A stretch of DNA of 64,000 nt. Origin: Sulfurimonas sp. HSL1-2 (GTDB taxonomy: Bacteria; Campylobacterota; Campylobacteria; Campylobacterales; Sulfurimonadaceae). The stretch covers positions 1,733,573-1,797,572 of the forward strand of contig NZ_CP147914.1 of assembly GCF_039645565.1 (NCBI RefSeq). Direction: 5' to 3'. The translations under genes were made by a program, and so were the position numbers. This document shows, piece after piece, positions 1 to 64,000 of this stretch (position 1 is its first letter; each line of letters starts with the position of its first letter). The notes beneath the pieces were generated by a model that saw only the letters and a program-made list of their open reading frames with translations, was not told where the DNA came from and did no database searches.

Positions 1-638
1 ACCATCAGGTGCTCCAGCGTGCCGTGTTCACGCTCGCGGATCAGCGCCGCACCCGCGAGCATGATGGAGAGCAGCGATATCTGCCCGATCACCTCCATGA
101 TGCTCCCGAAGCGGATGCTCTCGAGCGTGGGGTTGTACTTCATGCGCGTGACGACTTCCACCGGCAGCGCTGCCGATCTCCTTTGACCGTAGAGGAACTC
201 CTGAACCTCGTCGTTGACCATCTGCTGGATATAGCCCGCCCCGATACCGGCCTGGGACATCCGCGTCGCGTCGATGTCAACCTGGAGCGTCGGATGCCTC
301 CCCTGGAGCAGCTCCTTCTCGAACGAAGGCGGTACCGTGATAATGAAGGTGTATTGGCCCTCTTCCATCCCGGCGTCGGCCGCCTTGGCGCTAATCAGGT
401 CCGGCGGAAGGAAGCGCGGCAGGTAGAAGGCGTCCATGATCCGCATGGAGAGGGCCGAACGGTCTTCGTCGACGAAGGCCACGGGCACCTTGACCAGCTC
501 CGTCGAGGTGGAGGTCGCCTTGACGTAGATGGCGAAGGTAAAAGAGTAGATGATCAGGAAAAGCATCATCTTGTCCCGCAGCAGGCTGCGAAGCTCCTTG
601 ATCCCCAGAAGGTAGATGTTCGCAAGATGCTTTTTCAT
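1..638 (-). CDS. yhhJ: ABC-2 type transporter permease, YhhJ-like (3' end cut by window)
   Basis: Starts MKKHLANIYLLGIKELRSLL and shows a first membrane segment around residues 20-40, followed by a long extracytoplasmic region. About 212 codons are visible; the C-terminal membrane segments and stop lie beyond the left edge. Family knowledge: ABC-2 permeases of this type (E. coli YhhJ, YbhR/YbhS) form the membrane part of exporters fed by an HlyD adaptor. The gene begins immediately before the stop codon of the rbbA-like gene and is clearly in the same operon. The order adaptor, double ATPase-permease, permease matches E. coli yhiI-rbbA-yhhJ. Substrate unknown. Confidence 0.85.
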   Translation of the reverse strand, partial: MKKHLANIYLLGIKELRSLLRDKMMLFLIIYSFTFAIYVKATSTSTELVKVPVAFVDEDRSALSMRIMDAFYLPRFLPPDLISAKAADAGMEEGQYTFIITVPPSFEKELLQGRHPTLQVDIDATRMSQAGIGAGYIQQMVNDEVQEFLYGQRRSAALPVEVVTRMKYNPTLESIRFGSIMEVIGQISLLSIMLAGAALIREREHGTLEHLM

Positions 639-3359
639 CTATTGCTCCTGCTGCTTTAACGCCGCGATGCTCAGCAGCGTGATAATGACGACCGCGGCCG
701 CCAGGGCCGCGAAGTCGCGGGAGAGGTCGCCGAAGGTGAGCGCCTTGCTGAAAACGCCGCGGCTGATGTTGATGAAGTAGGTTGCCGGGTAGATCTCGCC
801 GATGATGCGCCCTGCCCCTTCAAGGGAGCTGACGGGTTCGCTGAGCCCCGAGAAGCTGATGGTCGGCAGCAGCGTCAGAATGGCCGTCGCCGCCAGGGCG
901 GCAACCTGGGTCCGGGTAAAGGCGGACATGAGCAGCCCGAGGCCCGTCGTGATCGTCACAAAAAGCAGCGCCCCCAGGCTCAGCGTCATCAGGCTCCCTT
1001 TGAGCGGGACGCCGAACAGCAAGACCGCGATCATGACCAGACCGAAAAAACCGACCATGCTCACGGCGATGTAGGGGAGCTGCTTGCCCAGCAGGAACTC
1101 CAGGCGCGTGACCGGGGTGGCGTAGAAGTTGGTGATGGAGCCCAGCTCCTTCTCCCGCACGACGCTCAGCGCCATCAGGATCGACGGGATGAAGACCAGC
1201 AGGATCGGGATGATCGCGGGCACCATCGCGAAAATGCTTTTGAAGTCCTGGTTGTAGCGGTAGCGCATCTCGATGTCGACGGGCGACAGCGCGGGGACAT
1301 ATCCCAGCGTCCGGCGGGTCAGCTCCGTCAGGTAGTTGTAGTGCATCCCGCGGATGTAGCCCAGGATCGTTTCGGCGCGGAACGGCATCGCCCCGTCGAT
1401 CCAGACCCCGATCTGCGTCTGCTGTCCCCGCGTCACATCCCTGCCGAAGCCCGGCGGGATCTCGAGGGCGACGGCGACCTCCCCACTGCGCATGCGCCGG
1501 TCCAGTTCCGCCTGCGAATGCAGCGGCGGCTGCTCGAGGAAATAGCGCGACCCCGCCAGGCTCTGGACATAATCGCGGCTCTGGGGGCTCTGGTCCCGGT
1601 CGAGCACGGCAAAGTGCAGGTCCTCGACGTCCATCGTGATCCCGTACCCCAGCGTGAGCATCAGCAGCACGGTCCCGAAAACGGCAAAGGTAAGCCGGAC
1701 CGGGTCGCGCAGCAGCTCAAGCGTTTCGCGGTAACTGTAACCGAAAAGGCGCAGCGGACTGAAGAAACGGTTCGGTGTCCTGGCACGGTGCGGCTCCGGC
1801 GGTAGCACCGCAGTGCTCTGTTCTTTCTCCTCCCCCCCTATCGCCTCCTCGAGGTAATCGATAAAGGCATCTTCGAGGTTCGATTTTCCCCGGGCACGGA
1901 TGAGCGATTCCGGCGTGTCGCTGGCGAGCACCCTCCCCTGGTGCATCAGCGAGATGCGGTCGCAGCGCTCGCCCTCGTTCATGAAGTGGGTGGAGATGAA
2001 GATCGTGACGCCGTCATGACGCGCCAGGTCGATCAGCAGCTCCCAGAAGCTGTCGCGCGACACGGGATCGACCCCCGAGGTCGGCTCGTCGAGAATGAGC
2101 ATCTGCGGCCGGTGCACGACGGCCACGGCGAGGGAGAGGCGCTGCCTGATGCCCAGCGGCATCCCGTCGGGGTAGCTCTGTTCGTAGGCTTCAAGCTTGA
2201 AGCGTTCGATCATTTCGTCCACCCTCCGCTCGACCTCCTGTTCGGGGAGGTGAAAGAGCTTGGCATGCAGCACGAGATTCTGCCTGACCGTCAGCTCCGC
2301 GTAGAGCGAGAAGGACTGGGTCATGTAGCCGACTTTGTTCCGTGTCGCGAGGTCGTGGCGCTCGCTCCGGACGCCGAAAAGCCACGCTTCCCCCTCGCTG
2401 GGGTGCAGCAGTCCGGTCAGCATCTTCATCGTCGTCGTCTTCCCGCAGCCGTTGGAGCCGAGAAAACCGAAGATCTCGCCGCGTTTGATCCGGAAACTGA
2501 CATGGTCCACCGCCGTAAAATCGCCGAAGCGCATCGTCAGCCCCTCCGCAACGATGGCCTCTTCCGAGTCCTCAAAGTTGCCCGGGGGTACGACCAGGAG
2601 CTCATGTCCCCGGCGCTTGCTTTCGGGCAGCAGACGGATAAACGCTTCATCGAGCGTCTCCGTGCCGGTCTGATGGCGCAATGCATCGGGAGTACCGGTA
2701 GCCAGCACATGCCCTTCGTCCATCGCTACCAGCCAGTCAAAGCGTTCCGCTTCCTCCATATAGGCCGTTGCAATGATCACGCTCATCCCCTCCCGATGGG
2801 AGCGGATACGTTCGATCAGCTCCCAGAACTGCCGTCTGGAGAGTGGGTCGACCCCTGTCGTCGGTTCGTCAAGGATCAGCAGGTCCGGGTCGTGGATCAA
2901 TGCGCAGCAGAGCCCCAGCTTCTGCTTCATGCCACCCGAAAGCTTCCCGGCCGGGCGTTCTTTGAAGGGGGAGAGCCCGGTGCTCTCGAGCAGCTCCGCG
3001 ATCCGCGCTTCGCGCTCTGCCCTTCCCTGGGCGAACAGGCGGCCGAAGAACTCGACGTTTTCGTACACCGACAGGGACATATAGAGGTTCTTGCCAAGGC
3101 CTTGCGGCATGTAGGCGATGCGCGGGCAGACCGATGCGCGGTAGCGGGCATCGGCCATGTCCCCCCCGAAAACCTCCACACGCCCCTCTTCGATGCGCCG
3201 TACCCCGGAGATCAGCCCGAGCAGCGTCGATTTCCCCACGCCGTCGGGGCCGATGAAGCCGACCATCTTTCCCGCCGGAATCTCCAGGCTGACGCCTTCA
3301 AGCGCCTTCGTCTTGCCGTAGTGCTGGGAGATCCCGGTCAGGGTGGCCACACTGTTCAT
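639..3359 (-). CDS. rbbA: RbbA-like fused ABC transporter: two ATPase domains plus ABC-2 permease
   Basis: 906 residues (E. coli RbbA is about 911). First ATPase domain at about 5-230 has Walker [10 protein letters not shown] (37-45), signature LSGGMKQ and Walker [15 protein letters not shown] second complete ATPase domain (about 265-500) has Walker [10 protein letters not shown], but its signature is degenerate ([10 protein letters not shown] instead of LSGGQ). From about 540 there is an ABC-2 permease domain with a large loop and five to six further helices. E. coli RbbA is described as a ribosome-associated ATPase, but the fused permease and the neighbouring adaptor and outer-membrane genes suggest export here. 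Start ATG overlaps the adaptor's stop by 4 bases. Confidence 0.9.
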
Positions 3360-4357
3360 GGCGTCTGGTCATCCACCGGCAGGCGGTTCAGGCGTTCAGG
3401 CCACGGCGTCTGCACGTCCGTGCGGACATAGGCAGTCCCCGGCAATCCGATCTTGACCCTTTCAAGATAGCGGCGCAGCAATGCTTCGTCGATTTTCACC
3501 TTGATCCGAAACATCAGTTTCTCGCGCTCGTTCTGCGTTTCGATCTCTTTGGGCGTGAACTGCGCCTGCGGGGAGACGAAGGTTACCCTCGCCGGGATCG
3601 CGATGTCAGGGCGTGCATCCAGGACGATCCGCGCTTCGCTGCCGACGTCGATGCGCCCCGCCTGCGCCGTCGGCAGGAAAATCGTCATATAGACGTCGGT
3701 CAGGTCCAGCAGCGTCAGTACCTTTCCGCCGCCGCCGATGATCTCCCCGGGTTCGCGGAGCCGGTAGAGGACCCGTCCGTCGATGGGCGCATAGAGCCGG
3801 CTCTCTTCGAGGTTCGCCTTGATCGTATCCGCCTGCGCCCGCGCCGCGTCAATGGCGGCATCGGCACTGACGACCTGCGCCCGTGCCGCCTCCAGTGCGG
3901 CTTCGGTGACGTTCAGGGCCGACTCGTGCTGCTGTAGCTGTACCAGCGGGATGTTCTTGTTCACGTAGAGGTTTTTGGAGCGTTCAAGGTTTTTGCGCGC
4001 AAGGGTCCGTTCGCTCTCGCGCTGCTTGACCACGGAGAGGGCGAGTTTGCGCTGCTGCTCCGCCTGGCGTACCTGCGCCAGGGCCTGGGCATAACGGGCA
4101 TCAAGCTCGTCGGTGTCCATGGCCGCCATCAGATCCCCTTTTTTAACCATGTCCCCCTCGTGTACGGTGATCTCGGCAAGCCTTCCTGGCAGTTTCGTTT
4201 CAATGTCGACCATCGTCGCCTCGATGCGCCCGTTCCCCATCGCGATTGTCTCCGGCAGCGAAGGTCCCTCCAGCCGAAGCATCGTGAAATAGAGGGCGCC
4301 GGCCACGACGGCAAGCAGCAGAGCGATGCCTGCACGTTTAAAAAATAGTTTATTCAT
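3356..4357 (-). CDS. yhiI: HlyD/YhiI-type periplasmic adaptor (membrane fusion protein)
   Basis: 333 residues from the chosen start [18 protein letters not shown] further upstream in-frame ATG would lengthen it by 20 residues lying inside the preceding gene, without a membrane-type N-terminus. One N-terminal membrane anchor (about 8-27), a biotinyl-lipoyl-like half ([20 protein letters not shown]), a long coiled-coil hairpin rich in A, Q, E and R (about 80-185), then the second lipoyl half and a beta-barrel domain. Role by family: bridges the inner-membrane ABC exporter to the outer-membrane channel encoded just upstream. Overlaps that gene by 8 bases and the next by 4, indicating translational coupling. 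Confidence 0.9.
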
Positions 4358-6704
4358 GGGTTTCCTTTTTGACCGGGTACGCTTCCGGGGTTTCAAGCGC
4401 ATGCCGCAGCCTCGCAATAAAATCCCTGCGCGCCTCCGCGTTCATGAAAAAATCGAAACGCCCGCCGTCATACTGCAGCTGCATCAGATCGATCAGGAAA
4501 CGGTACCGGGTGTTCACCGCGCCGAAATCGGCGGAGAGTGCCGCGTTCTGCGCGACAAGCAGGTCCGCCAGCGTCCGGTTCCCGAGGGCGTAATTCTCCC
4601 GCACAAGGCGGTAGCTTTTGCGCGCGCTCCCGGCTGCCGACTGCGCCAGTGCAATCGTCGGGTACGCGGCGCGCAGCGTATGCAGGTCTCCCCGGATGCG
4701 CTGCTCCAGTGCCGACAGCCGCTCGAGGCGGTCCGCCTCCAGCCGTCTGACCCCCAGGTTTGTGCGTGTGGCGCGGGCAGTGCGCCCTCCGCCCTCATAC
4801 AGCGGCAGGGAGAGCGAAACGCCCGCCATCCAGTTGGTCTCGTCCTCCAGGCTGAACGCCGCGCCGGGCGTCCGGGTCTCGTCGAAGACATGGGTCACTT
4901 CCCCGTACAGCGCAATATCCGGGGACCAGTAGGCCCGGCGGTCGGAACGGTACTGCCGGCGCTGTGCCGAGAGCTGCGCCTCGATCGCATCCAGATCCGG
5001 CGAAATCCGCTCCGCCTCCGCCACATAAAACGCGTTGAGCCGTTCGAACGATACGGCGTTGCTGATGCGTCCGAGCAGACCGGTATCGCTGATGAGGAGG
5101 GCGGGATCCTCCAGGGTCACTTCCGTCAATGCGTATCTGTCGGTGATGGGCCGGTGCAGGATACGGTTGAGCTGTTCATACGCCCTGGCGACATCGGCCT
5201 CGGCACGCAGCCGCGCCTGCGTCGCCACCGCGATCTCGCTCTCCCACTGGTAGACATCGGAGAGGTCCGTCATCCCCGCATCGACGCGCTGTCTCGCCAT
5301 GACAAGATTGGCCTGCATGAGCCGCTCGTTCTCCCGGCGGACGTCAAGCAGCGTTTTGGCCACGTGCGTCTGCAAAAACGCCGTCGTCGCCTGACGGACC
5401 ACTTCGAGTTCCAGCCCGCGCTGCTGTGCCCTGCGCCCTTTTTGCAGCGATTGTTGCACCGCCAGCCTGGCCAGCGCCCTCTCCGAAAAGAGGATCTGCT
5501 GCAGCTTCAGCGCACCGTCCGTACTCTTCTCGGCGTAAAAACCGCCTTCGACGTAGACGTTGTCGCCATTACGCTGGGTGTAGAGCAGCTCGGCCCTCAG
5601 CTGGGGCAGCAGGACCGAACGCACTTCGTCGATCCCCGCTTCGCCTTCCCGGACCCCCAGTTTGCCGGCGATCACGTAAAGGTTCTGCTTGAGCGCCGTT
5701 TCCGCCGCGCTGACCAGGTCCATCGCTTCGCCCCCGGTAGGCGACTCGTGCAACAGGCGCGCCTGCGCCAGGACACGGAACGGCGGCGAGATCTGCAGGG
5801 CGCGGGCGACCGCCATATCGATGCGCAGCACGCTCTGCGCTTCGAAAGCGACGCTCTGGCGCTCCGCCGCCCCTTCCCCGGCGATCGCCACGATGTTCAG
5901 GGCAGTCCGCCGCAGGCGCCGCAGACGCTCGTCGGGGACAAAGAGATCGGCCAGGACACCCGAACCCATCCCGGGTTCGCTTCCCAAAGAGAACAGGGGA
6001 AGCTTCTCCCGGCGTAGGCCCTCCATCAGCGCCGTACGCGCTGCCGCAGCGAGTCCCGACATCTCCCCAAGCAGCACCGCCCCGCTTCCTTCGGCAACAC
6101 TGTAGCTCCCATCGGCGGCCACCGGCAGCACCTCGAGCCTGACCCCCAGCGCCTTCGCCTGCTCCGCGGCACGCGCCGCCATCCCCGGGAAGAGCGTAAG
6201 CACTCTGGCATCGACCAGCAGCGATGCCTTGTGAAACGGTACGACTTCGCGGTAGCGCTCCAGGGCCGCACCGAACGTGCTATGGCCCAGGACATAGTTG
6301 ACGTTGCGGATACCGCTCCCGTCTCCTGCCGGTACGATCCCCCGCAGAGCGGTATCTTCCGCAAAGGGGATCACCGTCGGCTTTTGCATGGCACCTTTTG
6401 AGAGGGCGACCTCCCCCGCCAGCGAGCCGAGGAGAACGATCACGTCGACCTTCGCATCCTTTTGCAGGCGTTCGATCGCGGCAGCCGTCTGGGCAGTGTC
6501 GCCCCCGCCCTCCGTCTGCAATGTCTCGGGGAAGAGGATCTTCGAAGGGATAGGGGCGAGCTGTTTCACTTCCGTTACCAGTGCCGCCCGCTCCCGGGCG
6601 AATGTTTCATCGTAACGGTCCGCGACGATGCCCACATTGAGGGCCGAGGCCAGAACAGGGAAGAGGAGCACCGCTATTCCCCAACGCAGTAGCTTGTTTT
6701 TCAT
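4350..6704 (-). CDS. TolC-family outer membrane channel with N-terminal substrate-binding-protein-like domain
   Basis: 784 residues from MKNKLLRWGIAVLLFPVLASA, whose ATG overlaps the regulator's stop (ATGA). A signal peptide is visible at 1-21. Residues about 22-320 are not TolC-like: they show alternating beta/alpha segments (VDVIVLLGS, KPTVIPFAED, ASLLVDARV, GAVLLGEMS, LPLFSLGSE) resembling the ABC substrate-binding fold of the PF04392/BMP kind. From about 330 to 770 the protein has the two repeated long-helix halves of outer membrane efflux proteins (ARQRVDAGMTDLSDVYQWES; ENYALGNRTLADLLVAQNA). Ordinary TolC proteins have about 430-490 residues, so this is a fusion. Operon partner of the HlyD adaptor. 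Confidence 0.85.
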   Translation of the reverse strand: MKNKLLRWGIAVLLFPVLASALNVGIVADRYDETFARERAALVTEVKQLAPIPSKILFPETLQTEGGGDTAQTAAAIERLQKDAKVDVIVLLGSLAGEVALSKGAMQKPTVIPFAEDTALRGIVPAGDGSGIRNVNYVLGHSTFGAALERYREVVPFHKASLLVDARVLTLFPGMAARAAEQAKALGVRLEVLPVAADGSYSVAEGSGAVLLGEMSGLAAAARTALMEGLRREKLPLFSLGSEPGMGSGVLADLFVPDERLRRLRRTALNIVAIAGEGAAERQSVAFEAQSVLRIDMAVARALQISPPFRVLAQARLLHESPTGGEAMDLVSAAETALKQNLYVIAGKLGVREGEAGIDEVRSVLLPQLRAELLYTQRNGDNVYVEGGFYAEKSTDGALKLQQILFSERALARLAVQQSLQKGRRAQQRGLELEVVRQATTAFLQTHVAKTLLDVRRENERLMQANLVMARQRVDAGMTDLSDVYQWESEIAVATQARLRAEADVARAYEQLNRILHRPITDRYALTEVTLEDPALLISDTGLLGRISNAVSFERLNAFYVAEAERISPDLDAIEAQLSAQRRQYRSDRRAYWSPDIALYGEVTHVFDETRTPGAAFSLEDETNWMAGVSLSLPLYEGGGRTARATRTNLGVRRLEADRLERLSALEQRIRGDLHTLRAAYPTIALAQSAAGSARKSYRLVRENYALGNRTLADLLVAQNAALSADFGAVNTRYRFLIDLMQLQYDGGRFDFFMNAEARRDFIARLRHALETPEAYPVKKETHE

Positions 6705-7318
6705 CTGAGCCCCCCATTTTGTTGCCCGGCGGTGTGCCGCGTCTGCGGATGGCACGCTTTGGCCTGGCAGACAAAGGTATCACACAACTGCTCGGCAAGT
6801 GCCTGCGGATCGCCGCCCGCAGCCACCCAGTACTGCAGATAGCCGTGCAGCTGGCCGTTAAAGGCATACGCGAGCAGCCGCGCCTGCCGTTCGTCCAGAT
6901 CGGGATTGATTTTTAAAAAACATGCCGCCAGGAAGGTATAGAGTTTCTGGGCACTCTGCGGGAACTCGTTACTCAATGCATTGAAAAAGAGCGGGTTGTT
7001 GCGTATCCCCTCTTCCAGCACAGGTCTGCCCTGCTCCACCATCCCGAAAATGATGTTTGCATAGTGCTTCAACTGTATGAGGGGGCCTTCCGCGGCCACA
7101 CGGTCGAGGCCTTCAAACAGCGTGACGATTTTCGCTTCGATATAGGCGAAGTAGATCCCCTCTTTCGAACCGAAAATCGCATAGACGGTACTGATGGAGA
7201 CCGAACCTGCCCTGGCCAGCTCCGCTACTTTGAACTGTTGAAACCCCTCGCGCTCCAGCATCATCGAAGCCACCTCCAGAAGCTTGGCTTTTTTCATGTC
7301 CGGTACGCGCTTTGACAT
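6701..7318 (-). CDS. TetR/AcrR-family transcriptional regulator
   Basis: 205 residues. The N-terminal helix-turn-helix is clear: LLEVASMMLEREGFQQFKVA, then VSISTVYAIFGSKEGIYFAY, the usual TetR recognition-helix pattern. Residues 60-200 form an all-helical ligand-binding domain with no recognisable ligand signature. First gene of the efflux operon; its stop overlaps the start of the outer-membrane gene. By analogy it represses its own operon and is released by a transported compound (inference). The palindrome at 7373-7387 is the likely operator. Confidence 0.9.
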   Translation of the reverse strand: MSKRVPDMKKAKLLEVASMMLEREGFQQFKVAELARAGSVSISTVYAIFGSKEGIYFAYIEAKIVTLFEGLDRVAAEGPLIQLKHYANIIFGMVEQGRPVLEEGIRNNPLFFNALSNEFPQSAQKLYTFLAACFLKINPDLDERQARLLAYAFNGQLHGYLQYWVAAGGDPQALAEQLCDTFVCQAKACHPQTRHTAGQQNGGLR

Positions 7319-7349
7319 ACAGCAGCCTTTTATCGTGTTGACTGCTTAC

Positions 7350-7387
7350 AGTATAGGTGGCACATTCTTAATAGTAATTTAATTACT
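7350..7387 (-). promoter_or_regulatory. Candidate promoter and TetR operator of the efflux operon
   Basis: The 15-base sequence AGTAATTTAATTACT at 7373-7387 is a palindrome with 7-base arms around one central base. On the minus strand a -35-like TTACTA (7372-7377) overlaps the palindrome, and a -10 TATACT (7350-7355) follows after 16 bases. That places transcription start about 25 bases before the TetR start codon. Overlap of operator and -35 is typical of autorepression. Binding by this particular TetR protein is inferred from position. Confidence 0.5.
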
Positions 7388-7473
7388 GAGAAGTTTGTGA
7401 AGGGTGGTGTCGAGAAGTGAAGAGTGGCGGTAACAATGCAACCGGCCCGGCCATCCCGGACGTGCACGCTGTA

Positions 7474-7848
7474 TTATCCGTACGTCCGCTTCGAGGGGAT
7501 CACGCCGCGCACACCGCCCTTGGGGTTATCCGTATCTCCCCGGCGGCGCGGGATCAGGTGCATATGGACATGAAAGATCGTCTGGCCGGCATCGGCCCCG
7601 ACATTGATGCCGATGTTGAAGCCGCTGATCGTCCCGTCCTGCGCAAGCAGACGCACTTTTTGCCGCTGCAGCAGCGCATGCATGGCAGCGATCTCCTCCT
7701 GCGTCAGTTCAAAATAGTCCGCGACATGGCGCCGGGGGACAATCAGCGTATGGTACGCCGTCACCGGGTATTTGTCGTAAAAAGCGACGGCAAGCGCGTT
7801 GCTGTCGATCACGCTCGCTTCGGGGAGATGGCAAAAAATACAGTTCAT
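7474..7848 (-). CDS. HIT-family nucleotide hydrolase/transferase
   Basis: 124 residues with an N-terminal zinc-ligand-like CxxC (MNCIFC), a helix-strand body and the histidine triad HVHMHLIP near residue 95. Length and motifs fit the HINT/HIT branch that hydrolyses adenosine 5'-phosphoramidates or dinucleoside polyphosphates; the physiological substrate cannot be read from sequence. The ribosome-binding site is weak. Transcribed alone, divergent from the gene at 8051. Confidence 0.9.
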   Translation of the reverse strand: MNCIFCHLPEASVIDSNALAVAFYDKYPVTAYHTLIVPRRHVADYFELTQEEIAAMHALLQRQKVRLLAQDGTISGFNIGINVGADAGQTIFHVHMHLIPRRRGDTDNPKGGVRGVIPSKRTYG

Positions 7849-8050
7849 GGCCGTAGGATGGCAGAAGATGAATTAAAATCCGTTTCGCGCCCGTACGGAA
7901 CCGTCTCTTTCATTTTGCAGAACAATTTATATTTTATGCATCGTTTTCTCTTATTTGGCAAAGATTTTGGTAAACATAAGAAAACACCTGTAACAATGAG
8001 AAATACCGATTATTATCAGGCGGCACGTTTCGCGCCAAAGGAGTGTTTAC

Positions 8051-8500
8051 ATGAAGTACGTCATTATCCTCTCTCTGATCGCCGCTTCCCTGTTGGCCGA
8101 GATCGATGTCAGGCAGAATATCAAGGCGCTCTATATGGGGGTTCCCCTGACAAAAGGCCAGATGGATTACATTCTCGACAACCAGTCCCGTATCGTCGGT
8201 CTCATGAAGGCGCAGGCCGTCCAGACCGTAGGCGCCCAGCAGATCCACGACAGCAACGTCGTGGAATTCATGCTGCGCAGTGACGGCACGGCCGACAGTT
8301 ACAGAGTCCTTGACCACGCCAGCAGGCGCAATATCGACCGGCTCAGCGAACTGATCGTCATGGAGGGCTACAAGCAGATGCCCGTTCCCCCGGCAGACAC
8401 CCCCATCCGCCTCATTATCCGGTACCGTACCGGCAATATGGAGAGTGCCGTCGATCTCACGCCGGAACCGGAACCGCAGCCGAAAAAACGCGTGCGCTAG
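8051..8500 (+). CDS. Small periplasmic protein resembling a stand-alone TonB C-terminal domain
   Basis: 149 residues, preceded by AAAGGAGTG. A short signal peptide ends at SLLA (about residue 16). The second half (VVEFMLRSDGTADSYRVLDHASRRN, then EGYKQMPVPPADTPIRLIIRY; each only in part) follows the TonB C-terminal pattern of strand, dG turn, helix and P-P-x-P before the last strand. The N-terminal membrane helix and proline-rich linker of a true TonB are missing, and the tail is charged (PEPEPQPKKRVR). It may interact with an outer-membrane receptor or be a TonB-fold structural protein; low certainty on role. Confidence 0.6.
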   Translation: MKYVIILSLIAASLLAEIDVRQNIKALYMGVPLTKGQMDYILDNQSRIVGLMKAQAVQTVGAQQIHDSNVVEFMLRSDGTADSYRVLDHASRRNIDRLSELIVMEGYKQMPVPPADTPIRLIIRYRTGNMESAVDLTPEPEPQPKKRVR

Positions 8501-8545
8501 CGCCGGCTGCCTTTCTTTCACGGCAGGCCGTCAACCCCATTTCAA

Positions 8546-9853
8546 ATGAACAATATGATGCCGAATACGACGAAGACAATCGGACTGGCCGGCGCAATCG
8601 CGATCGGCATCGGCGGGATGGTCGGGGGCGGGATCTTTGCCGTCCTCGGCGAAGCCGTCTCTCTGTCGCACGGCGCTACGCCGCTGGCCTTTCTCTTCGG
8701 CGGGATCATCGCCCTGATGACCGCCCTCTCCTACGCCCGGCTCGCCGTCGCCTTTCCCGGCCCCGGAGGGACGGTCATCTACATCGACAGCGCCTTCGGC
8801 AACAACCTGGCGTCAGGTAGCGTCAACCTGATGCTCTGGCTGAGCTACCTGGTGACGATCGCACTCTATGCCGTCGCGTTCGGCGCCTATGCCCATACGT
8901 TCTTCCCGCTCGAATCAGCCCTGCTGCATCACGTCCTGATCTCCCTGGCCATCATCCTGCCGACCCTGATCAACCTCGTCAGCAGCGCATTCGTCAGCCG
9001 CTCGGAGACGTTCATCGTCGGGATGAAGCTGCTGCTGCTCGCACTCATCATTCTCGCCAGCGCCCCCTATATTGACGCGGAGCCGCTCTCCCCATCGCAC
9101 TGGGGCGCGTTCCCGACCATCATCGCCGCTGGCATGATCATCTTCGTCGCCTATGAAGGGTTCGAACTGATCGCCAACGCCTCTGCCGACATCAAAGCGC
9201 CCGAACGTACGCTGCCCCGTGCCCTTGTGGGGAGCGTCCTGATCGTCATCGTACTCTACATCCTCATCGGGGTTGTCACGGTCAGTACCGTTCCCGAAGC
9301 CACCCTGGAAAAAGCCAAGGATTACGCCCTGGCCGTCGCGGCGGAACCCGCGCTGGGGCATACCGGCTTTCTTCTTGTCGCCGTTGCCGCCCTGCTGGCA
9401 ACGTTTTCGGCCATCAACGCCACCATCTACGGGAATGCGCGCCTGGGCTATACCCTCGCCAAAGAGGGGCGCCTGCCCGAGGCCTTTGATAGAGAGCGGC
9501 GGAACGAACCCTATGTCGGCGTCCTCGCCACGATGGCCCTGGGGATCGTGATCGCCAATACGATCAACCTGACCGAGATCGCCATCATCGGCAGCGCCGG
9601 TTTTCTCCTCATCTTTGCCCTCGTCAATGCCGCGGCGCTGAAACTGGCCGGAGACATCGGCAGCAAGCCCCTGCTGCACCTGCTCGCCCTGCTGCTCAGT
9701 GCGGGGGCGCTGCTTATGCTTCTCTACCGCACCTGGGAAGAGAACAGCGCTGCCGTCATGATCTTCGCAGGCTTTATCGCCGTTTCCGTCCTCTTTGAGC
9801 TACTCTACGGGCGGCTGGTACGGGGACACTTTCTGGACCGCCCCTACCGCTGA
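8546..9853 (+). CDS. APC-family amino acid permease
   Basis: 435 residues with about 12 hydrophobic helices. The N-terminus has the APC signature GAIAIGIGGMVGGGIFAVLG, the unwound glycine-rich TM1 that binds substrate, and FPGPGGTVIYI in the third helix region. Transports amino acids or amines by proton symport or antiport (family knowledge); the specific substrate cannot be assigned. No strong Shine-Dalgarno is seen before the ATG. It ends one base from the stop of modC, which converges on it. Confidence 0.88.
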   Translation: MNNMMPNTTKTIGLAGAIAIGIGGMVGGGIFAVLGEAVSLSHGATPLAFLFGGIIALMTALSYARLAVAFPGPGGTVIYIDSAFGNNLASGSVNLMLWLSYLVTIALYAVAFGAYAHTFFPLESALLHHVLISLAIILPTLINLVSSAFVSRSETFIVGMKLLLLALIILASAPYIDAEPLSPSHWGAFPTIIAAGMIIFVAYEGFELIANASADIKAPERTLPRALVGSVLIVIVLYILIGVVTVSTVPEATLEKAKDYALAVAAEPALGHTGFLLVAVAALLATFSAINATIYGNARLGYTLAKEGRLPEAFDRERRNEPYVGVLATMALGIVIANTINLTEIAIIGSAGFLLIFALVNAAALKLAGDIGSKPLLHLLALLLSAGALLMLLYRTWEENSAAVMIFAGFIAVSVLFELLYGRLVRGHFLDRPYR

Positions 9854-9854
9854 A

Positions 9855-10730
9855 TCAGAGCTGCCGTCCGCCGTCGCGTGCGGGGTGCAGGGAGGGGGCG
9901 AAGGCCTTGGTGCTGACCTGCACGGTCTGTCCCACCTCGAAGCGTGCCGCCTCCTCTTTGTCGCAGACAACTTCGACAATCTGCTGCCCGATGGCGACAA
10001 CGGCGATGTAGATGACGTCGGCGCGGATAATGTCGAGCAGCTCCCCTTCCAGGGTGAACTTCTGGCTGCCGCTGGTGCGCAGCAGGACTTCGCTTGGGGT
10101 ACCGTCGTGGACGATACGCCCGTGCTCAAGCACGACGACCCGTTCAGCCAGTCGGTAAATCTCGCTGGGGTCGTGGCTGACCATCACCGTCGTCGTGCCG
10201 AACGCCTTGTGCAGCGTGAGGATGTCATGCTGCAGCTTCAGGCGCATCGCCGGGTCGAGCGCGGAGAGCGGTTCGTCCATCAGCAGCAGCTTCGGCCGGT
10301 TCATCAGGGCGCGGCAGAGCGCGACGCGCTGCTGCTGCCCGCCGCTGAGCGTGCCCGGCAGGCGGTTTTTCAGCTCCAGCAGGCCGGTCATCTCCAGCAA
10401 AATGGCGGCGTGCGCCCGGTCCTTGTTCACGTACAGCAGGTTCTGCTCCACGCTCATATTGGGGAAAAGCGCGTAGTCCTGGAAGACGAAGCCGATCCCC
10501 CGCTTTTGCGGCGGCATCATTCCTTTCCTGTCCAGCCAGCGCTCCCCCGCAACGGTGATCTCCCCGTCGGCACGCTCCAGCCCGGCCAGCAGCCGCAGCA
10601 GCGTCGTTTTTCCGCTGCCGCTCTGCCCAGCCAGCGCCACGAAGCTTTTTTCGCGGATGGAGAGCGTGATATCCAGCGGCATCTCGCCGCCGCTGCCCTG
10701 CAGCATTTTATGCACGTTCAGCTCAATCAT
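9855..10730 (-). CDS. modC: Molybdate ABC transporter ATP-binding protein ModC
   Basis: 291 residues from the ATG that overlaps the modB stop by one base; a GTG one codon upstream is also possible. Walker A GQSGSGKTT, signature LSGGQQQRVALCRAL, Walker B LLLMDEPLSALDP and switch histidine in MVSHD are all present. The C-terminal part (about 225-291) is a TOBE/Mop-like domain, as in other ModC proteins. Hydrolyses ATP to drive oxyanion uptake through ModB. Last gene of the molybdate operon. Confidence 0.93.
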   Translation of the reverse strand: MIELNVHKMLQGSGGEMPLDITLSIREKSFVALAGQSGSGKTTLLRLLAGLERADGEITVAGERWLDRKGMMPPQKRGIGFVFQDYALFPNMSVEQNLLYVNKDRAHAAILLEMTGLLELKNRLPGTLSGGQQQRVALCRALMNRPKLLLMDEPLSALDPAMRLKLQHDILTLHKAFGTTTVMVSHDPSEIYRLAERVVVLEHGRIVHDGTPSEVLLRTSGSQKFTLEGELLDIIRADVIYIAVVAIGQQIVEVVCDKEEAARFEVGQTVQVSTKAFAPSLHPARDGGRQL

Positions 10731-11413
10731 CACGCCACCCCGATCCGGCGGTTCTGGCGCTGGTTGAAGAGGTAAACCCCCAGCAGCACCACGAAACTCA
10801 GCGCCACCATGATCGCGCTGTAGATATGCGCCGTCGTATAATCCATCACCTCGACCATTTCGTAAATAGCGACCGATGCGACTTTCGTCTCGCCGGGGAT
10901 GGAGCCCCCGACCATCAGGACGACCCCGAACTCGCCGACGGTGTGCGCGAAGGTGACGATCAGCGCCGTCATCAGGGCCGGTTTGATGTTGGGCAGCGCC
11001 ACGCGCAGCAGGGTCTCCGCTCTGCCCTTCCCGCTGATGTAGGAGGCCTCCAGCATGTTCTTGTTCAGCGCTTCAAAACCGCTTTGCAGCGGCTGCACCA
11101 TAAAGGGAAAAGAGTAGAAGACGCTGGCGATGACAAGCCCCGTAAAATTGAACACGAGTTTGATGCCGAAGGTCTGCTCGAAAAAGGCCCCCAGCGGCGA
11201 GTTGTACGAGAGTGCGTAGAGAATATAAAACCCGAGCACCGACGGCGGCAGGACGATCGGCAGGGAGGTGACGGCCTCGACAAAGGGTTTGCAGCGGCAC
11301 GCCGTCTGCGACAGCCACCATGACACCGGGAGTGCGACGATAAACAGTATCAGTGTCGTCAATGCCGCCAGTTTGAACGACAGCAGGAAGGGTCCGAAAT
11401 CAATTGCTTCCAT
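10730..11413 (-). CDS. modB: Molybdate ABC transporter permease ModB
   Basis: 227 residues with five to six membrane helices and the ModB/CysT coupling region AGKGRAETLLRVALPNIKPA-like (here SGKGRAETLLRVALPNI near residue 135), preceded by PLQSGFEALNKNMLEASY. Forms the membrane channel for molybdate or tungstate. Overlaps modD by 14 bases upstream and modC by one base downstream, so tightly coupled. Confidence 0.93.
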   Translation of the reverse strand: MEAIDFGPFLLSFKLAALTTLILFIVALPVSWWLSQTACRCKPFVEAVTSLPIVLPPSVLGFYILYALSYNSPLGAFFEQTFGIKLVFNFTGLVIASVFYSFPFMVQPLQSGFEALNKNMLEASYISGKGRAETLLRVALPNIKPALMTALIVTFAHTVGEFGVVLMVGGSIPGETKVASVAIYEMVEVMDYTTAHIYSAIMVALSFVVLLGVYLFNQRQNRRIGVA

Positions 11414-12254
11414 CAGTCTCCCACCGTGCCGTCAGGTCGGCCATGCCCGCCTGGTAGGGGCTGCTCGTGACGACCCCCTCCACACCCGATGCGGCGTAAT
11501 CGGCCACATTGGAGGGGTTGATCCCCCCGGCCGCCAGGATCGTCGCGGCGGGATGGTGCTCGCGCTTGTATGCGACAAGTTCGCGCAGGGTATCGGGGCC
11601 GCACTTATCCATCTGGATCACGTCCGCACCGAGGGAGAGCATCCGTTTGGCATCGTCGAGGGATTCGGACTCCACTGTCAGCTTCTTCTCGACGCAGCGC
11701 AGCTTGAGCTCCCGCAGTGCATCCTCGAACGCGGCGCTGTCTTTGTAGAGCGAACGGTGCTGTTCGAAGACGAGGACCGTCTCGGAGAGTCCCAGGCGGT
11801 GCGGCATCGCGCCGCCGCACATCAACGCGCGGATGGCAAAACGTTTGGCGAAGGGGAAACTTTTGCGGGTGACGAGCAGTTCGCAGTGCGGATTGACCGC
11901 GCGCGCTTTGGTAAGCATTGTCCGTGCGCGGGTCGCCATCCCGCAGGCGTATTCGAGCAGGATCTGGCAGAGCCGCCACGCGCCGTGCAGCGTCTCATGG
12001 TCACCGTGCAGCTCCAGCAGCACGCTGCCGGGCTCGGCAACGCGCCCGGACGGAAAGGCGCTGTACGCCTCGCAGCCCAGGAGCTCCCCGATGCGTACCG
12101 CCTCTTCGGTACAGGCCGCGACGACCTCATTGCGCGTCAGTACCTTCAGCGTGCCCTGCTGCGGCGGCAGCGCCAGCAGATGCGTCGTCAGGTCGAAATA
12201 GGGGACGTCCCCCCTGATGTACTCCCAGAGTTCCGGATCGGACAGCCGGTTCAT
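11400..12254 (-). CDS. modD: ModD, quinolinate-phosphoribosyltransferase-like protein of the molybdate operon
   Basis: 284 residues with the NadC-like fold: N-terminal domain to about 105, then a barrel containing RTMLTKARAVNPHC, LGADVIQMDKCGPDTL and AAGGINPSNVADYAASGV, the last being the phosphate-binding segment of the family. ModD proteins are named after their place in molybdenum transport operons and their biochemical role is not settled. Position between Mop and modB genes supports ModD over NadC. Start overlaps the upstream Mop gene's stop (ATGA). Confidence 0.87.
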   Translation of the reverse strand: MNRLSDPELWEYIRGDVPYFDLTTHLLALPPQQGTLKVLTRNEVVAACTEEAVRIGELLGCEAYSAFPSGRVAEPGSVLLELHGDHETLHGAWRLCQILLEYACGMATRARTMLTKARAVNPHCELLVTRKSFPFAKRFAIRALMCGGAMPHRLGLSETVLVFEQHRSLYKDSAAFEDALRELKLRCVEKKLTVESESLDDAKRMLSLGADVIQMDKCGPDTLRELVAYKREHHPAATILAAGGINPSNVADYAASGVEGVVTSSPYQAGMADLTARWETDGSN

Positions 12255-12661
12255 GCGTCTCCTTCTTCAACGATCTCGAGGATGGAGAGATCGCTTGCCT
12301 TGATCAGTGCCGTGACACTGTCGCCCTCATGCAGCGCCATCGTCTCGGCGGAATCGCGGGTAATGATGCTCTCCACCCGTGCCGGGCCGACACGGAGCGT
12401 TACGCTGCACAGCAGCGCCCCCGTCTCAACCGTTTCGATCACCGCTTCGAGGCGGTTGGAGATGGAGAGGTTTCCTTCCAGTTTCTTGGCCAGGGCGACA
12501 TGGGAGGCCTTGGCCCCGAGAATAACCCGCGTGCCGACGGCAATCGGGCTGGTCAGCCCCAGGGCCATCATCCGCATGGGCTGGCCATCGGCGCTAAACG
12601 AGACAACGGTGATGTTGTCGCAGCGTTCGATCCTGGTGATGTAGGCTTCGATCCGGTTCAC
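12251..12661 (-). CDS. Mop/TOBE-domain molybdate-binding protein (copy 1)
   Basis: 136 residues, GTG start overlapping the modA stop by 4 bases. Residues about 66-132 are a Mop/TOBE unit (SISNRLEAVIETVETGALLC ... ALHEGDSVTALIKASDLSIL; each short segment visible). The N-terminal half is a diverged second unit. There is no helix-turn-helix, so it is not a full ModE. Mop proteins bind molybdate at oligomer interfaces and act as a store or as a sensor partner. Confidence 0.82.
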   Translation of the reverse strand: MNRIEAYITRIERCDNITVVSFSADGQPMRMMALGLTSPIAVGTRVILGAKASHVALAKKLEGNLSISNRLEAVIETVETGALLCSVTLRVGPARVESIITRDSAETMALHEGDSVTALIKASDLSILEIVEEGDA

Positions 12662-13404
12662 TCGACGATGTATCCGTAGTTTCGCAGGATCGTCTTGGCC
12701 TCGTCGCTGAGCATAAAGTCGTAGAACGCTTTGTACTCCGCACTCTCTCCCGCATGTTTGAGCAAAACAATCCCCTGTTTGATCGGCGTGTAGAGTGCCG
12801 GGTTGACACTCGTCCAGTTAACGTTTTCCTTGTATTGTGCCATTTTCGGGCTGTAAAGGGAAGATTTCGCGATGAAACCGACATCCGCCGCCGTCAGGGC
12901 GTAGGTCACGGTCTGGGAGATCGACTCGGCAAAAACGAACTTCGACTTGACGGCATCATAGACACCCCCTTTTTGCATCGCTTCAACCGCGGCGGTACCG
13001 TAGGGCGCCGTCTTCGGATTGGCAATGGCGATCTTGCTCACGGATTTGTCCGCCACCAGGGCGATCCCCTTGGAGAAGTCCATCGGTTTCGCACTGAGGT
13101 ACGCCAGCGCGCCCTGGGCGTAGACCAGCGGTTTCGTCGTGGCGATGCCGTCGGCATAGAGCGATGCGGGGAACTTCATGTTCGCGGCCATGAAAAGGCC
13201 GAAAGGGGCGCCGTTCTTGATCTGTGCCGTCAGCTTGCCGCTGCTGCCCAGCGTAACCCGTACTTTGGTGTCCGGGTGCTGTTTTGCGAAGACGGCTTTG
13301 AGCTCATCGATGGCGTAACTGACGTTCGCCGCAACGGCGATGTTGATCTCGCCGGCAAAGGCGGAGAGGCTGAAGAGCAGGCTGAGAAGTGTTTTTTTCA
13401 TCAT
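12658..13404 (-). CDS. modA: Molybdate-binding periplasmic protein ModA
   Basis: 248 residues with a signal peptide (MMKKTLLSLLFSLSAFAGE). The mature start INIAVAANVSYAIDELKAVF, followed by VTLGSSGKLTAQIKNGAPFG and a later AADVGFIAKSS segment, is the ModA pattern: serine and backbone contacts to the oxyanion come from these loops. Delivers molybdate or tungstate to ModB/ModC. The gene lies unusually in mid-operon, between Mop copies. Confidence 0.93.
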   Translation of the reverse strand: MMKKTLLSLLFSLSAFAGEINIAVAANVSYAIDELKAVFAKQHPDTKVRVTLGSSGKLTAQIKNGAPFGLFMAANMKFPASLYADGIATTKPLVYAQGALAYLSAKPMDFSKGIALVADKSVSKIAIANPKTAPYGTAAVEAMQKGGVYDAVKSKFVFAESISQTVTYALTAADVGFIAKSSLYSPKMAQYKENVNWTSVNPALYTPIKQGIVLLKHAGESAEYKAFYDFMLSDEAKTILRNYGYIVE

Positions 13405-13415
13405 GAATGGTTCCT

Positions 13416-13835
13416 TTATTTCGCGATCATTACGTCGCTGGCTTTGACGATGGCGATGACATCACTGTCTTTATCGATGCCCAGTTCGGCCATCGATTCG
13501 TTGGTGATGATGGCGGTGAGCAGGTCCCCGCTCTCCAGGCGGATGATCAGCTCCGTATTCACCGCTCCCTGGATCACGGTTTCGACACGGCCGGGCAGTT
13601 TGTTCCGGGCGCTGATGTTCGGAATCCCTCCCGTGGCAATCAGCACGTGCGACGCTTTGAAGAAGGCGCGGACGGCATCCCCTTCGGTCAGCCCGAGGCT
13701 CTCGACGCTCTCGATCGTCACGATGGCACTGAGCAGCGTCCCCTTGGGGGCGAGCAGCGCAATTTTGGCGTTGACCGCCCCTTTGTTGACGGAAAGGATT
13801 TCCGCTTCGATCTGGTTCCTGGCACTGATTTTCAT
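13416..13835 (-). CDS. Tandem Mop/TOBE molybdate-binding protein (copy 2)
   Basis: 139 residues made of two Mop units of about 68 residues; each begins with ISARN (residues 3 and about 75) and ends with a DV(I/M)IA or HVLIA strand. This di-Mop layout is that of soluble molybdate-storage proteins such as ModG. Closely related to the next gene upstream, with the same ISARNQI start and KASD(V/M)MIAK end, so they look like a tandem duplication. No DNA-binding domain. Ribosome site AAGGAAC before the ATG. Confidence 0.85.
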   Translation of the reverse strand: MKISARNQIEAEILSVNKGAVNAKIALLAPKGTLLSAIVTIESVESLGLTEGDAVRAFFKASHVLIATGGIPNISARNKLPGRVETVIQGAVNTELIIRLESGDLLTAIITNESMAELGIDKDSDVIAIVKASDVMIAK

Positions 13836-13851
13836 TTTTTGTTCCTTCTTT

Positions 13852-14280
13852 TTATCGGACAGGTTTGGCGATCATCATGTCCGAGGCTTTGACGATCGCG
13901 ACAACGGGCATCCCCGGCTGCAGCGCCAGGTTGGAAACGGCGTCGTCGGTCACGGTCGCGCTGATGCGGTCCCCGCCGCCGAGCCGGATCCGTACTTCCG
14001 CATTGACGACGCCGCGGTGGATGCTTTCGACGACCCCTTCGAGCCGGTTTCGGGCACTGATGGGGATGACCCACCCGGTCGCGACCAGCACGTGCGAATC
14101 CTTGAAAAAAGCGATGACCCGGTCCCCCTCCCTGACGGAGAGGGCCTCAGAGGCATTCCCGGTGATCGAAGCGAACAGATGTGTTCCCTGCAGTGTTTTG
14201 AGCTCCAGCAGAGCACTGACCCCGTCCCGGCACACCGAGACGATATCGGCATCGATCTGGTTACGCGCACTGATCATCAT
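13852..14280 (-). CDS. Tandem Mop/TOBE molybdate-binding protein (copy 3)
   Basis: 142 residues from the ATG-ATG pair preceded by AAGGAGCGG; upstream in-frame extension would run into the porin gene and is not needed. Two Mop units start with ISARNQI and ISARNRL. Compared with its neighbour, more charged residues are scattered through strands. Same inferred role: binding of molybdate or tungstate in the cytoplasm as store or buffer. Lies 11 bases after the porin stop, in the same operon. Confidence 0.85.
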   Translation of the reverse strand: MMISARNQIDADIVSVCRDGVSALLELKTLQGTHLFASITGNASEALSVREGDRVIAFFKDSHVLVATGWVIPISARNRLEGVVESIHRGVVNAEVRIRLGGGDRISATVTDDAVSNLALQPGMPVVAIVKASDMMIAKPVR

Positions 14281-14291
14281 CCTCCGCTCCT

Positions 14292-15767
14292 TTAGAAGAG
14301 GTAGTTGATCTCGAAACGGGCATCCAGGCTGTCGGCATCCGTTTTCTCGGTGTCGTTGTAGCCCAGGCGCAGCCGCCACTGAAGGTCGGCCAGCATCGGC
14401 AGGTTCTGGACAAAGCCGAGGTAGTAGTAGTTCTCGTCAGAGTACCCCTTCGACTCGTCCGCATCGGTATGGAGGATGGAGGCCTGGACGAAAATGTCGG
14501 TAAAGACGCCGGTTTTGTTGGCGGCGCGCTGCAGCTCGACGCGGTAGCTCTTCGTGTTTGCCATCCAGTTGTAGCGGGCCATCGAACGGGTGTAGCCCGC
14601 CGTCGGGAAGCCGCGCCACGGAGTGATCAGGTCCGCTTCGTCAAAGACCTGGGTATAGCCGACGTTGAGCTTGTACTTGCCCATCTGCGCCACGAGCCGG
14701 GCGGCGAGCATCTGGGCGTCAAGGGAGTCGGCCTCTTCATAGCCGCCGGTCGCACCGCTCTGGCCTGCAAGTTTGCCGCTGTACGCCGCGCCGCCGACCT
14801 TCCCGGCCCCGTTGTCAAACTGCTGGATATAGCGAATGCCCGGTGTCAGCGATACGCTGCCGAGGCTGATCTTGTAGTTCGCCTCCGCCATAAGCTCGCT
14901 GACGAGTTCCGGGACGATGTAGAAGGAGGCGTCGAGTTTCAGGTTGGGGATGGCCGTATTGTGCAGATCCCCCGTGATCAGCGGCGCATCCGTCGGTTTG
15001 CCGGCAGCTTTGAGCGCCGTGTAGGTAAGCCCCTTGTGCATCGCGGAGTCGTCGTTTTCACTCCACTCCGGATGCTCCGAACTGCTGCTGTTCGCATCCC
15101 CGTACATCAAAACGGCGTGCGCCTGCGTATGGTCGCGCAGTTTCTGCTCGGCGAGGTACGCTACTTTCACCGCCGTCGCCGGCACCGCTGTCGTATCGAT
15201 AACGATCCCGTCAAAAGTGTTCGGGATCATTTTCGTGTCGTTGGATTTGGTATAGAAAGTCTCCACCAGCTGACGGCCGACGGCGATGCGCATTTTGGGA
15301 ATGCCGCTGTAGGCGATATAGGCCTGTCCTACGACACCCATTCCCTTGTTCTCCGTATTGACGTAATCGTAGCGGCTGAGAACATCCTTGCCCGGTTTAA
15401 TCAGGCCGATCGGGTCGTCGTTGTTGTCGAAAAAGGCCTGGGAGTAGTAGAGGCCCATCCCGAAATCAAACCCGCCGAAGGTCGCACTGTTATAGACCAG
15501 CGATCCGCCGAGGGCCGAGATAATATGATTGTCCTGCTTCGCCGTCTCGTCTTCCCACTGGTAGTAGAAGGTGTTTGAACGCAGCCGGCCGTAGAAGACC
15601 CCGCCGCTGAACATTTCCGAAAAGTGCTCCGCCTGCCCGGGCACATCGTTATATACCAGCGTATAGTTCGCGTTGAGCGCCTGCTTCGGCAGGGCCGCAT
15701 CCGCGGCATACACCGATACACTCAACATCCCCGCTGCTGCGGCACTTATCCATCCGATTGTTTTCAA
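14292..15767 (-). CDS. OprD-family outer membrane porin heading the molybdate operon
   Basis: 491 residues with a TTG start, chosen because AAGGAGA lies 4 bases ahead and the signal peptide MKTIGWISAAAAGMLSVSVYA follows at once. The mature protein has many alternating amphipathic strands, aromatic girdles and a terminal phenylalanine (FEINYLF), as required for outer-membrane insertion. It resembles the OprD-like porins common in Campylobacterota. As first gene after two ModE-type operators it is probably a pore for molybdate or tungstate entry (inference from context). Confidence 0.83.
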   Translation of the reverse strand: MKTIGWISAAAAGMLSVSVYAADAALPKQALNANYTLVYNDVPGQAEHFSEMFSGGVFYGRLRSNTFYYQWEDETAKQDNHIISALGGSLVYNSATFGGFDFGMGLYYSQAFFDNNDDPIGLIKPGKDVLSRYDYVNTENKGMGVVGQAYIAYSGIPKMRIAVGRQLVETFYTKSNDTKMIPNTFDGIVIDTTAVPATAVKVAYLAEQKLRDHTQAHAVLMYGDANSSSSEHPEWSENDDSAMHKGLTYTALKAAGKPTDAPLITGDLHNTAIPNLKLDASFYIVPELVSELMAEANYKISLGSVSLTPGIRYIQQFDNGAGKVGGAAYSGKLAGQSGATGGYEEADSLDAQMLAARLVAQMGKYKLNVGYTQVFDEADLITPWRGFPTAGYTRSMARYNWMANTKSYRVELQRAANKTGVFTDIFVQASILHTDADESKGYSDENYYYLGFVQNLPMLADLQWRLRLGYNDTEKTDADSLDARFEINYLF

Positions 15768-15798
15768 TGAATCTCCTTATCTGGTGCGCTTGCCCATT

Positions 15799-15822
15799 CG
15801 TTATATTTTAATAAACATAACG
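15799..15822. promoter_or_regulatory. ModE-type operator, proximal
   Basis: CGTTATAT, 8 bases, then ACATAACG: an inverted repeat whose half-sites match the E. coli ModE operator pattern CGTTATAT-N8-ACATAACG as I remember it. It lies 32 bases upstream of the porin's TTG start and would cover the core promoter, as expected for repression by molybdate-loaded ModE. No modE gene is in the window. Confidence 0.7.
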
Positions 15823-15902
15823 GTATCTGCAACGCCCATTCCTTTTAAAGTGCTAAGAAATGGCGGATATCCACGCAAATTTGCGACAAAATGCGACAAA
15901 AG

Positions 15903-15926
15903 TGTTATATCCTTAAAAATATAACG
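15903..15926. promoter_or_regulatory. ModE-type operator, distal
   Basis: TGTTATAT, 8 bases, then ATATAACG. It has the same arm and spacer layout as the proximal site, 104 bases further upstream (about ten helical turns). It lies nearer the divergent MATE gene and could serve that gene or loop with the proximal site. Between the two, TGCGACAAAA occurs twice at an 11-base interval (about 15882-15900), which I cannot assign. Confidence 0.6.
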
Positions 15927-16041
15927 AAATACTAGAAGAAGTTGCCTTGCCCCCTGCTTAAAAAGTGTACGCCCCCCGTAACGGTATCCTAAGACGAAGC
16001 AAGGGGCTCTATACTATAGACAAAAACCCGGATGGTAATGC

Positions 16042-17382
16042 ATGCAGCTTGATCTCACCCGCGGCAGTATCAAAACGCATATCAGGACGTTGGCCGTGCC
16101 TGCCTGCATCGGCTTTTTTTTTCATACCCTCTTTAACATCACCGATACCTACTTCGCGGGGACGATCTCGACCCAGGCCCTGGCGGCCCTCTCCCTCTCC
16201 TTCCCGATCTTCTTCATCATCATCTCCCTCGCCGAAGGGATGAGCGAGGCGGTGACAGCGCTCGTCGGCAATGCGCTGGGGGCCGGCGAAATGGAAACGG
16301 CCCGCCACCTCGCCGGCAATGCACTCTTCTTCGGTGCCCTGCTCGCGCTGGCGCTGACGGCCGCAGGCTTTGCCGCCGCCCCTGCCCTGATGGCCTCGCT
16401 CGGGGCCAGCGACGCCTACCTTGCCGAAGCCCTGGCCTACATCAATGTCATCATCGCCGGGACGGGACTCTTCGTCTTCACCTTCTTCTTGAACGCACTG
16501 CTCAATGCCGTCGGAGACACCGTCTCCTTCCGCAACGTGCTCATGGCCGCCGCCGTGATCAACGTCGCGCTGGACGCCTGGTTCGTGCGCGGCGGGTTCG
16601 GCGTGGCGCCGATGGGCGTGGCAGGCATCGCCCTGGCCACGGTCATCATCGAATCCATGAGTGCCGCCTACCTCTTTTACCGCTTCAAAAGCAAACCCGC
16701 CTACCGCGGCAACACCCCCTTCCGTCTCGATCCCTCGGCGCTGGGCGAACTGATCCGGCAGGGGATTCCCCCCAGTGCCAATCTGGCGCTGATGGCCGCG
16801 GGCATCTACATCATCACCTATTTTGCCGCGCCCTACGGTCAGGAGGTCGTCGCGGCCTACGGGGTGGGCATGCGTATCGAACAGATCATCCTGATGCCCG
16901 CCGTCGGGCTCAACGTCGCGGTCCTCGCCATCGTTGCCCAGAACAGCGGCGCCCGCCGTTTCGAACGTATCGGCGAGACGGTCGGCCGCTCCCTCTTCTA
17001 CGGCGCCGTCGTCGCCCTCATCGGCGGTATCATGCTGTTTGCCGGTGCCGAAACGGTCATGGACATTTTCAGTAAGGTACCGGGCGTCATTGACGAAGGG
17101 GCGCTCTACCTGCGCGTCGAGGCCTTCCTGATCTACCCCTTCGTCGTCATCTTCACCTACGTTGCGATGCTCCAGGGGGTCAAACGGCCCGCGTTCATCT
17201 TCTATATCAGCCTTGCCCGGCAGGTCGTCGCGCCGCTGATCGTGCTTTGGATACTGGCCCGCATCGCCCCGGCCGCACTCTCCGTCTGGCTCGGCATCGG
17301 CGGCGTCGTCATTGCCGCTGCCGCCATCACCTACTGGTACGCGCGCCGCATCCTGACCGACCTCTCCCGCTCCCTGCACTGA
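16042..17382 (+). CDS. MATE-family multidrug/metabolite exporter
   Basis: 446 residues with 12 predicted helices in two six-helix halves. The N-terminus MQLDLTRGSIKTHIRTLAVP and the internal GMRIEQIILMPAVGLNVAV fit the MATE fold. Proton- or sodium-coupled export of cationic compounds is the family role; substrate unknown. The ATG has only a weak ribosome site. Divergent from the molybdate operon, sharing a 274-base region that holds both ModE-like sites. Confidence 0.9.
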   Translation: MQLDLTRGSIKTHIRTLAVPACIGFFFHTLFNITDTYFAGTISTQALAALSLSFPIFFIIISLAEGMSEAVTALVGNALGAGEMETARHLAGNALFFGALLALALTAAGFAAAPALMASLGASDAYLAEALAYINVIIAGTGLFVFTFFLNALLNAVGDTVSFRNVLMAAAVINVALDAWFVRGGFGVAPMGVAGIALATVIIESMSAAYLFYRFKSKPAYRGNTPFRLDPSALGELIRQGIPPSANLALMAAGIYIITYFAAPYGQEVVAAYGVGMRIEQIILMPAVGLNVAVLAIVAQNSGARRFERIGETVGRSLFYGAVVALIGGIMLFAGAETVMDIFSKVPGVIDEGALYLRVEAFLIYPFVVIFTYVAMLQGVKRPAFIFYISLARQVVAPLIVLWILARIAPAALSVWLGIGGVVIAAAAITYWYARRILTDLSRSLH

Positions 17383-17567
17383 CGCCCTTTTATCCACCAA
17401 GAATGATGAAATATTCATCACCGAAGAATAGACTTTGCATGAAAACTCATCTACAATGCCCGGCGTGAATACGATTTGACACCAGACATTATATTTTTCT
17501 CCTTTTCCAGTTTCCCGGCGCGGTCGTGCCGGGGAAGAGAATTTGACAATTTTACGAAGGAGTTTCC

Positions 17568-18440
17568 ATGCAGAACCTAGTATCCATTTACGAAGAAAAT
17601 GCCGACCTTATCCAGAAATTCATCCTCGCGTCCATCCAGCGGATCGGACTCGTCCATCTGACGGAAAAAAACGTCAAACACATTTTTTCCGTCTTCCCGA
17701 GCCTGGAGCTGGCCTACGAAACCGACGAAGGGTTCGCCCAGACCTCCGCCAACCACAGCCGCCACAAAAAAGATTCGACAGCCGTCGGCGCAGACCGCAG
17801 CTACCTTATCGACGAGAGCAGACTCACCGGAGACTACTATTTTCATGAACCCTACCTCTCCACGACGACGGGGCATCTGTGCATCACCGCCGTCTACAAG
17901 ACGGCCAAGGGCGGGTACATCCTGCTGGATTTCCAGCTGCGCAACCTTCTCGAACGCTTCATGCTGATCGAGAACAACGGCGCCCTCAAGCTGACCCACC
18001 GTACCCTCTACGGCATCATCGGCGGGGGCCTGCTGCTGCTGGGGATCATTGTCGTCCTCTACGGGCTTTTCAGTTTCGGCCACTACCTCATCATCGAGGA
18101 GGAGCTCTCGCTGGAGATGTTCTTCAAGCCCGTCATCGCCCTGACCCTGGGCATGGCCGTTTACGACCTGGGCAAAACGATCGTCGACCAGGAGGTCATG
18201 CCCAAAACGCAGAAAGTCCACGAGGGAATCAAGGTCAAGACCCTGCTCAACTTTTCCGTCTCCATCCTCATCGCCCTGATGATCGAGGCGCTGCTCGTTG
18301 TTTTCAAGATCTCCATCTCCAACTACCACGACCTCCCCTACGCCGCTACGCTGATCGGGGCGCTCGCCCTGCTCTTCTTTGTCTTCTCGTACTTCATCTA
18401 CATCGTCAGGAAGAGCGGGAGCGCGCCGGAGCTCGAATAG
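17568..18440 (+). CDS. Membrane protein with N-terminal Cache/PDC-like domain
   Basis: 290 residues after GAAGGAG. Residues about 10-140 look like a Cache/PDC sensor: DYYFHEPYLSTTTGHLCITA, then GGYILLDFQL, the usual strand pair after the ligand pocket. Unusually, no membrane helix precedes it. Four hydrophobic segments follow (about 147-170, 183-203, 224-245, 260-282). No kinase, cyclase or chemotaxis output domain follows, so a signalling output is not evident. Function unknown; ends 2 bases from the convergent korB stop. Confidence 0.7.
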   Translation: MQNLVSIYEENADLIQKFILASIQRIGLVHLTEKNVKHIFSVFPSLELAYETDEGFAQTSANHSRHKKDSTAVGADRSYLIDESRLTGDYYFHEPYLSTTTGHLCITAVYKTAKGGYILLDFQLRNLLERFMLIENNGALKLTHRTLYGIIGGGLLLLGIIVVLYGLFSFGHYLIIEEELSLEMFFKPVIALTLGMAVYDLGKTIVDQEVMPKTQKVHEGIKVKTLLNFSVSILIALMIEALLVVFKISISNYHDLPYAATLIGALALLFFVFSYFIYIVRKSGSAPELE

Positions 18441-18442
18441 CC

Positions 18443-19285
18443 TCAGTAGGCGTCAAAAAGCGCCTGGATGTGCGCGGCGTCATGGGTCGCGAGGTAGAGC
18501 GGCCGCCGCTGCCCGTGGCGGACGCGTTCGTCGAAGGTCTCCGTTTCCCGGCGGTAAAAAATACCCAGTGGAAACGGCCCAGTCTCCATCGCCCGCGTCA
18601 TCGCCGCGCCGAGATCGGACGCGTCATGGGAGGCGTCCAGTTCGTAAGTATGCTCTTTGAACCAGCCGAAGGTGTTGATCTTGTTGAAGGTCACGCAGGG
18701 CTGAAAGATGTCGACCAGGGCGTAACCGCGGTGCAGGAAGGCGGCTTTGAGGACGCTTTTGGCATGTTCGGGGTTCCCGATATTGACCCGGGAGACGAAC
18801 CCCGCCCGCAGCGCCAGCGCCACGGCCAGGGGGTTGAAGGGCTCGTTGCCGACCCCGTCGACCTGCACCTTCGTTTCCATCCCTCTCTGGCTCGTCGGCG
18901 ACGCCTGCCCCTTGGTCAGCCCGTAAATCATATTGTTATGGACGATGTGCACGATATCGACGTTGCGGCGGACGGCATGCAGGAAGTGGTTGCCCCCCTC
19001 CCCGTACATATCGCCGTCGCCCCCCTCGGCGACAACGGTCAGTTCGGGGTTGGCCGCCTTGACGGCCGTCGCGACGGGTACGGCACGCCCGTGCAGCACT
19101 CCGAACATATTGACGTCCACGTAATAGGGCGTCTTCGCCGCCTGTCCGATGCCTGAGACGATGACGACGCTCCGCCCTTCGGCGCCGAGGTCGTCCAGCA
19201 CCTTGCGGATCAGCGTGAGGATGCCGAAGTTCCCGCACCCCGGGCACCAGCCGATATCGACGTTTTCGCGTTCAAACGGTTTCAT
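18443..19285 (-). CDS. korB: 2-oxoacid:ferredoxin oxidoreductase beta subunit (KorB-like)
   Basis: 280 residues from MKPFERENVDIGWCPGCG, whose ATG overlaps the stop of the alpha gene; longer in-frame versions run into that gene. Cysteines C14 and C17 (WCPGCGN) and a late PCVTFN cysteine supply iron-sulfur ligands. GDGDMYGEGGNH is the thiamine diphosphate/magnesium motif. Two-subunit enzymes of this class interconvert 2-oxoglutarate or pyruvate and acyl-CoA plus CO2 with ferredoxin. Which 2-oxoacid is used here cannot be decided by eye. Confidence 0.88.
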   Translation of the reverse strand: MKPFERENVDIGWCPGCGNFGILTLIRKVLDDLGAEGRSVVIVSGIGQAAKTPYYVDVNMFGVLHGRAVPVATAVKAANPELTVVAEGGDGDMYGEGGNHFLHAVRRNVDIVHIVHNNMIYGLTKGQASPTSQRGMETKVQVDGVGNEPFNPLAVALALRAGFVSRVNIGNPEHAKSVLKAAFLHRGYALVDIFQPCVTFNKINTFGWFKEHTYELDASHDASDLGAAMTRAMETGPFPLGIFYRRETETFDERVRHGQRRPLYLATHDAAHIQALFDAY

Positions 19286-21858
19286 GAGAGCTCCTTTAGC
19301 ACGGCAGCGAGTTCCGCTGCCAGCTGATCGGCGAAATAGGCAAAGCCGTTGCTTTGCAGAATACGCCGGTCGGCCACAATGCCGTGCAGCGCCAGCTGCT
19401 CCGCAAAGGCGCCGTCGGCATTGTTTTCGACGACGACACGGTAGTCGTAGGTCTCCAGGAAGGACAGCTGTTCGGGGTTGAGCGGATGCATCCAGGCGAA
19501 GTGGACCTGGCAGGTCCGGTCGTCGCCCAGTCGTGCCAGGGCCTCGGCAATCGCTCCGCGGCTCGAGCCCCAGCCGATCACGGCGATGCTGCCTGCCCCG
19601 CGCACTTCCGGTGCCCACGCCTCGGCCCTTATGCCTTCGGCCTTGCGGGCCCGCTTGGCGACCATCGCCTCGCGGACACGGAAATCCTCGGTGATCTGCC
19701 CCCTTGCGTCATGCTCGTGCCCGTCACTGCAGACCAGCCCCTCGCCGCCGCCCGGGACGGCCCGGGGACTGACGCCCGAGGGGGTATCAACATAGCGGTT
19801 GTAGGTTTCGGCAGCCGGCACAATGTAGCGCCGCTGTGCGAATGCGGCGAAATCGACATCGCCCGTCATCGCCATCGTATCGGCGAGGTACTGGTCGCTG
19901 AGCACGATGACGGGCACCTGCCAGCGGTCGGCCAGCTCAAAGGCAAGGTGGCCCAGTTCGACGCATTCATGCAGTGAACCCGGGGCAAGCACGATCCGCG
20001 GGAAGGGGCCGTGCCCCGAATGCAGCGCCAGGTTCAGATCGCCCTGCTCGCTGCGGGTCGGCAGCCCCGTCGCCGGACCGGGCCGCTGCGCGAGATAGAC
20101 GACGGCGGGGGTCTCCGTGATGCCCGAGAGGCTGATCCCCTCGCCCATCAATGCAAACCCGCCCCCCGAGGTCGTCGTCAGCGCCCGCGCCCCGGCGTAC
20201 CACGCCCCCATCACAAGGTGGATCGAAGCGATCTCGTCCTCGCTCTGTTCCACGGCGATCTCAAAACGTTTGGACATCCCCGCCATAAAGTTCAGCACCC
20301 CCGTGGAGGGGGACATGGGGTAGGAGGCGACGAAGTTGCACCCCCCGGCGAGAAAGCCGAAGCCGCAGGCGGTCGTGCCGTCCATCAGGTGCAGGGCTGC
20401 GGCCCCTTCGGGATGGGAATGGGGCAATGGCGGCAGCGGAGGGTGCTGAAGGGTACGGCCCGCTTCGGCCCCGGCCTGCACCGCGGCGGCATTCCCCTCA
20501 TCCCCGGAAAACCGTGCCTGCACGACAGCCTTCAGGGTGTCGCTCTCAAGGCCGAGCATCCCGTAGACCAGCCCGGCGGCATAGGTGTTGGCGTAACGCG
20601 CGTCGCCCAGCCGCTGCGCCTCGCGCTGCATCGCAACGGCGATCGCGCCGGGCGCCTCCGCCGCAAAACGCTCATCGGTCAGCACGACCGTTTGCACGGT
20701 CAGGCGCGGCGCGGCATGGGTCAGGGCCAGGGCATCGAGCGCAATAAAGAGGTCCACCTCCCAGCAGGGGGCCTGCAGCGGGGCATCGGCGATACGGATA
20801 AGGGTCGTATTGCTCCCCCCGCGGACCCGGGACATGAACTCCTTGCTCGAATAGACGTAGTAGCCGCTTCGGACAAAGGCGTCACTGAGCAGCTTCTCAA
20901 GCGTATCGATCCCCATACCTGCCGCCCCGCCGATCAGTATGGAGAGACTCTGCGCAGTTCCGGGCGGGGTTGAGGCTGCCGACAGAGGTCCCAGCAGCGG
21001 CGGCAGGGAAGCGTCTGCGGCAAATGGCACCTCATACCGTCCTGCCGAAGGCAGTTTCGCATCCGTCTCCGGCGAAGGCGCAGGCCCGGATGCCGCCGCG
21101 GGAGCGGGTGTGGAGGTTGTTTGCACCTGGGGATAAGGCATGCTCTCGCCCCAGGTGATCTTGCCGCCGTAGTAGCCGAGCACGATTACCCCCGCGCCCG
21201 TCAGCAGGACGATCGCATGGTAGGCAATGCTTTCGGCCCGCCACGTGTAAACGATGCCCGGTTCTTCCATATAGAGCACGATCGCGACAACCCCGGCCAC
21301 CAGCATCGCTACGGAAAGAATGATCTTGACGGCGAAGGGGCGGCGCCAGATGCCGCCGTAATTGATCCGCCAGCTGATCAGCCCCGGTACCATCGCGACC
21401 GCCCCCATAACCGTCGCCGCCAGGAAGGTATAGAAAACGGCGGCGGCATAGAGCGCAGTCGGCACGGCGAAAAAGAGCAGGTCCATCAGCGTGGCAAAAA
21501 GGTGAAGGGCGATGGGGAAATGAACGGTCATAGGATGGGGATGGTAGCGGCGGTAAAGCGCCTGCCAGCGGCGGCGGCGTTCCTTTGCACTGTCCGGGGG
21601 AGCGGGCGGGTCGTCGTCGGCCTGCTGCCGCGGCTCCGCTTCCAGGGTGCCGACGACGCTGTAGCGTTCAAACACCTCCTCGCCGTGCGGGGCACCCTCG
21701 AGCATCGGGGTCAGGTCCCGACCTGCCTGGTGCATCCCCTGGTGGTTCCCCTCCGCCCACATCGGGCTCTCGGAAACGTCGTAGACCTTCCCTTTATAGG
21801 CAACATAGGCAGGTCTTCCTTCACGGCCGTCATACGCCGCGAGTTCACGCGAAGTCAT
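19282..21858 (-). CDS. korA: 2-oxoacid oxidoreductase alpha/gamma subunit fused to cytochrome-b5-like and DUF2231 membrane domains
   Basis: 858 residues from the ATG preceded by AAAGGAGGAGG. Residues 1-75 resemble a short cytochrome-b5-like heme domain: H43 in HQAGRDLT and H58 in PHGEEVFERY sit where b5 heme ligands occur (H39 is nearby). Residues about 105-240 form a DUF2231 domain (HPHPMTVHFPIALHLF) with four membrane helices, leaving both ends on the same side. From about 305 a gamma domain begins (IGGAAGMGIDTLEKLL), and from about 500 the alpha domain (GGCNFVASYPMSPSTG). Ordinary KorA proteins have about 550-600 residues, so about 300 are added. Confidence 0.88.
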   Translation of the reverse strand: MTSRELAAYDGREGRPAYVAYKGKVYDVSESPMWAEGNHQGMHQAGRDLTPMLEGAPHGEEVFERYSVVGTLEAEPRQQADDDPPAPPDSAKERRRRWQALYRRYHPHPMTVHFPIALHLFATLMDLLFFAVPTALYAAAVFYTFLAATVMGAVAMVPGLISWRINYGGIWRRPFAVKIILSVAMLVAGVVAIVLYMEEPGIVYTWRAESIAYHAIVLLTGAGVIVLGYYGGKITWGESMPYPQVQTTSTPAPAAASGPAPSPETDAKLPSAGRYEVPFAADASLPPLLGPLSAASTPPGTAQSLSILIGGAAGMGIDTLEKLLSDAFVRSGYYVYSSKEFMSRVRGGSNTTLIRIADAPLQAPCWEVDLFIALDALALTHAAPRLTVQTVVLTDERFAAEAPGAIAVAMQREAQRLGDARYANTYAAGLVYGMLGLESDTLKAVVQARFSGDEGNAAAVQAGAEAGRTLQHPPLPPLPHSHPEGAAALHLMDGTTACGFGFLAGGCNFVASYPMSPSTGVLNFMAGMSKRFEIAVEQSEDEIASIHLVMGAWYAGARALTTTSGGGFALMGEGISLSGITETPAVVYLAQRPGPATGLPTRSEQGDLNLALHSGHGPFPRIVLAPGSLHECVELGHLAFELADRWQVPVIVLSDQYLADTMAMTGDVDFAAFAQRRYIVPAAETYNRYVDTPSGVSPRAVPGGGEGLVCSDGHEHDARGQITEDFRVREAMVAKRARKAEGIRAEAWAPEVRGAGSIAVIGWGSSRGAIAEALARLGDDRTCQVHFAWMHPLNPEQLSFLETYDYRVVVENNADGAFAEQLALHGIVADRRILQSNGFAYFADQLAAELAAVLKELS

Positions 21859-21895
21859 GGCCTCCTCCTTTCTAAAAAGCGTTGTTGTGGAGGCC
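21859..21895 (-). promoter_or_regulatory. Hairpin able to sequester the korA ribosome-binding site
   Basis: On the minus strand GGCCTCC (21889-21895) can pair with GGAGGCC (21859-21865), the latter containing part of the Shine-Dalgarno and ending directly at the ATG. The stem is 7 base pairs with a 23-base loop. It could reduce translation of the fusion protein relative to sodB upstream, but a 7-bp stem can also arise by chance. Confidence 0.35.
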
Positions 21896-21906
21896 GTCAC
21901 GCCTGT

Positions 21907-22587
21907 TTACGTGGCGGTCGTTTCGTTTGCCTGCATCGTATCGACGTAGTCGCACACCTCGGTGTTGTCGTTGCACGGCTGGCTGTAGCCGGCGATGGGG
22001 TCGTTCTCCTCCGCGGCGAGGTTGTCGGAAACGAAGCGCCAGTTGATCAGCTGCCACCACTTCTCCAGGTACTCCGGCCGGGCGTTGCGGCGGTCGATGT
22101 AATAGGCGTGCTCCCAGACGTCGCAGACCAGCAGCGGCCGCCGTCCGTAGCGTACGGGCGTATCGGCGTTGGAGGTCGTCTCGATCACCAGGGTGTTCTC
22201 GGCGCTCAGTACGAGCCAGGTCCACCCCGACCCGAACAGCCCGGCCGCCGCGGCGAGGAAGGCACCCTTGAAGCCCTCCATCGAACCGAAGTCGCGCGCA
22301 ATCATCTCGGCGAGCTCCGCCGACGGCACCGTGGCACCTGCGGAGAGACCCAGCCAGTAGAAATCGTGGTTGAAGACCTGGGCGGCGTTGTTGAAGATGC
22401 CGCCCTCCGCGTCTCGGATGATATTGAGCAGCGGTGCCTCTTCGAAGGGGGTCCCCTCGATCAGGCCGTTCAGTTTGTTGACGTAGCCGGCATGGTGTTT
22501 CCCGTAATGGAAGGAGACCGTTTCGGCAGAGATGTTGGGTTCCAGCGCCGTCGCTTCGTACGGCAGTTTCATCAGTTCGAATGCCAT
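21907..22587 (-). CDS. sodB: Iron superoxide dismutase
   Basis: 226 residues. Metal ligands are visible: H in SFHYGKHH, H in NHDFYW, and D and H in LLVCDVWEHAYYID. The FNNAAQVFNHDFYW segment is typical of the Fe-type enzyme. A C-terminal tail of about 25 residues (after YSQPCNDN) is longer than usual. Good ribosome site (AAAGGAG). It precedes korA by 48 bases on the same strand, suggesting that the oxygen-sensitive oxidoreductase is co-expressed with oxygen defence. Confidence 0.95.
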   Translation of the reverse strand: MAFELMKLPYEATALEPNISAETVSFHYGKHHAGYVNKLNGLIEGTPFEEAPLLNIIRDAEGGIFNNAAQVFNHDFYWLGLSAGATVPSAELAEMIARDFGSMEGFKGAFLAAAAGLFGSGWTWLVLSAENTLVIETTSNADTPVRYGRRPLLVCDVWEHAYYIDRRNARPEYLEKWWQLINWRFVSDNLAAEENDPIAGYSQPCNDNTEVCDYVDTMQANETTAT

Positions 22588-22756
22588 GATATGCTCCTTT
22601 CTGTGAGCGTACTTTTATTATCATAACTTATCCAGGTAAAGGGATGAGAAGGAATTCGGGTTAGCGGCAGGATCAAGCCTGCCTTCAGAATAGCCACTGC
22701 AGCGCCAAACAGCCCGGCCAATTAGAGTATACTTCCGCCAAAAAAGTCTTCCCAGT

Positions 22757-23650
22757 GTGAAAAAGTTTCTCTCCCAGACCGACCGCGGCGTGCTCTTCAT
22801 GCTGCTCAGCGCCCTTATCTCCGCGCTCAACGGTGCCGTCGCGAAGCTGCTCGGCGACGACCTGAGCGCGCTGGAGATCGTCTTTTTCCGGAACCTCATC
22901 GGGGTCGTCATCATCCTCGTGATGCTGCGCCACACTCCGCCCGCGCTGCCCGGCGGCAAACTGCACCTGCTGCTGCTGCGCGGCTTTTTCGGCTTCAGTG
23001 CGATGATCCTCTTTTTCTATACGATCACCGTCATCCCCCTGGGCGAAGCGATCACGCTCAACAAGACCTCCCCGCTCTTCGTCTCCATTCTCGCTTTTTT
23101 CCTGATGAAGGAACACCTCAGCCGCTACGCTGTCGCGGCGCTCGTCATCGGCTTCACCGGGGTTCTCTTCATCTCCAAGCCGACGGGGATGCTGATGGGG
23201 TACGAGCACTTCCTCGGGCTGCTCGGCGGCTTCTTCGCCGCCTCCGCCTACGCGACCATCAAGACGATCCGCCACGTCTACGACACCCGCGTCATCGTCC
23301 TCTCTTTTATGGGGGTTGGCGCCCTCGCGCCGCTGGTGCTCTTCGCCCTCGCCCCCTTCGTAAACGCGCCCGACGCCCTTGCATTCCTCTTTCCTGCGTT
23401 CTTCTGGCCCACGTCGCCGAAGGTGTGGGCACTGATCGCATTCATGGCCCTTATCTCCACCCTCTCGCAGTGGCTGCTCACCAAGGCGTACAGTTTCAGC
23501 AAGGCAGGGATCATCGGGGCGGTGAGCTATACGAACATCCCCTTCGCCGTCGGTTTCGGCATCATGCTCGGCGACGGCTTCCCCGACGCCGCCGTCTGGC
23601 TGGGCATCGCCATGATCGTCGCGGCCGGACTTCTGGTCAAAAAAGGATAA
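22757..23650 (+). CDS. EamA/DMT-family transporter
   Basis: 297 residues with ten hydrophobic helices in two EamA repeats (first repeat from ALISALNGAVAKLLGDD, second from LGLLGGFFAASAYATIKT). The GTG start gives MKKFLSQTDRG; an ATG 14 codons later is an alternative, and neither has a good ribosome site. Exports or imports small metabolites; substrate unknown. Three bases upstream of the NDH-2 gene, likely one operon. Confidence 0.85.
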   Translation: MKKFLSQTDRGVLFMLLSALISALNGAVAKLLGDDLSALEIVFFRNLIGVVIILVMLRHTPPALPGGKLHLLLLRGFFGFSAMILFFYTITVIPLGEAITLNKTSPLFVSILAFFLMKEHLSRYAVAALVIGFTGVLFISKPTGMLMGYEHFLGLLGGFFAASAYATIKTIRHVYDTRVIVLSFMGVGALAPLVLFALAPFVNAPDALAFLFPAFFWPTSPKVWALIAFMALISTLSQWLLTKAYSFSKAGIIGAVSYTNIPFAVGFGIMLGDGFPDAAVWLGIAMIVAAGLLVKKG

Positions 23651-23653
23651 TTA

Positions 23654-24871
23654 ATGCAGCAAGAACACATCGTCATTCTCGGCGGCGGCTACGGCGGTCT
23701 CAGGGCCGTCGAGCATCTCGTCGGCGACCCGCGCTTCCGCATCACGCTGGTGGATCGCCACCCCTACCACTACCTGCAGACCGAAGCCTACGGCTACATC
23801 GCAGGGCGCTTCGACATTCACGACATCACCATAGACCTGGCAAACTGGTGCCGGGGTTTCGGCAGCCGTGTCCGCTTCGTGCAGGCCGAGATCACCGGCA
23901 TCGACCCGGAAGCGCGGACGGTCCTCCTCGAAGAAGAGCGCCTGGGATACGACAGCCTTATCATCGCGACCGGGGCGCGCACGAACTTCTTCGCATTCAT
24001 CAAGGGACTGCGGGAGAACAGCTACGGGGTCAAGAACCTCCAGCGCGCCTTCGCTTTCCGCCAGACCTTCGAACAGCTCGTCTACACCAAGGTCGAAGAG
24101 CCCCGTGACCCGGCGCCCGGCGAACTGCATATCGCCATCGGCGGGGCGGGGCTGAGCGGCGTCGAGATCGCCGCCGAGATGGCCGACGTCATCGAAAAAC
24201 ACCACAAAACCCTCGGTACCAACGCCAAAAAGATCCGGATCACCCTCATCGACGCGGCCCCGTCGATCCTGCCGGGGATGAGCGACTACATCGTCCGCAG
24301 CACGACGATGCGCCTGGAATCCCTCGGCATCCGGATCCTGACTAACGCCTTTATCGACAGGGTCGAAGACGGCATCATCCATCTCAAGGACGAGACGCGC
24401 CTCCCCTACTGTTTCATGATCTTTACCGGGGGGATCATCGCCAACACCCCCGCCTCCGAGCCGGCCCGCGAGACCAACCGGCTCGGCCAGATCCTCCCCG
24501 ACGCCTACCTGCGGCTCGCACCGCACATGAACGTCTATGCCGTCGGGGACTGCGTCGAACTCAGGGATACGGCGGGCAATCTCCTGCCGCCGACGGCCCA
24601 AACGGCGGAGAAAAGCGCCGAATACGTCGCGGACGCGATCAAAAAACGCCTCGAGGGCAGGCCCGTCGCCCCCTTCCATGCCAAGGTCGACGGGGTCTTC
24701 GTCGCCCTCGGCGGCCGCTATGCCGTCGGCGAACTCTTCGGCGTCATCCGGGTCAAAGGCTACACGGCCTACCTGCTCAAAAAACTCATCACCAAGGGGT
24801 ACTACCTCGGGCTGAAACTGCGGATCAACACCGGCTTCAAAAAGCGGAGCGCAGTGCACGAAATTAACTGA
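23654..24871 (+). CDS. ndh: Type II NADH dehydrogenase (NDH-2-like FAD oxidoreductase)
   Basis: 405 residues. FAD-binding GGGYGGL at the N-terminus, NADH-binding IGGAGLSGVEIAAEM near 167, and the C-terminal FAD motif VYAVGDCVE near 292. The C-terminal segment (about 350-400) has amphipathic helices suited to membrane attachment. Transfers electrons from NADH to quinone without pumping. A sulfide:quinone oxidoreductase is less likely because the conserved cysteines are lacking. Confidence 0.85.
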   Translation: MQQEHIVILGGGYGGLRAVEHLVGDPRFRITLVDRHPYHYLQTEAYGYIAGRFDIHDITIDLANWCRGFGSRVRFVQAEITGIDPEARTVLLEEERLGYDSLIIATGARTNFFAFIKGLRENSYGVKNLQRAFAFRQTFEQLVYTKVEEPRDPAPGELHIAIGGAGLSGVEIAAEMADVIEKHHKTLGTNAKKIRITLIDAAPSILPGMSDYIVRSTTMRLESLGIRILTNAFIDRVEDGIIHLKDETRLPYCFMIFTGGIIANTPASEPARETNRLGQILPDAYLRLAPHMNVYAVGDCVELRDTAGNLLPPTAQTAEKSAEYVADAIKKRLEGRPVAPFHAKVDGVFVALGGRYAVGELFGVIRVKGYTAYLLKKLITKGYYLGLKLRINTGFKKRSAVHEIN

Positions 24872-24928
24872 AAATTAATGCCTTTGTCCTACAATGGTTT
24901 CACTTAACCATTCACAGGAGTTCTCAGG

Positions 24929-25495
24929 ATGAAACCTTTCGCAAAAATGGCCCTTATCGCGGCCGCAGCCCTCGCCATCACTACCACCTCGGCTTCCGCA
25001 TGCAGCGGGCAGAGCGGCATGCAGGGAATGCACGGCAGCAGCGACAACAAAATGCACATTGCCCGCAAAGTCGTTGACGCCGTCAGCCAGACGGGGCTCA
25101 GTACCGCGCAGACCCAGGCCGTCACCGACGCCATCAACACCTTCAAGGCGAAGATGATGACGCGCAAAGCGGCCAAAACGTTCCCGATCGACGCCTTCGG
25201 CGACAGTGCCTTCGATGCCAAACAGTTCAAAGCGTTCCAGCAGAAGCAGTTTGATGCGAAGATGGACGCCATGACCGAACTCTTTAACAGCATCTACGCC
25301 ACCCTGACCCCGGAGCAGCGCCCCGTGTTCAAACGCGCCTTTACCGCCCCGATGGTCAAAAAGATGATCAGGCAGAACATGATCAAAGGCGGCATGAAGG
25401 GCGGCGGGATGAAGAACAGCGGTGCGAAGAACGGCGGCATGAAGAACAGCGGCATGAAATGCGGGGGGATGAAGTGCGGCGGCATGTCGCGCTGA
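24929..25495 (+). CDS. Spy/CpxP-like periplasmic protein with Met/Cys/Gly-repeat tail
   Basis: 188 residues after ACAGGAG. The signal peptide ends near ASA-C (about residue 24). The helical core has LTxxQ-like turns (LSTAQTQAV and LTPEQRPVFKRAF), the mark of Spy/CpxP chaperones. From about 150 the tail repeats GGMK, NSGMK and CGGMK units, giving closely spaced Met and two Cys, a plausible copper or other soft-metal site. Alone between NDH-2 and a convergent AraC gene. Metal binding is inferred. Confidence 0.75.
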   Translation: MKPFAKMALIAAAALAITTTSASACSGQSGMQGMHGSSDNKMHIARKVVDAVSQTGLSTAQTQAVTDAINTFKAKMMTRKAAKTFPIDAFGDSAFDAKQFKAFQQKQFDAKMDAMTELFNSIYATLTPEQRPVFKRAFTAPMVKKMIRQNMIKGGMKGGGMKNSGAKNGGMKNSGMKCGGMKCGGMSR

Positions 25496-25616
25496 CACAG
25501 GCCCTTTTCCCTTCAGCCGGAACGGGCCGACGGCCCGCCCGGACATCCTTCCCCACCCTAAGCAAAACCACCCCTTTCTCGCACACCTCCCTCTTTTTTA
25601 AAGCGGACAGATCCTC

Positions 25617-26492
25617 TCAGATCACACTGATGGGCAGGTAGAAGTCCAGGTCGAAACGTTCATCGCGTTCAAGAAAATGGTTCCGGCGGTAGACGACGTA
25701 GGGCGGAAGGGTCTTCGCCTCGAACCCGCTCTCCGGCAGCCACGTATGGTAGATGTGGCGGATCAGGTTCGGTACCTCGCCGTAGCGCCCCTGCATCGTA
25801 AAGCGTGCGCACAGCGACGGCGGGATGACGAAGCTGGAGACGCTACCCGTCACTTCGAACGTCTCGGGGATCTCGATGGCCGCGACGTAGGCGCATTCGT
25901 TCAGCGGCACGATCGAGGGGTTGTCGTGGTGGAGCCCGATCTGCCGGGCAGACTCCAGGCCGTGTTCGACCGCGTACGCATAGAGCCGCCGCCAGACGTC
26001 GGCAATGGAGCGGTTGTAGCCCCGGTGACGGATGTAGGCGACACGGATGGCGGGCATCTTGACAATCTCCGGTTTCAGCCCGGTAAAATCCGACGTTATC
26101 CGCGGCGCGTTGTCCGAGTAGCGGATGTTCTCCTTTGAAAAATCGAGGTAGCCCCCTTCGCGCCACTGCGTCGGGGTGAGGCTGTAGCGCTGCCTGAAGG
26201 CGCGGATAAACGCCGAATGCGTGCTGTAGCCGCACTGCTGCGCGATCGCCGACACCTTCTCTTTCTTGTTGACAATCAGCAGGTTGGCCGCCTTCTGCAG
26301 CCGGATGGACTGCAGGGTATCGTAGAAGTTCCGCCCCGTCACCTCCTTGAAGATCCGGTGGAAATGGTACACGCTCGTACGGTTGCGCTCTGCAAGCACC
26401 TCCAGGGTGATCGGCGAGTCGATATGGCGGTAGATGTAATACAGCGCATCATTGACCACGTGAGCGTGGTGGCGCAGCGTCTCTTTCTTCAT
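25617..26492 (-). CDS. AraC-family regulator with GyrI-like effector domain
   Basis: 291 residues. Residues 10-112 contain two helix-turn-helix units (ITLEVLAERNRTSVYHFHRI; VSAIAQQCGYSTHSAFIRAF). From about 135 a GyrI-like/SOUL-type ligand domain begins (VKMPAIRVAYIRHRGYNRSI). Same architecture as Rob/SoxS-like drug-responsive regulators. Transcribed divergently from the aminotransferase, with a TGCATA-N4-TATGCA palindrome between them. Confidence 0.9.
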   Translation of the reverse strand: MKKETLRHHAHVVNDALYYIYRHIDSPITLEVLAERNRTSVYHFHRIFKEVTGRNFYDTLQSIRLQKAANLLIVNKKEKVSAIAQQCGYSTHSAFIRAFRQRYSLTPTQWREGGYLDFSKENIRYSDNAPRITSDFTGLKPEIVKMPAIRVAYIRHRGYNRSIADVWRRLYAYAVEHGLESARQIGLHHDNPSIVPLNECAYVAAIEIPETFEVTGSVSSFVIPPSLCARFTMQGRYGEVPNLIRHIYHTWLPESGFEAKTLPPYVVYRRNHFLERDERFDLDFYLPISVI

Positions 26493-26512
26493 AAGACCAT
26501 TTTAGCAAGATC

Positions 26513-26528
26513 TGCATAGTTTTATGCA
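26513..26528. promoter_or_regulatory. Palindrome in the AraC/aminotransferase divergent region
   Basis: TGCATA, 4 bases, TATGCA. It lies 21 bases from the AraC start and 64 bases from the aminotransferase start. A second shorter inverted repeat GAAGA-N4-TCTTC follows at 26536-26549. Possible operator sites; no protein assignment can be made. Confidence 0.35.
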
Positions 26529-26591
26529 AGAAATATTGAAGAGATATCTTCGGAATCGGCGTATCATCGCGTTCATACAAAAGGATACAAA

Positions 26592-27740
26592 ATGAAACGC
26601 CAATTTATCCGGGAGATCCTGGATGTTATCACCGCGGACACCATTTCATTCGCCGGCGGGCTTCCCGACGCCGACCTCTTCCCGATCGACGCATTCAAAG
26701 TCGCGGCAGACAGGGTCCTGTCCGATCCCGCTTCGTTGCAGTATTCGCGTTCGCAGGGCTACGCCCCCCTGCGCGAAAAGATCGCGCAGCGCTATACCGA
26801 CGCGGGTTTCGAAACCCGTGCGGACGAGATCCTCATCACCACCGGTTCCCAGCAGGCCATCAATCTCATCGCCCTGAGCATGCTTCCCTTCGGGGTCACC
26901 GTCGAGCTGCCCGCCTATCTCGGTGCGCTCGGCGCGTTCCGTCTGGCGAAGACGAAAACCGATGGGGTCGCCCTGGAACACGACGGTATCGCGATGACAC
27001 CGTTCAGACGCAGCATCGCCAGGACGGGGGCGGCCTACCTGATCCCGGACTTCCAGAACCCGACGGGGCTGCGCTACAGCGACGCCAAACGCAATGCCGC
27101 TACCAAAGCGCTGCTGGACGCGGATGCTCTGCTGATCGAAGACGCCCCCTACAGCGAGCTCTATTTCGACCATGCCTCCCGGCCCATCAGCGCGGCGATG
27201 CCCGAACGCAGCTTCCACCTGGGCTCCTTTTCCAAGATCCTGGCCCCCGGCCTGAGGGTCGGATGGGTCCGGGCCAGCGAGGCGAACCTGCGCCGGCTGA
27301 TCATTGTCAAAGAGGCGATCGACCTGCATACGTCGACGCTGGACCAGCGCCTGATCGACGCGTTTTGGGACGCCGAGGGGCTTGACCGCCACCTCTCAAC
27401 CCTCCGCATCCACTACCGGGCCAAGAAAAATGCACTCGCCGGCGCACTGCGGACGCAGCTTCCCGATTTCATTTTCGACGAGCCCCACGGCGGCATGTTC
27501 CTCTACGGAAGGCTGCCCGGCTACGATACGAGAATGCTGGTCAACCGCTGCCTGGAGCACGGGGTCGCTTTCGTTCCCGGCAGCGAGTTCTACCCGGGAA
27601 CGCCTGCGCTCGACGAGCTCCGGCTCAACTTCACCCACACCGACCCCGCGCAGATGCACCGCGGTGTACGCCTGATGGCCGAAGCCTACCGCGAACAGGT
27701 CGTTTCCAAAATCACGGGACTTGTAAAAGCCACCGCGTAA
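26592..27740 (+). CDS. PLP-dependent aminotransferase (2-aminoadipate/LysN-like, class I/II)
   Basis: 382 residues. Substrate-side glycine motif SFAGGLPDADLFP at the start, PDFQNPTGLRY for cofactor stacking, and the Schiff-base lysine in SFSKILAPGLRVGW. This pattern is that of LysN and the aminotransferase half of MocR proteins, but no GntR domain is present. Likely acts on aminoadipate, branched-chain or aromatic substrates. Clear AAAGGA ribosome site. Confidence 0.88.
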   Translation: MKRQFIREILDVITADTISFAGGLPDADLFPIDAFKVAADRVLSDPASLQYSRSQGYAPLREKIAQRYTDAGFETRADEILITTGSQQAINLIALSMLPFGVTVELPAYLGALGAFRLAKTKTDGVALEHDGIAMTPFRRSIARTGAAYLIPDFQNPTGLRYSDAKRNAATKALLDADALLIEDAPYSELYFDHASRPISAAMPERSFHLGSFSKILAPGLRVGWVRASEANLRRLIIVKEAIDLHTSTLDQRLIDAFWDAEGLDRHLSTLRIHYRAKKNALAGALRTQLPDFIFDEPHGGMFLYGRLPGYDTRMLVNRCLEHGVAFVPGSEFYPGTPALDELRLNFTHTDPAQMHRGVRLMAEAYREQVVSKITGLVKATA

Positions 27741-27788
27741 CAAGCGCGCATCACGCCTTCACGGGAGGAACGGTGCACGCCGGGCACC

Positions 27789-28556
27789 TCAGCGCCCGAG
27801 CTGCTGCATGAAATGCAGGTAGAACTGCTTGGCCGTCCGTCCGCTGCGCGACGCCCGCCCGGCCGCGAAGCGCAGCGCTTCGCGCATCAGTGTCTCCCGC
27901 TCGACCTCGACCCCTTTGAAATAGTGTTCCACCATGGCCAGGTAATCGTCCTGCGTTCCCTGGTAAAAAGAGAGCCAGAGCCCGAAACGGTCCGCCAGCG
28001 AGATCTTCTCCTCGACACTGTCGCCGTAATGCAGCTCGCCGTCCCTGACTGTCGTACCGGCATTGTCGCTCATGTATTCGGGGACGAGGTGGCGGCGGTT
28101 CGAGGTGGCGTAGACCCGGACGTTTTCCGGTGCGCTCTCGATGGAACCCTCCATCGCGCTTTTGAGGTAGGTGTAGGAGAGGTCCGTCTCTCCGAACGTG
28201 AGATCGTCGAGGTAGAGGATGAAGCGGTAGGGCTCGTCGCGCAGCTCGTCGATCACCTCCGGCAGGTAGGAGAGATCCTCCTTGAAAAACTCAACGATCC
28301 GCAGCCCCTCCTCAAAGTAGGCCTGCAGCAGTGCCTTGACCAGCGAGGACTTCCCCGTCCCGCGGCTCCCCCAGAGCAGCACGTTGTTCGCGAAGCGCCC
28401 CGCCAGGAAGTTCTCCGTGTTCTCGACCAGCGCCTGCTTCTGGCGGTCGATTTTGATCAGCCCCTCCAGCGGCACCGCCTCCACTTCGGCGATGGGTTTG
28501 AGGGTCCCCGTGCGCCGTCTGAATACAGCAGCCTTGGTCGTCTTCCACGCAATCAT
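27789..28556 (-). CDS. DUF815-family AAA-type ATPase
   Basis: 255 residues. Walker A GSRGTGKSS near residue 63 and Walker B-like FILYLDDLTF near 113, with sensor-type YATSNRRHLVP near 150. DUF815 ATPases are small AAA proteins, often called predicted ATPases of the DnaA/loader kind; their function is not established. Good ribosome site (AAGGAGG). Converges on the aminotransferase, divergent from the epimerase. Confidence 0.9.
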   Translation of the reverse strand: MIAWKTTKAAVFRRRTGTLKPIAEVEAVPLEGLIKIDRQKQALVENTENFLAGRFANNVLLWGSRGTGKSSLVKALLQAYFEEGLRIVEFFKEDLSYLPEVIDELRDEPYRFILYLDDLTFGETDLSYTYLKSAMEGSIESAPENVRVYATSNRRHLVPEYMSDNAGTTVRDGELHYGDSVEEKISLADRFGLWLSFYQGTQDDYLAMVEHYFKGVEVERETLMREALRFAAGRASRSGRTAKQFYLHFMQQLGR

Positions 28557-28657
28557 AGCGCCTCCTTGAGGACAGAACTTTTTCTGCCATTATACCCCTG
28601 TGCAAATTTCGGGCACCTTCGCTACAATGATAATAGAATTTCACAACGGAGGGCGGA

Positions 28658-29524
28658 ATGAGAATTGCCATGGGCGGTGCCACCGGGTTTGTCGGGAAAC
28701 ACCTGCGGAGACGATTTGAAGCGGAGGGGTGGGCGGTCGTGCCGCTCGGCCGCAGCGACCTCGCGCTCCCGGCCGAGGCGCTGGCCGAGAAGCTCATCGG
28801 CGCCGATGTCATCATCAATATCGCCGGGGCCCCCGTCGACCGCCGCTGGAGCCGCCGTTACAAAGCGCTGCTCGTCTCCAGCCGCGTCGGCACGACGGAA
28901 CGCCTCGTCGAGGCGATCGGCCTGCTGGAGGTCAAACCCTCGCTCTATATCGGCGGTTCCGCCGTCGGTATCTATCCGTCGAAAAAGTGGCATGACGAAC
29001 TGAGCGAGGAATATGCCTACACCTTCCTGAGCGAACTCTGCCGCCAGTGGGAAGCCGCCGCGACGGAAGTCAAAGCCTACGGTGTACGAACGGTCATCTT
29101 CCGCCTGGGCATCGTCCTGGGCAACGGGGGGATGCTTTCGCGGATGCTGCCCGCCTTCCGGCTCGGCCTCGGCGGGGTGGTCGGCGACGGGAAGCAGTAC
29201 CTCTCCTGGATCCACATCGGCGACCTCTGCGAAGCCTTTGCCCGCGCCATTTCCGATACCCAAATGCGGGGGATCTACAACCTCGTCGCGCCCCGGGTTT
29301 CGACCAACAAGGAACTTACCGAGGCACTGGGAACACGGCTGCACCGCCCCACCTTCATGCGGCTGCCCTACTGGTTCCTGCGCCTCGTTTTCGGCGAAGG
29401 GGCACAGGTGATCGCCGGCGGGCAGTGGGCCGTACCGCGCCGCCTGCTCGATGCCGGTTTCACCTTCCGCTTTGAACACCTCGGCGACGCCCTGGACAAT
29501 CTGCTTGCAAAACGGAAGGATTGA
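28658..29524 (+). CDS. TIGR01777/YfcH-type NAD(P)-binding epimerase-like protein
   Basis: 288 residues. Rossmann motif GGATGFVG at residues 6-13, then VIINIAGAPVDRRWSRRYK and SSRVGTTERLVEAI, which mark the TIGR01777 branch of extended short-chain dehydrogenases. A C-terminal DUF1731-like tail is present from about 245. Substrate unknown. Preceded by GGAGGGCGG. Confidence 0.92.
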   Translation: MRIAMGGATGFVGKHLRRRFEAEGWAVVPLGRSDLALPAEALAEKLIGADVIINIAGAPVDRRWSRRYKALLVSSRVGTTERLVEAIGLLEVKPSLYIGGSAVGIYPSKKWHDELSEEYAYTFLSELCRQWEAAATEVKAYGVRTVIFRLGIVLGNGGMLSRMLPAFRLGLGGVVGDGKQYLSWIHIGDLCEAFARAISDTQMRGIYNLVAPRVSTNKELTEALGTRLHRPTFMRLPYWFLRLVFGEGAQVIAGGQWAVPRRLLDAGFTFRFEHLGDALDNLLAKRKD

Positions 29525-29635
29525 GCTCTTCGGGCCCCGCCCGAGTGAAAAAACGCTATAATTCCACCATCATTCGCAGCGGCGGAGCGTACCGAAAATC
29601 CGTAGCTTTTTTCCCTGCATTACCAAGGACCAACC

Positions 29636-30496
29636 ATGGCTATCCCATCCGTAGCGTTCAAACGCCAGAACCACCGCCTTCTTCTCTGTGAAGATACCCG
29701 CAAAGACGAACTGCTTGCCCAGCTGCTCGCAGAAAACGCCGGCCGAAAGATCAGCGTCGTCACCGCCGGCGACGCTGCGGCCATCAACGTCCCCGAAACC
29801 GTCACCGTCCTTAGCGACGATGCCCTGGAGGGCGCGGAAAGCTGCGACCTGCTGATCAGCTACGACCTGCCGGAGGCGCCGCAGCGCTATGTCGACCGTA
29901 TGGCCCTGGCCCGCGAAGCCGCCCTTGTCCTGCTGGGCGAAGCGGACCGCCCGCGGCTGATGGGCATCGAGATGCTGCTGGGCCGCGCCATCTCCCAGGA
30001 GCGCCCGGAGGGCTTTGCCCCCGAAGAGAGCGCCGCGCCGACACAGCGCCCGAAACGCTACAAAAAACCCTCCGCACGCCTCTACGAAGAAGCGGCACCG
30101 AAAAAAGCACCGGTCAAGCCGAAGGGGAAAGGTGCGCCCCGCAAACCGAAAGAGAGCGGCGTCTCACGCTATATCGGCACCGACGAGAACGGCAAGCCGA
30201 TGTTCTCCGGCAAGACCGGCGAACGCAACCACCGCGCCGACGGAAAGCCCCATACCGAAGAGAGCCTGGCGGCCAAAAAAGAGTGGGAAGAGAAACGCAA
30301 AAAAAGCGGCGGCAAAAAGCCCTATGATGTGAAAAAGAAACCGCCCTACAAAGGGGAAAAGAAACCTTACGACGCGCAGAAAGGGCCGGGGAAACCTGCC
30401 TCTTCCCAGGAGAAAAAGCCCGAAAGCACCAAGCCCAAACGCCCGATGATCCGCATCAAAGCGGAAAAGCTCAAAAAGAGCGAACCGAAAAAATAA
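29636..30496 (+). CDS. Degenerate helicase-C-domain-like protein with long basic tail
   Basis: 286 residues. Residues about 15-120 follow the layout of the second RecA-like domain of DEAD-box helicases: SCDLLISYDLPEAPQRYVDR aligns with the RhlE segment [16 protein letters not shown] of the gene at 40318. The arginine-finger motif HRIGRTGR is replaced by DRMALARE and there is no first RecA domain. Residues 125-286 are rich in K, P, E and G, an RNA-binding type of disordered tail. Probably a non-catalytic RNA- or ribosome-associated protein (inference). Confidence 0.65.
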   Translation: MAIPSVAFKRQNHRLLLCEDTRKDELLAQLLAENAGRKISVVTAGDAAAINVPETVTVLSDDALEGAESCDLLISYDLPEAPQRYVDRMALAREAALVLLGEADRPRLMGIEMLLGRAISQERPEGFAPEESAAPTQRPKRYKKPSARLYEEAAPKKAPVKPKGKGAPRKPKESGVSRYIGTDENGKPMFSGKTGERNHRADGKPHTEESLAAKKEWEEKRKKSGGKKPYDVKKKPPYKGEKKPYDAQKGPGKPASSQEKKPESTKPKRPMIRIKAEKLKKSEPKK

Positions 30497-30502
30497 CCGC
30501 CG

Positions 30503-31228
30503 CTATTTCCCCAGCGTATAGAGGTTGTTGCTGCCATGGCAGGCCGCCTGGAAACGCTCTTTGAGTTCCCGGTCGTAGGTCATGATGAAGACGTCGGCCT
30601 GCCGCAGCTTCAGCCGCTCGAACTCCCCCAGCAGAAAATCGTCCGCCACGTTCTTGCCGTGATCGACGACGGTAAAATTGAACGACTCAAGCCGTTTGCC
30701 GTAATCGTACAGCTCCGCCTCCCACTCCCGCCGTTTGAGGTAGAGCGAGTCGGGGTTCGCCGCCAGGTAGATACGGTCGTCGGGGACGTTGAACTTCTCG
30801 ATAACGTGAGTGAACATCGGGCCGATGGGGCCGAAGTTCTCGATATCCCAGAAGAGGTAAGCCTTCCGCGTGCGCACACGGCGTTTCTGGTTGAGCAGTT
30901 TCAGCCTCTTGGAGATGTTAAGGTGGACATGGGCGTTGTCGTTGGTCAGCTCGATCTGCAGTTTCAGCGCCTCCGCCTCCGCCGTATCGAATCCCAGCAC
31001 CTTCCCCATGTCGATGAAGAGCTGCAGCTCGACCTGTTCAGCCTGCGCCCCGCCCTTCTGGTAACGCCCCAGCGCCTTGATCTTCTCCGCGGAGAAGAGC
31101 AGCGAAAGCGTCGGCGGTTTCTGCTGTGTATAGGCTTTTTTAACGGCGTTAAAGATGGCGTAGGCGTTTGGAGTCTCCGGCATCTCGACCGTGCCTTTGA
31201 CCTCGTCGCCGATGATGATTTTTTTCAT
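30503..31228 (-). CDS. NYN-domain (PIN-like) putative ribonuclease
   Basis: 241 residues. The C-terminal half starts AYLFWDIENFGPI, with acidic D and N at the first strand, continues with HGKNVADDFLLGEFERL and ends ADVFIMTYDRELKERF. These are the conserved acidic positions of NYN/LabA-type nucleases. The N-terminal 115 residues are helical and unassigned. Convergent with the helicase-like gene (6-base gap), which may hint at a shared RNA role. Confidence 0.82.
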   Translation of the reverse strand: MKKIIIGDEVKGTVEMPETPNAYAIFNAVKKAYTQQKPPTLSLLFSAEKIKALGRYQKGGAQAEQVELQLFIDMGKVLGFDTAEAEALKLQIELTNDNAHVHLNISKRLKLLNQKRRVRTRKAYLFWDIENFGPIGPMFTHVIEKFNVPDDRIYLAANPDSLYLKRREWEAELYDYGKRLESFNFTVVDHGKNVADDFLLGEFERLKLRQADVFIMTYDRELKERFQAACHGSNNLYTLGK

Positions 31229-31278
31229 TGCAGTGGATTATAGGCCAAGAGGATAAAAGCGGCCTGATGATTTTGGGA

Positions 31279-31303
31279 AACGGCCGGTAGGAAACCGGCC
31301 GTT
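31279..31303. terminator. Strong hairpin downstream of the large lipoprotein gene
   Basis: AACGGCCGGT and ACCGGCCGTT form a perfect 10-bp stem around AGGAA. With the next hairpin it makes a tandem barrier between the lipoprotein gene and the NYN gene. It has no adjoining T-run of its own on the minus strand. Confidence 0.5.
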
Positions 31304-31304
31304 C

Positions 31305-31342
31305 AGGAGAAAAAGATTGAAAAGTGCCCCTCGGGCACTTTT
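31305..31342 (-). terminator. Intrinsic terminator of the large lipoprotein gene
   Basis: AAAAGTGCCC and GGGCACTTTT form a perfect 10-bp stem with a 3-base loop (31320-31342). On the minus strand the stem ends in TTTT and a further TTTTT follows four bases later. The stem overlaps the TAA stop codon (31341-31343), an unusually tight fit. Confidence 0.75.
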
Positions 31343-34300
31343 ACGGGAAGATCACCGGTCCGCCGGGTACAACCCGGACGAACACCATATCGCCGCCGAC
31401 CGTCATGTAATTGTTGGTCGCATCGAAACTGACCGTCAGGTTGACCGGGACCTGTGAACCGAGGGTGTCATCGACCGTCAGGCCGAACTCCATGTTCGTA
31501 TCGCCGGCGATGGTATCGCATCCGGAGGTATCGGTGTCGGTACAGACCGCTCCTTCGTCCGTCGTGGCAGCCGGCGTCATCGTTACCGTATTATTCGCCT
31601 CGACCACATAGGTACCGAACTCCGTCATGTTGTAGCGACCGACGGTCCCCGGTTCGGTCCCGACGACTTCCGAACCGTAACTGTCATCAATATCGGCGAC
31701 CATGTAGTTGCCCGCACCGTCGAGGACCATAATGACGAACTTGATGTTGCCGGTCGTCGACTGGTTGACGATCCAGGCCCCTGCTTCCGTGCTAATCGCA
31801 CTGCTCAGGCGGTTGAAGACCGCGCTCCCGTCGATACTGGTCAGCGTTGCCGTGTCATTGCCGTTATCGCTGACCGTGGCCCCCACAGCTGTGTCGCCGG
31901 CATTGGTGTTGATCAATGGGGAGGCCGAGGTGAAGTTGCCAGAGGCGTCTAGGGTGTACTGCCCTACTTCCACACCGCCGATGACGCCGTTCGTACCCAG
32001 GACCTGCTGAACCGCCATGTATTTGTCATTGTCGGCGATAATCAGGAGAGCGTCCATCGTCGTGGTACCGCCCAGTGCCCAGGCACCGACCAGTGTCGCA
32101 TCGTTCGCGGTCGTAGGCGTGCTGCTGCCCCCTCCGCTCATAAAGTATGCAATCAACGCGTCGCGGGCAATCGCGTTGAACTTCATTTCGATATCGCCCG
32201 TGAAGGCCGGATTTTTATCGCCTCCGGTAACGTAATCACTGATACCATCATTTTTGACCGTCGCGGCGTACGGCATCGACCTGCTCGGCAGATCAACGAC
32301 GATAATATGTCCATTGATCCCGTCGTCCTGTACATACCATGTGCCGCTCTCAACAACAGACGGGACCTGTGGATTGCTGAAGTCTATCAGCATCGCCGTA
32401 CCGTTGCTGTTGATGTCCGTGTAGCTGTCGCCGGCACCAAACTGGATGCCGGTGTTGCCATTGACGTCGAAGACGTACCCGCTCAGCCCGCCCTGGTTTG
32501 CTGCGACGAAGTCCGCCAGGTTCGTGAATGTCATAGAGGAGTAATTGATGTCATATGATGTCAGCGTGTGATAAAAATCGAACTCGTCGCTCAGGCGCAG
32601 ATGCGCCGGGCGGTAACCCATCGAACCGGCCGGCATCGTGATGCCGAACATCGCTTCAAGGGCCGCCTGATCATAGACGTCCCCCAGATGCGCATAGAGG
32701 TGACCGCTCGGCGGGATACTGATATTGAGCTCTGTTCCACCTGAAATGACGGTGTAGGCGTTGCTGTCCATCACAGTACCATTAATATCTTTGAAGAGTA
32801 CCGTGCCATTCGCGTCAACATAGACGGCATCGGAATCGACGGCATAGACCACGCCGTTTCCGTCCGTCTGCGGCCAGACGCCCCACAGTTCCAAGCCGAA
32901 GAGATCGGAGACCTGCGCCTTGGTGAGTCCATCCCATTCAGCTTTACTGTTGATATACGTATTAGAAATTGCCCAGTAATCATCGACCGTCATCGGCGGC
33001 GCCGGCGGCGTGTAGTTTGCAAACGCTGACAGAATGTCGTTCATCGCCGTCTGATTATACCCGGCCCCATCACCGCCTACGATAAAGTCCGTCATCGGAG
33101 GATTGTACGCACCCCAATAGACCTGGCCGTTATGGATCAGCGTAAAGGAAGGTTCGCCTTCATTGTACAACGCATAGTCGACCAGGCTCGTATTCAGATC
33201 CGTACGGACGATCAGGTTCGTGTCATTAGGCAGGGTATCGACCCACCATGTACCGACAACCTCGCTGTTATTACCGTCGATGACAAGATTACCCGTCATG
33301 CCGAGCGTCAGTGTCGTAATGTCAGACCCGTTGCTGTCCACGGCGGCGCTACCGCCGGCATTTTTCTGCGTGACGATTGCCGATTGCCACGGCCATGATC
33401 CGGTAGTCCAATAGAACGTTCCGTCGGCATTCATATGGTCTTCAAGCGTCGTATAGCCCAGGCCATTACTCCAGTGTGTATAGAAGATCTCAGTGACTGC
33501 CTTATAGAGAAGTTCATGCTGTTTCGCGCCGCTGGAGAATGTGACAGGCATCGTCGTTCCACTGCCGGTTGGGATATCCAACGTCTGGCCGCTCAGGTCC
33601 GTCACCGTTCCGATACGAATCGCTTCGTGCTGGAAGGAGAGCGTCAATGCATCCGCGCTGATCGTGTAATCGATCTGCAGATCGGAGTCCGGGACCCAGA
33701 CGGCGTTGATTTCATCCCATGTCACCATATTCGGATCGATCGGGACCTCACTCCAGTTGTTGTCAACAGTGTGAATATAGGTCAGTCTGTCGATTGCCCC
33801 ATTGTTGAGCAGGTGCTGCGTGTACATCGGCACGTTTGCCGTGCCGTTATCCTCCAGCCAGTAATCATACAGATACTGTCCGTCGTAGAAACTGTAATCT
33901 GTCAGGACAGGATCGGCGACGACATTGACGGTAAAGGTCTCCTGGGCGGTAAGAATACCGTCGCTGACGGTCACCGTCACCGTTGCCGTACCGATACCGG
34001 TCGGGTCGACCGCCACCGTCGTACCGTTCGCCGAAACCGAGGCGACGCCCGTATTGGAGGATACAGCGTCCAGCGTCAGCGCATCGCCGTCAACATCGGC
34101 AATGGAAACCGGTACTTCATAGATCGGTGCGCTGACCGCCACTGCCGGCGGGTTGCCGATGGGGTCGATCGTCGGGGCGTCGTTGACCGGAGCGACCGTG
34201 ACCGTGACCGTCGCCGGGAGCGAAGTCGCGCCCTGGTTATCCTGGATCGTGTAGGTAAAGCTGTCCGTACCGTTGAAGTTGGCATTCGGCATGTAGGTCA

Positions 34301-36785
34301 CAACACCCGTCGTCGGGTTGACGCTCAGGTTGCCGTCCGTCGCTCCGAAGGCCGCCACTGTCATAGCATCCACCGAGCCGTCGCTGTCGCTGGTGTGTGC
34401 CACCACGTCGATCAGCACCGCCGTGTCCTCATCGGTACTGACCGCAAAGTCACCCGCGACGGGCGAGAGGTTGGCGACGACACTGATAGTGACCGTTGCC
34501 GGGGCGCTCGTCAGTGTGCCGTCGGAGACCTCATAATCGAAGGTAAAGTTGCCTTCGGACGCGCTGGTGAAAGTAAAGGTACCGTCGCTGTTGAGCGTCA
34601 GCCCGGCAAGCGTTCCGACCTGCGTGAAGGTCAGGGTGTCGCCGACATCGATATCCGATGCATACGGACTGAGGTCGCCGTCAAGCAGGGTGTTCGTCGG
34701 CACCTGGAATGATGCAGCCGACGCCGTCGGGGCGTCGTTGACGTTAATGACTTCCAGGTCGAAGGCTGCCAGCGATGCCGTCAGCAGCGAGTCGGAGACG
34801 GAGATGACGATCCCCGTGGTCGTGCCGACATCGGCATTGCCCGGAGTGCCGGAGAGTGCTCCTGTCGCTGTGTCAAATGTCGCCCAGGAAGGCTTGTTTT
34901 GAATGCTGAAAGTCAGCGTGTCGCCGTCGATATCACCCGCACCCGGCGTAAAGCTGTACGGCGCATCCTGGTTCACCGACGTGGCCGGCGTTCCGCTGAT
35001 CGTCGGTGCGTCGTTCACGTTGACGACGGTGACGGAGAAGAGCGGGAGAGAGACAGTGGCTATACCGTCGGTCACCGAGATATTGATGTCCGCGGTCGTA
35101 CCGACGTCGCCGTTGCCCGGCGTACCCGTCAGCGCCCCCGTTGCCGGGTCGAACGCCGCCCATGCGGGCGGGTTGGCGATGCTGAAGGTCAGCGTATCGC
35201 CGTCGACGTCACCGGAAGAAGGCGTAAAGCTGTACGGCGCGTCCTGGTCAACCGACGTCGTCGGCGTACCGCCGATCGTCGGCGCATCGTTTACCGGGGT
35301 GACCGTAACCGAGACATTGCCCTCTGCACTGCGCCCCGTACCGTCACCGACCGTATAGGTAAAGCTGTCCGGACCGTTGTAGTTCGCGGCCGGGGTGTAG
35401 GTGACCGTCCCGTTCGGATTGAGCGTTGCCGTACCGTGGCCCGCGGATGAGACGGCAGCCACAAAGAGCGTATCGCCGTTTTGGTCCGTATCGTTCGCCA
35501 GGACGTTGAGTGTCGCGTTGGTATCTTCATCGAGGGTCAGGCTGTCGCCCACCGCGACCGGTGCATACTCGTTGCGCTTGACGACCAGGTCGAAGACCCG
35601 GTTGTTCATGACCAGGCTGTTCGCCACCGTCGCTTTGAGCGCCACGGCCACATCCGCCGTATCGCTGCGCGTCACGGCACCGGTAGCGACATCAATGACG
35701 CCCGCAGGCGTCGCCGACCATGTCAGGTTCAGATCCGGGGTATCGAATGGTGCTGCGGCAGGATCGCTCAGCACCAGATCGGCCGTAATACTCGCATTGG
35801 CCGTATTCGTCCCGAGATAGGTGATATTGTTTGTAAGGGCATCTTCAACCTCTGCCAGCGCGGCGATCATCGGGTCGACGTAGGTTCCCGTTTCGATCTC
35901 CTGCGCGACCTGGGTCGTGTTCATGTCGTCGAGTGTCGTCGTCAGATCGCTGACGGCTGTGAGATCGCCGTTTTCGATCGCCCCCTCCGCCGCTTCGGCA
36001 TAGGTATTGATGGTTTCGCCGAAACCGTCCAATTCGCTCACCGTCGTGACATTGGCAGCGAGTGCATCGATCGTCCCCGCCAGCGTTTCGACGAAAGTCG
36101 TGATCGACGGATCGAGCGTAACGCCCTTGTCGGTACTGACCTTTGCGGCGAGCTCGGTCGCATTGAAGTCGCCGCTGAACGTTGTCGAAGCCAGCGATTC
36201 AAACACCTGCGCATAGGCCTCGTCAAAGGTCTCGCCGTCGCTTTTCGTGGCCGCGGTCAACACTTCGGCGACCTTCTGCACTTTCTGTGCCGCCATAAAG
36301 CTGTCGCTGTCGAGCATCGGGTCGATTTTCACCGCATCGGCGCTGATCCCCAGATTGGCGGCGACCGCATCGGCCGCCGTATCGAACGTCATCGTCGGGT
36401 CCGAAGCCATGATCGCCGCGACATAGGTTGTCAGCGGCGAAAGGACGATGGGACGAGTCGCGTCATAGACGGTTGAGAGCCGCCCTTCAAAAGGGAAGCC
36501 GGTACTGATATCGGTACCGCCGTAGGCGTAGATCTTTGTCCCGTCGGCGATCGTCCCCGCAAAAGCGAAGTCCCCGTTCGTATCGGTCACCGTCGACAGC
36601 TCCGTATCGTTATGTTCCCCTTCGCCGGTACTGTCGGCAAAGACGGTCGCACCCGACACATAGCCGTCAATGACTCCGCCGCTGCTTGCAGGGTCGCTGC
36701 TGCTGCCCCCGCCTCCACCGCCGCCGCAGCCACCGATCGTGAGCACGGCAGCCGCAGAGAGCATGATTTTTCTAAATTCAACCAT
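31341..36785 (-). CDS. Large surface lipoprotein with cadherin/Ig-like repeats
   Basis: 1814 residues from MVEFRKIML, preceded by CAGGAG; longer in-frame starts add no signal. Lipobox IGGC gives C20 as lipidation site, followed by a Gly/Ser linker. Residues about 35-330 hold a domain with an early VIDGYVSGATVF segment. From about 395 come five or more repeats with DEDT...VLANDTDQNGD, NYNGPDSFTYTVGDG and VNDAPT boundaries, typical of VCBS/cadherin-like adhesion modules binding calcium. The last 750 residues are a separate beta-rich region I do not recognise. Likely an adhesin; follows the two-component genes by 88 bases. Confidence 0.8.
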   Translation of the reverse strand: MVEFRKIMLSAAAVLTIGGCGGGGGGGSSSDPASSGGVIDGYVSGATVFADSTGEGEHNDTELSTVTDTNGDFAFAGTIADGTKIYAYGGTDISTGFPFEGRLSTVYDATRPIVLSPLTTYVAAIMASDPTMTFDTAADAVAANLGISADAVKIDPMLDSDSFMAAQKVQKVAEVLTAATKSDGETFDEAYAQVFESLASTTFSGDFNATELAAKVSTDKGVTLDPSITTFVETLAGTIDALAANVTTVSELDGFGETINTYAEAAEGAIENGDLTAVSDLTTTLDDMNTTQVAQEIETGTYVDPMIAALAEVEDALTNNITYLGTNTANASITADLVLSDPAAAPFDTPDLNLTWSATPAGVIDVATGAVTRSDTADVAVALKATVANSLVMNNRVFDLVVKRNEYAPVAVGDSLTLDEDTNATLNVLANDTDQNGDTLFVAAVSSAGHGTATLNPNGTVTYTPAANYNGPDSFTYTVGDGTGRSAEGNVSVTVTPVNDAPTIGGTPTTSVDQDAPYSFTPSSGDVDGDTLTFSIANPPAWAAFDPATGALTGTPGNGDVGTTADINISVTDGIATVSLPLFSVTVVNVNDAPTISGTPATSVNQDAPYSFTPGAGDIDGDTLTFSIQNKPSWATFDTATGALSGTPGNADVGTTTGIVISVSDSLLTASLAAFDLEVINVNDAPTASAASFQVPTNTLLDGDLSPYASDIDVGDTLTFTQVGTLAGLTLNSDGTFTFTSASEGNFTFDYEVSDGTLTSAPATVTISVVANLSPVAGDFAVSTDEDTAVLIDVVAHTSDSDGSVDAMTVAAFGATDGNLSVNPTTGVVTYMPNANFNGTDSFTYTIQDNQGATSLPATVTVTVAPVNDAPTIDPIGNPPAVAVSAPIYEVPVSIADVDGDALTLDAVSSNTGVASVSANGTTVAVDPTGIGTATVTVTVSDGILTAQETFTVNVVADPVLTDYSFYDGQYLYDYWLEDNGTANVPMYTQHLLNNGAIDRLTYIHTVDNNWSEVPIDPNMVTWDEINAVWVPDSDLQIDYTISADALTLSFQHEAIRIGTVTDLSGQTLDIPTGSGTTMPVTFSSGAKQHELLYKAVTEIFYTHWSNGLGYTTLEDHMNADGTFYWTTGSWPWQSAIVTQKNAGGSAAVDSNGSDITTLTLGMTGNLVIDGNNSEVVGTWWVDTLPNDTNLIVRTDLNTSLVDYALYNEGEPSFTLIHNGQVYWGAYNPPMTDFIVGGDGAGYNQTAMNDILSAFANYTPPAPPMTVDDYWAISNTYINSKAEWDGLTKAQVSDLFGLELWGVWPQTDGNGVVYAVDSDAVYVDANGTVLFKDINGTVMDSNAYTVISGGTELNISIPPSGHLYAHLGDVYDQAALEAMFGITMPAGSMGYRPAHLRLSDEFDFYHTLTSYDINYSSMTFTNLADFVAANQGGLSGYVFDVNGNTGIQFGAGDSYTDINSNGTAMLIDFSNPQVPSVVESGTWYVQDDGINGHIIVVDLPSRSMPYAATVKNDGISDYVTGGDKNPAFTGDIEMKFNAIARDALIAYFMSGGGSSTPTTANDATLVGAWALGGTTTMDALLIIADNDKYMAVQQVLGTNGVIGGVEVGQYTLDASGNFTSASPLINTNAGDTAVGATVSDNGNDTATLTSIDGSAVFNRLSSAISTEAGAWIVNQSTTGNIKFVIMVLDGAGNYMVADIDDSYGSEVVGTEPGTVGRYNMTEFGTYVVEANNTVTMTPAATTDEGAVCTDTDTSGCDTIAGDTNMEFGLTVDDTLGSQVPVNLTVSFDATNNYMTVGGDMVFVRVVPGGPVIFP

Positions 36786-36873
36786 AATCAACTCCTGAAG
36801 TTTTTTCCTACTGCAAGGTACAGGAAAAAAGTCAAAAAAAGTCAAAAAGTGAAGTGAAGCGAAGAATGGAGGT

Positions 36874-37560
36874 TTATGAAAGAATGTAACCCTGCTTGCT
36901 GAGATTTTTGATCTGGAGTTCCGGTACACGTTTCCGCAGGGAGTAAACGACCGTTTTTAAAGAAGATGAAGAGACCTCGCCGTCGGCCCAGATGGCAAAC
37001 TCGAGATCGTTGTAGCTCACCACCTGGTGGCGGTGCGCCACCAGATGCGCCAGCAGAACGTTCTGTTTGACCGTCAGCGTCACTTCCGTACCGTTGACGT
37101 AGAGACGGCCGTCGGAGGGGTCATAGGTGTGATGGGGGGAGAGATCGATAGTGCCGCCGCTTTGCGTGTCTTCCTCGCAGGGGGAGCGTTCCTGCATACG
37201 GTGCCGGGCCGTGCGGAGGACCGTTTCGAGCTCCTCCGGGCCGAAAGGCTTCATGACGTATCCGTAAGCCAGGGGGCGGAACGCCCGCTGCAGGGTCTCG
37301 TTGTCGCAGTAGGCCGTGATATAGATGATCGGTACTGCGTGTTTTTCCCAGATCTTGTCGCTCAGGGAGAAACCGTCTATATTCCCCCGGATGTTCACAT
37401 CCATCAGCAGCAGCGCGGGGAGCTCCTCTTCGAGGGCCGCAATGACGGAGAGGGCGTTGTCGAATGTGCCGATCACCCGGATGCCCCACCCTTTGAGGAG
37501 ACTGGCGATATAGCGGGCCGTCAGCATTTCATCTTCAACGACCATTACGGAGTCAATCAT
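36874..37560 (-). CDS. Response regulator with winged-helix-type output
   Basis: 228 residues. The receiver domain has acidic pocket E9-D10-E11, phosphorylation site D54 (LLMDVN), T/S in YITAYCD and the KPF lysine. Residues about 140-228 are an OmpR/PhoB-like winged helix (LTVKQNVLLAHLV ... LKTVVYSLRKRVPEL ... KQGYIL). Start overlaps the kinase stop by 4 bases, so the two form a pair. The adjacent lipoprotein gene is a plausible target. Confidence 0.92.
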   Translation of the reverse strand: MIDSVMVVEDEMLTARYIASLLKGWGIRVIGTFDNALSVIAALEEELPALLLMDVNIRGNIDGFSLSDKIWEKHAVPIIYITAYCDNETLQRAFRPLAYGYVMKPFGPEELETVLRTARHRMQERSPCEEDTQSGGTIDLSPHHTYDPSDGRLYVNGTEVTLTVKQNVLLAHLVAHRHQVVSYNDLEFAIWADGEVSSSSLKTVVYSLRKRVPELQIKNLSKQGYILS

Positions 37561-38744
37561 GCCTGTTCCTCCTTTGCGTCAAATGCCACGCTAATCGTCA
37601 CGCCGCCGTCGGAAATAATATCCAACGTACTGTTGTCCAAACTCTTGACAAGGTCCGACATCAGCATCATCCCGATCCCTTCTGACGTCGGCCCCTCTTC
37701 GCTGATCCCCTTGCCGTAATCGCGTATCTGCAGGGTATAGCTGTCACTGTCGCGGTGCACGAGCCGGATGAGGATCTCACCGTTTTGTTCACCGTGATAG
37801 GCGTGCTTGATCGCATTGGTCACGCCTTCATTGACGATCAGACCGATCGCCAATGCATTTCGGATTCCCATGCGGATGGACTTTTCGCATTCGCAATGGA
37901 TCTGCACCGTCGATATTTTCTGAAGGTTCTGCGTCAGCATCTGCAGATAGTGGTGCATGTCGATGTCTTCGAAATCATCCGCGCCGTAGAGGTTTTCATG
38001 CACCATCGCCATCGCCCGCAAACGGCCGATATTTTCGGTGAAATATTTTCGGTACTTCGGATCTTCAATCTTTTCGGACTGCAGCCACAGCAGGCTCATG
38101 ATGACCTGCATGTTGTTCTTGACGCGGTGGTGAAGCTCCCGGAGCATCACTTCCCGCTCCCGTGCCGTTTTTGCCAGGCGCACTTCATAATCCACGCGCA
38201 TCTGTTCGAAATAGTAGACGACGAACGAGATGGCGACATAGCCGACAAACATCTGGATGAGGAGTCCCGCAGGGAAAATGGGGTCGCCGATATCGAGCGC
38301 GCTCAGCAACAGTACCGCGCCGATGCCCGATGCATTCAGCACGCTCCACCGGATCCCCCGTTCCAGCCCGTGCTGGGCGAAGACGTAGATCGGCAGCGAC
38401 GCCGTCCAGAAGAGTGCGGAGTCTTTTTCAAACCCGTCGATGTGCAGCGAGAGAATGGCCAGTCCCGAAATCACCCCGACAAGGATGCTCGAGGTCGTTG
38501 CCAGCTCGACCCTCCGGCTGCGGAACAGGGCATTGTTGATCAGGATGATCACGATCCCGAACAGTTCGAGGATGGCAAGCGTCTCAAAACCGTGGGTCAG
38601 GTTGTTGTAAATGTCCATCGCCAGGACCAGGACCGCGAAGATCGTTATAAGGTTCGCAATGACGGAACGTTTATGCTCGATCGAGTCTTCGGGATAGTCG
38701 ATATTGTCGCGGATGATTTTTTTGCACCAGGAAGAACAGAACAT
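37557..38744 (-). CDS. Membrane sensor histidine kinase, HisKA_2 type
   Basis: 395 residues. Five or six membrane helices span 28-190 with very short loops, suggesting membrane-embedded sensing. ELHHRVKNNMQVIMSLL near 208 is the HisKA_2 phosphoacceptor motif. The ATPase domain has NEGVTNAIKHAYHG and RDYGKGIS. Such kinases usually pair with response regulators of the kind encoded next. No extracytoplasmic sensor domain is seen. Confidence 0.9.
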   Translation of the reverse strand: MFCSSWCKKIIRDNIDYPEDSIEHKRSVIANLITIFAVLVLAMDIYNNLTHGFETLAILELFGIVIILINNALFRSRRVELATTSSILVGVISGLAILSLHIDGFEKDSALFWTASLPIYVFAQHGLERGIRWSVLNASGIGAVLLLSALDIGDPIFPAGLLIQMFVGYVAISFVVYYFEQMRVDYEVRLAKTAREREVMLRELHHRVKNNMQVIMSLLWLQSEKIEDPKYRKYFTENIGRLRAMAMVHENLYGADDFEDIDMHHYLQMLTQNLQKISTVQIHCECEKSIRMGIRNALAIGLIVNEGVTNAIKHAYHGEQNGEILIRLVHRDSDSYTLQIRDYGKGISEEGPTSEGIGMMLMSDLVKSLDNSTLDIISDGGVTISVAFDAKEEQA

Positions 38745-38807
38745 TCAGCCATCATAGCATGTTTTTATGCCTGTTTCATTAGCACGCTTCGAATGCGCCG
38801 CAGCGAC

Positions 38808-39467
38808 CTAGCGCGCGGAATTTTTCTCCTCTGCCTCTTCCATACACGCGATCAGTTCCGTCTGCATATAGGCGCCCTGGAGTTTGGCCAGTCCGGCGTC
38901 ATGCAGGTTCTGCTGATCCGTATTTAGCGCCGCGTCGTTGTCCGCGACCCGGTCGTGGATGCTCTGAAGCGCCGTCCCGGCCAGGGTTTCCGCCGAAGCG
39001 GAATCAACCATCTCCCGCAAACCGTCGAGCCCCTCGGCGGGAACCGGAAGATTGCAGTAGTAATCCCTTGTCGACGTCAGCCCCCAGTAGCAAAACCCCA
39101 GCGAGAGGTAAAAATCGAGCGACTGGGGGACGCAGACCGCTTTGAAACGCCGGACATGCGAATGCACGGCCAGTTCGAATACCCACTGCAGCAGCATCAG
39201 CGCGTAGCCGTGCCGCCGGTGGCAGAGCGGGGTGAGGATATTGTGGATGGTCAAATATTCGTAATAGCGGTCGATCTTGTAGAAGAGGTAGCACAGATGT
39301 TCCCCCGTGTCGTCGGTGAGGATGACGCTTCCCCCGGCGTTCCAGCTGTAATGGCGGTCCCACCACCGCAGCGCCTGGTCGGCGAACCCCCTGCTCTTCG
39401 CATCGCCGATCTGCGCGATGGAATCAAGGTACTCTTTTCGGTTGACATCGATAACACGGTAAGGCAT
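38808..39467 (-). CDS. GNAT-type acetyltransferase-like protein
   Basis: 219 residues from MPYRVIDVNRKEYLD, chosen because AAAGGGG lies ahead. The central part LTPLCHRRHGYALMLLQWVF resembles the acetyl-CoA-binding R/Q-x-x-G-x-G/A loop and helix of GNAT enzymes, though the loop is imperfect (RRHGYA). DFYLSLGFCYWGL is the typical late strand. The C-terminal 50 residues are helical. Substrate unknown. Confidence 0.65.
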   Translation of the reverse strand: MPYRVIDVNRKEYLDSIAQIGDAKSRGFADQALRWWDRHYSWNAGGSVILTDDTGEHLCYLFYKIDRYYEYLTIHNILTPLCHRRHGYALMLLQWVFELAVHSHVRRFKAVCVPQSLDFYLSLGFCYWGLTSTRDYYCNLPVPAEGLDGLREMVDSASAETLAGTALQSIHDRVADNDAALNTDQQNLHDAGLAKLQGAYMQTELIACMEEAEEKNSAR

Positions 39468-39591
39468 AGGCGCCCCTTTGCAAGCCAATAATAATGCTTG
39501 AAAAGAGCAAACTTCACAGAGGTATTATGAGTGACAGAGTTGTACTGTGTCCACTATAACACTCCGGCGGTGTCTGCGGGCTTCACGGGTG

Positions 39592-39817
39592 TATAATATG
39601 TAACCATTCAGGCAAACTCCCTCCTTCTCCTTCGGCGCACCTGCATTTCAGCTTGCGATGTATCTGATTTTGAGATATGATACAGCACAAGAAAGATGAT
39701 AGAGTGAGTTTCATCTTGGTTAGTTAAGTATTGAAGGCATTCTTTCCTCAATTTTTTCGATACCTTGCAGAGTGCTCCACATTCAATTTCGACGACTACA
39801 TTACACAAGGACTTGCT
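39592..39817 (+). promoter_or_regulatory. Promoter and long leader of the cold-shock gene
   Basis: A perfect -10 TATAAT at 39592-39597 has only a weak -35 region. Transcription from about 39604 would give a leader of about 214 bases before the UUG start. Together with the preceding stretch back to the acetyltransferase, this 350-base region holds no other convincing gene. Long structured leaders are usual for cold-induced csp mRNAs. Confidence 0.5.
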
Positions 39818-40036
39818 TTGGCAGATCTTAAAAAGGGAACCGTTAAGTGGTTCAACAGTGAAAAAGGCTATGGGTTCATCTCCCCTGAAGACGGCGGTAA
39901 AGACGTATTTGTACACTTTCGCCAGGTCAACAGAAGCGGTTACGGCCGTGTCGAACTCCAAGAAGGTCAGGAAGTGACTTTCGAGATCGGCGAAGGGCAG
40001 AAAGGCCCGCAGGCAGAGAACGTTACTCCGCTCTAA
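39818..40036 (+). CDS. Cold-shock domain protein (CspA family)
   Basis: 72 residues from a TTG start with AAGGA 6 bases ahead; this gives (M)[19 protein letters not shown], the normal family N-terminus. An upstream ATG at 39731 would add an unlikely 29-residue extension. RNP1 KGYGFI and RNP2 DVFVHF are intact. Binds single-stranded RNA/DNA as an RNA chaperone. One to two residues differ from the usual spacing after RNP2 ([15 protein letters not shown]), a form seen in Campylobacterota-type proteins. Confidence 0.93.
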
Positions 40037-40044
40037 GCCCCTAT

Positions 40045-40062
40045 CGGCGGAACGCTCCGCCG
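40045..40062 (+). terminator. Candidate terminator after the cold-shock gene
   Basis: CGGCGGA, loop ACGC, TCCGCCG: a 7-bp GC-rich stem nine bases after the stop. A TTTT follows only after ten bases, so termination is probable but not canonical. A 9-base inverted repeat CTTTTAAAA/TTTTAAAAG (40072-40109) follows. Confidence 0.45.
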
Positions 40063-40138
40063 TCGGGACACCTTTTAAAACCCTTCAGCGTCCTGGAGGA
40101 TTTTAAAAGATGCCCTTCCCCGGCTTGGAAAATCCAGG

Positions 40139-40318
40139 CTAGGCTTCCGGCGCGTTTACCGCTGCCGGTTCCGTTTCCTCTTCGGGAACGTAGATCTCCG
40201 GAAGCGGCACATAATCATCGCTTTTCTTGACCTCTTTCTTGAGGCGTTTCGCCTCTTTCTTCTGCTTTTTATCCAGTTCCCGGCGCCGTTTTTCGAATGT
40301 CTGCGTACTGCGGGCCAT
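40139..40318 (-). CDS. Small charged protein overlapping the RhlE helicase gene
   Basis: 59 residues, beginning [20 protein letters not shown]. The first 32 residues are strongly basic and helical, rich in K and R; the rest is acidic (PEIYVPEEETEPA). Its ATG overlaps the helicase TGA (TGATG), the arrangement of translational coupling. Codon use matches its neighbours and TAG closes it at 40139-40141. No family recognised; an RNA- or helicase-associated peptide is a reasonable guess. Confidence 0.65.
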   Translation of the reverse strand: MARSTQTFEKRRRELDKKQKKEAKRLKKEVKKSDDYVPLPEIYVPEEETEPAAVNAPEA

Positions 40319-41664
40319 CAGCGCGCTCCCGCTTTCATCTGCGAGAGATAGGCTGCGACATCTTCCGCGCGCATCGGCTGCTCTTTGCGGCGGTCATTCT
40401 GTGCGTCGCGCTTTTTGTCACGCTGCCCCTGGCGCGGCTTGGCATCCGTACGCTCGTTACCGTTGCGTGCCGGCCGTTTGCCCGAAGCGTTCGTTTTCGG
40501 CTTGGATGAGGATACCACTTTTTCGGGCAGACGGGTTTCGAACCCTTCGACCGTTTTTTGCGGGATCGACGCCTTGATCAGCTTTTCGATGTTGCGAAGG
40601 TATTCGGCCTCTTCGGCGCAGACCAGCGAAACGGCCTCGCCCTCGTTGCCCGCGCGCCCCGTACGGCCGATGCGGTGCACGTAGTCTTCGGGCACGTTCG
40701 GCAGCTCGAAATTGACGACGTGCGGCAGCTGGTCAATATCGATCCCGCGCGCCGCGATGTCCGTCGCCACGAGGACGCGGACCCGCTTCGCCTTGAAGGC
40801 CGCCAGTGCCTTGGTGCGTGCGTTCTGTGTCTTGTTGCCGTGGATCGCCTCGGATGGGATGCCGTCAGATATTAGCTGCTTGCACAGGCGGTTCGCCCCG
40901 TGCTTCGTCCGCGTGAAGACCAGGATCTGCTCCCAGCCGTTGGATGTGATGAGCGTGGAGAGCAGTGCGCGCTTGCGGTCCTGCTTGACCGGGTAGACGA
41001 CCTGTGCGACACGCTCGGAAGCTGTGTTGCGGCGGGCGACTTCGATGAGCGCCGGGCTGTGCAGCAGGCCGTCGGCCAGCGTCTTGATCTCATCGGAGAA
41101 GGTCGCGGAAAAGAGCAGCTTCTGCGCCTTTTTCGGGACGAGCTTGAGCACCTTCTTGATGTCGTGAATAAACCCCATATCGAGCATGCGGTCCGCCTCG
41201 TCGAGAATAAGCAGCTCGATGCGCGAAAGGTCGATGTTCTTCTGATTCGCATGGTCGAGCAGGCGCCCCGGCGTCGCCACGACAATGTCCACGCCGCCGC
41301 GCAGTTTATTGATTTGCGGGTTGATGTTGACCCCGCCGAAGATCACCGCCGAGTTCAGCTTCAGGTGTTTGCCGTAGGTTTCGACGCTCTGTCCCACCTG
41401 TGCGGCCAGTTCACGTGTCGGCGTCAACACCAGTGCACGGACGGGACGTTTGCCCTTGGAGGGTGCCGCTTGCGAGAGCAGCTGCAGCATCGGCAGGGTA
41501 AAGCCCGCCGTTTTGCCCGTGCCCGTCTGGGCGCCGGCAAGGAGATCTTTCCCGCTGAGCACGACGGGGATCGCCTGTGCCTGGATGGGAGTAGGTTCGC
41601 TGTAGCCGGTATCGGCGACAGCACGCAAAAGAGGCTCTGACAAGCCCAGTGTTGAAAATGACAT
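40318..41664 (-). CDS. rhlE: DEAD-box RNA helicase, RhlE type
   Basis: 448 residues from [16 protein letters not shown], chosen because ACAGGAA lies six bases ahead. Q motif (YSEPTPIQ), Walker [13 protein letters not shown] box [17 protein letters not shown], and motif [12 protein letters not shown] are all intact. The C-terminal 75 residues are basic and low complexity, the RNA-binding extension of RhlE. Remodels RNA duplexes in ribosome assembly or RNA decay, often cold-induced. Followed by the overlapping 59-residue gene. Confidence 0.93.
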
Positions 41665-41874
41665 ATGTATTCCTGTCAATGAGGGGAGAGTGTAAGATCC
41701 TCTTAGGATCCGTACGTTCCCTCAAGCCTGCCAAACATCCGAAAACATTATCGATCCAGGCTATATGGTAAAAAAATTGTTAAGGTAATCAGTAGATGCG
41801 CTAAGCGATCAAAGAAGTACGAAAACGGAGACAGTCGCAGACCGTGGTGCGCTGAAAGTATTGACATTATACCA
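41665..41874 (-). promoter_or_regulatory. Promoter and long leader of rhlE
   Basis: On the minus strand TGGTATAAT (41866-41874) is an extended -10 element. Initiation near 41859 gives a leader of about 195 bases, containing a small GATCC/GGATC hairpin at 41696-41710. The rest of the 356-base divergent region up to the membrane-protein gene at 42021 shows no credible gene. Confidence 0.45.
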
Positions 41875-42020
41875 TAACCCGCACTCCTTCGGTTCGCAGC
41901 CTGCACCGGACCGACAATGACAATCTTCTTCTTGGCCACCGGGGCACCGTGCCCTGAAGGTTTCAGGCTATAATAGTTCCCATTGGAATGCCGTCTTCCC
42001 CGCGGTATGAAAGGGAGCAG

Positions 42021-42371
42021 ATGTATTACTACATCGTCAAAATCATCACCACGACGCTGCTGATCGTCGTGATCTCCGAAATCTCCAAAAGAAGCACCCT
42101 CATAGGGAGTATCCTCGCTTCGATCCCCCTTGTCTCGGTCCTGGCGATGATCTGGCTCTATGTCGACACCGGGGATACCCAAAAAGTGACGGAACTCTCC
42201 TACAGCATATTCTGGCTGGTTATTCCGTCGCTGACACTGTTCCTCTCCCTTATGCTGATGCTCAAGCGGGGCGTCGGGTTTTTTCCGGCCATGGCGCTTT
42301 CGATTGTCGTAACCGTTCTGGCCTACTATCTGATGATCGCGCTTCTGGAGAAGTTCAATATCAAGCTGTAG
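42021..42371 (+). CDS. DUF3147-like small membrane protein
   Basis: 116 residues from MYYYIVKIITTTLLIVVISE, preceded by AAGGGAG. Four hydrophobic helices with the motif EISKRSTLIGSILASIPLVS between the first two, the feature by which DUF3147 proteins are recognised. Function unknown. Followed 50 bases later by the flavin reductase gene. Confidence 0.8.
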   Translation: MYYYIVKIITTTLLIVVISEISKRSTLIGSILASIPLVSVLAMIWLYVDTGDTQKVTELSYSIFWLVIPSLTLFLSLMLMLKRGVGFFPAMALSIVVTVLAYYLMIALLEKFNIKL

Positions 42372-42421
42372 CAGTGAAGACACCCTGAAGAACGCCCCGA
42401 GGTGTAAACAAGGAGAATGCA

Positions 42422-42967
42422 ATGATGGAAAAAATGCCGATCGGAAAAGCCTTTACGCTGATGGAGCCCGGCCCGGTCGTCCTTGTGACGACCAAAGACG
42501 GAGAAAAAAACAATATCATGACCATCTCCTGGACGATGGTGATGGATTTTACGCCGGTGTTCGCCATCACCACAGGTCCGTGGAACTACTCGTATGCCGC
42601 GCTGCAACAAATGCGCGAGTGCGTCATTGCGATCCCTACCGTCGACCTCATCGACACGATCGTCGGCATCGGCACCTGCAGCGGCTCGGATACGGACAAA
42701 TTCGGGAAATTCGGGTTGACGCCGCTCCATGGCGGATTTGTCGGCGCACCGCTGATCAAAGAGTGCCTGGCGAACATCGAGTGCACGGTCGTCGATATCA
42801 TCGAAAAGCACAACATCATCGTACTCGAAAGCGTGGCCGCATGGTTCGACCATACACGACAGGAGCAGCGGACTCTTCACGCCGTCGGCGACGGTACTTT
42901 CATCGTCGACGGCGAAAGACTCGACCGCAAGCGGATGATGCGTTCAAAACTTCCTGACGGCATCTGA
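42422..42967 (+). CDS. Flavin reductase-like (FMN-binding split barrel) protein
   Basis: 181 residues after AAGGAG. PGPVVLVTTKDGEKNNIMTI near residue 17, ECVIAIPT and a late segment before DRKRMMRSK follow the flavoredoxin/flavin reductase pattern for FMN binding. Likely an NAD(P)H:FMN oxidoreductase or flavin-dependent redox protein; partner not visible. It is the last gene before the AT-rich insert. Confidence 0.88.
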   Translation: MMEKMPIGKAFTLMEPGPVVLVTTKDGEKNNIMTISWTMVMDFTPVFAITTGPWNYSYAALQQMRECVIAIPTVDLIDTIVGIGTCSGSDTDKFGKFGLTPLHGGFVGAPLIKECLANIECTVVDIIEKHNIIVLESVAAWFDHTRQEQRTLHAVGDGTFIVDGERLDRKRMMRSKLPDGI

Positions 42968-43015
42968 CACGCAAGGAAAGGTGTTTAAAAGCTCCAAAAT
43001 ATAAATCTTAGTATT

Positions 43016-45085
43016 TTATTTTTTCCATGCCATCCAAGCCTCTTCAACTTGCCTTCCAATTACTTTCTCATCATTTGCGTGTTTTTCCATGTATTGTTCT
43101 TTGAATTTTTTTGCACTTAAAATAAGATTAGCATCTGATAAGTTGTCATTTTCTATTTTTGCTAACGTATCCCAAATCTGACTACTTAGTTCAAGATCTG
43201 ATTCTTCTTGCATAGCAGCAAAATCGAGTAGATGTGAAACTGAAGTATCACCATCACCTTTTGCAAGCGATAAGTAATCAATAATTGCAATGGGATGCAT
43301 TACATAATATCCATCATGTCCATCTGGATTTATCATTGAATGCATTTTGTCCCATGTACACAGTACTTTTGCTATACCTGAAGAAACATAATCTCCAGAC
43401 AAATAACATATTACACGTGCATCATGTCTGATCAGTACATCAGCTCGTGTCAAATGTTTTTCAATTACAAAAGTTCTAAGCTCTTCAATCTTTGAATGAA
43501 GGTGCTCAACAAAAAAATTCTCTACAGTAAAACTATATCGCGATGCAATCCCGTTAAGTTCTCTTACTACTCTATCTCTAATTGAAAAAAACGCCACGTC
43601 TGACATATCAGCACTAATAGCATCTAATCTGACACCGAAAATTCGGACATAATCTTCAAAAGAAAGATTCTGATCACGCTTTTTATACTTTGAATAATGG
43701 CTTACAAATGCGTTCCCAGAATAAGAAAGATCTATGTCTTTCTCAATTATATGTTTATAATCCCTACATGCTTCGATAAGATGACTTGCGACTTCTTCCA
43801 TATAATCAGATGGGATGACTGCTGCAAATTTGTGATCTGAAATAAGTTTAAACAATGATGCACCTGATTGTGAAAACCTATCATGAACTGTATCAAATAA
43901 CAGACCACAAATTATTGGAATAAAAACTGAAGAATCTATATAGACATTTAAACTTTCTGTTCCGCCTAAAGCATTTATCAGATGAGATGATTCAGTATTT
44001 AAAAAAGCATCATACAATTTTGCACAAGCGATATGTTTTGTAAAGTCGGCTTCAGCAAAAAATTCTGCTAGTTTTCTGAAAATTTCAGTTGTTCTCGCAT
44101 GGCCAAATTTTGAAGTCAATATACTTTTAATACTTTGATATGCATCATTTTCTTTCGCAAGATTATCATACGTACTATATTCCTTACCGGCAAGATAAAT
44201 TGTAAGATCAAAAAAATTATTAACTAAAATTTCTTCTGTATCTTCATCAATATCTTCTCCTAGCTCTAATATTTTTGCTTTGAAATCACTTTTCAGTAGC
44301 TCTAATTCAAGCTCAGTTGTAGTTCTAAGTCCATGAAATTTCTTTTGTTCAACATCTGATAAAAATATAAGTCCACTTTTACTAAGAATCTCACCACTTT
44401 GAAAGAGTCTATCGATATTAGAGTTTACTTGAACTAGTTGAGTTTCCTGAAAACTGTAATCATTTTTGATAGTCTCTATCAAATCGCTTCTGATTAATCC
44501 AGTTTCATGCCTTGCAAGAATAGACATGATTATTGATTGGAAAAACCTTTGACGTAAATCTTTACTTTTTTGATCAAACAATAGTAGTGAGGAAATTGCT
44601 TCATTCTTTGGACCAAGATATTTTGTTTGCGATTTTTTGATGTCATGCAAACCTATCCCCATCAAAGATAATGCTTCAATTACTTGATTTTGATTTATTA
44701 AGCGTGTAGCAATGGCTTGATTATCATATTTATTTACTGTAATGCCATGTTCCAAGAAAATTTCTTCTTTGACAGTTGAAAAAGATCCTTCAGGTATCCT
44801 ACGTGATGATAAAAAGTACATCAAGTTTGTTTCATAGTTATTTTTTAATTTGCGGGCATCCTTTTCTATTTTATCTTTCCATTTTTTTTCTACTGAAATT
44901 TGAATCCCTATACGAACACCCGTCGCAGGCATCGTAACCAAATGAAAATCTTTTCCACCATCGTAAGGTCCATCACAATAGTTTATATCTTTTAGTCCAA
45001 TTAAAGGCAAAACCATCGCAACAAGTGATCTAAAAGTTGAAACATCAGATGCTTCAATTAATCTAGACAAAGATTCAATATTCAT
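43016..45085 (-). CDS. AT-rich gene: PD-(D/E)XK-like nuclease plus PIN-like domain protein, putative defence
   Basis: 689 residues in DNA far more AT-rich than both flanks, so probably acquired. Residues 15-130 resemble a restriction-endonuclease-like domain: DGGKD (D46) then IGIQISVEKKW, with Q62 and K67/K68 as possible active-site residues, and YFLSSRRIP. Residues about 175-250 look like winged helices. Residues about 378-585 fit a PIN-like nuclease: D384 (VYIDSSVFIP), E430/E431, D555 (RHDARVICYL), D579 (TWDKMHS). The last 90 residues are helical. No close known family recognised. A degradative defence or toxin role is inference from the two nuclease-like domains and isolated, foreign composition. 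Confidence 0.7.
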   Translation of the reverse strand: MNIESLSRLIEASDVSTFRSLVAMVLPLIGLKDINYCDGPYDGGKDFHLVTMPATGVRIGIQISVEKKWKDKIEKDARKLKNNYETNLMYFLSSRRIPEGSFSTVKEEIFLEHGITVNKYDNQAIATRLINQNQVIEALSLMGIGLHDIKKSQTKYLGPKNEAISSLLLFDQKSKDLRQRFFQSIIMSILARHETGLIRSDLIETIKNDYSFQETQLVQVNSNIDRLFQSGEILSKSGLIFLSDVEQKKFHGLRTTTELELELLKSDFKAKILELGEDIDEDTEEILVNNFFDLTIYLAGKEYSTYDNLAKENDAYQSIKSILTSKFGHARTTEIFRKLAEFFAEADFTKHIACAKLYDAFLNTESSHLINALGGTESLNVYIDSSVFIPIICGLLFDTVHDRFSQSGASLFKLISDHKFAAVIPSDYMEEVASHLIEACRDYKHIIEKDIDLSYSGNAFVSHYSKYKKRDQNLSFEDYVRIFGVRLDAISADMSDVAFFSIRDRVVRELNGIASRYSFTVENFFVEHLHSKIEELRTFVIEKHLTRADVLIRHDARVICYLSGDYVSSGIAKVLCTWDKMHSMINPDGHDGYYVMHPIAIIDYLSLAKGDGDTSVSHLLDFAAMQEESDLELSSQIWDTLAKIENDNLSDANLILSAKKFKEQYMEKHANDEKVIGRQVEEAWMAWKK

Positions 45086-45261
45086 TATTTCCCTTATTCA
45101 ATAATTATCTACTTTGGCAATTATATGTATCATATTCTCTTAAAGCTTTAATGTTAGAAAAAATTAAACATGCTAAATCAGGATGGAAGTATTTTGAAAA
45201 AATTGTTCGTCCTTCTGTCTTGACCAATATCAGAAGTGTTAACCAATTTGTTCCAATATAT
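45086..45261. other. AT-rich flank of the insert with promoter and possible gene remnant
   Basis: On the minus strand TATAAT (45120-45125) suits a promoter for the 689-residue gene, giving a leader of about 28 bases. On the plus strand an ATG at 45151 opens 41 codons without a stop (MLEKIKHAKSGWKYFEKIVR at the start) before running into the transporter gene; it may be the remnant of a truncated gene. AT-rich composition ends within about 20 bases of the transporter stop. Confidence 0.35.
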
Positions 45262-46161
45262 TTAAATAGTAAGCTTCGCCGAAAAAAGCGACGTATAGAT
45301 CCCCGCCCCGATCAGAAGCGCCCCGACGACGTGGTAGAACTGCAGGGTTTCGCCGAGGAAGATGTAGGCCAGTATGGCACCGAAGAGTGGCATGAGGTGG
45401 GCGAACTGCCCCGTTTTGGCGGCACCCAAAACATCGATCCCCCTGTTCCAGAAGATATAGGAGAGGATCGAAGCGAACAAAGAGACGTAGATGAAGTAGG
45501 CCCAGTAGTTTTCAAGCAGTACCGCTTCCGCGTGGAGCGTATAGCCCTGCGCCAGGTAGATCGGCAGCAGGTAGAGGAAGCCCAGGTACATATTGGCCAT
45601 AAAAAGCTCCGCACTGCTGAAGCCCGCGGGTTTCAGCTTGAAAAGGACCGAGTACAGCGCCCACGACAGCGAACTCGCCAGCATCCAGAAGTCGCCGTGC
45701 ACGAGACGGAGCGCCGAGACGCTTCCGAAATCGCCTTTGAGGATCAGGAAAACGACCCCCGCCGTCGACAGTGCGATCCCCGCAACCTGCCGCCTGCTCA
45801 CGTCATGTTTGAGCATCATCGCTGAGAGGATCAGGATCATGATGGGGACGCTGGAGTTGATGAGCAGCGCGTTCGTCGCCGTCGTTGTCTGCAGGGCCGT
45901 GTAAAGGATGGTGTTGAAGAACGTCACGCTGAGAATGGCCAGTACGGACGTCACGATGAAGTGTTCGCGGACCAGCTTCAAGACGTTGCGGAGGCTGACA
46001 TAGTAAAACGCGGGGAGCAGCATGAGGCAGACGAAGGCCCAGCGGAAAAAGGCCAGCTCCAAAGGCTGTACATCGTCCCGGACGAACCGGCCCAGAATGA
46101 AGTTCCCCGACCAGAAAAGCACGCAGAGGCCGACAAGGATATAGACGCTGTACTTCTTCAT
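45262..46161 (-). CDS. EamA/DMT-family transporter
   Basis: 299 residues from MKKYSVYILVGLCVLFWSGNF, preceded by a G-run; ten more codons in frame upstream are unlikely. Ten helices in two EamA repeats, with FWSGNFILGRFV and a second SSLSWALYSVLFKLKP. Substrate unknown; sequence differs enough from the DMT gene at 22757 to be a separate subfamily. Its 3' end abuts the AT-rich insert. Confidence 0.88.
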   Translation of the reverse strand: MKKYSVYILVGLCVLFWSGNFILGRFVRDDVQPLELAFFRWAFVCLMLLPAFYYVSLRNVLKLVREHFIVTSVLAILSVTFFNTILYTALQTTTATNALLINSSVPIMILILSAMMLKHDVSRRQVAGIALSTAGVVFLILKGDFGSVSALRLVHGDFWMLASSLSWALYSVLFKLKPAGFSSAELFMANMYLGFLYLLPIYLAQGYTLHAEAVLLENYWAYFIYVSLFASILSYIFWNRGIDVLGAAKTGQFAHLMPLFGAILAYIFLGETLQFYHVVGALLIGAGIYTSLFSAKLTI

Positions 46162-46228
46162 AATGCCCCCGCTTTCAATGACTAGCGGCATTGTACAGGA
46201 TTTTGAAATTTGGTTAAGATAGACGGTA

Positions 46229-47104
46229 ATGATTACAGGTAAACGGACACTGCCGATGACGCTGCTCTACCTCTTTATGATCCTGCTCCTACTGATGATT
46301 GGGGCACTCTCCCTGCTTCGCCTCTGGGATTGGAACGCAGAGCGGGCCGAATGGCAGCGGCTCCTCTCGAAACAGCCGGAACATCCAGCACAATTCGACC
46401 CGCAAGTGGTGAAAGGCCTGCCGGCAGCGGCGCAGCGCTACTTCGCCTACACCATCGCCCCCGGCACGCCCCTGCTAAATGTCGCCGAGATCGACATGAA
46501 AGGGCAGTTCAGCCTCAAACCGCCCGAGTATCTGCCCATGCAGGCCCGGCAGATTCTCGCCCTGCCCCACGGCTTCGTCTGGAAGATGCACCTCATCGGC
46601 GGCCTGCCTGTTTCCGGCTCCGACACGGGCAGCTGGACACGGTTCAGGATACTGGGGCTCATCCCCGTCGCCCGGACGGGCGGGGACGCCGACCATACCC
46701 GCTCCGCCTTCGGCCGCTACGTCATCGAAGCGGTGTTCTGGACCCCGGCGGCCCTGCTGCCCCGACCGGGCATAAGATGGGAAGAAGTAAGTGAAAACGT
46801 CGCCCGCGTCACCGTGACCGAAGGGGCGCTTTCGCAGGCGGTGGAGATCACCATCGGTGCCGACGGACAGCCCGCGGAAGTCTCCATGAGGCGCTGGAGC
46901 AATGCCAACCCGCAAAAAACGTACCGGTTCCAGCCCTTCGGCGGGACGCTGTCGGATTTCCGCGACGTCTCCGGTTTCCGGCTGCCCTTCAGGGTCGAAG
47001 GGGGCAATATGTTCGGTACCGGTGATTACTTCCCCTTTTACAAGGCGGAAGTCACGGCAATCCGTTTTCCCGGAGTGCAGCAAGATAGCTCAGCTACCCG
47101 CTGA
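46229..47104 (+). CDS. DUF6544-like membrane-anchored protein
   Basis: 291 residues with one N-terminal helix (about 9-30) and an extracytoplasmic beta-rich domain. The segment GLPAAAQRYFAYTIAPGTPL, then MKGQFSL, and LPFRVEGGNMFGTGDYFPFY near the end are the marks of the DUF6544 (former DUF6920) family. Function unknown. No clear ribosome site at the first ATG; a second ATG nine codons later is possible. Confidence 0.75.
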   Translation: MITGKRTLPMTLLYLFMILLLLMIGALSLLRLWDWNAERAEWQRLLSKQPEHPAQFDPQVVKGLPAAAQRYFAYTIAPGTPLLNVAEIDMKGQFSLKPPEYLPMQARQILALPHGFVWKMHLIGGLPVSGSDTGSWTRFRILGLIPVARTGGDADHTRSAFGRYVIEAVFWTPAALLPRPGIRWEEVSENVARVTVTEGALSQAVEITIGADGQPAEVSMRRWSNANPQKTYRFQPFGGTLSDFRDVSGFRLPFRVEGGNMFGTGDYFPFYKAEVTAIRFPGVQQDSSATR

Positions 47105-47207
47105 GACCGTTGGACAGGGCCATTTCAGGACCTCTGAGGACACCTCTCTTTCCAAGTAAACGCCGGAACGGTCCCGACCTTTTAACCTCTTTCCCATACC
47201 GATACCC

Positions 47208-47235
47208 TTGCCGAATATCTCAAACTGTATATAAT
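47208..47235 (+). promoter_or_regulatory. Candidate promoter of the DUF1003 gene
   Basis: -35 TTGCCG (47208-47213), 16 bases, -10 TATAAT (47230-47235). This predicts a leader of about 29 bases before the ATG at 47271. Confidence 0.45.
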
Positions 47236-47270
47236 GAACGATTATTACCCTGACATAGAGGTCCAAAGCC

Positions 47271-47978
47271 ATGAAAACCAAAAACCTCCAAAGCCGGGAA
47301 ACCTGTGCCGTCTGCGGCAAGCCGTTTGTACGCAGCAAACTGGTATCGGGTGAATCGGTCCGGCAGGAAGTCGCCGACGAGATCCGAAAAGATCACCCGG
47401 AATGGTCGCATGAAAAGTTCATCTGCCGACCCGATCTCTCCACCTACCGGGGCAAATACGTCCAGAGCCTGGTGGAGTCGGAGATGGGGGAGCTGACATC
47501 GCTGGAGAACGAGGTTCTGCGCAGCCTCACCGAACACGAGCTCCTCTCTGCCAACATCGAAGACTCCTTTGAAAAGCGCTGGAGCCTCGGCGAACGTATG
47601 GCGGACCGGCTGGCGTCATTCGGCGGCAGCTGGACCTTTCTCATGCTTTTCGCGTTGTTTCTGCTGCTGTGGATCGGGATAAACTCGGCGGTGCTTTACG
47701 TCAAACCGGTCGACCCCTATCCCTACATCTTCCTCAACCTTCTGCTCTCCTGCCTTGCGGCTATCCAGGCACCCATCATTATGATGAGCCAGAACCGCCA
47801 GGAGGCCAAGGACCGCCTGCGCTCCCAGCACGACTACCAGGTCAATCTCAAGTCCGAACTGGAAATAAGACACCTGCACGAGAAAATCGACCACCTGATG
47901 ACCCAGCAGTGGGAACGGCTGGTCCAGATCCAGAAACTGCAGGTCGACCTGCTCTCCGATCTCGGCGAACGTAAATAG
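47271..47978 (+). CDS. DUF1003 membrane protein with N-terminal zinc-ribbon-like motif
   Basis: 235 residues. CAVCGKPF near residue 11 is half of a zinc-ribbon. The DUF1003 core has GERMADRLASFGGSWTFL, two helices (about 122-145 and 157-178) and the SQNRQEAKDRLRSQHDYQVN motif, ending in a coiled coil. Function of DUF1003 proteins is unknown. Confidence 0.88.
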   Translation: MKTKNLQSRETCAVCGKPFVRSKLVSGESVRQEVADEIRKDHPEWSHEKFICRPDLSTYRGKYVQSLVESEMGELTSLENEVLRSLTEHELLSANIEDSFEKRWSLGERMADRLASFGGSWTFLMLFALFLLLWIGINSAVLYVKPVDPYPYIFLNLLLSCLAAIQAPIIMMSQNRQEAKDRLRSQHDYQVNLKSELEIRHLHEKIDHLMTQQWERLVQIQKLQVDLLSDLGERK

Positions 47979-48007
47979 CCGCAGTTAAAGGGCCGAGGTG
48001 TCAATAC

Positions 48008-50521
48008 CTATGACGCCGTTTCAACGCTTTTCATTGCGATCGGCGGCACCCCGAAAGGCCTGATGAGCAGGATTAGTTTTGGCAGCAGCAGCAGGTCCGC
48101 CAAAATGGCAAGAAACATGACCAGCACGGTCAGCAGGCCGAAATAAATCGTCGGTATGAACACGGAGAAGACGAGGATAAAAAACCCGATGATGATCGCG
48201 ACGGTGGTGTAGGTCATGGCATAGCCCGTGGTCGCGTGGCAGCGCTGCATGGCCGCCACATAGTCCCCGTCCGCCGCCAGCTCATGCTTGAAGCGGTGGA
48301 TATAGTGGATGGTGTCATCGACGGCGATCCCGATACTGATGGCGGCGATGGTGATGGTCATCATGTCCAGCGGGATGCCGGCCCACCCCATCACGCCGAA
48401 AACGGCACCGACGGGGATGACATTGTCCATGATCGCTATGACGGCGGTGAGGAGGGAGCGGAAGAGCGCCCAGAAGGTCAGGAAAAGCAGTGCGACCATC
48501 AGCCCCAGCGTCTCGATCTGCGAAGCGAAGAGGCTCTGGAGCATGTTGTTGTAGAGTACCATCAGGCCGGAAATGTGCAGATGTTCCGGGGGGATACCCA
48601 CATCGGTGATCAACCCCTCCCGCAGCTCTTTCAGCAGCGCGTTGCGGCGCAGGTCGGGATCGGAGTCGGTCAGGCGGAGCGCAAAGCGGACCTGGTTATG
48701 GGCGATATCGACGTAGGGGGTGAGAATGATGTCGGCGAACTTCGGCGGCAGCTCGTTGTAAAGCAGTGCCAGATCGAAATTGTCCAGAGGCTTGCCGCTG
48801 TTCATCGTACGGCCGACTTCGAGCATCGTCCCCAGTGAGAGGACTTTGCCGACATGGTCCCTTGTTGACAGCCAGTCATGCACCCGCTGCACCACCGCCA
48901 TACGGTCATCGGTGAACCAGTACTGGGCTTTGGAGGCCTCCGCCGCATACTCCTGCTCAAACTCGGCAAATTCGTCGCTTTCATCTTCCGCCCGCTTCGC
49001 CGTGCCGCTCTCGGGCGGGGGCGGGAGATCGATGGTGATATCGAGCGGCGTCGTACCGCCGAGCTGCCGGTCGATGACCGACATGCCCCGGTATATCTCC
49101 GTGGAGGGTTTGAAGTAGTTGATGAAGCTGTTTTCCACTTTCAGCTTCTGTGCCCCCGTAACGGCGAATACCACCATCGCAAGGGCTCCGAGGAGAATGA
49201 CAGCCTTGTCCCGGGCAATGAATCGTGCCAGAATGATGGTCAGCGGGAAGTGCCGGTCGAAACTGGTCTGCGGCGCTTTGCGCTTCAGCAGGACGCCGAC
49301 CGCCGGAAAGAGCAGATAGATGACAATGAGCGAGACGGCGATACCGATGCTCATCATCCAGCCCAGCGATGCGACGGGTTTGATATCCGAGAGCATCAGC
49401 GATGCGAACCCTGCTATAGTGGTAACGATGGCGAAAAAAGCCGGGACGGAGACCGCCAGGGTGCTCTCCAGTACCAGCGTTTCCTGCGCTTCGTCGGGTT
49501 TCACCAGAGCCAACTCGCGGTAGCGCACAATCAGGTGGATGATGACCGAGAGCGCGATGATCAGCTGCAGCGAGATGAAATTGGAGGAGATGACCGTGAC
49601 CTCGAAGCCGAAAAGCCCGAGCAGGCCGGCAGTCATGGCGATGGAGATGGCCAGGATCATCACCGGCAGCAGCACCCAGCGCCATTGGCGGAAGAGCACC
49701 CAGAGCACGAGAAGGAGGAGCACCAGTACGGCACTGCCGTAGGTTTCGAGATCGCGCTTGACGAAGGTGATCATGTCGTCGGCAATCATCGTCACGCCGC
49801 CGAGAAAAAGCTGGCCGGCTTCATGGTGCGACGCCAGGATGCTTCGCACCGCAAGGATTAGACGGTGGTCCTTGGCCCTTAAGACGTCCCGGTAGGCCTT
49901 GAACGCCGCATCCGCCGATGCGAGTTCCTGCTTCTGCACGGCGGTGATGGAACCGTTTTCATCCCTGCTTCTGAGCGCATTCAGACGATCAAGCAGCTCG
50001 TAGTAGCGGGCGTCAAAGGTGAGGTTGACCTGAAGCGCCGTCGTTCTGAGATCGGGGCTGACCAGGTTTGAGACATAGAGCGGATTGCGGGCAAGTTCCT
50101 GCCGTGCCAGCGTCAGGTTCGCATCCCCCGCGCCGATGGAAGGGATCTTTTCAAGAAGCTCCTTGACGGGTTTCGGCGGGCTCTCCAGCAGCGGCACATT
50201 GAGGATGGACGTGACCGAATCGACGCCTTCGACCTTCGCCAGCGCGTCACTGAGCGTCCGTAGGGTATGCAACGTCTCCGGGCTGAGCAGGTCATCCTTC
50301 GGCGTGTACGTGACGACAAGAAAATCGGGGCTGCGGTAGCGCTTGGCAACCAGGCGGGAGTAGGCAAGGTCTTTGTCGTGTTCGAGCAGCAGGGTCTCTG
50401 CGGAGGCGTCAACACTGAGCTTGGGGATCTGCAGCGCCAGCACCCCCGTCACCAAAAGCAGCAGTGCGATCACGAGGGCGGGATAGCGGAAGACAAAGCC
50501 GGTATAGAAACGCTTCAACAC
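48008..50521 (-). CDS. RND/MMPL-family transporter
   Basis: 837 residues with a GTG start preceded by GGAGGGAG. Two halves, each with one helix, a large periplasmic loop and five helices (first block about 235-430, second about 655-820). The second half contains GVMGWAGIPLDMMTITIAAI and GIAVDDTIHYIHRF, typical of the hopanoid/lipid-type MMPL branch rather than drug efflux pumps. Likely moves lipids or hydrophobic compounds. No adaptor gene adjoins it. A minus-strand TATAAT (50557-50562) lies about 36 bases upstream. Confidence 0.88.
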   Translation of the reverse strand: MLKRFYTGFVFRYPALVIALLLLVTGVLALQIPKLSVDASAETLLLEHDKDLAYSRLVAKRYRSPDFLVVTYTPKDDLLSPETLHTLRTLSDALAKVEGVDSVTSILNVPLLESPPKPVKELLEKIPSIGAGDANLTLARQELARNPLYVSNLVSPDLRTTALQVNLTFDARYYELLDRLNALRSRDENGSITAVQKQELASADAAFKAYRDVLRAKDHRLILAVRSILASHHEAGQLFLGGVTMIADDMITFVKRDLETYGSAVLVLLLLVLWVLFRQWRWVLLPVMILAISIAMTAGLLGLFGFEVTVISSNFISLQLIIALSVIIHLIVRYRELALVKPDEAQETLVLESTLAVSVPAFFAIVTTIAGFASLMLSDIKPVASLGWMMSIGIAVSLIVIYLLFPAVGVLLKRKAPQTSFDRHFPLTIILARFIARDKAVILLGALAMVVFAVTGAQKLKVENSFINYFKPSTEIYRGMSVIDRQLGGTTPLDITIDLPPPPESGTAKRAEDESDEFAEFEQEYAAEASKAQYWFTDDRMAVVQRVHDWLSTRDHVGKVLSLGTMLEVGRTMNSGKPLDNFDLALLYNELPPKFADIILTPYVDIAHNQVRFALRLTDSDPDLRRNALLKELREGLITDVGIPPEHLHISGLMVLYNNMLQSLFASQIETLGLMVALLFLTFWALFRSLLTAVIAIMDNVIPVGAVFGVMGWAGIPLDMMTITIAAISIGIAVDDTIHYIHRFKHELAADGDYVAAMQRCHATTGYAMTYTTVAIIIGFFILVFSVFIPTIYFGLLTVLVMFLAILADLLLLPKLILLIRPFGVPPIAMKSVETAS

Positions 50522-50654
50522 TGTTCGGTCTCCCTCCGCCAGATTTTTTCAACTATATTATACTTTTGCAGCGGCATAATCGAAAGAACCGATTGCCTCG
50601 TTTGCACCCTTTCAGTACTCCTGGACGGTTGCAGGTACCCAAAGGAAGCACAGC

Positions 50655-51281
50655 GTGAATTTCGATGTCGTTCTGTACGTGCAGATGGCTATTGCCCTTT
50701 TCACCATTTTGGACCCTATCGGCGCCATCCCTCTTTATCTCTCCATGACGCAGGGACAGAGCAGAATAGAACGGCGGCGGCAGATCAGACGGACCGTCAT
50801 CGCCGTCGCCGTCATCCTGAGCCTCAGTGCATTGGCCGGCAATGCGATCCTGGATTTTTTCGGCATCGACATCCATGTCTTTCAGACGGCCGGCGGCCTC
50901 TTTTTGCTGCTGATCGCCCTGAACATGCTTCAAGCCAAGGGGCCGCTTATCAAGACGACGCCCAAGGAGCAGAGCGAGGCGATTGAAAAAGAGGACGTCT
51001 CCGTCGTGCCGCTCGCCATGCCGCTGCTCTCCGGGCCGGGTGCCATCAGCACCGTCATCATCTTCTCCTCTTCCATGGAGGGCTACGACGCCAAAGCCGT
51101 TTTCATCGGTACCATCGTGGTCGTGGCCCTGACGGTGTGGCCCATTCTGACACTGGCAAAATGGCTCGGCGACCGTATCGGAGCGACGGGCATGAATATC
51201 GCCGTTCGGATTATGGGGCTGATCCTTGCTTCCATCGCCGTCAAATTCATCCTCGAAGGTGTCAAAGCCTACCTCTTCTAG
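50655..51281 (+). CDS. MarC-family integral membrane protein
   Basis: 208 residues with a GTG start after AAAGGAAGC. Six helices; LDPIGAIPLYLSMTQG in the first loop and PLLSGPGAISTVIIF later are the MarC/UPF0056 signature. Once linked to antibiotic resistance, but the function of the family is not established. Divergent from the MMPL gene. Confidence 0.92.
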   Translation: MNFDVVLYVQMAIALFTILDPIGAIPLYLSMTQGQSRIERRRQIRRTVIAVAVILSLSALAGNAILDFFGIDIHVFQTAGGLFLLLIALNMLQAKGPLIKTTPKEQSEAIEKEDVSVVPLAMPLLSGPGAISTVIIFSSSMEGYDAKAVFIGTIVVVALTVWPILTLAKWLGDRIGATGMNIAVRIMGLILASIAVKFILEGVKAYLF

Positions 51282-51343
51282 CCCGTACAGACTGCGTCCC
51301 GACGGGCGACAGTTCTATGGGGCATGATCGTTTTCCGCCCCCT

Positions 51344-52405
51344 TTACGGGTCGGGAAGCAGACGCTTTTTCAGATTGTCCAAAATCCCGACCGCACGCCG
51401 GATGGCATAGCCCAGCAAAAACGCGAACCCGAGCACGACAAAGATCATTTCACCCGAGGTTGAAATCTCCGTCATCTCCGTTTTATCCAGCAGGAAAAAG
51501 ATGACGCTGACGACAATAGGTGCCATCAGCACCTCGGCAGCCATCGTCGGGATCTCCTGTGCGTCGAAAAGCCCCTCGTTCAGTCGCTTGGAAACATAGA
51601 ACATCAGACCGATCAGTACGCCGAAAATCGACCAGAAGGCAATCTCCATCCATTTGCCCGCGCCCTGCGTCCAGAGATACAAGGAAGGGGGGATATTGGA
51701 ATCCTCCTCAATGCCTCTTTTCAGATCCGTGAGCACCGTTTTCGCGTCATCCGCCCTGTGAAGCTCGATCGTCCCGCCGAGTGATCCAAGCGCCGTCAGC
51801 GTGGCATAGGAGAGCGCATTGTCGGGCAGATGCTGCCGAAGCGCATCGTAATCCTCCGAGAGGCTCTGCCAGGTCGCATTGTCATCCGCCTGCGCGAGCC
51901 GAATACCAATCATCCTGAGCTTTTTCTGTATGAACACGGAACGGTTGCCGTCGGCGGTTCCGGCGACGACAGGTATCCCGAGGGTGGCGTTCTCCTCGCC
52001 GTAGGATGCGAAGAAATCGTGCTGGGAAACATAGACGGCAATCATGACTGCCAACAGCAGGGCAAGCAGAGAAAAAACGGTGTAGCCTGCCCGCATGTCG
52101 GGAAAATCCACTCCTTTGAGCGCCCGGTTGATGGAAAGGATATCGGTATAGATACGGACCCGCTCCTCTCTTTTAAAATCTTCCCACTTGCGATTATCCT
52201 TGCCGCGGGCCATCGTGTCGGGCAGTTTCTCACACCCCTTTTCGTAGGTGTTTTTCAGATCATGCACTGCCTGCATCTGCAGGCCGTTGGGCACGACTCT
52301 CTCCAGGAGGTCTGCGATGACCTCCTGCGTCTCCCGCTGTAGCTGTTCCATTGCTTCTTTCGCTGGATTGGCTTCGTTAAACCAGAAAATCTTTCGCTTG
52401 AGCAT
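51344..52405 (-). CDS. Hypothetical membrane protein
   Basis: 353 residues from MLKRKIFWFNEANPAKEAME, preceded by AAGGAGGG. A helical cytoplasmic N-terminus (about 1-105), a first membrane helix (about 115-137), an extracytoplasmic region, then three helices near 256-276, 290-310 and 325-345, ending KKRLLPDP. No family recognised. May be a mechanosensing or scaffold protein, but nothing in the sequence settles this. Confidence 0.7.
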   Translation of the reverse strand: MLKRKIFWFNEANPAKEAMEQLQRETQEVIADLLERVVPNGLQMQAVHDLKNTYEKGCEKLPDTMARGKDNRKWEDFKREERVRIYTDILSINRALKGVDFPDMRAGYTVFSLLALLLAVMIAVYVSQHDFFASYGEENATLGIPVVAGTADGNRSVFIQKKLRMIGIRLAQADDNATWQSLSEDYDALRQHLPDNALSYATLTALGSLGGTIELHRADDAKTVLTDLKRGIEEDSNIPPSLYLWTQGAGKWMEIAFWSIFGVLIGLMFYVSKRLNEGLFDAQEIPTMAAEVLMAPIVVSVIFFLLDKTEMTEISTSGEMIFVVLGFAFLLGYAIRRAVGILDNLKKRLLPDP

Positions 52406-52504
52406 CGTCAACCCTCCTTGCGGCGGCGGTTCAGTACTATCTGGACAACACACCTTCTCACTAAGCATGATAGTTCAAAACTACTAATTTTTCATTAAAA
52501 ATAA

Positions 52505-52510
52505 TATAAT
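52505..52510 (+). promoter_or_regulatory. Candidate -10 element ahead of the 52589-53996 gene pair
   Basis: TATAAT within the AT-rich stretch 52478-52512; the -35 (around TACTAA, 52482-52487) is weak. It would give a leader of about 72 bases. Confidence 0.35.
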
Positions 52511-52588
52511 TTCGATGCAAGGGCGTGACGACGGCATGAAATTGTTGAAGGCGCATGATCCACGGTAACCACCAATGAAAGGAAATCC

Positions 52589-52945
52589 ATGAAAATTGTA
52601 ACGAGCGAACAGACCGTCACGCTCAACGACGGTGACAATATCATTTCCGTCAAGATCGGAAACGGCCAGGCGGGTGTCGCCTCATTCTTTTTAGACGGTC
52701 ATCTGCTGTTCAAGAAAAAGATGGACGACACCAACTACCTCCTGAAAGACCATCCTCTCGGCACCAAAACAGCACTGGCAGGCAAGATCCTGACGATCCG
52801 TGCCTTTGTGATCGATATCGTATCCGAATCGAATTACACTTCCGTTATCTGTACCTTCAACGGCAGTGAGGTCGTCAGATCCGAGGGGGATGTCGAAACC
52901 GACGGCGATATGATTGAGCATAGAACAGTGCTCCATTTTGTTTAA
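52589..52945 (+). CDS. Hypothetical small beta-rich protein
   Basis: 118 residues after AAAGGAAATC. No signal peptide or membrane helix. Alternating short strands (TVTLNDGDNIISVKIGNG, TNYLLKDHPLGTKTALAG, SVICTFNGSEV), suggesting a compact beta-sandwich or jelly-roll. Ten bases before the next gene on the same strand, so co-transcribed. No family recognised. Confidence 0.7.
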   Translation: MKIVTSEQTVTLNDGDNIISVKIGNGQAGVASFFLDGHLLFKKKMDDTNYLLKDHPLGTKTALAGKILTIRAFVIDIVSESNYTSVICTFNGSEVVRSEGDVETDGDMIEHRTVLHFV

Positions 52946-52955
52946 GTGAGACGCC

Positions 52956-53996
52956 ATGCAAAGACGACCAGGTATACTCATCCTCTTTACGGCCCTTCTG
53001 CTCATCCCGTCCTTGGCTTGCGCCCTCACCAAAGAGGTCGAACATCCCGGCGAGCTGGTGGCACCGAGTTCGCCGGCGTTTCAGATCCTGGGGCAGACGC
53101 CAAACGTCGTCAACCGGCCTGAAAGTCCCCGGGAGTTCCTTGCCGCCATCCTGCAAAATGTCCAGGAGAACAATAACAGCTTCCCCTCCGACTTCGCCGT
53201 TGAATTCACACCCTACTGGTGGTTCCCCCACGATGATCTGGACGCGGCGACCTATCTGGGTATCCATAACAATGAACAGGTTTTCGACACACTGCTCCGG
53301 ACGCTCTCCGTCTCCTTCGCGACCACACAGAAGCGCCGTTCCGTCAAGGGGCAGACGTATGAAGGAAGCGCGATCGGTTTCGGCGTCCGCTTCAACCTGC
53401 TGAACGGGCAGAACGACCGTGAAACACTCGATCAACTCCTGGAGGCCATGTTCCTTGCCGCTCCCGATGACATCAACGGCACATTTGAGCCCGACACGGG
53501 CCTGACCGGCGCCCTCACCGCCAAGCTTCGGAAAAGTTATGGATGGAAAGTCCAGATGGCCTTTGCCGGCAGTTATTTCGATGCGGACGACACTTCGCAA
53601 TCCCGATTTGACAAAGTCGGTGCTTGGGTGACAACGTCCTACACCGACAAAAACGCGACCTCGCTGGAGTACATCATGAACCTTCGCTATACCCATGATG
53701 AAGCGATCGCCGATTACAAAGATGCCTATGACATCGGCGCGAGCCTCTCCTGGAAATCGACGGTTGCGCCCGTGACCGCTTCGGCAGAGTTCGTGCAGCG
53801 TTTCGTCAAGGAGAAATCACCGCATCATCTGGCCGCGACACTGGAGTATAAACTCAATGACGACTACGCCATTATCGCCAGCTACGGCCAGACGTTCAGC
53901 TATGCGAATCCCGAGCGGACCGAACTCTCAGCCCGTTTCGGTCTCAATCTCGGTTTCGGTCAGATGACAGATACGATCAAGTACGGCATGCGGTAG
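52956..53996 (+). CDS. Hypothetical outer-membrane or periplasmic beta protein
   Basis: 346 residues with a signal peptide ending at LACA (about residue 23). The mature part is rich in alternating strands (FAVEFTPYWWFPHDDL, GASLSWKSTVAPVTASAEF, TELSARFGLNLGFGQ), like an outer-membrane barrel, but the last residues (DTIKYGMR) lack a terminal aromatic. Paired with the small beta-rich gene upstream. Family not recognised. Confidence 0.7.
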   Translation: MQRRPGILILFTALLLIPSLACALTKEVEHPGELVAPSSPAFQILGQTPNVVNRPESPREFLAAILQNVQENNNSFPSDFAVEFTPYWWFPHDDLDAATYLGIHNNEQVFDTLLRTLSVSFATTQKRRSVKGQTYEGSAIGFGVRFNLLNGQNDRETLDQLLEAMFLAAPDDINGTFEPDTGLTGALTAKLRKSYGWKVQMAFAGSYFDADDTSQSRFDKVGAWVTTSYTDKNATSLEYIMNLRYTHDEAIADYKDAYDIGASLSWKSTVAPVTASAEFVQRFVKEKSPHHLAATLEYKLNDDYAIIASYGQTFSYANPERTELSARFGLNLGFGQMTDTIKYGMR

Positions 53997-54110
53997 CCAC
54001 AGGGAACAAAGCCCAAAAATTACAAATACGTGAGTCTCTGTTTATTTTTTAAAATATTATGATACGCTAAAGCTACATTTTGTCGCATGCGTATGGGGAG
54101 AGGGGGTATC

Positions 54111-54995
54111 ATGTACCGTATCAACAGGGAGAAGCTCCAGGCCATTATCCAGGAACTGGACCAGGCCATGTACAATCACAGCCAATGGTACCAGAACATC
54201 ATCCGTTCCATCGTCTGCCACCTCCCCTTCGACCACCGGGACCTGGCCGATGACGCCCACCGCCAATGTACGTTCGGCCAGTGGTACTATCACTGTAGCG
54301 ACGCGGAGATGCAGCAAAACAAGACCTTCCAGTCCATCCGCACCGAGCACTGGCAGACGCACCAGTTCGTCCAGAAACTCCTGCAGGCCTCGGAAAAGAA
54401 CAAGCCGGTGCTGCCCATCGACTACGACAACTTCGCCAACGCCGTCGAGCGGCTCCGACTGAACATGCAGACGCTCAAATACGAGCTCGAAGAGACCCTC
54501 TACAACCGCGACCCGCTCACCGGGGTCAGCAACCGCATCAGCATGCTCAGCGACCTGCGCAAACAGATGGAGCTGATCGAACGCCACGTCGAGACGACGG
54601 TGATCGCCATTCTGGACCTGGACCACTTCAAACAGGTCAACGACAGCTACGGCCACCCCATGGGTGACACGGTCCTCTCCGCAATCGCCGCGTTCATTCT
54701 GCAGCACCTGCGCGCGTACGACAGCATCTACCGCTACGGCGGCGAGGAGTTCCTGATCATGATGCCCCACTCCGATATTGATACGGCCACCGCCATCATC
54801 GAACGTATCCGCGAGGGGGTCGAAAACGTCCGGACACGCAGCAGCGGCGGCGAACCGATCAGCGTCACCGTTTCGGCCGGCCTGACGCAGCTGCGTGAAC
54901 ACCAGAGCATCGAGGCCGCCATCCAGAGTGCCGACAAGGCCCTTTACGATGCAAAACTGCTCGGGCGCAACCGTGTGGTCGTCGCCTCTTCATAA
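54111..54995 (+). CDS. dgcZ: Zinc-sensing diguanylate cyclase DgcZ-like
   Basis: 294 residues from MYRINREKLQAIIQELDQ, preceded by GGGAGAGGGGG. The N-terminal CZB domain has H23, C53, H80 and H84, each one position from the zinc ligands I recall for E. coli DgcZ (H22, C52, H79, H83). The GGDEF domain (about 135-290) has an intact GGEEF active site. No RxxD inhibitory site is apparent before it. Makes cyclic-di-GMP, inhibited by zinc in the E. coli protein. Confidence 0.9.
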   Translation: MYRINREKLQAIIQELDQAMYNHSQWYQNIIRSIVCHLPFDHRDLADDAHRQCTFGQWYYHCSDAEMQQNKTFQSIRTEHWQTHQFVQKLLQASEKNKPVLPIDYDNFANAVERLRLNMQTLKYELEETLYNRDPLTGVSNRISMLSDLRKQMELIERHVETTVIAILDLDHFKQVNDSYGHPMGDTVLSAIAAFILQHLRAYDSIYRYGGEEFLIMMPHSDIDTATAIIERIREGVENVRTRSSGGEPISVTVSAGLTQLREHQSIEAAIQSADKALYDAKLLGRNRVVVASS

Positions 54996-55040
54996 GCGAA
55001 ACGTATTTAGTGATCTGATTTACCGTAAGTGGGAGGGAAA

Positions 55041-55071
55041 GCAAAAAGAGCGGGAACGCCGCAGCGTCCCC
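55041..55071 (-). terminator. Intrinsic terminator of the acs operon
   Basis: On the minus strand GGGGACGC, loop TGCG, GCGTTCCC form an 8-bp stem (one G-U pair), followed after three bases by TTTTT (55043-55047). It lies 9 bases past the acs stop. Confidence 0.7.
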
Positions 55072-55080
55072 GTAAAGGCG

Positions 55081-57054
55081 TTAAACGCGGCAGGCGTTGA
55101 CGACTTCCTGGATCTTCTCGACGACACTGGGGTCTTCGAGCGTCGACGTATCCTGCGTGATCGCCTCGCCTTTGGCGATGGAGCGCAGAATGCGGCGCAT
55201 GATTTTGCCCGAACGGGTCTTCGGCAGGCCCGGAACGAAGGCGATGTCGTCGCAGACGGCGATGTTGCCGATCTCCGTTTTGATGACGTTGTTGATCTCT
55301 TTGCTCATCTCGACATCTTCGGCCATGCTCTCGTCGCCTTTGAGGACGACATAGGCGAAGATTCCCTCACCCTTAAGCTCGTGCGGCTTGCCGACAACGG
55401 CGACTTCCGCGACGTTCGGATGCTTCTTGCACGCCGCTTCGACCTCGGCCGTCCCCATACGGTGGCCGGAGACGTTGATGACGTCGTCCGTACGGCCGGT
55501 GATAGTGATGTAGCCGTCCTCGTCGTAGTTCGCGCCGTCACCGGTGAAGTAGACCGGCTGGCCGTCTTTCTTGACGTCGCCGAAGTAGGACTTCACGAAA
55601 CGCTCCGGATCGCCCCAGACGCCGCGGATCATCGACGGCCACGGCTTGGTGACACACATGTAGCCGCTTTCGCCCGCGCCGACTTTCTTGCCCGTTTCCG
55701 GGTCGAGGATCTCGCCCATGATGCCCGGCAGCGGGAAGGTCGCGCAGGCCGGTTTGATCGGGGTCGCGCCCGGCAGCGGCGTGACCATGTGGCCGCCCGT
55801 TTCCGTCTGCCAGTAGGTATCGACGATGGCGCATTTGCCGCCGCCGATCTCCTCGTAGTACCACTTCCATGCCGGCGGGTCGATCGGCTCGCCGACGGTA
55901 CCCAGGACCTTGAGGGAGCTGAGGTCGTATTTCGCAGGCTCCTCCGCCCCTGTTTTGTGCAGGACGCGGATCGCCGTCGGCGCCGTGTAGAACTGGTTGA
56001 TCTTGTACTCTTCGACCATCTTCCACGGGCGTCCCGCGTCCGGATAGGTCGGGACCCCCTCGAACATCAGCGTCGTCGCGCCCATCGCGAGCGGGCCGTA
56101 GACGATGTAGGTGTGGCCGGTGATCCAGCCGATGTCGGCCGTACACCAGTAGGTGTCGTTCTCTTTGACGTCAAAGACCCACTCCATCGTCATCTGCGCC
56201 CAGAGGATGTAGCCCGCCGTGTTGTGCTGGACCCCTTTCGGTTTGCCCGTGGAACCGGACGTGTAGAGCAGGAACATCGGGTCTTCGGCATCCATCGGTT
56301 CGCTTGCGCAGATGGAAGACTGCTGGTCAATCATCTCGTTGTAGGAGTAGTCACGGCCCGCTTTCCAGTCGACATCTTCGCCGTTGCGCTGAACGACGAG
56401 GACCTTCCCGACGCATTCGCAGCCCGACTCCAGTGCCTTGTCGACGACCGGCTTGAGCATGTACGGCTTATCCTTGCGGAACGCGCCGTCGGCGGTGATG
56501 ACGAGTTTCGCCTCGGCATCGATGATACGGTCGCGCAGCGCTTCCGAGGAGAAACCGCCGAAGACGATGGAGTGGATCGCACCGATACGCGTACACGCCA
56601 GCATGGCGTAGGCGGCTTCGAGGATCATCGGCATGTAGATGACGACGCGGTCACCCTTCTTGATACCGAACTCGTTCTTGAGCAGGTTCGCCATTTTGTT
56701 GACGTTGTAGTAGAGCTCAAGGTAGGTGACGATCTGCTTGTCGCCGCGGTCTCCTTCGAAAATGATCGCCGCTTTGTTCTTGCGGGTGTCAAGGTGACGG
56801 TCGATACACTGGTGCGCGACGTTCAGTTTTCCGCCTTCGAACCATTTGACAAAAGGCATGTTGCTGTCGTCGAGCACTTTGCCGTACGGCTCGAACCAGT
56901 CAATCTTCTCTTTCGCGAAATGGTCCCAGAACCCTTCGTAATCCTCTTCGGCCCATGACGCCAGTTCTTTGTATTCGCACATGTTCTTGATGCGTGCCGT
57001 TTTGGCAAACTCGCGGTTTGGCTGAAAAACCGGTTTGACTGTTGTATCACTCAT
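55081..57054 (-). CDS. acs: Acetyl-CoA synthetase
   Basis: 657 residues, the usual length. ATP/AMP-binding [14 protein letters not shown] near 265, [13 protein letters not shown] near 415, and the C-terminal [14 protein letters not shown] with the lysine subject to acetylation in other bacteria. Activates acetate to acetyl-CoA via acetyl-AMP. Start overlaps the exonuclease stop by 4 bases. Last gene of the DUF294-exonuclease-acs operon, downstream of the acetate uptake genes. Confidence 0.97.
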
Positions 57055-57680
57055 GTTCTCTCTCCTGTTTTGAGTTTAATCGTATTGTTCAATTTTATAA
57101 AGATCATTGCCGTCATGATCGCGTCGTTGACGGCGTTGTGCCGCCCCATTGGGGGCACTCCCAGGTTGGCAAGGATTGTATCAAAGCGTAAATCAATGTT
57201 TCCTTGCGGAATCCCGAAATTCTTTTTGTCAAAGTAAAGGCCCGAGACCTCTATTTTGGGGTTGGGAAGCTCCACCCCCAGCCAGGGTTTGACGTAGCGG
57301 TTGATCATCGCCACGTCAAACTCCAGATAATACCCTGCCAGCGGCCGCGGGCCGATGAACTGCAGGAACCTTTCAATCCCCTCCGGCGGAGAGAGCGCAT
57401 ACTCAAGGTCGCAGGGCCTGATGCCGTGCACCTCGATGCTCTCCGCCGGGATGGGCCTGTCCGTTTTGAGGTAGACCTCGAAGGTCTCCGAGGTGAGGAT
57501 CCGGTTGCCTTTGACCTTCACCGCACCGATGGAGATCACCTCGTCTTTTCTGGGATCGAGCCCCGTCGTCTCCGTGTCGAAAACGACCACCTCGTCACCG
57601 TCATAGGGCTCGAACAAAAAGGCATATGCCTCGTCCTTGAGCCGCTTGCGGTTCCGTTTTCTGCGCCACGCCCCGAACAT
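57051..57680 (-). CDS. DEDDh 3'-5' exonuclease (DNA polymerase III epsilon-like)
   Basis: 209 residues from [16 protein letters not shown], whose ATG overlaps the upstream stop by one base. Exo [13 protein letters not shown] (D and E), Exo II near [10 protein letters not shown], and Exo IIIe RHNAVNDA (H and D) are intact. The same exonuclease is found beside acs and DUF294 genes in many proteobacteria; its role in acetate metabolism is not understood. Confidence 0.92.
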
Positions 57681-59497
57681 CACATCACCATGTTCAGGTG
57701 GAAGTGATAGGTCAGCAGTTTCTTGAGGGCGTTGACGACCTTGAAACTGTCCTTGAGCAGGTCCCGCTCCAGCTTGTCGAGCTCTCCGGGACGGACCTCG
57801 TTGAGGATCCATTCGTCGCCGGGGCGCGCCAGGCGGGCGCGCAGCCTGATCGAGAGCAGCGTGTCATACGCCTCCATCAGCTCCGCCGAGAAGGTCTTGT
57901 CGAACACCCCGATATTGTTGAGCTGCTTGATCCGCTCGAAGGTGTTCGTCTCGCGGATCTTCTTCTGCAGCGCCAGGACGCGGATGCCGTGGACGATGGC
58001 GAAGATGCCCCCTTTTTTCAGGTTCAGCGTGTTGCCCTGGCTGCGTTCGACGACCAGCCCCGAAAAGAGGCTCAGCGGTGTTTCGAAGCTCAGCGCCGCC
58101 TTCGCCATATGGGCCAGGACGTCGTCACGCCCTTCGAAGCGCCCGTAGAGGTACTGTTTGGCACGCTCCAGGAGCTCCGCGTTCCCGGCGACGCAGCGCG
58201 CATCCAGGAAAATGTCGAGGTTCTGCAGCGCCGCCTCGTCCATCGAGCCGACCCATCCGTCGATATCGGACTGGTACGCACCCAGCGGGCGGCGCCACTG
58301 CGGGTTGGTGACCATCACGTTGCCCGGGCAGTCGGGGAAGCCGAGCTGCCGGAGGGCGTCGTTCATCGCGGCCATCTCTTCGGCGAAATCCTTCCCGCAC
58401 CCCTCGCGGATGATGAGGCCGTTGTCCTGGTCGGTCCGCAGGATCTGCTCGCCGCGCCCTTCGCTCCCCATCACGATCAGGGCGCAGTCGTCCCGGTGCT
58501 CCGGCGCGACACAGAACTCGAACACCTTGCGGTAGATCTTCGTATTGAGCGCATTGACCAGTTTGGTGATGTAGCGGACCTTGACCCCCTTGGTGTGCAG
58601 GGAGCGGATCAGGTTGACCATCTCCCCGCCGATACGCTGAAGCGCCGCGATGCTGTCGGCTTTCTCGACCTGCATCGCCACCAGGTAGGAGTGGCTGGCG
58701 AAGAAGCTAAGCAGGTCGAGCTGCTCGAGAATACCGACGACACTGCCGCCGTCCGTCACGGCGATACGCTTGATGTGGTGCGCGGTGAACTGCAGCAGCG
58801 CGTTGAAGAGGAAGTCCTGTTTCTCGATCGTGATCAGGGGGCGGGTGGCGATGGTCTCGATCGCGGCGGAAGCCTCGACGGCGCCCATCAGGACGCTTCG
58901 GCGCAGGTCCGTATCGGTCACGATGCCGTAGCCTTCTTCGCCCTCGACGAGGATCGCCGGGCTCTTCATCGCCTCCATCTGGCGCACCGCGTCAGAGATG
59001 GGGGTCTCGGCCGCAACGATGCAGGGTGCATGCAGGTAGATGTCCCCGATACGCGCCACCATGAACGGCGTCAGGTCGTTCTGCTGCTTGAGCATTTTGA
59101 GCTGTTCGTGTTTGGTAACAAAGTCTTCGAGGTAGAAGTGTTTGAAGGCGTCGTGGTCCTGGATGAGATCGAGAAAGACCTGTTTGGGGAGTTCGTAGCA
59201 GATGAGATCTTCGTGCACGACGAAGCGTTTGTCCGTCTTGCCGTAGATGAGGGCGTCGGCGTCGAAGCTGTCCATCGCCCCGTAGGCGTCGGTCAGCTCC
59301 TCGCCCAGCCACTCGTGCACACTGCCTTTGATGATGATGTAGAGGCACTCCGCAGGGACGTTGGGCGAGACCAGTACCGTCTCCCGCGGATAGTAGGCGA
59401 TATCCATCTGCGCCATGACGTTGTCCAGCGCCCGCGATGACAACAGGTCAAAGGGGTGCATCGACGCCAAAAGCTGCTTCTGGTCGAATATGCTCAT
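57680..59497 (-). CDS. cNMP-binding/CBS/DUF294 nucleotidyltransferase-like regulator
   Basis: 605 residues from MSIFDQKQLLASMHPFD, preceded by AGAGG; a longer start would add 8 residues. Residues about 10-130 are a cyclic-nucleotide-binding-like barrel, 145-265 hold two CBS motifs (IVTDTDLRRSVL; VGILEQLDLLSFF), and 320-460 hold the DUF294 domain with IVMGSEGRGEQILRTDQDNG, a GlnD-like nucleotidyltransferase motif. A C-terminal helical domain follows. Probably senses nucleotides and modifies a partner protein; adjoins acetate genes as in Vibrio and Shewanella. Confidence 0.9.
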   Translation of the reverse strand: MSIFDQKQLLASMHPFDLLSSRALDNVMAQMDIAYYPRETVLVSPNVPAECLYIIIKGSVHEWLGEELTDAYGAMDSFDADALIYGKTDKRFVVHEDLICYELPKQVFLDLIQDHDAFKHFYLEDFVTKHEQLKMLKQQNDLTPFMVARIGDIYLHAPCIVAAETPISDAVRQMEAMKSPAILVEGEEGYGIVTDTDLRRSVLMGAVEASAAIETIATRPLITIEKQDFLFNALLQFTAHHIKRIAVTDGGSVVGILEQLDLLSFFASHSYLVAMQVEKADSIAALQRIGGEMVNLIRSLHTKGVKVRYITKLVNALNTKIYRKVFEFCVAPEHRDDCALIVMGSEGRGEQILRTDQDNGLIIREGCGKDFAEEMAAMNDALRQLGFPDCPGNVMVTNPQWRRPLGAYQSDIDGWVGSMDEAALQNLDIFLDARCVAGNAELLERAKQYLYGRFEGRDDVLAHMAKAALSFETPLSLFSGLVVERSQGNTLNLKKGGIFAIVHGIRVLALQKKIRETNTFERIKQLNNIGVFDKTFSAELMEAYDTLLSIRLRARLARPGDEWILNEVRPGELDKLERDLLKDSFKVVNALKKLLTYHFHLNMVM

Positions 59498-59507
59498 TGA
59501 TGCCTCT

Positions 59508-59580
59508 GTTTTGCACGCCATCCGGGCAAAACAAGGGACACCGCTCGCGAAAGCGATGTTTCCTCGAAAGCCCGGATGGC
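59508..59580 (-). promoter_or_regulatory. Competing hairpins: candidate cis-regulatory RNA between actP and the DUF294 operon
   Basis: GCCATCCGGGC (59517-59527) and GCCCGGATGGC (59570-59580) are perfect 11-bp arms around 42 bases that contain an inner TCGC-GAAA-GCGA hairpin (plus-strand reading). A second perfect inverted repeat GTTTTGC (59508-59514)/GCAAAAC (59526-59532) overlaps and excludes the first, and its edge touches the AGAGG ribosome site (59501-59507 region). This on/off layout resembles a riboswitch or attenuator. No known class recognised. Confidence 0.5.
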
Positions 59581-59658
59581 TACGCTGGCCGCCGACGGGT
59601 CAGATAAATTCGTTCCGACTGTGACCGGAATCAACGCATGTTCCAACGATCTTGCTCC

Positions 59659-61308
59659 TTAGTGGCTGACGGCGCCTTCGGCACCGATACCAGTCTGTGA
59701 ACGGATGTTCTGGGCCTCGAAGGCTTCACGTTCGTTCTCGCCGTCCGCGCTCTTGTCGGTAATGGAGAAGAACCAGATACCGACGAAGGCGACCGTGACG
59801 GAGAAGAGCGCCGGGTACTTGTACGGGAAGACCGCTTCCGCGTTGCCGAGAATCTGAACCCAGACGATGGGGCCCAGGATCACCAGCAGGACCGCCGTAG
59901 CGAGTCCCAGCGAACCGCCGATGACGGCGCCGCGCGTCGTCAGTTTCTTCCAGAACATAGAGAGGAAGAGCACCGGGAAGTTCGCGGATGCGGCGATGGC
60001 GAAGGCCAGACCGACCATGAACGCGATGTTCTGCTTCTCAAACGCGATCCCCAGCAGGATCGCGACGATCCCCATGACGACGACGGCGATCTTGGAGATG
60101 CGCATCTCCTGCATCTCGTCGACCTGCCCGCGGCGGAAGACGTTGGCGTAGAGGTCGTGGCTGATCGCCGAAGCGCCCGCCAGCGTCAGACCGGAGACGA
60201 CCGCAAGGATCGTCGCGAAGGCGACCGCCGAGATGAAGCCGAGGAAGAAGTTCCCGCCGACCGCGTGGCTGAGGTGGATCGCCGCCATGTTGTTGCCGCC
60301 GAGCAGTGCGCCCGCCGCATCAAGGTAGTGCGGGTTGGTCGCCACCATGACAATCGCCCCGAACCCGATGATGAAGGTCAGGATATAGAAATAGCCGATG
60401 AAACCGGTCGCATAGAAGACCGATTTGCGTGCCTCTTTGGCGTCGGAGACGGTAAAGAAGCGCATCAGGATATGCGGCAGACCCGCCGTACCGAACATCA
60501 GCGCGATACCGAGGCTGATCGCGGAGACCGGGTCGCTGACCAGGCCGCCCGGGCTCATGATGGCATCGTGCGTGCTGTGGACTTCGACCGCTTTTGAGAA
60601 GAGCGCTTCAAAACTGAACCCGAAGTGCGCCATGACGGCGATCGCCATAAAGGTCGCACCGGAGAGCAGCAGCCCCGCCTTGATGATCTGGACCCACGTC
60701 GTCGCCAGCATCCCGCCGAAGGTGACATAGAGGATCATAAGCACACCGACCAGGATGACCGCGACCTCGTACGGCAGACCGAAGAGAATCTGGATCAGCT
60801 TGCCCGAACCGACCATCTGCGCGATCAGGTAGAGCGTCACCGTCGCGATGGAGCCGAAGGCCGCCAGGGTGCGGATCGGTGTCTGTCTCAGACGGAAGGA
60901 GGCGACGTCGGCAAAGGTGTACTTACCGAGGTTGCGCAGGCGCTCCGCCACGAGGAAAAGGATCAGCGGCCAGCCGACCAGGAAACCGATGGAGTAGATC
61001 AGCCCGTCATACCCTTTGAGGAAGACGAGGCCGGAAATCCCCAGGAACGACGCGGCGGACATGTAGTCGCCCGCAATCGCCATCCCGTTCTGGAAGCCCG
61101 TAATGCCGCCGCCGGCGGTATAGAAGTCCTTGGCCGTTTTCGTGCGCTTTGCCGCCCAGTAGGTAATACCCAGCGTCGCACCGACGAAGACGAGGAACAT
61201 GACAATAGCCGAGACGTTCAGCGGCTGTTTATCCACGGCACCCTCAATGGCACCCGATGCCATCAGCGTGGACGCTGCGGCCGTCAGAAGCAGGAGAAGA
61301 CGTTTCAT
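59659..61308 (-). CDS. actP: Cation/acetate symporter ActP
   Basis: 549 residues of the sodium:solute symporter family with about 13 helices; a signal-like N-terminus is present. Motifs include [20 protein letters not shown], the usual start of ActP, and [20 protein letters not shown] with conserved sodium-site residues. Takes up acetate with a cation. Overlaps DUF485 by 4 bases. Confidence 0.95.
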
Positions 61309-61637
61309 TCCGCCCCCTTTGCCATATCGCGCTCGAGTTCGGCACGTACCTCGCGGTTAAGATCGTCGAACTCGCCGTTGGCGCGCTTGACGTAAATTCC
61401 CGTCAGAATAAAGGCGATAAAGATAATCGCAACACCGACCGGGATGCCGACCGTCGTAACCCCCGTCTCGCTCAGCGGCGTGCCGAGCAGCGAGGGATCA
61501 AAGGCGATGGTGAGGATAAAGGTGAAATAGACCACCAGCATCACGATGGAGAGCTTCCAGGCGAAAGCGCTGCGCGTCTTCACCAGTTCCTGGTACTTCG
61601 GGTTGTTCTTAATGTGTTCAACCATTTCCTGTGTCAT
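61305..61637 (-). CDS. yjcH: DUF485 membrane protein (YjcH-like partner of ActP)
   Basis: 110 residues, two membrane helices (about 28-50 and 62-84) with the DUF485 motif [20 protein letters not shown]. Always found next to actP, as E. coli yjcH; its exact role is unclear. Start 13 bases after the porin stop. Confidence 0.93.
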
Positions 61638-61650
61638 GACCGTCCTTTAA

Positions 61651-63042
61651 TTAAAAGTTATAGTTTACAATAAACCGATATTCGTTCCAGCCCGTGTCGC
61701 TGCCCGCAGTCGCTTCCGCAAACTTTCTCGGAAAGTTCCCGCGCAAACGCAGCTGCAGGTTCTTGACCGCTTCGGGGTAGTACTGGATATCGAACCCTGA
61801 TTCCGATGCCGTGCGCTCCACGCCGTAGCCGCTTTCGGCATCCATATCGAACGATGCGTAGAACACGGCCGTCGAGAGGTTCGTCCCGAGCGATTTGAAG
61901 TTGTAGCTCGCCGCCGCTTTCCACGCTTTCGTCCCGGCAAAGAACTGGTGACGCGTCACCATGCCCTGCGTATAGGCCGGCATGCCGCCGAATTGGGAGA
62001 TGATGGCATGTTTGTACGCATCGTCGCCGGCATCGTTGGCCGTCGTCTCCGAATAGGCCGCATAGGCCGTCAGACCGGCATAACTGGCACCGACTTTCGC
62101 CGCCCAGTAAAAGGAATCGACTTTTCCCTCACCGTAGACCGGCGTACCGTTGATGTCTTTTGCGACGGAAACGTTGCTCAAGTATTCACTTCCGACGCTG
62201 TCCTGCTTGATCGCCTGCACCGACACGAAGGGATGCACGTTCGCGTTGAGCAGGCAGTCCCAGGTGGCCCCTGCTTCCGCATAGAGCGTGTTATACAGGT
62301 CCCATGCATAATCGTTCGAAAGCTTTGCATTGAAGTTTTTGTTTTTAAAACTCACCATAGCATTGGTGACACCGCTAGTGTTCTTGCCGACGGCGGCCAT
62401 ACCCATGTTGTAGTATTTTCCTGCGACGACATCACCATCCGTCGTGTAACCGGACGTAACAGGTAGCATGCCGCCGGCATACGGATGGTACGCGTTATAG
62501 AAAGAGCCATAGGCAACCGCCTGGACCTGCGCGACCTGGAACTCGACGTTTTCAATATCGTTGTTCGTCAGTTTATACGCCTCGAAGGTGGTCGGAAGCA
62601 TACGCGCGTCGTCGCCGCCCATCATCGGTGTATCGTAGCGCTGATAGCCGAGCCTGGCGACGGTTTTCGTTCCCAGTGCGCTCATGTCGTAATTGATATA
62701 CGCCTCGCCCACGATGGCATAGTTCTCAAAGCCCGTTCCCAGCAGAGAGGGGTCCATCACTTTCAAGTCGAACGTATGAATCGCGTTCGTCGTATAGAGC
62801 GCCGCGGCGGCACTCAGGCCGTTCCAGGCATCCAGCGTGTACTTGAGGTTGCCGCCCAGCGCCAGGGAGTTACGGTGGGTATCCGCACCCGAACCGCCCT
62901 GGTACTCTCTGTCGACGTAAAACATCCGGATCTGACCGCTGGCTTTCCCTTCGGAAAACATCGCGCTCAGGTCTTCGGCGCCAAAGAGGTTTGCACTGCC
63001 GAGCAGTCCAATCGCCAAGACGCTTGAAGCAATTTTTTTCAT
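61651..63042 (-). CDS. OprD-family outer membrane porin of the acetate operon
   Basis: 463 residues, signal peptide MKKIASSVLAIGLLGSANLFG, strong GGGGAGAG ribosome site and terminal strand EYRFIVNYNF ending in phenylalanine. Strand-rich throughout, and paralogous in type to the porin at 14292. Position at the head of the actP operon suggests it admits acetate or similar carboxylates, in line with OprD porins. Confidence 0.88.
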   Translation of the reverse strand: MKKIASSVLAIGLLGSANLFGAEDLSAMFSEGKASGQIRMFYVDREYQGGSGADTHRNSLALGGNLKYTLDAWNGLSAAAALYTTNAIHTFDLKVMDPSLLGTGFENYAIVGEAYINYDMSALGTKTVARLGYQRYDTPMMGGDDARMLPTTFEAYKLTNNDIENVEFQVAQVQAVAYGSFYNAYHPYAGGMLPVTSGYTTDGDVVAGKYYNMGMAAVGKNTSGVTNAMVSFKNKNFNAKLSNDYAWDLYNTLYAEAGATWDCLLNANVHPFVSVQAIKQDSVGSEYLSNVSVAKDINGTPVYGEGKVDSFYWAAKVGASYAGLTAYAAYSETTANDAGDDAYKHAIISQFGGMPAYTQGMVTRHQFFAGTKAWKAAASYNFKSLGTNLSTAVFYASFDMDAESGYGVERTASESGFDIQYYPEAVKNLQLRLRGNFPRKFAEATAGSDTGWNEYRFIVNYNF

Positions 63043-63145
63043 TTTCTCTCCCCGTAATGAAGCTTAAGTTGCATCGTAAGAGAGAAAAATAGCACCAACA
63101 TAGCATTCACGCGAATCGATGAAAAAAAAGGCCCTTCAATTCATA

Positions 63146-63164
63146 ATGTAACCTTTAGTTACAT
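63146..63164. promoter_or_regulatory. Palindrome upstream of the porin-actP operon
   Basis: ATGTAAC, 5 bases, GTTACAT: perfect 7-base arms, about 104 bases upstream of the porin start. Position suits an activator site. The binding protein is unknown; it is not a perfect CRP (TGTGA-N6-TCACA) or NssR-like (TTAAC-N4-GTTAA) site. Confidence 0.4.
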
Positions 63165-63214
63165 ATTTTATCTCCAGCATCGTTATATTGTTACTATTGG
63201 TATTGACCTGCGCC

Positions 63215-64000
63215 TTATTCGGAAGCCGGCGGTTTGATTCTGACGGTACACGTCATACCGGCGGCGACGGTAAACCCCTCCGGGACCGTGTCGATATGGA
63301 TCCGGACCGGGATACGCTGCGCCAGGCGGACCCAGGTGAAGGTCGGGTTGACGTTTGCCAGCAGCCGTTCGCCCGTGGCGTTGTCCCGGTCGGAAATCCC
63401 CCTCGCGATACTCTCGACATGCCCCTTGAGGGTGTATTTGCTTCCCAGCATTTTCATCTCGGCCGGATCACCGACGCGGATAAGGGAGAGTTTATGCTCT
63501 TCAAAATAGCCGTAGACCCAGAAGGAGTCCGCTTTGACGAGCGCCATGCGGCTCTCGCCGCGTTCGACATAGTCTCCCGCCCTGAGCAGCAGGTTCGAGA
63601 CCCAGCCGTCGCACGGCGCGCGGACAGCGGAGCGCTGCAGGTCCAGTGCAGCCGTTTCCGCACGGGCCTGCGCCTCCTCGTAGCGCGCCCTGGCGATGTC
63701 GGCTTCGAGCCGCGCATCCTCGCGGCTCTCCTGTGAAACCGTCTCACTGTCAAGGGCCGCCCGTCGTAGGTACTGGCGCTGCTTCATCTCGTACTCCGCC
63801 TTGCGGGTCCGGGCCACCGCCTCGGCTTCGTGCAGGGCATGTTCGAAACGGGCCTCGTCCACGCTAAAGAGCAGGTCGCCGCGTTTGACGAACTGGTTGT
63901 CGACAACGGCGATATGGCTGACCAGGCCGCTCACGTCGGGCGCGACCATAACGATATCCGCCCGGACACGTCCGTCGCGGGTCCATGAGCTCTCCATATA
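63215..64000 (-). CDS. HlyD/AaeA-like membrane fusion protein (5' end cut by window)
   Basis: The reading frame continues past the right edge. YMESSWTRDGRVRADIVMVA at the visible start is internal to the family (AaeA has a similar WTRD segment), so the true start lies outside. Lipoyl half SGLVSHIAVVDNQFVKRGDL, a coiled coil (about 45-115) and the second half near 120-160 are present. Adaptor of an efflux system for aromatic acids or drugs; partners must lie to the right. Confidence 0.85.
   Translation of the reverse strand, partial: YMESSWTRDGRVRADIVMVAPDVSGLVSHIAVVDNQFVKRGDLLFSVDEARFEHALHEAEAVARTRKAEYEMKQRQYLRRAALDSETVSQESREDARLEADIARARYEEAQARAETAALDLQRSAVRAPCDGWVSNLLLRAGDYVERGESRMALVKADSFWVYGYFEEHKLSLIRVGDPAEMKMLGSKYTLKGHVESIARGISDRDNATGERLLANVNPTFTWVRLAQRIPVRIHIDTVPEGFTVAAGMTCTVRIKPPASE

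Follow-up and report, generated by a model that had tools for sequence, protein, structure and literature searches.

We find that the alpha subunit of a 2-oxoacid:ferredoxin oxidoreductase (OFOR) in Sulfurimonas sp. HSL1-2 is fused, together with its gamma domain, to an N-terminal cytochrome b5 domain and a four-helix membrane domain of family DUF2231. The gene lies in a stretch of 64,000 nucleotides (hereafter, the window; GC content 58.5%) of a 2.52 Mb genome. OFORs, which serve 2-oxoacid metabolism and the reductive TCA cycle, are classically soluble and ferredoxin-linked, and most are sensitive to oxygen. The fusion itself is real. What it does is a matter of graded probability: there is about an even chance that the protein belongs to a membrane-bound 2-oxoacid oxidoreductase that sends electrons via heme to menaquinone. 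Slightly less probable is the fully specified form of this proposal, a ferredoxin-independent 2-oxoacid:menaquinone oxidoreductase in which a Gln-ligated or 3Fe cluster, the b5 heme and a heme or quinone site in the membrane would lead into respiration.

Table 1 Features of the fusion locus in the window, with related loci in other phyla
Feature	Position	Strand	Details and evidence
korA fusion gene, cytochrome b5–DUF2231–POR gamma–POR alpha	19282..21858	minus	858 aa; Pfam/NCBIfam, intact homologues
Cytochrome b5 domain, residues 3-72	21643..21852	minus	PF00173; 6nzx/6vz6 matches
b5 histidines H39, H43, H58	21742-21744, 21730-21732, 21685-21687	minus	kept in 38/38
DUF2231 four-helix membrane domain, residues 108-237	21148..21537	minus	PF09990; AlphaFold helices
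Membrane-domain histidines H119, H214	21502-21504, 21217-21219	minus	distribution of His by class
Disordered, fast-evolving linker, residues 241-300	20959..21138	minus	pLDDT 30-44; dN/dS 0.5-0.6
POR gamma domain, residues 314-465	20464..20919	minus	PF01558
POR_N alpha domain, residues 503-734	19657..20352	minus	PF01855; YPMSP (513-517), R592/T597; StOFOR equivalents YPITP, Arg344, Thr349
korB, 280 aa	18443..19285	minus	C14, C17, C197 present; third Cys is Q48 (19142-19144)
sodB, Fe superoxide dismutase	21907..22587	minus	PF00081/PF02777; 48 bp upstream of fusion
Stand-alone b5-DUF2231 plus small ORF	L044 4864-5822, L045 to 5622, L046 644-1604, L047 6001-6968, L139 1222-2178		

The fusion frame starts at an ATG preceded by a strong ribosome site (AGAAAGGAGGAGGCC-ATG). 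All four Pfam matches exceed their gathering cut-offs: Cyt-b5 with 28.3 bits (cut-off 23.7), DUF2231 with 35.6 (cut-off 26.4), POR gamma with 83.4 and POR_N with 160.9. On the catalytic part, the NCBIfam model TIGR03710 (2-oxoacid:acceptor oxidoreductase alpha) scores 542 bits, above its cut-off of 483. The AlphaFold2 model runs from a b5 fold through a pre-membrane helix, four long helices (residues 109-131, 135-167, 173-198 and 208-236) and a low-confidence linker (about 238-298) to an OFOR alpha fold; the complete model has its best PDB match in 6n2n, the 2-oxoglutarate:ferredoxin oxidoreductase of Magnetococcus. A preliminary description of this DNA had claimed a one-frame fusion with complete gamma and alpha domains and four helices at about residues 113-240, all of which these results bear out. 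Between congener pairs, dN/dS is 0.03-0.06 for the b5 domain and 0.06-0.15 for DUF2231, comparable to the 0.07-0.08 of the alpha part, and 0.5-0.6 for the linker.

At least 24 genomes of Campylobacterota have the same unbroken frame with the same domain order. Within the genus it is present in four genomes assembled as single contigs, where the gene of the three relatives is 89-91% identical to that of the window, in four further genomes of the family (59-64% identity), and, full-length and free of stops, in 17 more loci of a named genome collection (Sulfuricurvum, Sulfurimonas, Sulfurovum and other Campylobacterota), two of which belong to one MAG. Within the phylum the N-terminal part is patchy (9/298 sampled genomes). 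Split versions of the same genes also exist. L023, from another family, has a 226 aa b5-DUF2231 gene after sodB, and this gene shares four bases with an independent korA. Two MAGs of Sulfurovum (L054 and L056) have a separate DUF2231 gene without b5 that overlaps korA, with korB next in line. The split forms keep the gene order of the fusion, with overlapping genes in one operon, and since the KorB tree places L054 and L056 among the fused forms, fission left the genes coupled. The split versions are what could be said for a sequencing error that merged two genes. We regard such an artefact as practically negligible and reject it, because the same continuous frame recurs in at least 24 genomes, several of them complete, and the separate genes stand in the same order elsewhere; indels between congener fusion genes are in-frame only, and the dN/dS values agree. 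The comparison thus reveals no frameshift. Separately, in one Helicobacteraceae MAG (L019/L028) the frame of the fusion is broken within the gamma domain, near L028 6978, either through a sequencing error or because the gene is decaying. Two fragmentary genomes have copies that are decayed or carry internal deletions (L057 5956-6648; L010 1501-1803 onward), with pieces of b5, DUF2231 or KorA fused onto the end of KorB.

The b5 domain resembles the archaeal proteins 6nzx and 6vz6 closely in sequence (52-56% identity) and fold (1.1 Å over 73 residues; Z 15.5 for 6nzx), with all three histidines present. The archaeal domains were solved in isolation, with no attached OFOR in the entries seen, whereas the window domain is fused to one. 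H43 and H58, singled out in the preliminary description, are invariant in all sequences bearing the domain, as is a third histidine, H39, which it had not named. 6NZX is listed among b-type cytochromes (PMC7096707). Of the heme proposed in that description, predicted binding by the b5 domain is well supported by archaeal b5 homology and the three conserved histidines, two of which would be the axial ligands.

DUF2231 is recognised by its Pfam match and by four transmembrane helices seen in both models and predicted in every relative. The positive charges lie on the side where the protein begins and ends, which predicts an N-in/C-in topology with the termini in the cytoplasm. The earlier suggestion of a membrane tether is therefore strongly supported by these predicted features. 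H113 is invariant in the membrane domain (40/40 sequences). H119 in TM1 and H214 in TM4, which lie on antiparallel helices, occur in all 27 Campylobacterota copies, 26 of which adjoin or are fused to KorA (the contig of the other, L036, is without KorA). The stand-alone b5-DUF2231 proteins of Acidobacteriota, Nitrospirota and Deferribacterota consist of the same two-domain module as the window N-terminus but have no neighbouring OFOR, lack H119 (0/13) and nearly always lack H214 (1/13). H119 and H214 might together provide a site for heme or quinone; they belong to one lineage and so may reflect one event. A fold search gave DUF2231 no clear match to a membrane-heme fold: Foldseek matches to heme-b bundles of the b561/FdnI type were weak and tied with generic bundles, and none to b561 rose above noise. 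A small ORF of about 80 aa lies 3' of several of the stand-alone genes in Acidobacteriota and Nitrospirota, in similar copies; the one tested, that of L044, is a rubrerythrin (PF02915, E 9e-8).

The partner gene korB overlaps the stop codon of the fusion via ATGA. TIGR02177 gives its product 332 bits against a cut-off of 262, so that gamma-alpha and beta subunits both exceed the curated cut-offs of the OFOR family. The preliminary description had called this korB normal, which is wrong because a ligand cysteine of the proximal [4Fe-4S] cluster is replaced by glutamine. The third and fourth ligands we take to correspond to Q48 and C197 of the window KorB, which thus has Gln at the third of the four Cys positions. 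Gln occupies this position in 30 of 75 KorBs and Cys in 45, and the KorB tree separates the two groups by one change (support 100/98), with Gln in 30/30 members of one clade and Cys in 45/45 others. Judged by its sequence, the window KorB belongs to the OFOR family yet lies outside the canonical cluster type. For solved OFORs, the account of the proximal cluster names a CXGC motif and cites work on the four cysteines (PMC5020499). The Gln clade takes in unfused OFORs of Acidobacteriota and Nitrospirota (L088, L089, L090, L108, L109 and L110), and the Cys-to-Gln change therefore predates the fusion; these unfused enzymes seem worth biochemical study of their own. Since the remaining three cysteines are present in nearly all copies, KorB appears more likely to bind a 3Fe cluster, or one with a non-Cys ligand, than to have no cluster at all. 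C507 of KorA was considered as a substitute fourth ligand and dropped, as L110 has the Gln but not that Cys. A strict pairing of the Gln variant with b5-DUF2231 is likewise unsupported: Acidobacteriota G375 and G424 have the Gln and no b5-DUF2231 match.

The catalytic part is otherwise that of a known OFOR. The two-subunit (alpha-beta)2 enzymes StOFOR1/2 (PDB 5b46-5b48) and the Magnetococcus enzyme (6n2n) also combine a gamma-alpha fusion with KorB and share fold and catalytic residues with the window enzyme. The equivalents of StOFOR Arg344, Thr349 and Lys49 are retained (R592, T597 and K51), the TPP motif GDGD is present, and YPITP reads YPMSP in the window alpha subunit (Thr to Ser). No ferredoxin-domain subunit is seen in either the window enzyme or the known two-subunit OFORs. 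The latter, however, are without a b5 or membrane domain and have the third cluster cysteine, the opposite of the window enzyme in both respects. Elsewhere the same genome encodes two ordinary multi-subunit, ferredoxin-linked OFORs. An open frame of 1229 aa that matches KorB weakly (G000:C1:1976252-1976614) has the size of a single-chain pyruvate:ferredoxin oxidoreductase (NifJ).

In the mechanism we propose, the alpha-gamma part and KorB would use thiamine diphosphate and CoA for the oxidative decarboxylation of a 2-oxoacid, namely pyruvate, 2-oxoglutarate or both. The altered cluster of KorB would pass the electrons to the b5 heme at the cytoplasmic face, from which they would reach menaquinone, perhaps by way of H119/H214 as a site for heme or quinone. 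The Cys-to-Gln change may raise the cluster potential or yield a [3Fe-4S] or labile cluster, and this would suit exposure to oxygen and an acceptor of much higher potential than ferredoxin. Alongside the ferredoxin-linked OFORs of the genome, which it would supplement, the enzyme would work oxidatively; quinol-driven carboxylation was rejected as, on general grounds, thermodynamically implausible. If this holds, the enzyme would resemble PoxB (pyruvate:quinone oxidoreductase) in delivering 2-oxoacid electrons to quinone; PoxB is a flavin enzyme of a different type, and its product is acetate, not acyl-CoA.

Electron transfer to the quinone pool can reasonably be inferred from several lines of evidence: the recurrence of the fusion and the operon overlap of the split genes, the invariant b5 histidines and the close archaeal b5 match, the four helices with their charge pattern, the limitation of H119/H214 to the KorA-linked Campylobacterota lineage, the retained catalytic residues, the Gln throughout the KorB clade, and the two ordinary OFORs that already serve ferredoxin. 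Against it stand the weak resemblance of DUF2231 to heme-b bundles, the two Sulfurovum operons without b5, the greater age of the Gln and its presence in genomes without b5-DUF2231, and the possibly single origin of H119/H214. The absence of b5 from L054 and L056 would also fit a module that serves only to anchor KorAB, otherwise an ordinary enzyme, at the membrane, for instance close to oxidases that consume oxygen, with electrons going to ferredoxin, the acceptor of homologous two-subunit OFORs (PMC5020499). This is unlikely, though the best placed of the alternatives, given the strong constraint on all b5 heme histidines, the two additional membrane-domain histidines that track KorA and the altered cluster site.

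Less probable still is a device against oxidative stress, in which hemes of b5/DUF2231 would hand 2-oxoacid electrons on to oxygen, superoxide or peroxide, as a protective sink that works with SodB. Here sodB is adjacent in 14 of the 32 loci compared (13/31 without the window), rubrerythrin lies beside the tested stand-alone copy in another phylum, and E. coli has a membrane b-type cytochrome that acts as a superoxide oxidase (PMC7096707); but 18/32 loci have no sodB nearby, DUF2231 has no above-noise fold match to b561, and gene neighbours are not a mechanism. About as improbable, or marginally more so, is a loss of oxidative function along with one cluster cysteine, leaving non-oxidative 2-oxoacid decarboxylation or cluster-free electron transfer. 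Q48 is found in all clade members, and in StOFOR1 the cluster is required for the oxidative and not for the non-oxidative reaction (PMC5020499); the other three cysteines nevertheless persist in nearly all copies, and the strong constraint on the fused redox domain argues for electron transfer.

Work under oxygen exposure, which the preliminary description had read from the position behind sodB, keeps some support from that adjacency and from the rubrerythrin, but with sodB present at just 14/32 loci the link is suggestive only. A sigma-70 promoter scan found nothing. Close by and divergent from the operon, at 23654-24868 on the plus strand, is a gene for a pyridine nucleotide-disulphide oxidoreductase resembling a type II NADH dehydrogenase or sulfide:quinone reductase.

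A two-subunit Oor is already known in mangrove Campylobacteria (Thiomicrolovo, Sulfonitrofixus and Hydrocurvibacter), grouped with the KorAB of Hydrogenobacter, and probably represents the same genes as the window KorAB or close relatives; in the available part of that account, anaerobic, ferredoxin-type use is proposed, Thiomicrolovo is described as aerobic, and the fusion and altered KorB go unmentioned (PMC12403661). The term "cytochrome b5" is absent from that paper. The open literature, a coverage that leaves most subscription journals outside, yielded nothing relevant on an OFOR fused to cytochrome b5, no paper on DUF2231 with cytochrome b5 and one incidental paper on DUF2231 alone.

In a group of sulfur-oxidising bacteria, a normally soluble enzyme has become one protein with a heme domain and four membrane helices, which suggests a direct feed of electrons into the respiratory membrane. 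If so, this would be a respiratory version of an OFOR, with acyl-CoA still the product, and a naturally occurring case in which to test the influence of the proximal cluster on the acceptor that an OFOR uses. It may also help to explain the oxygen tolerance of Campylobacterota that use the reductive TCA cycle.
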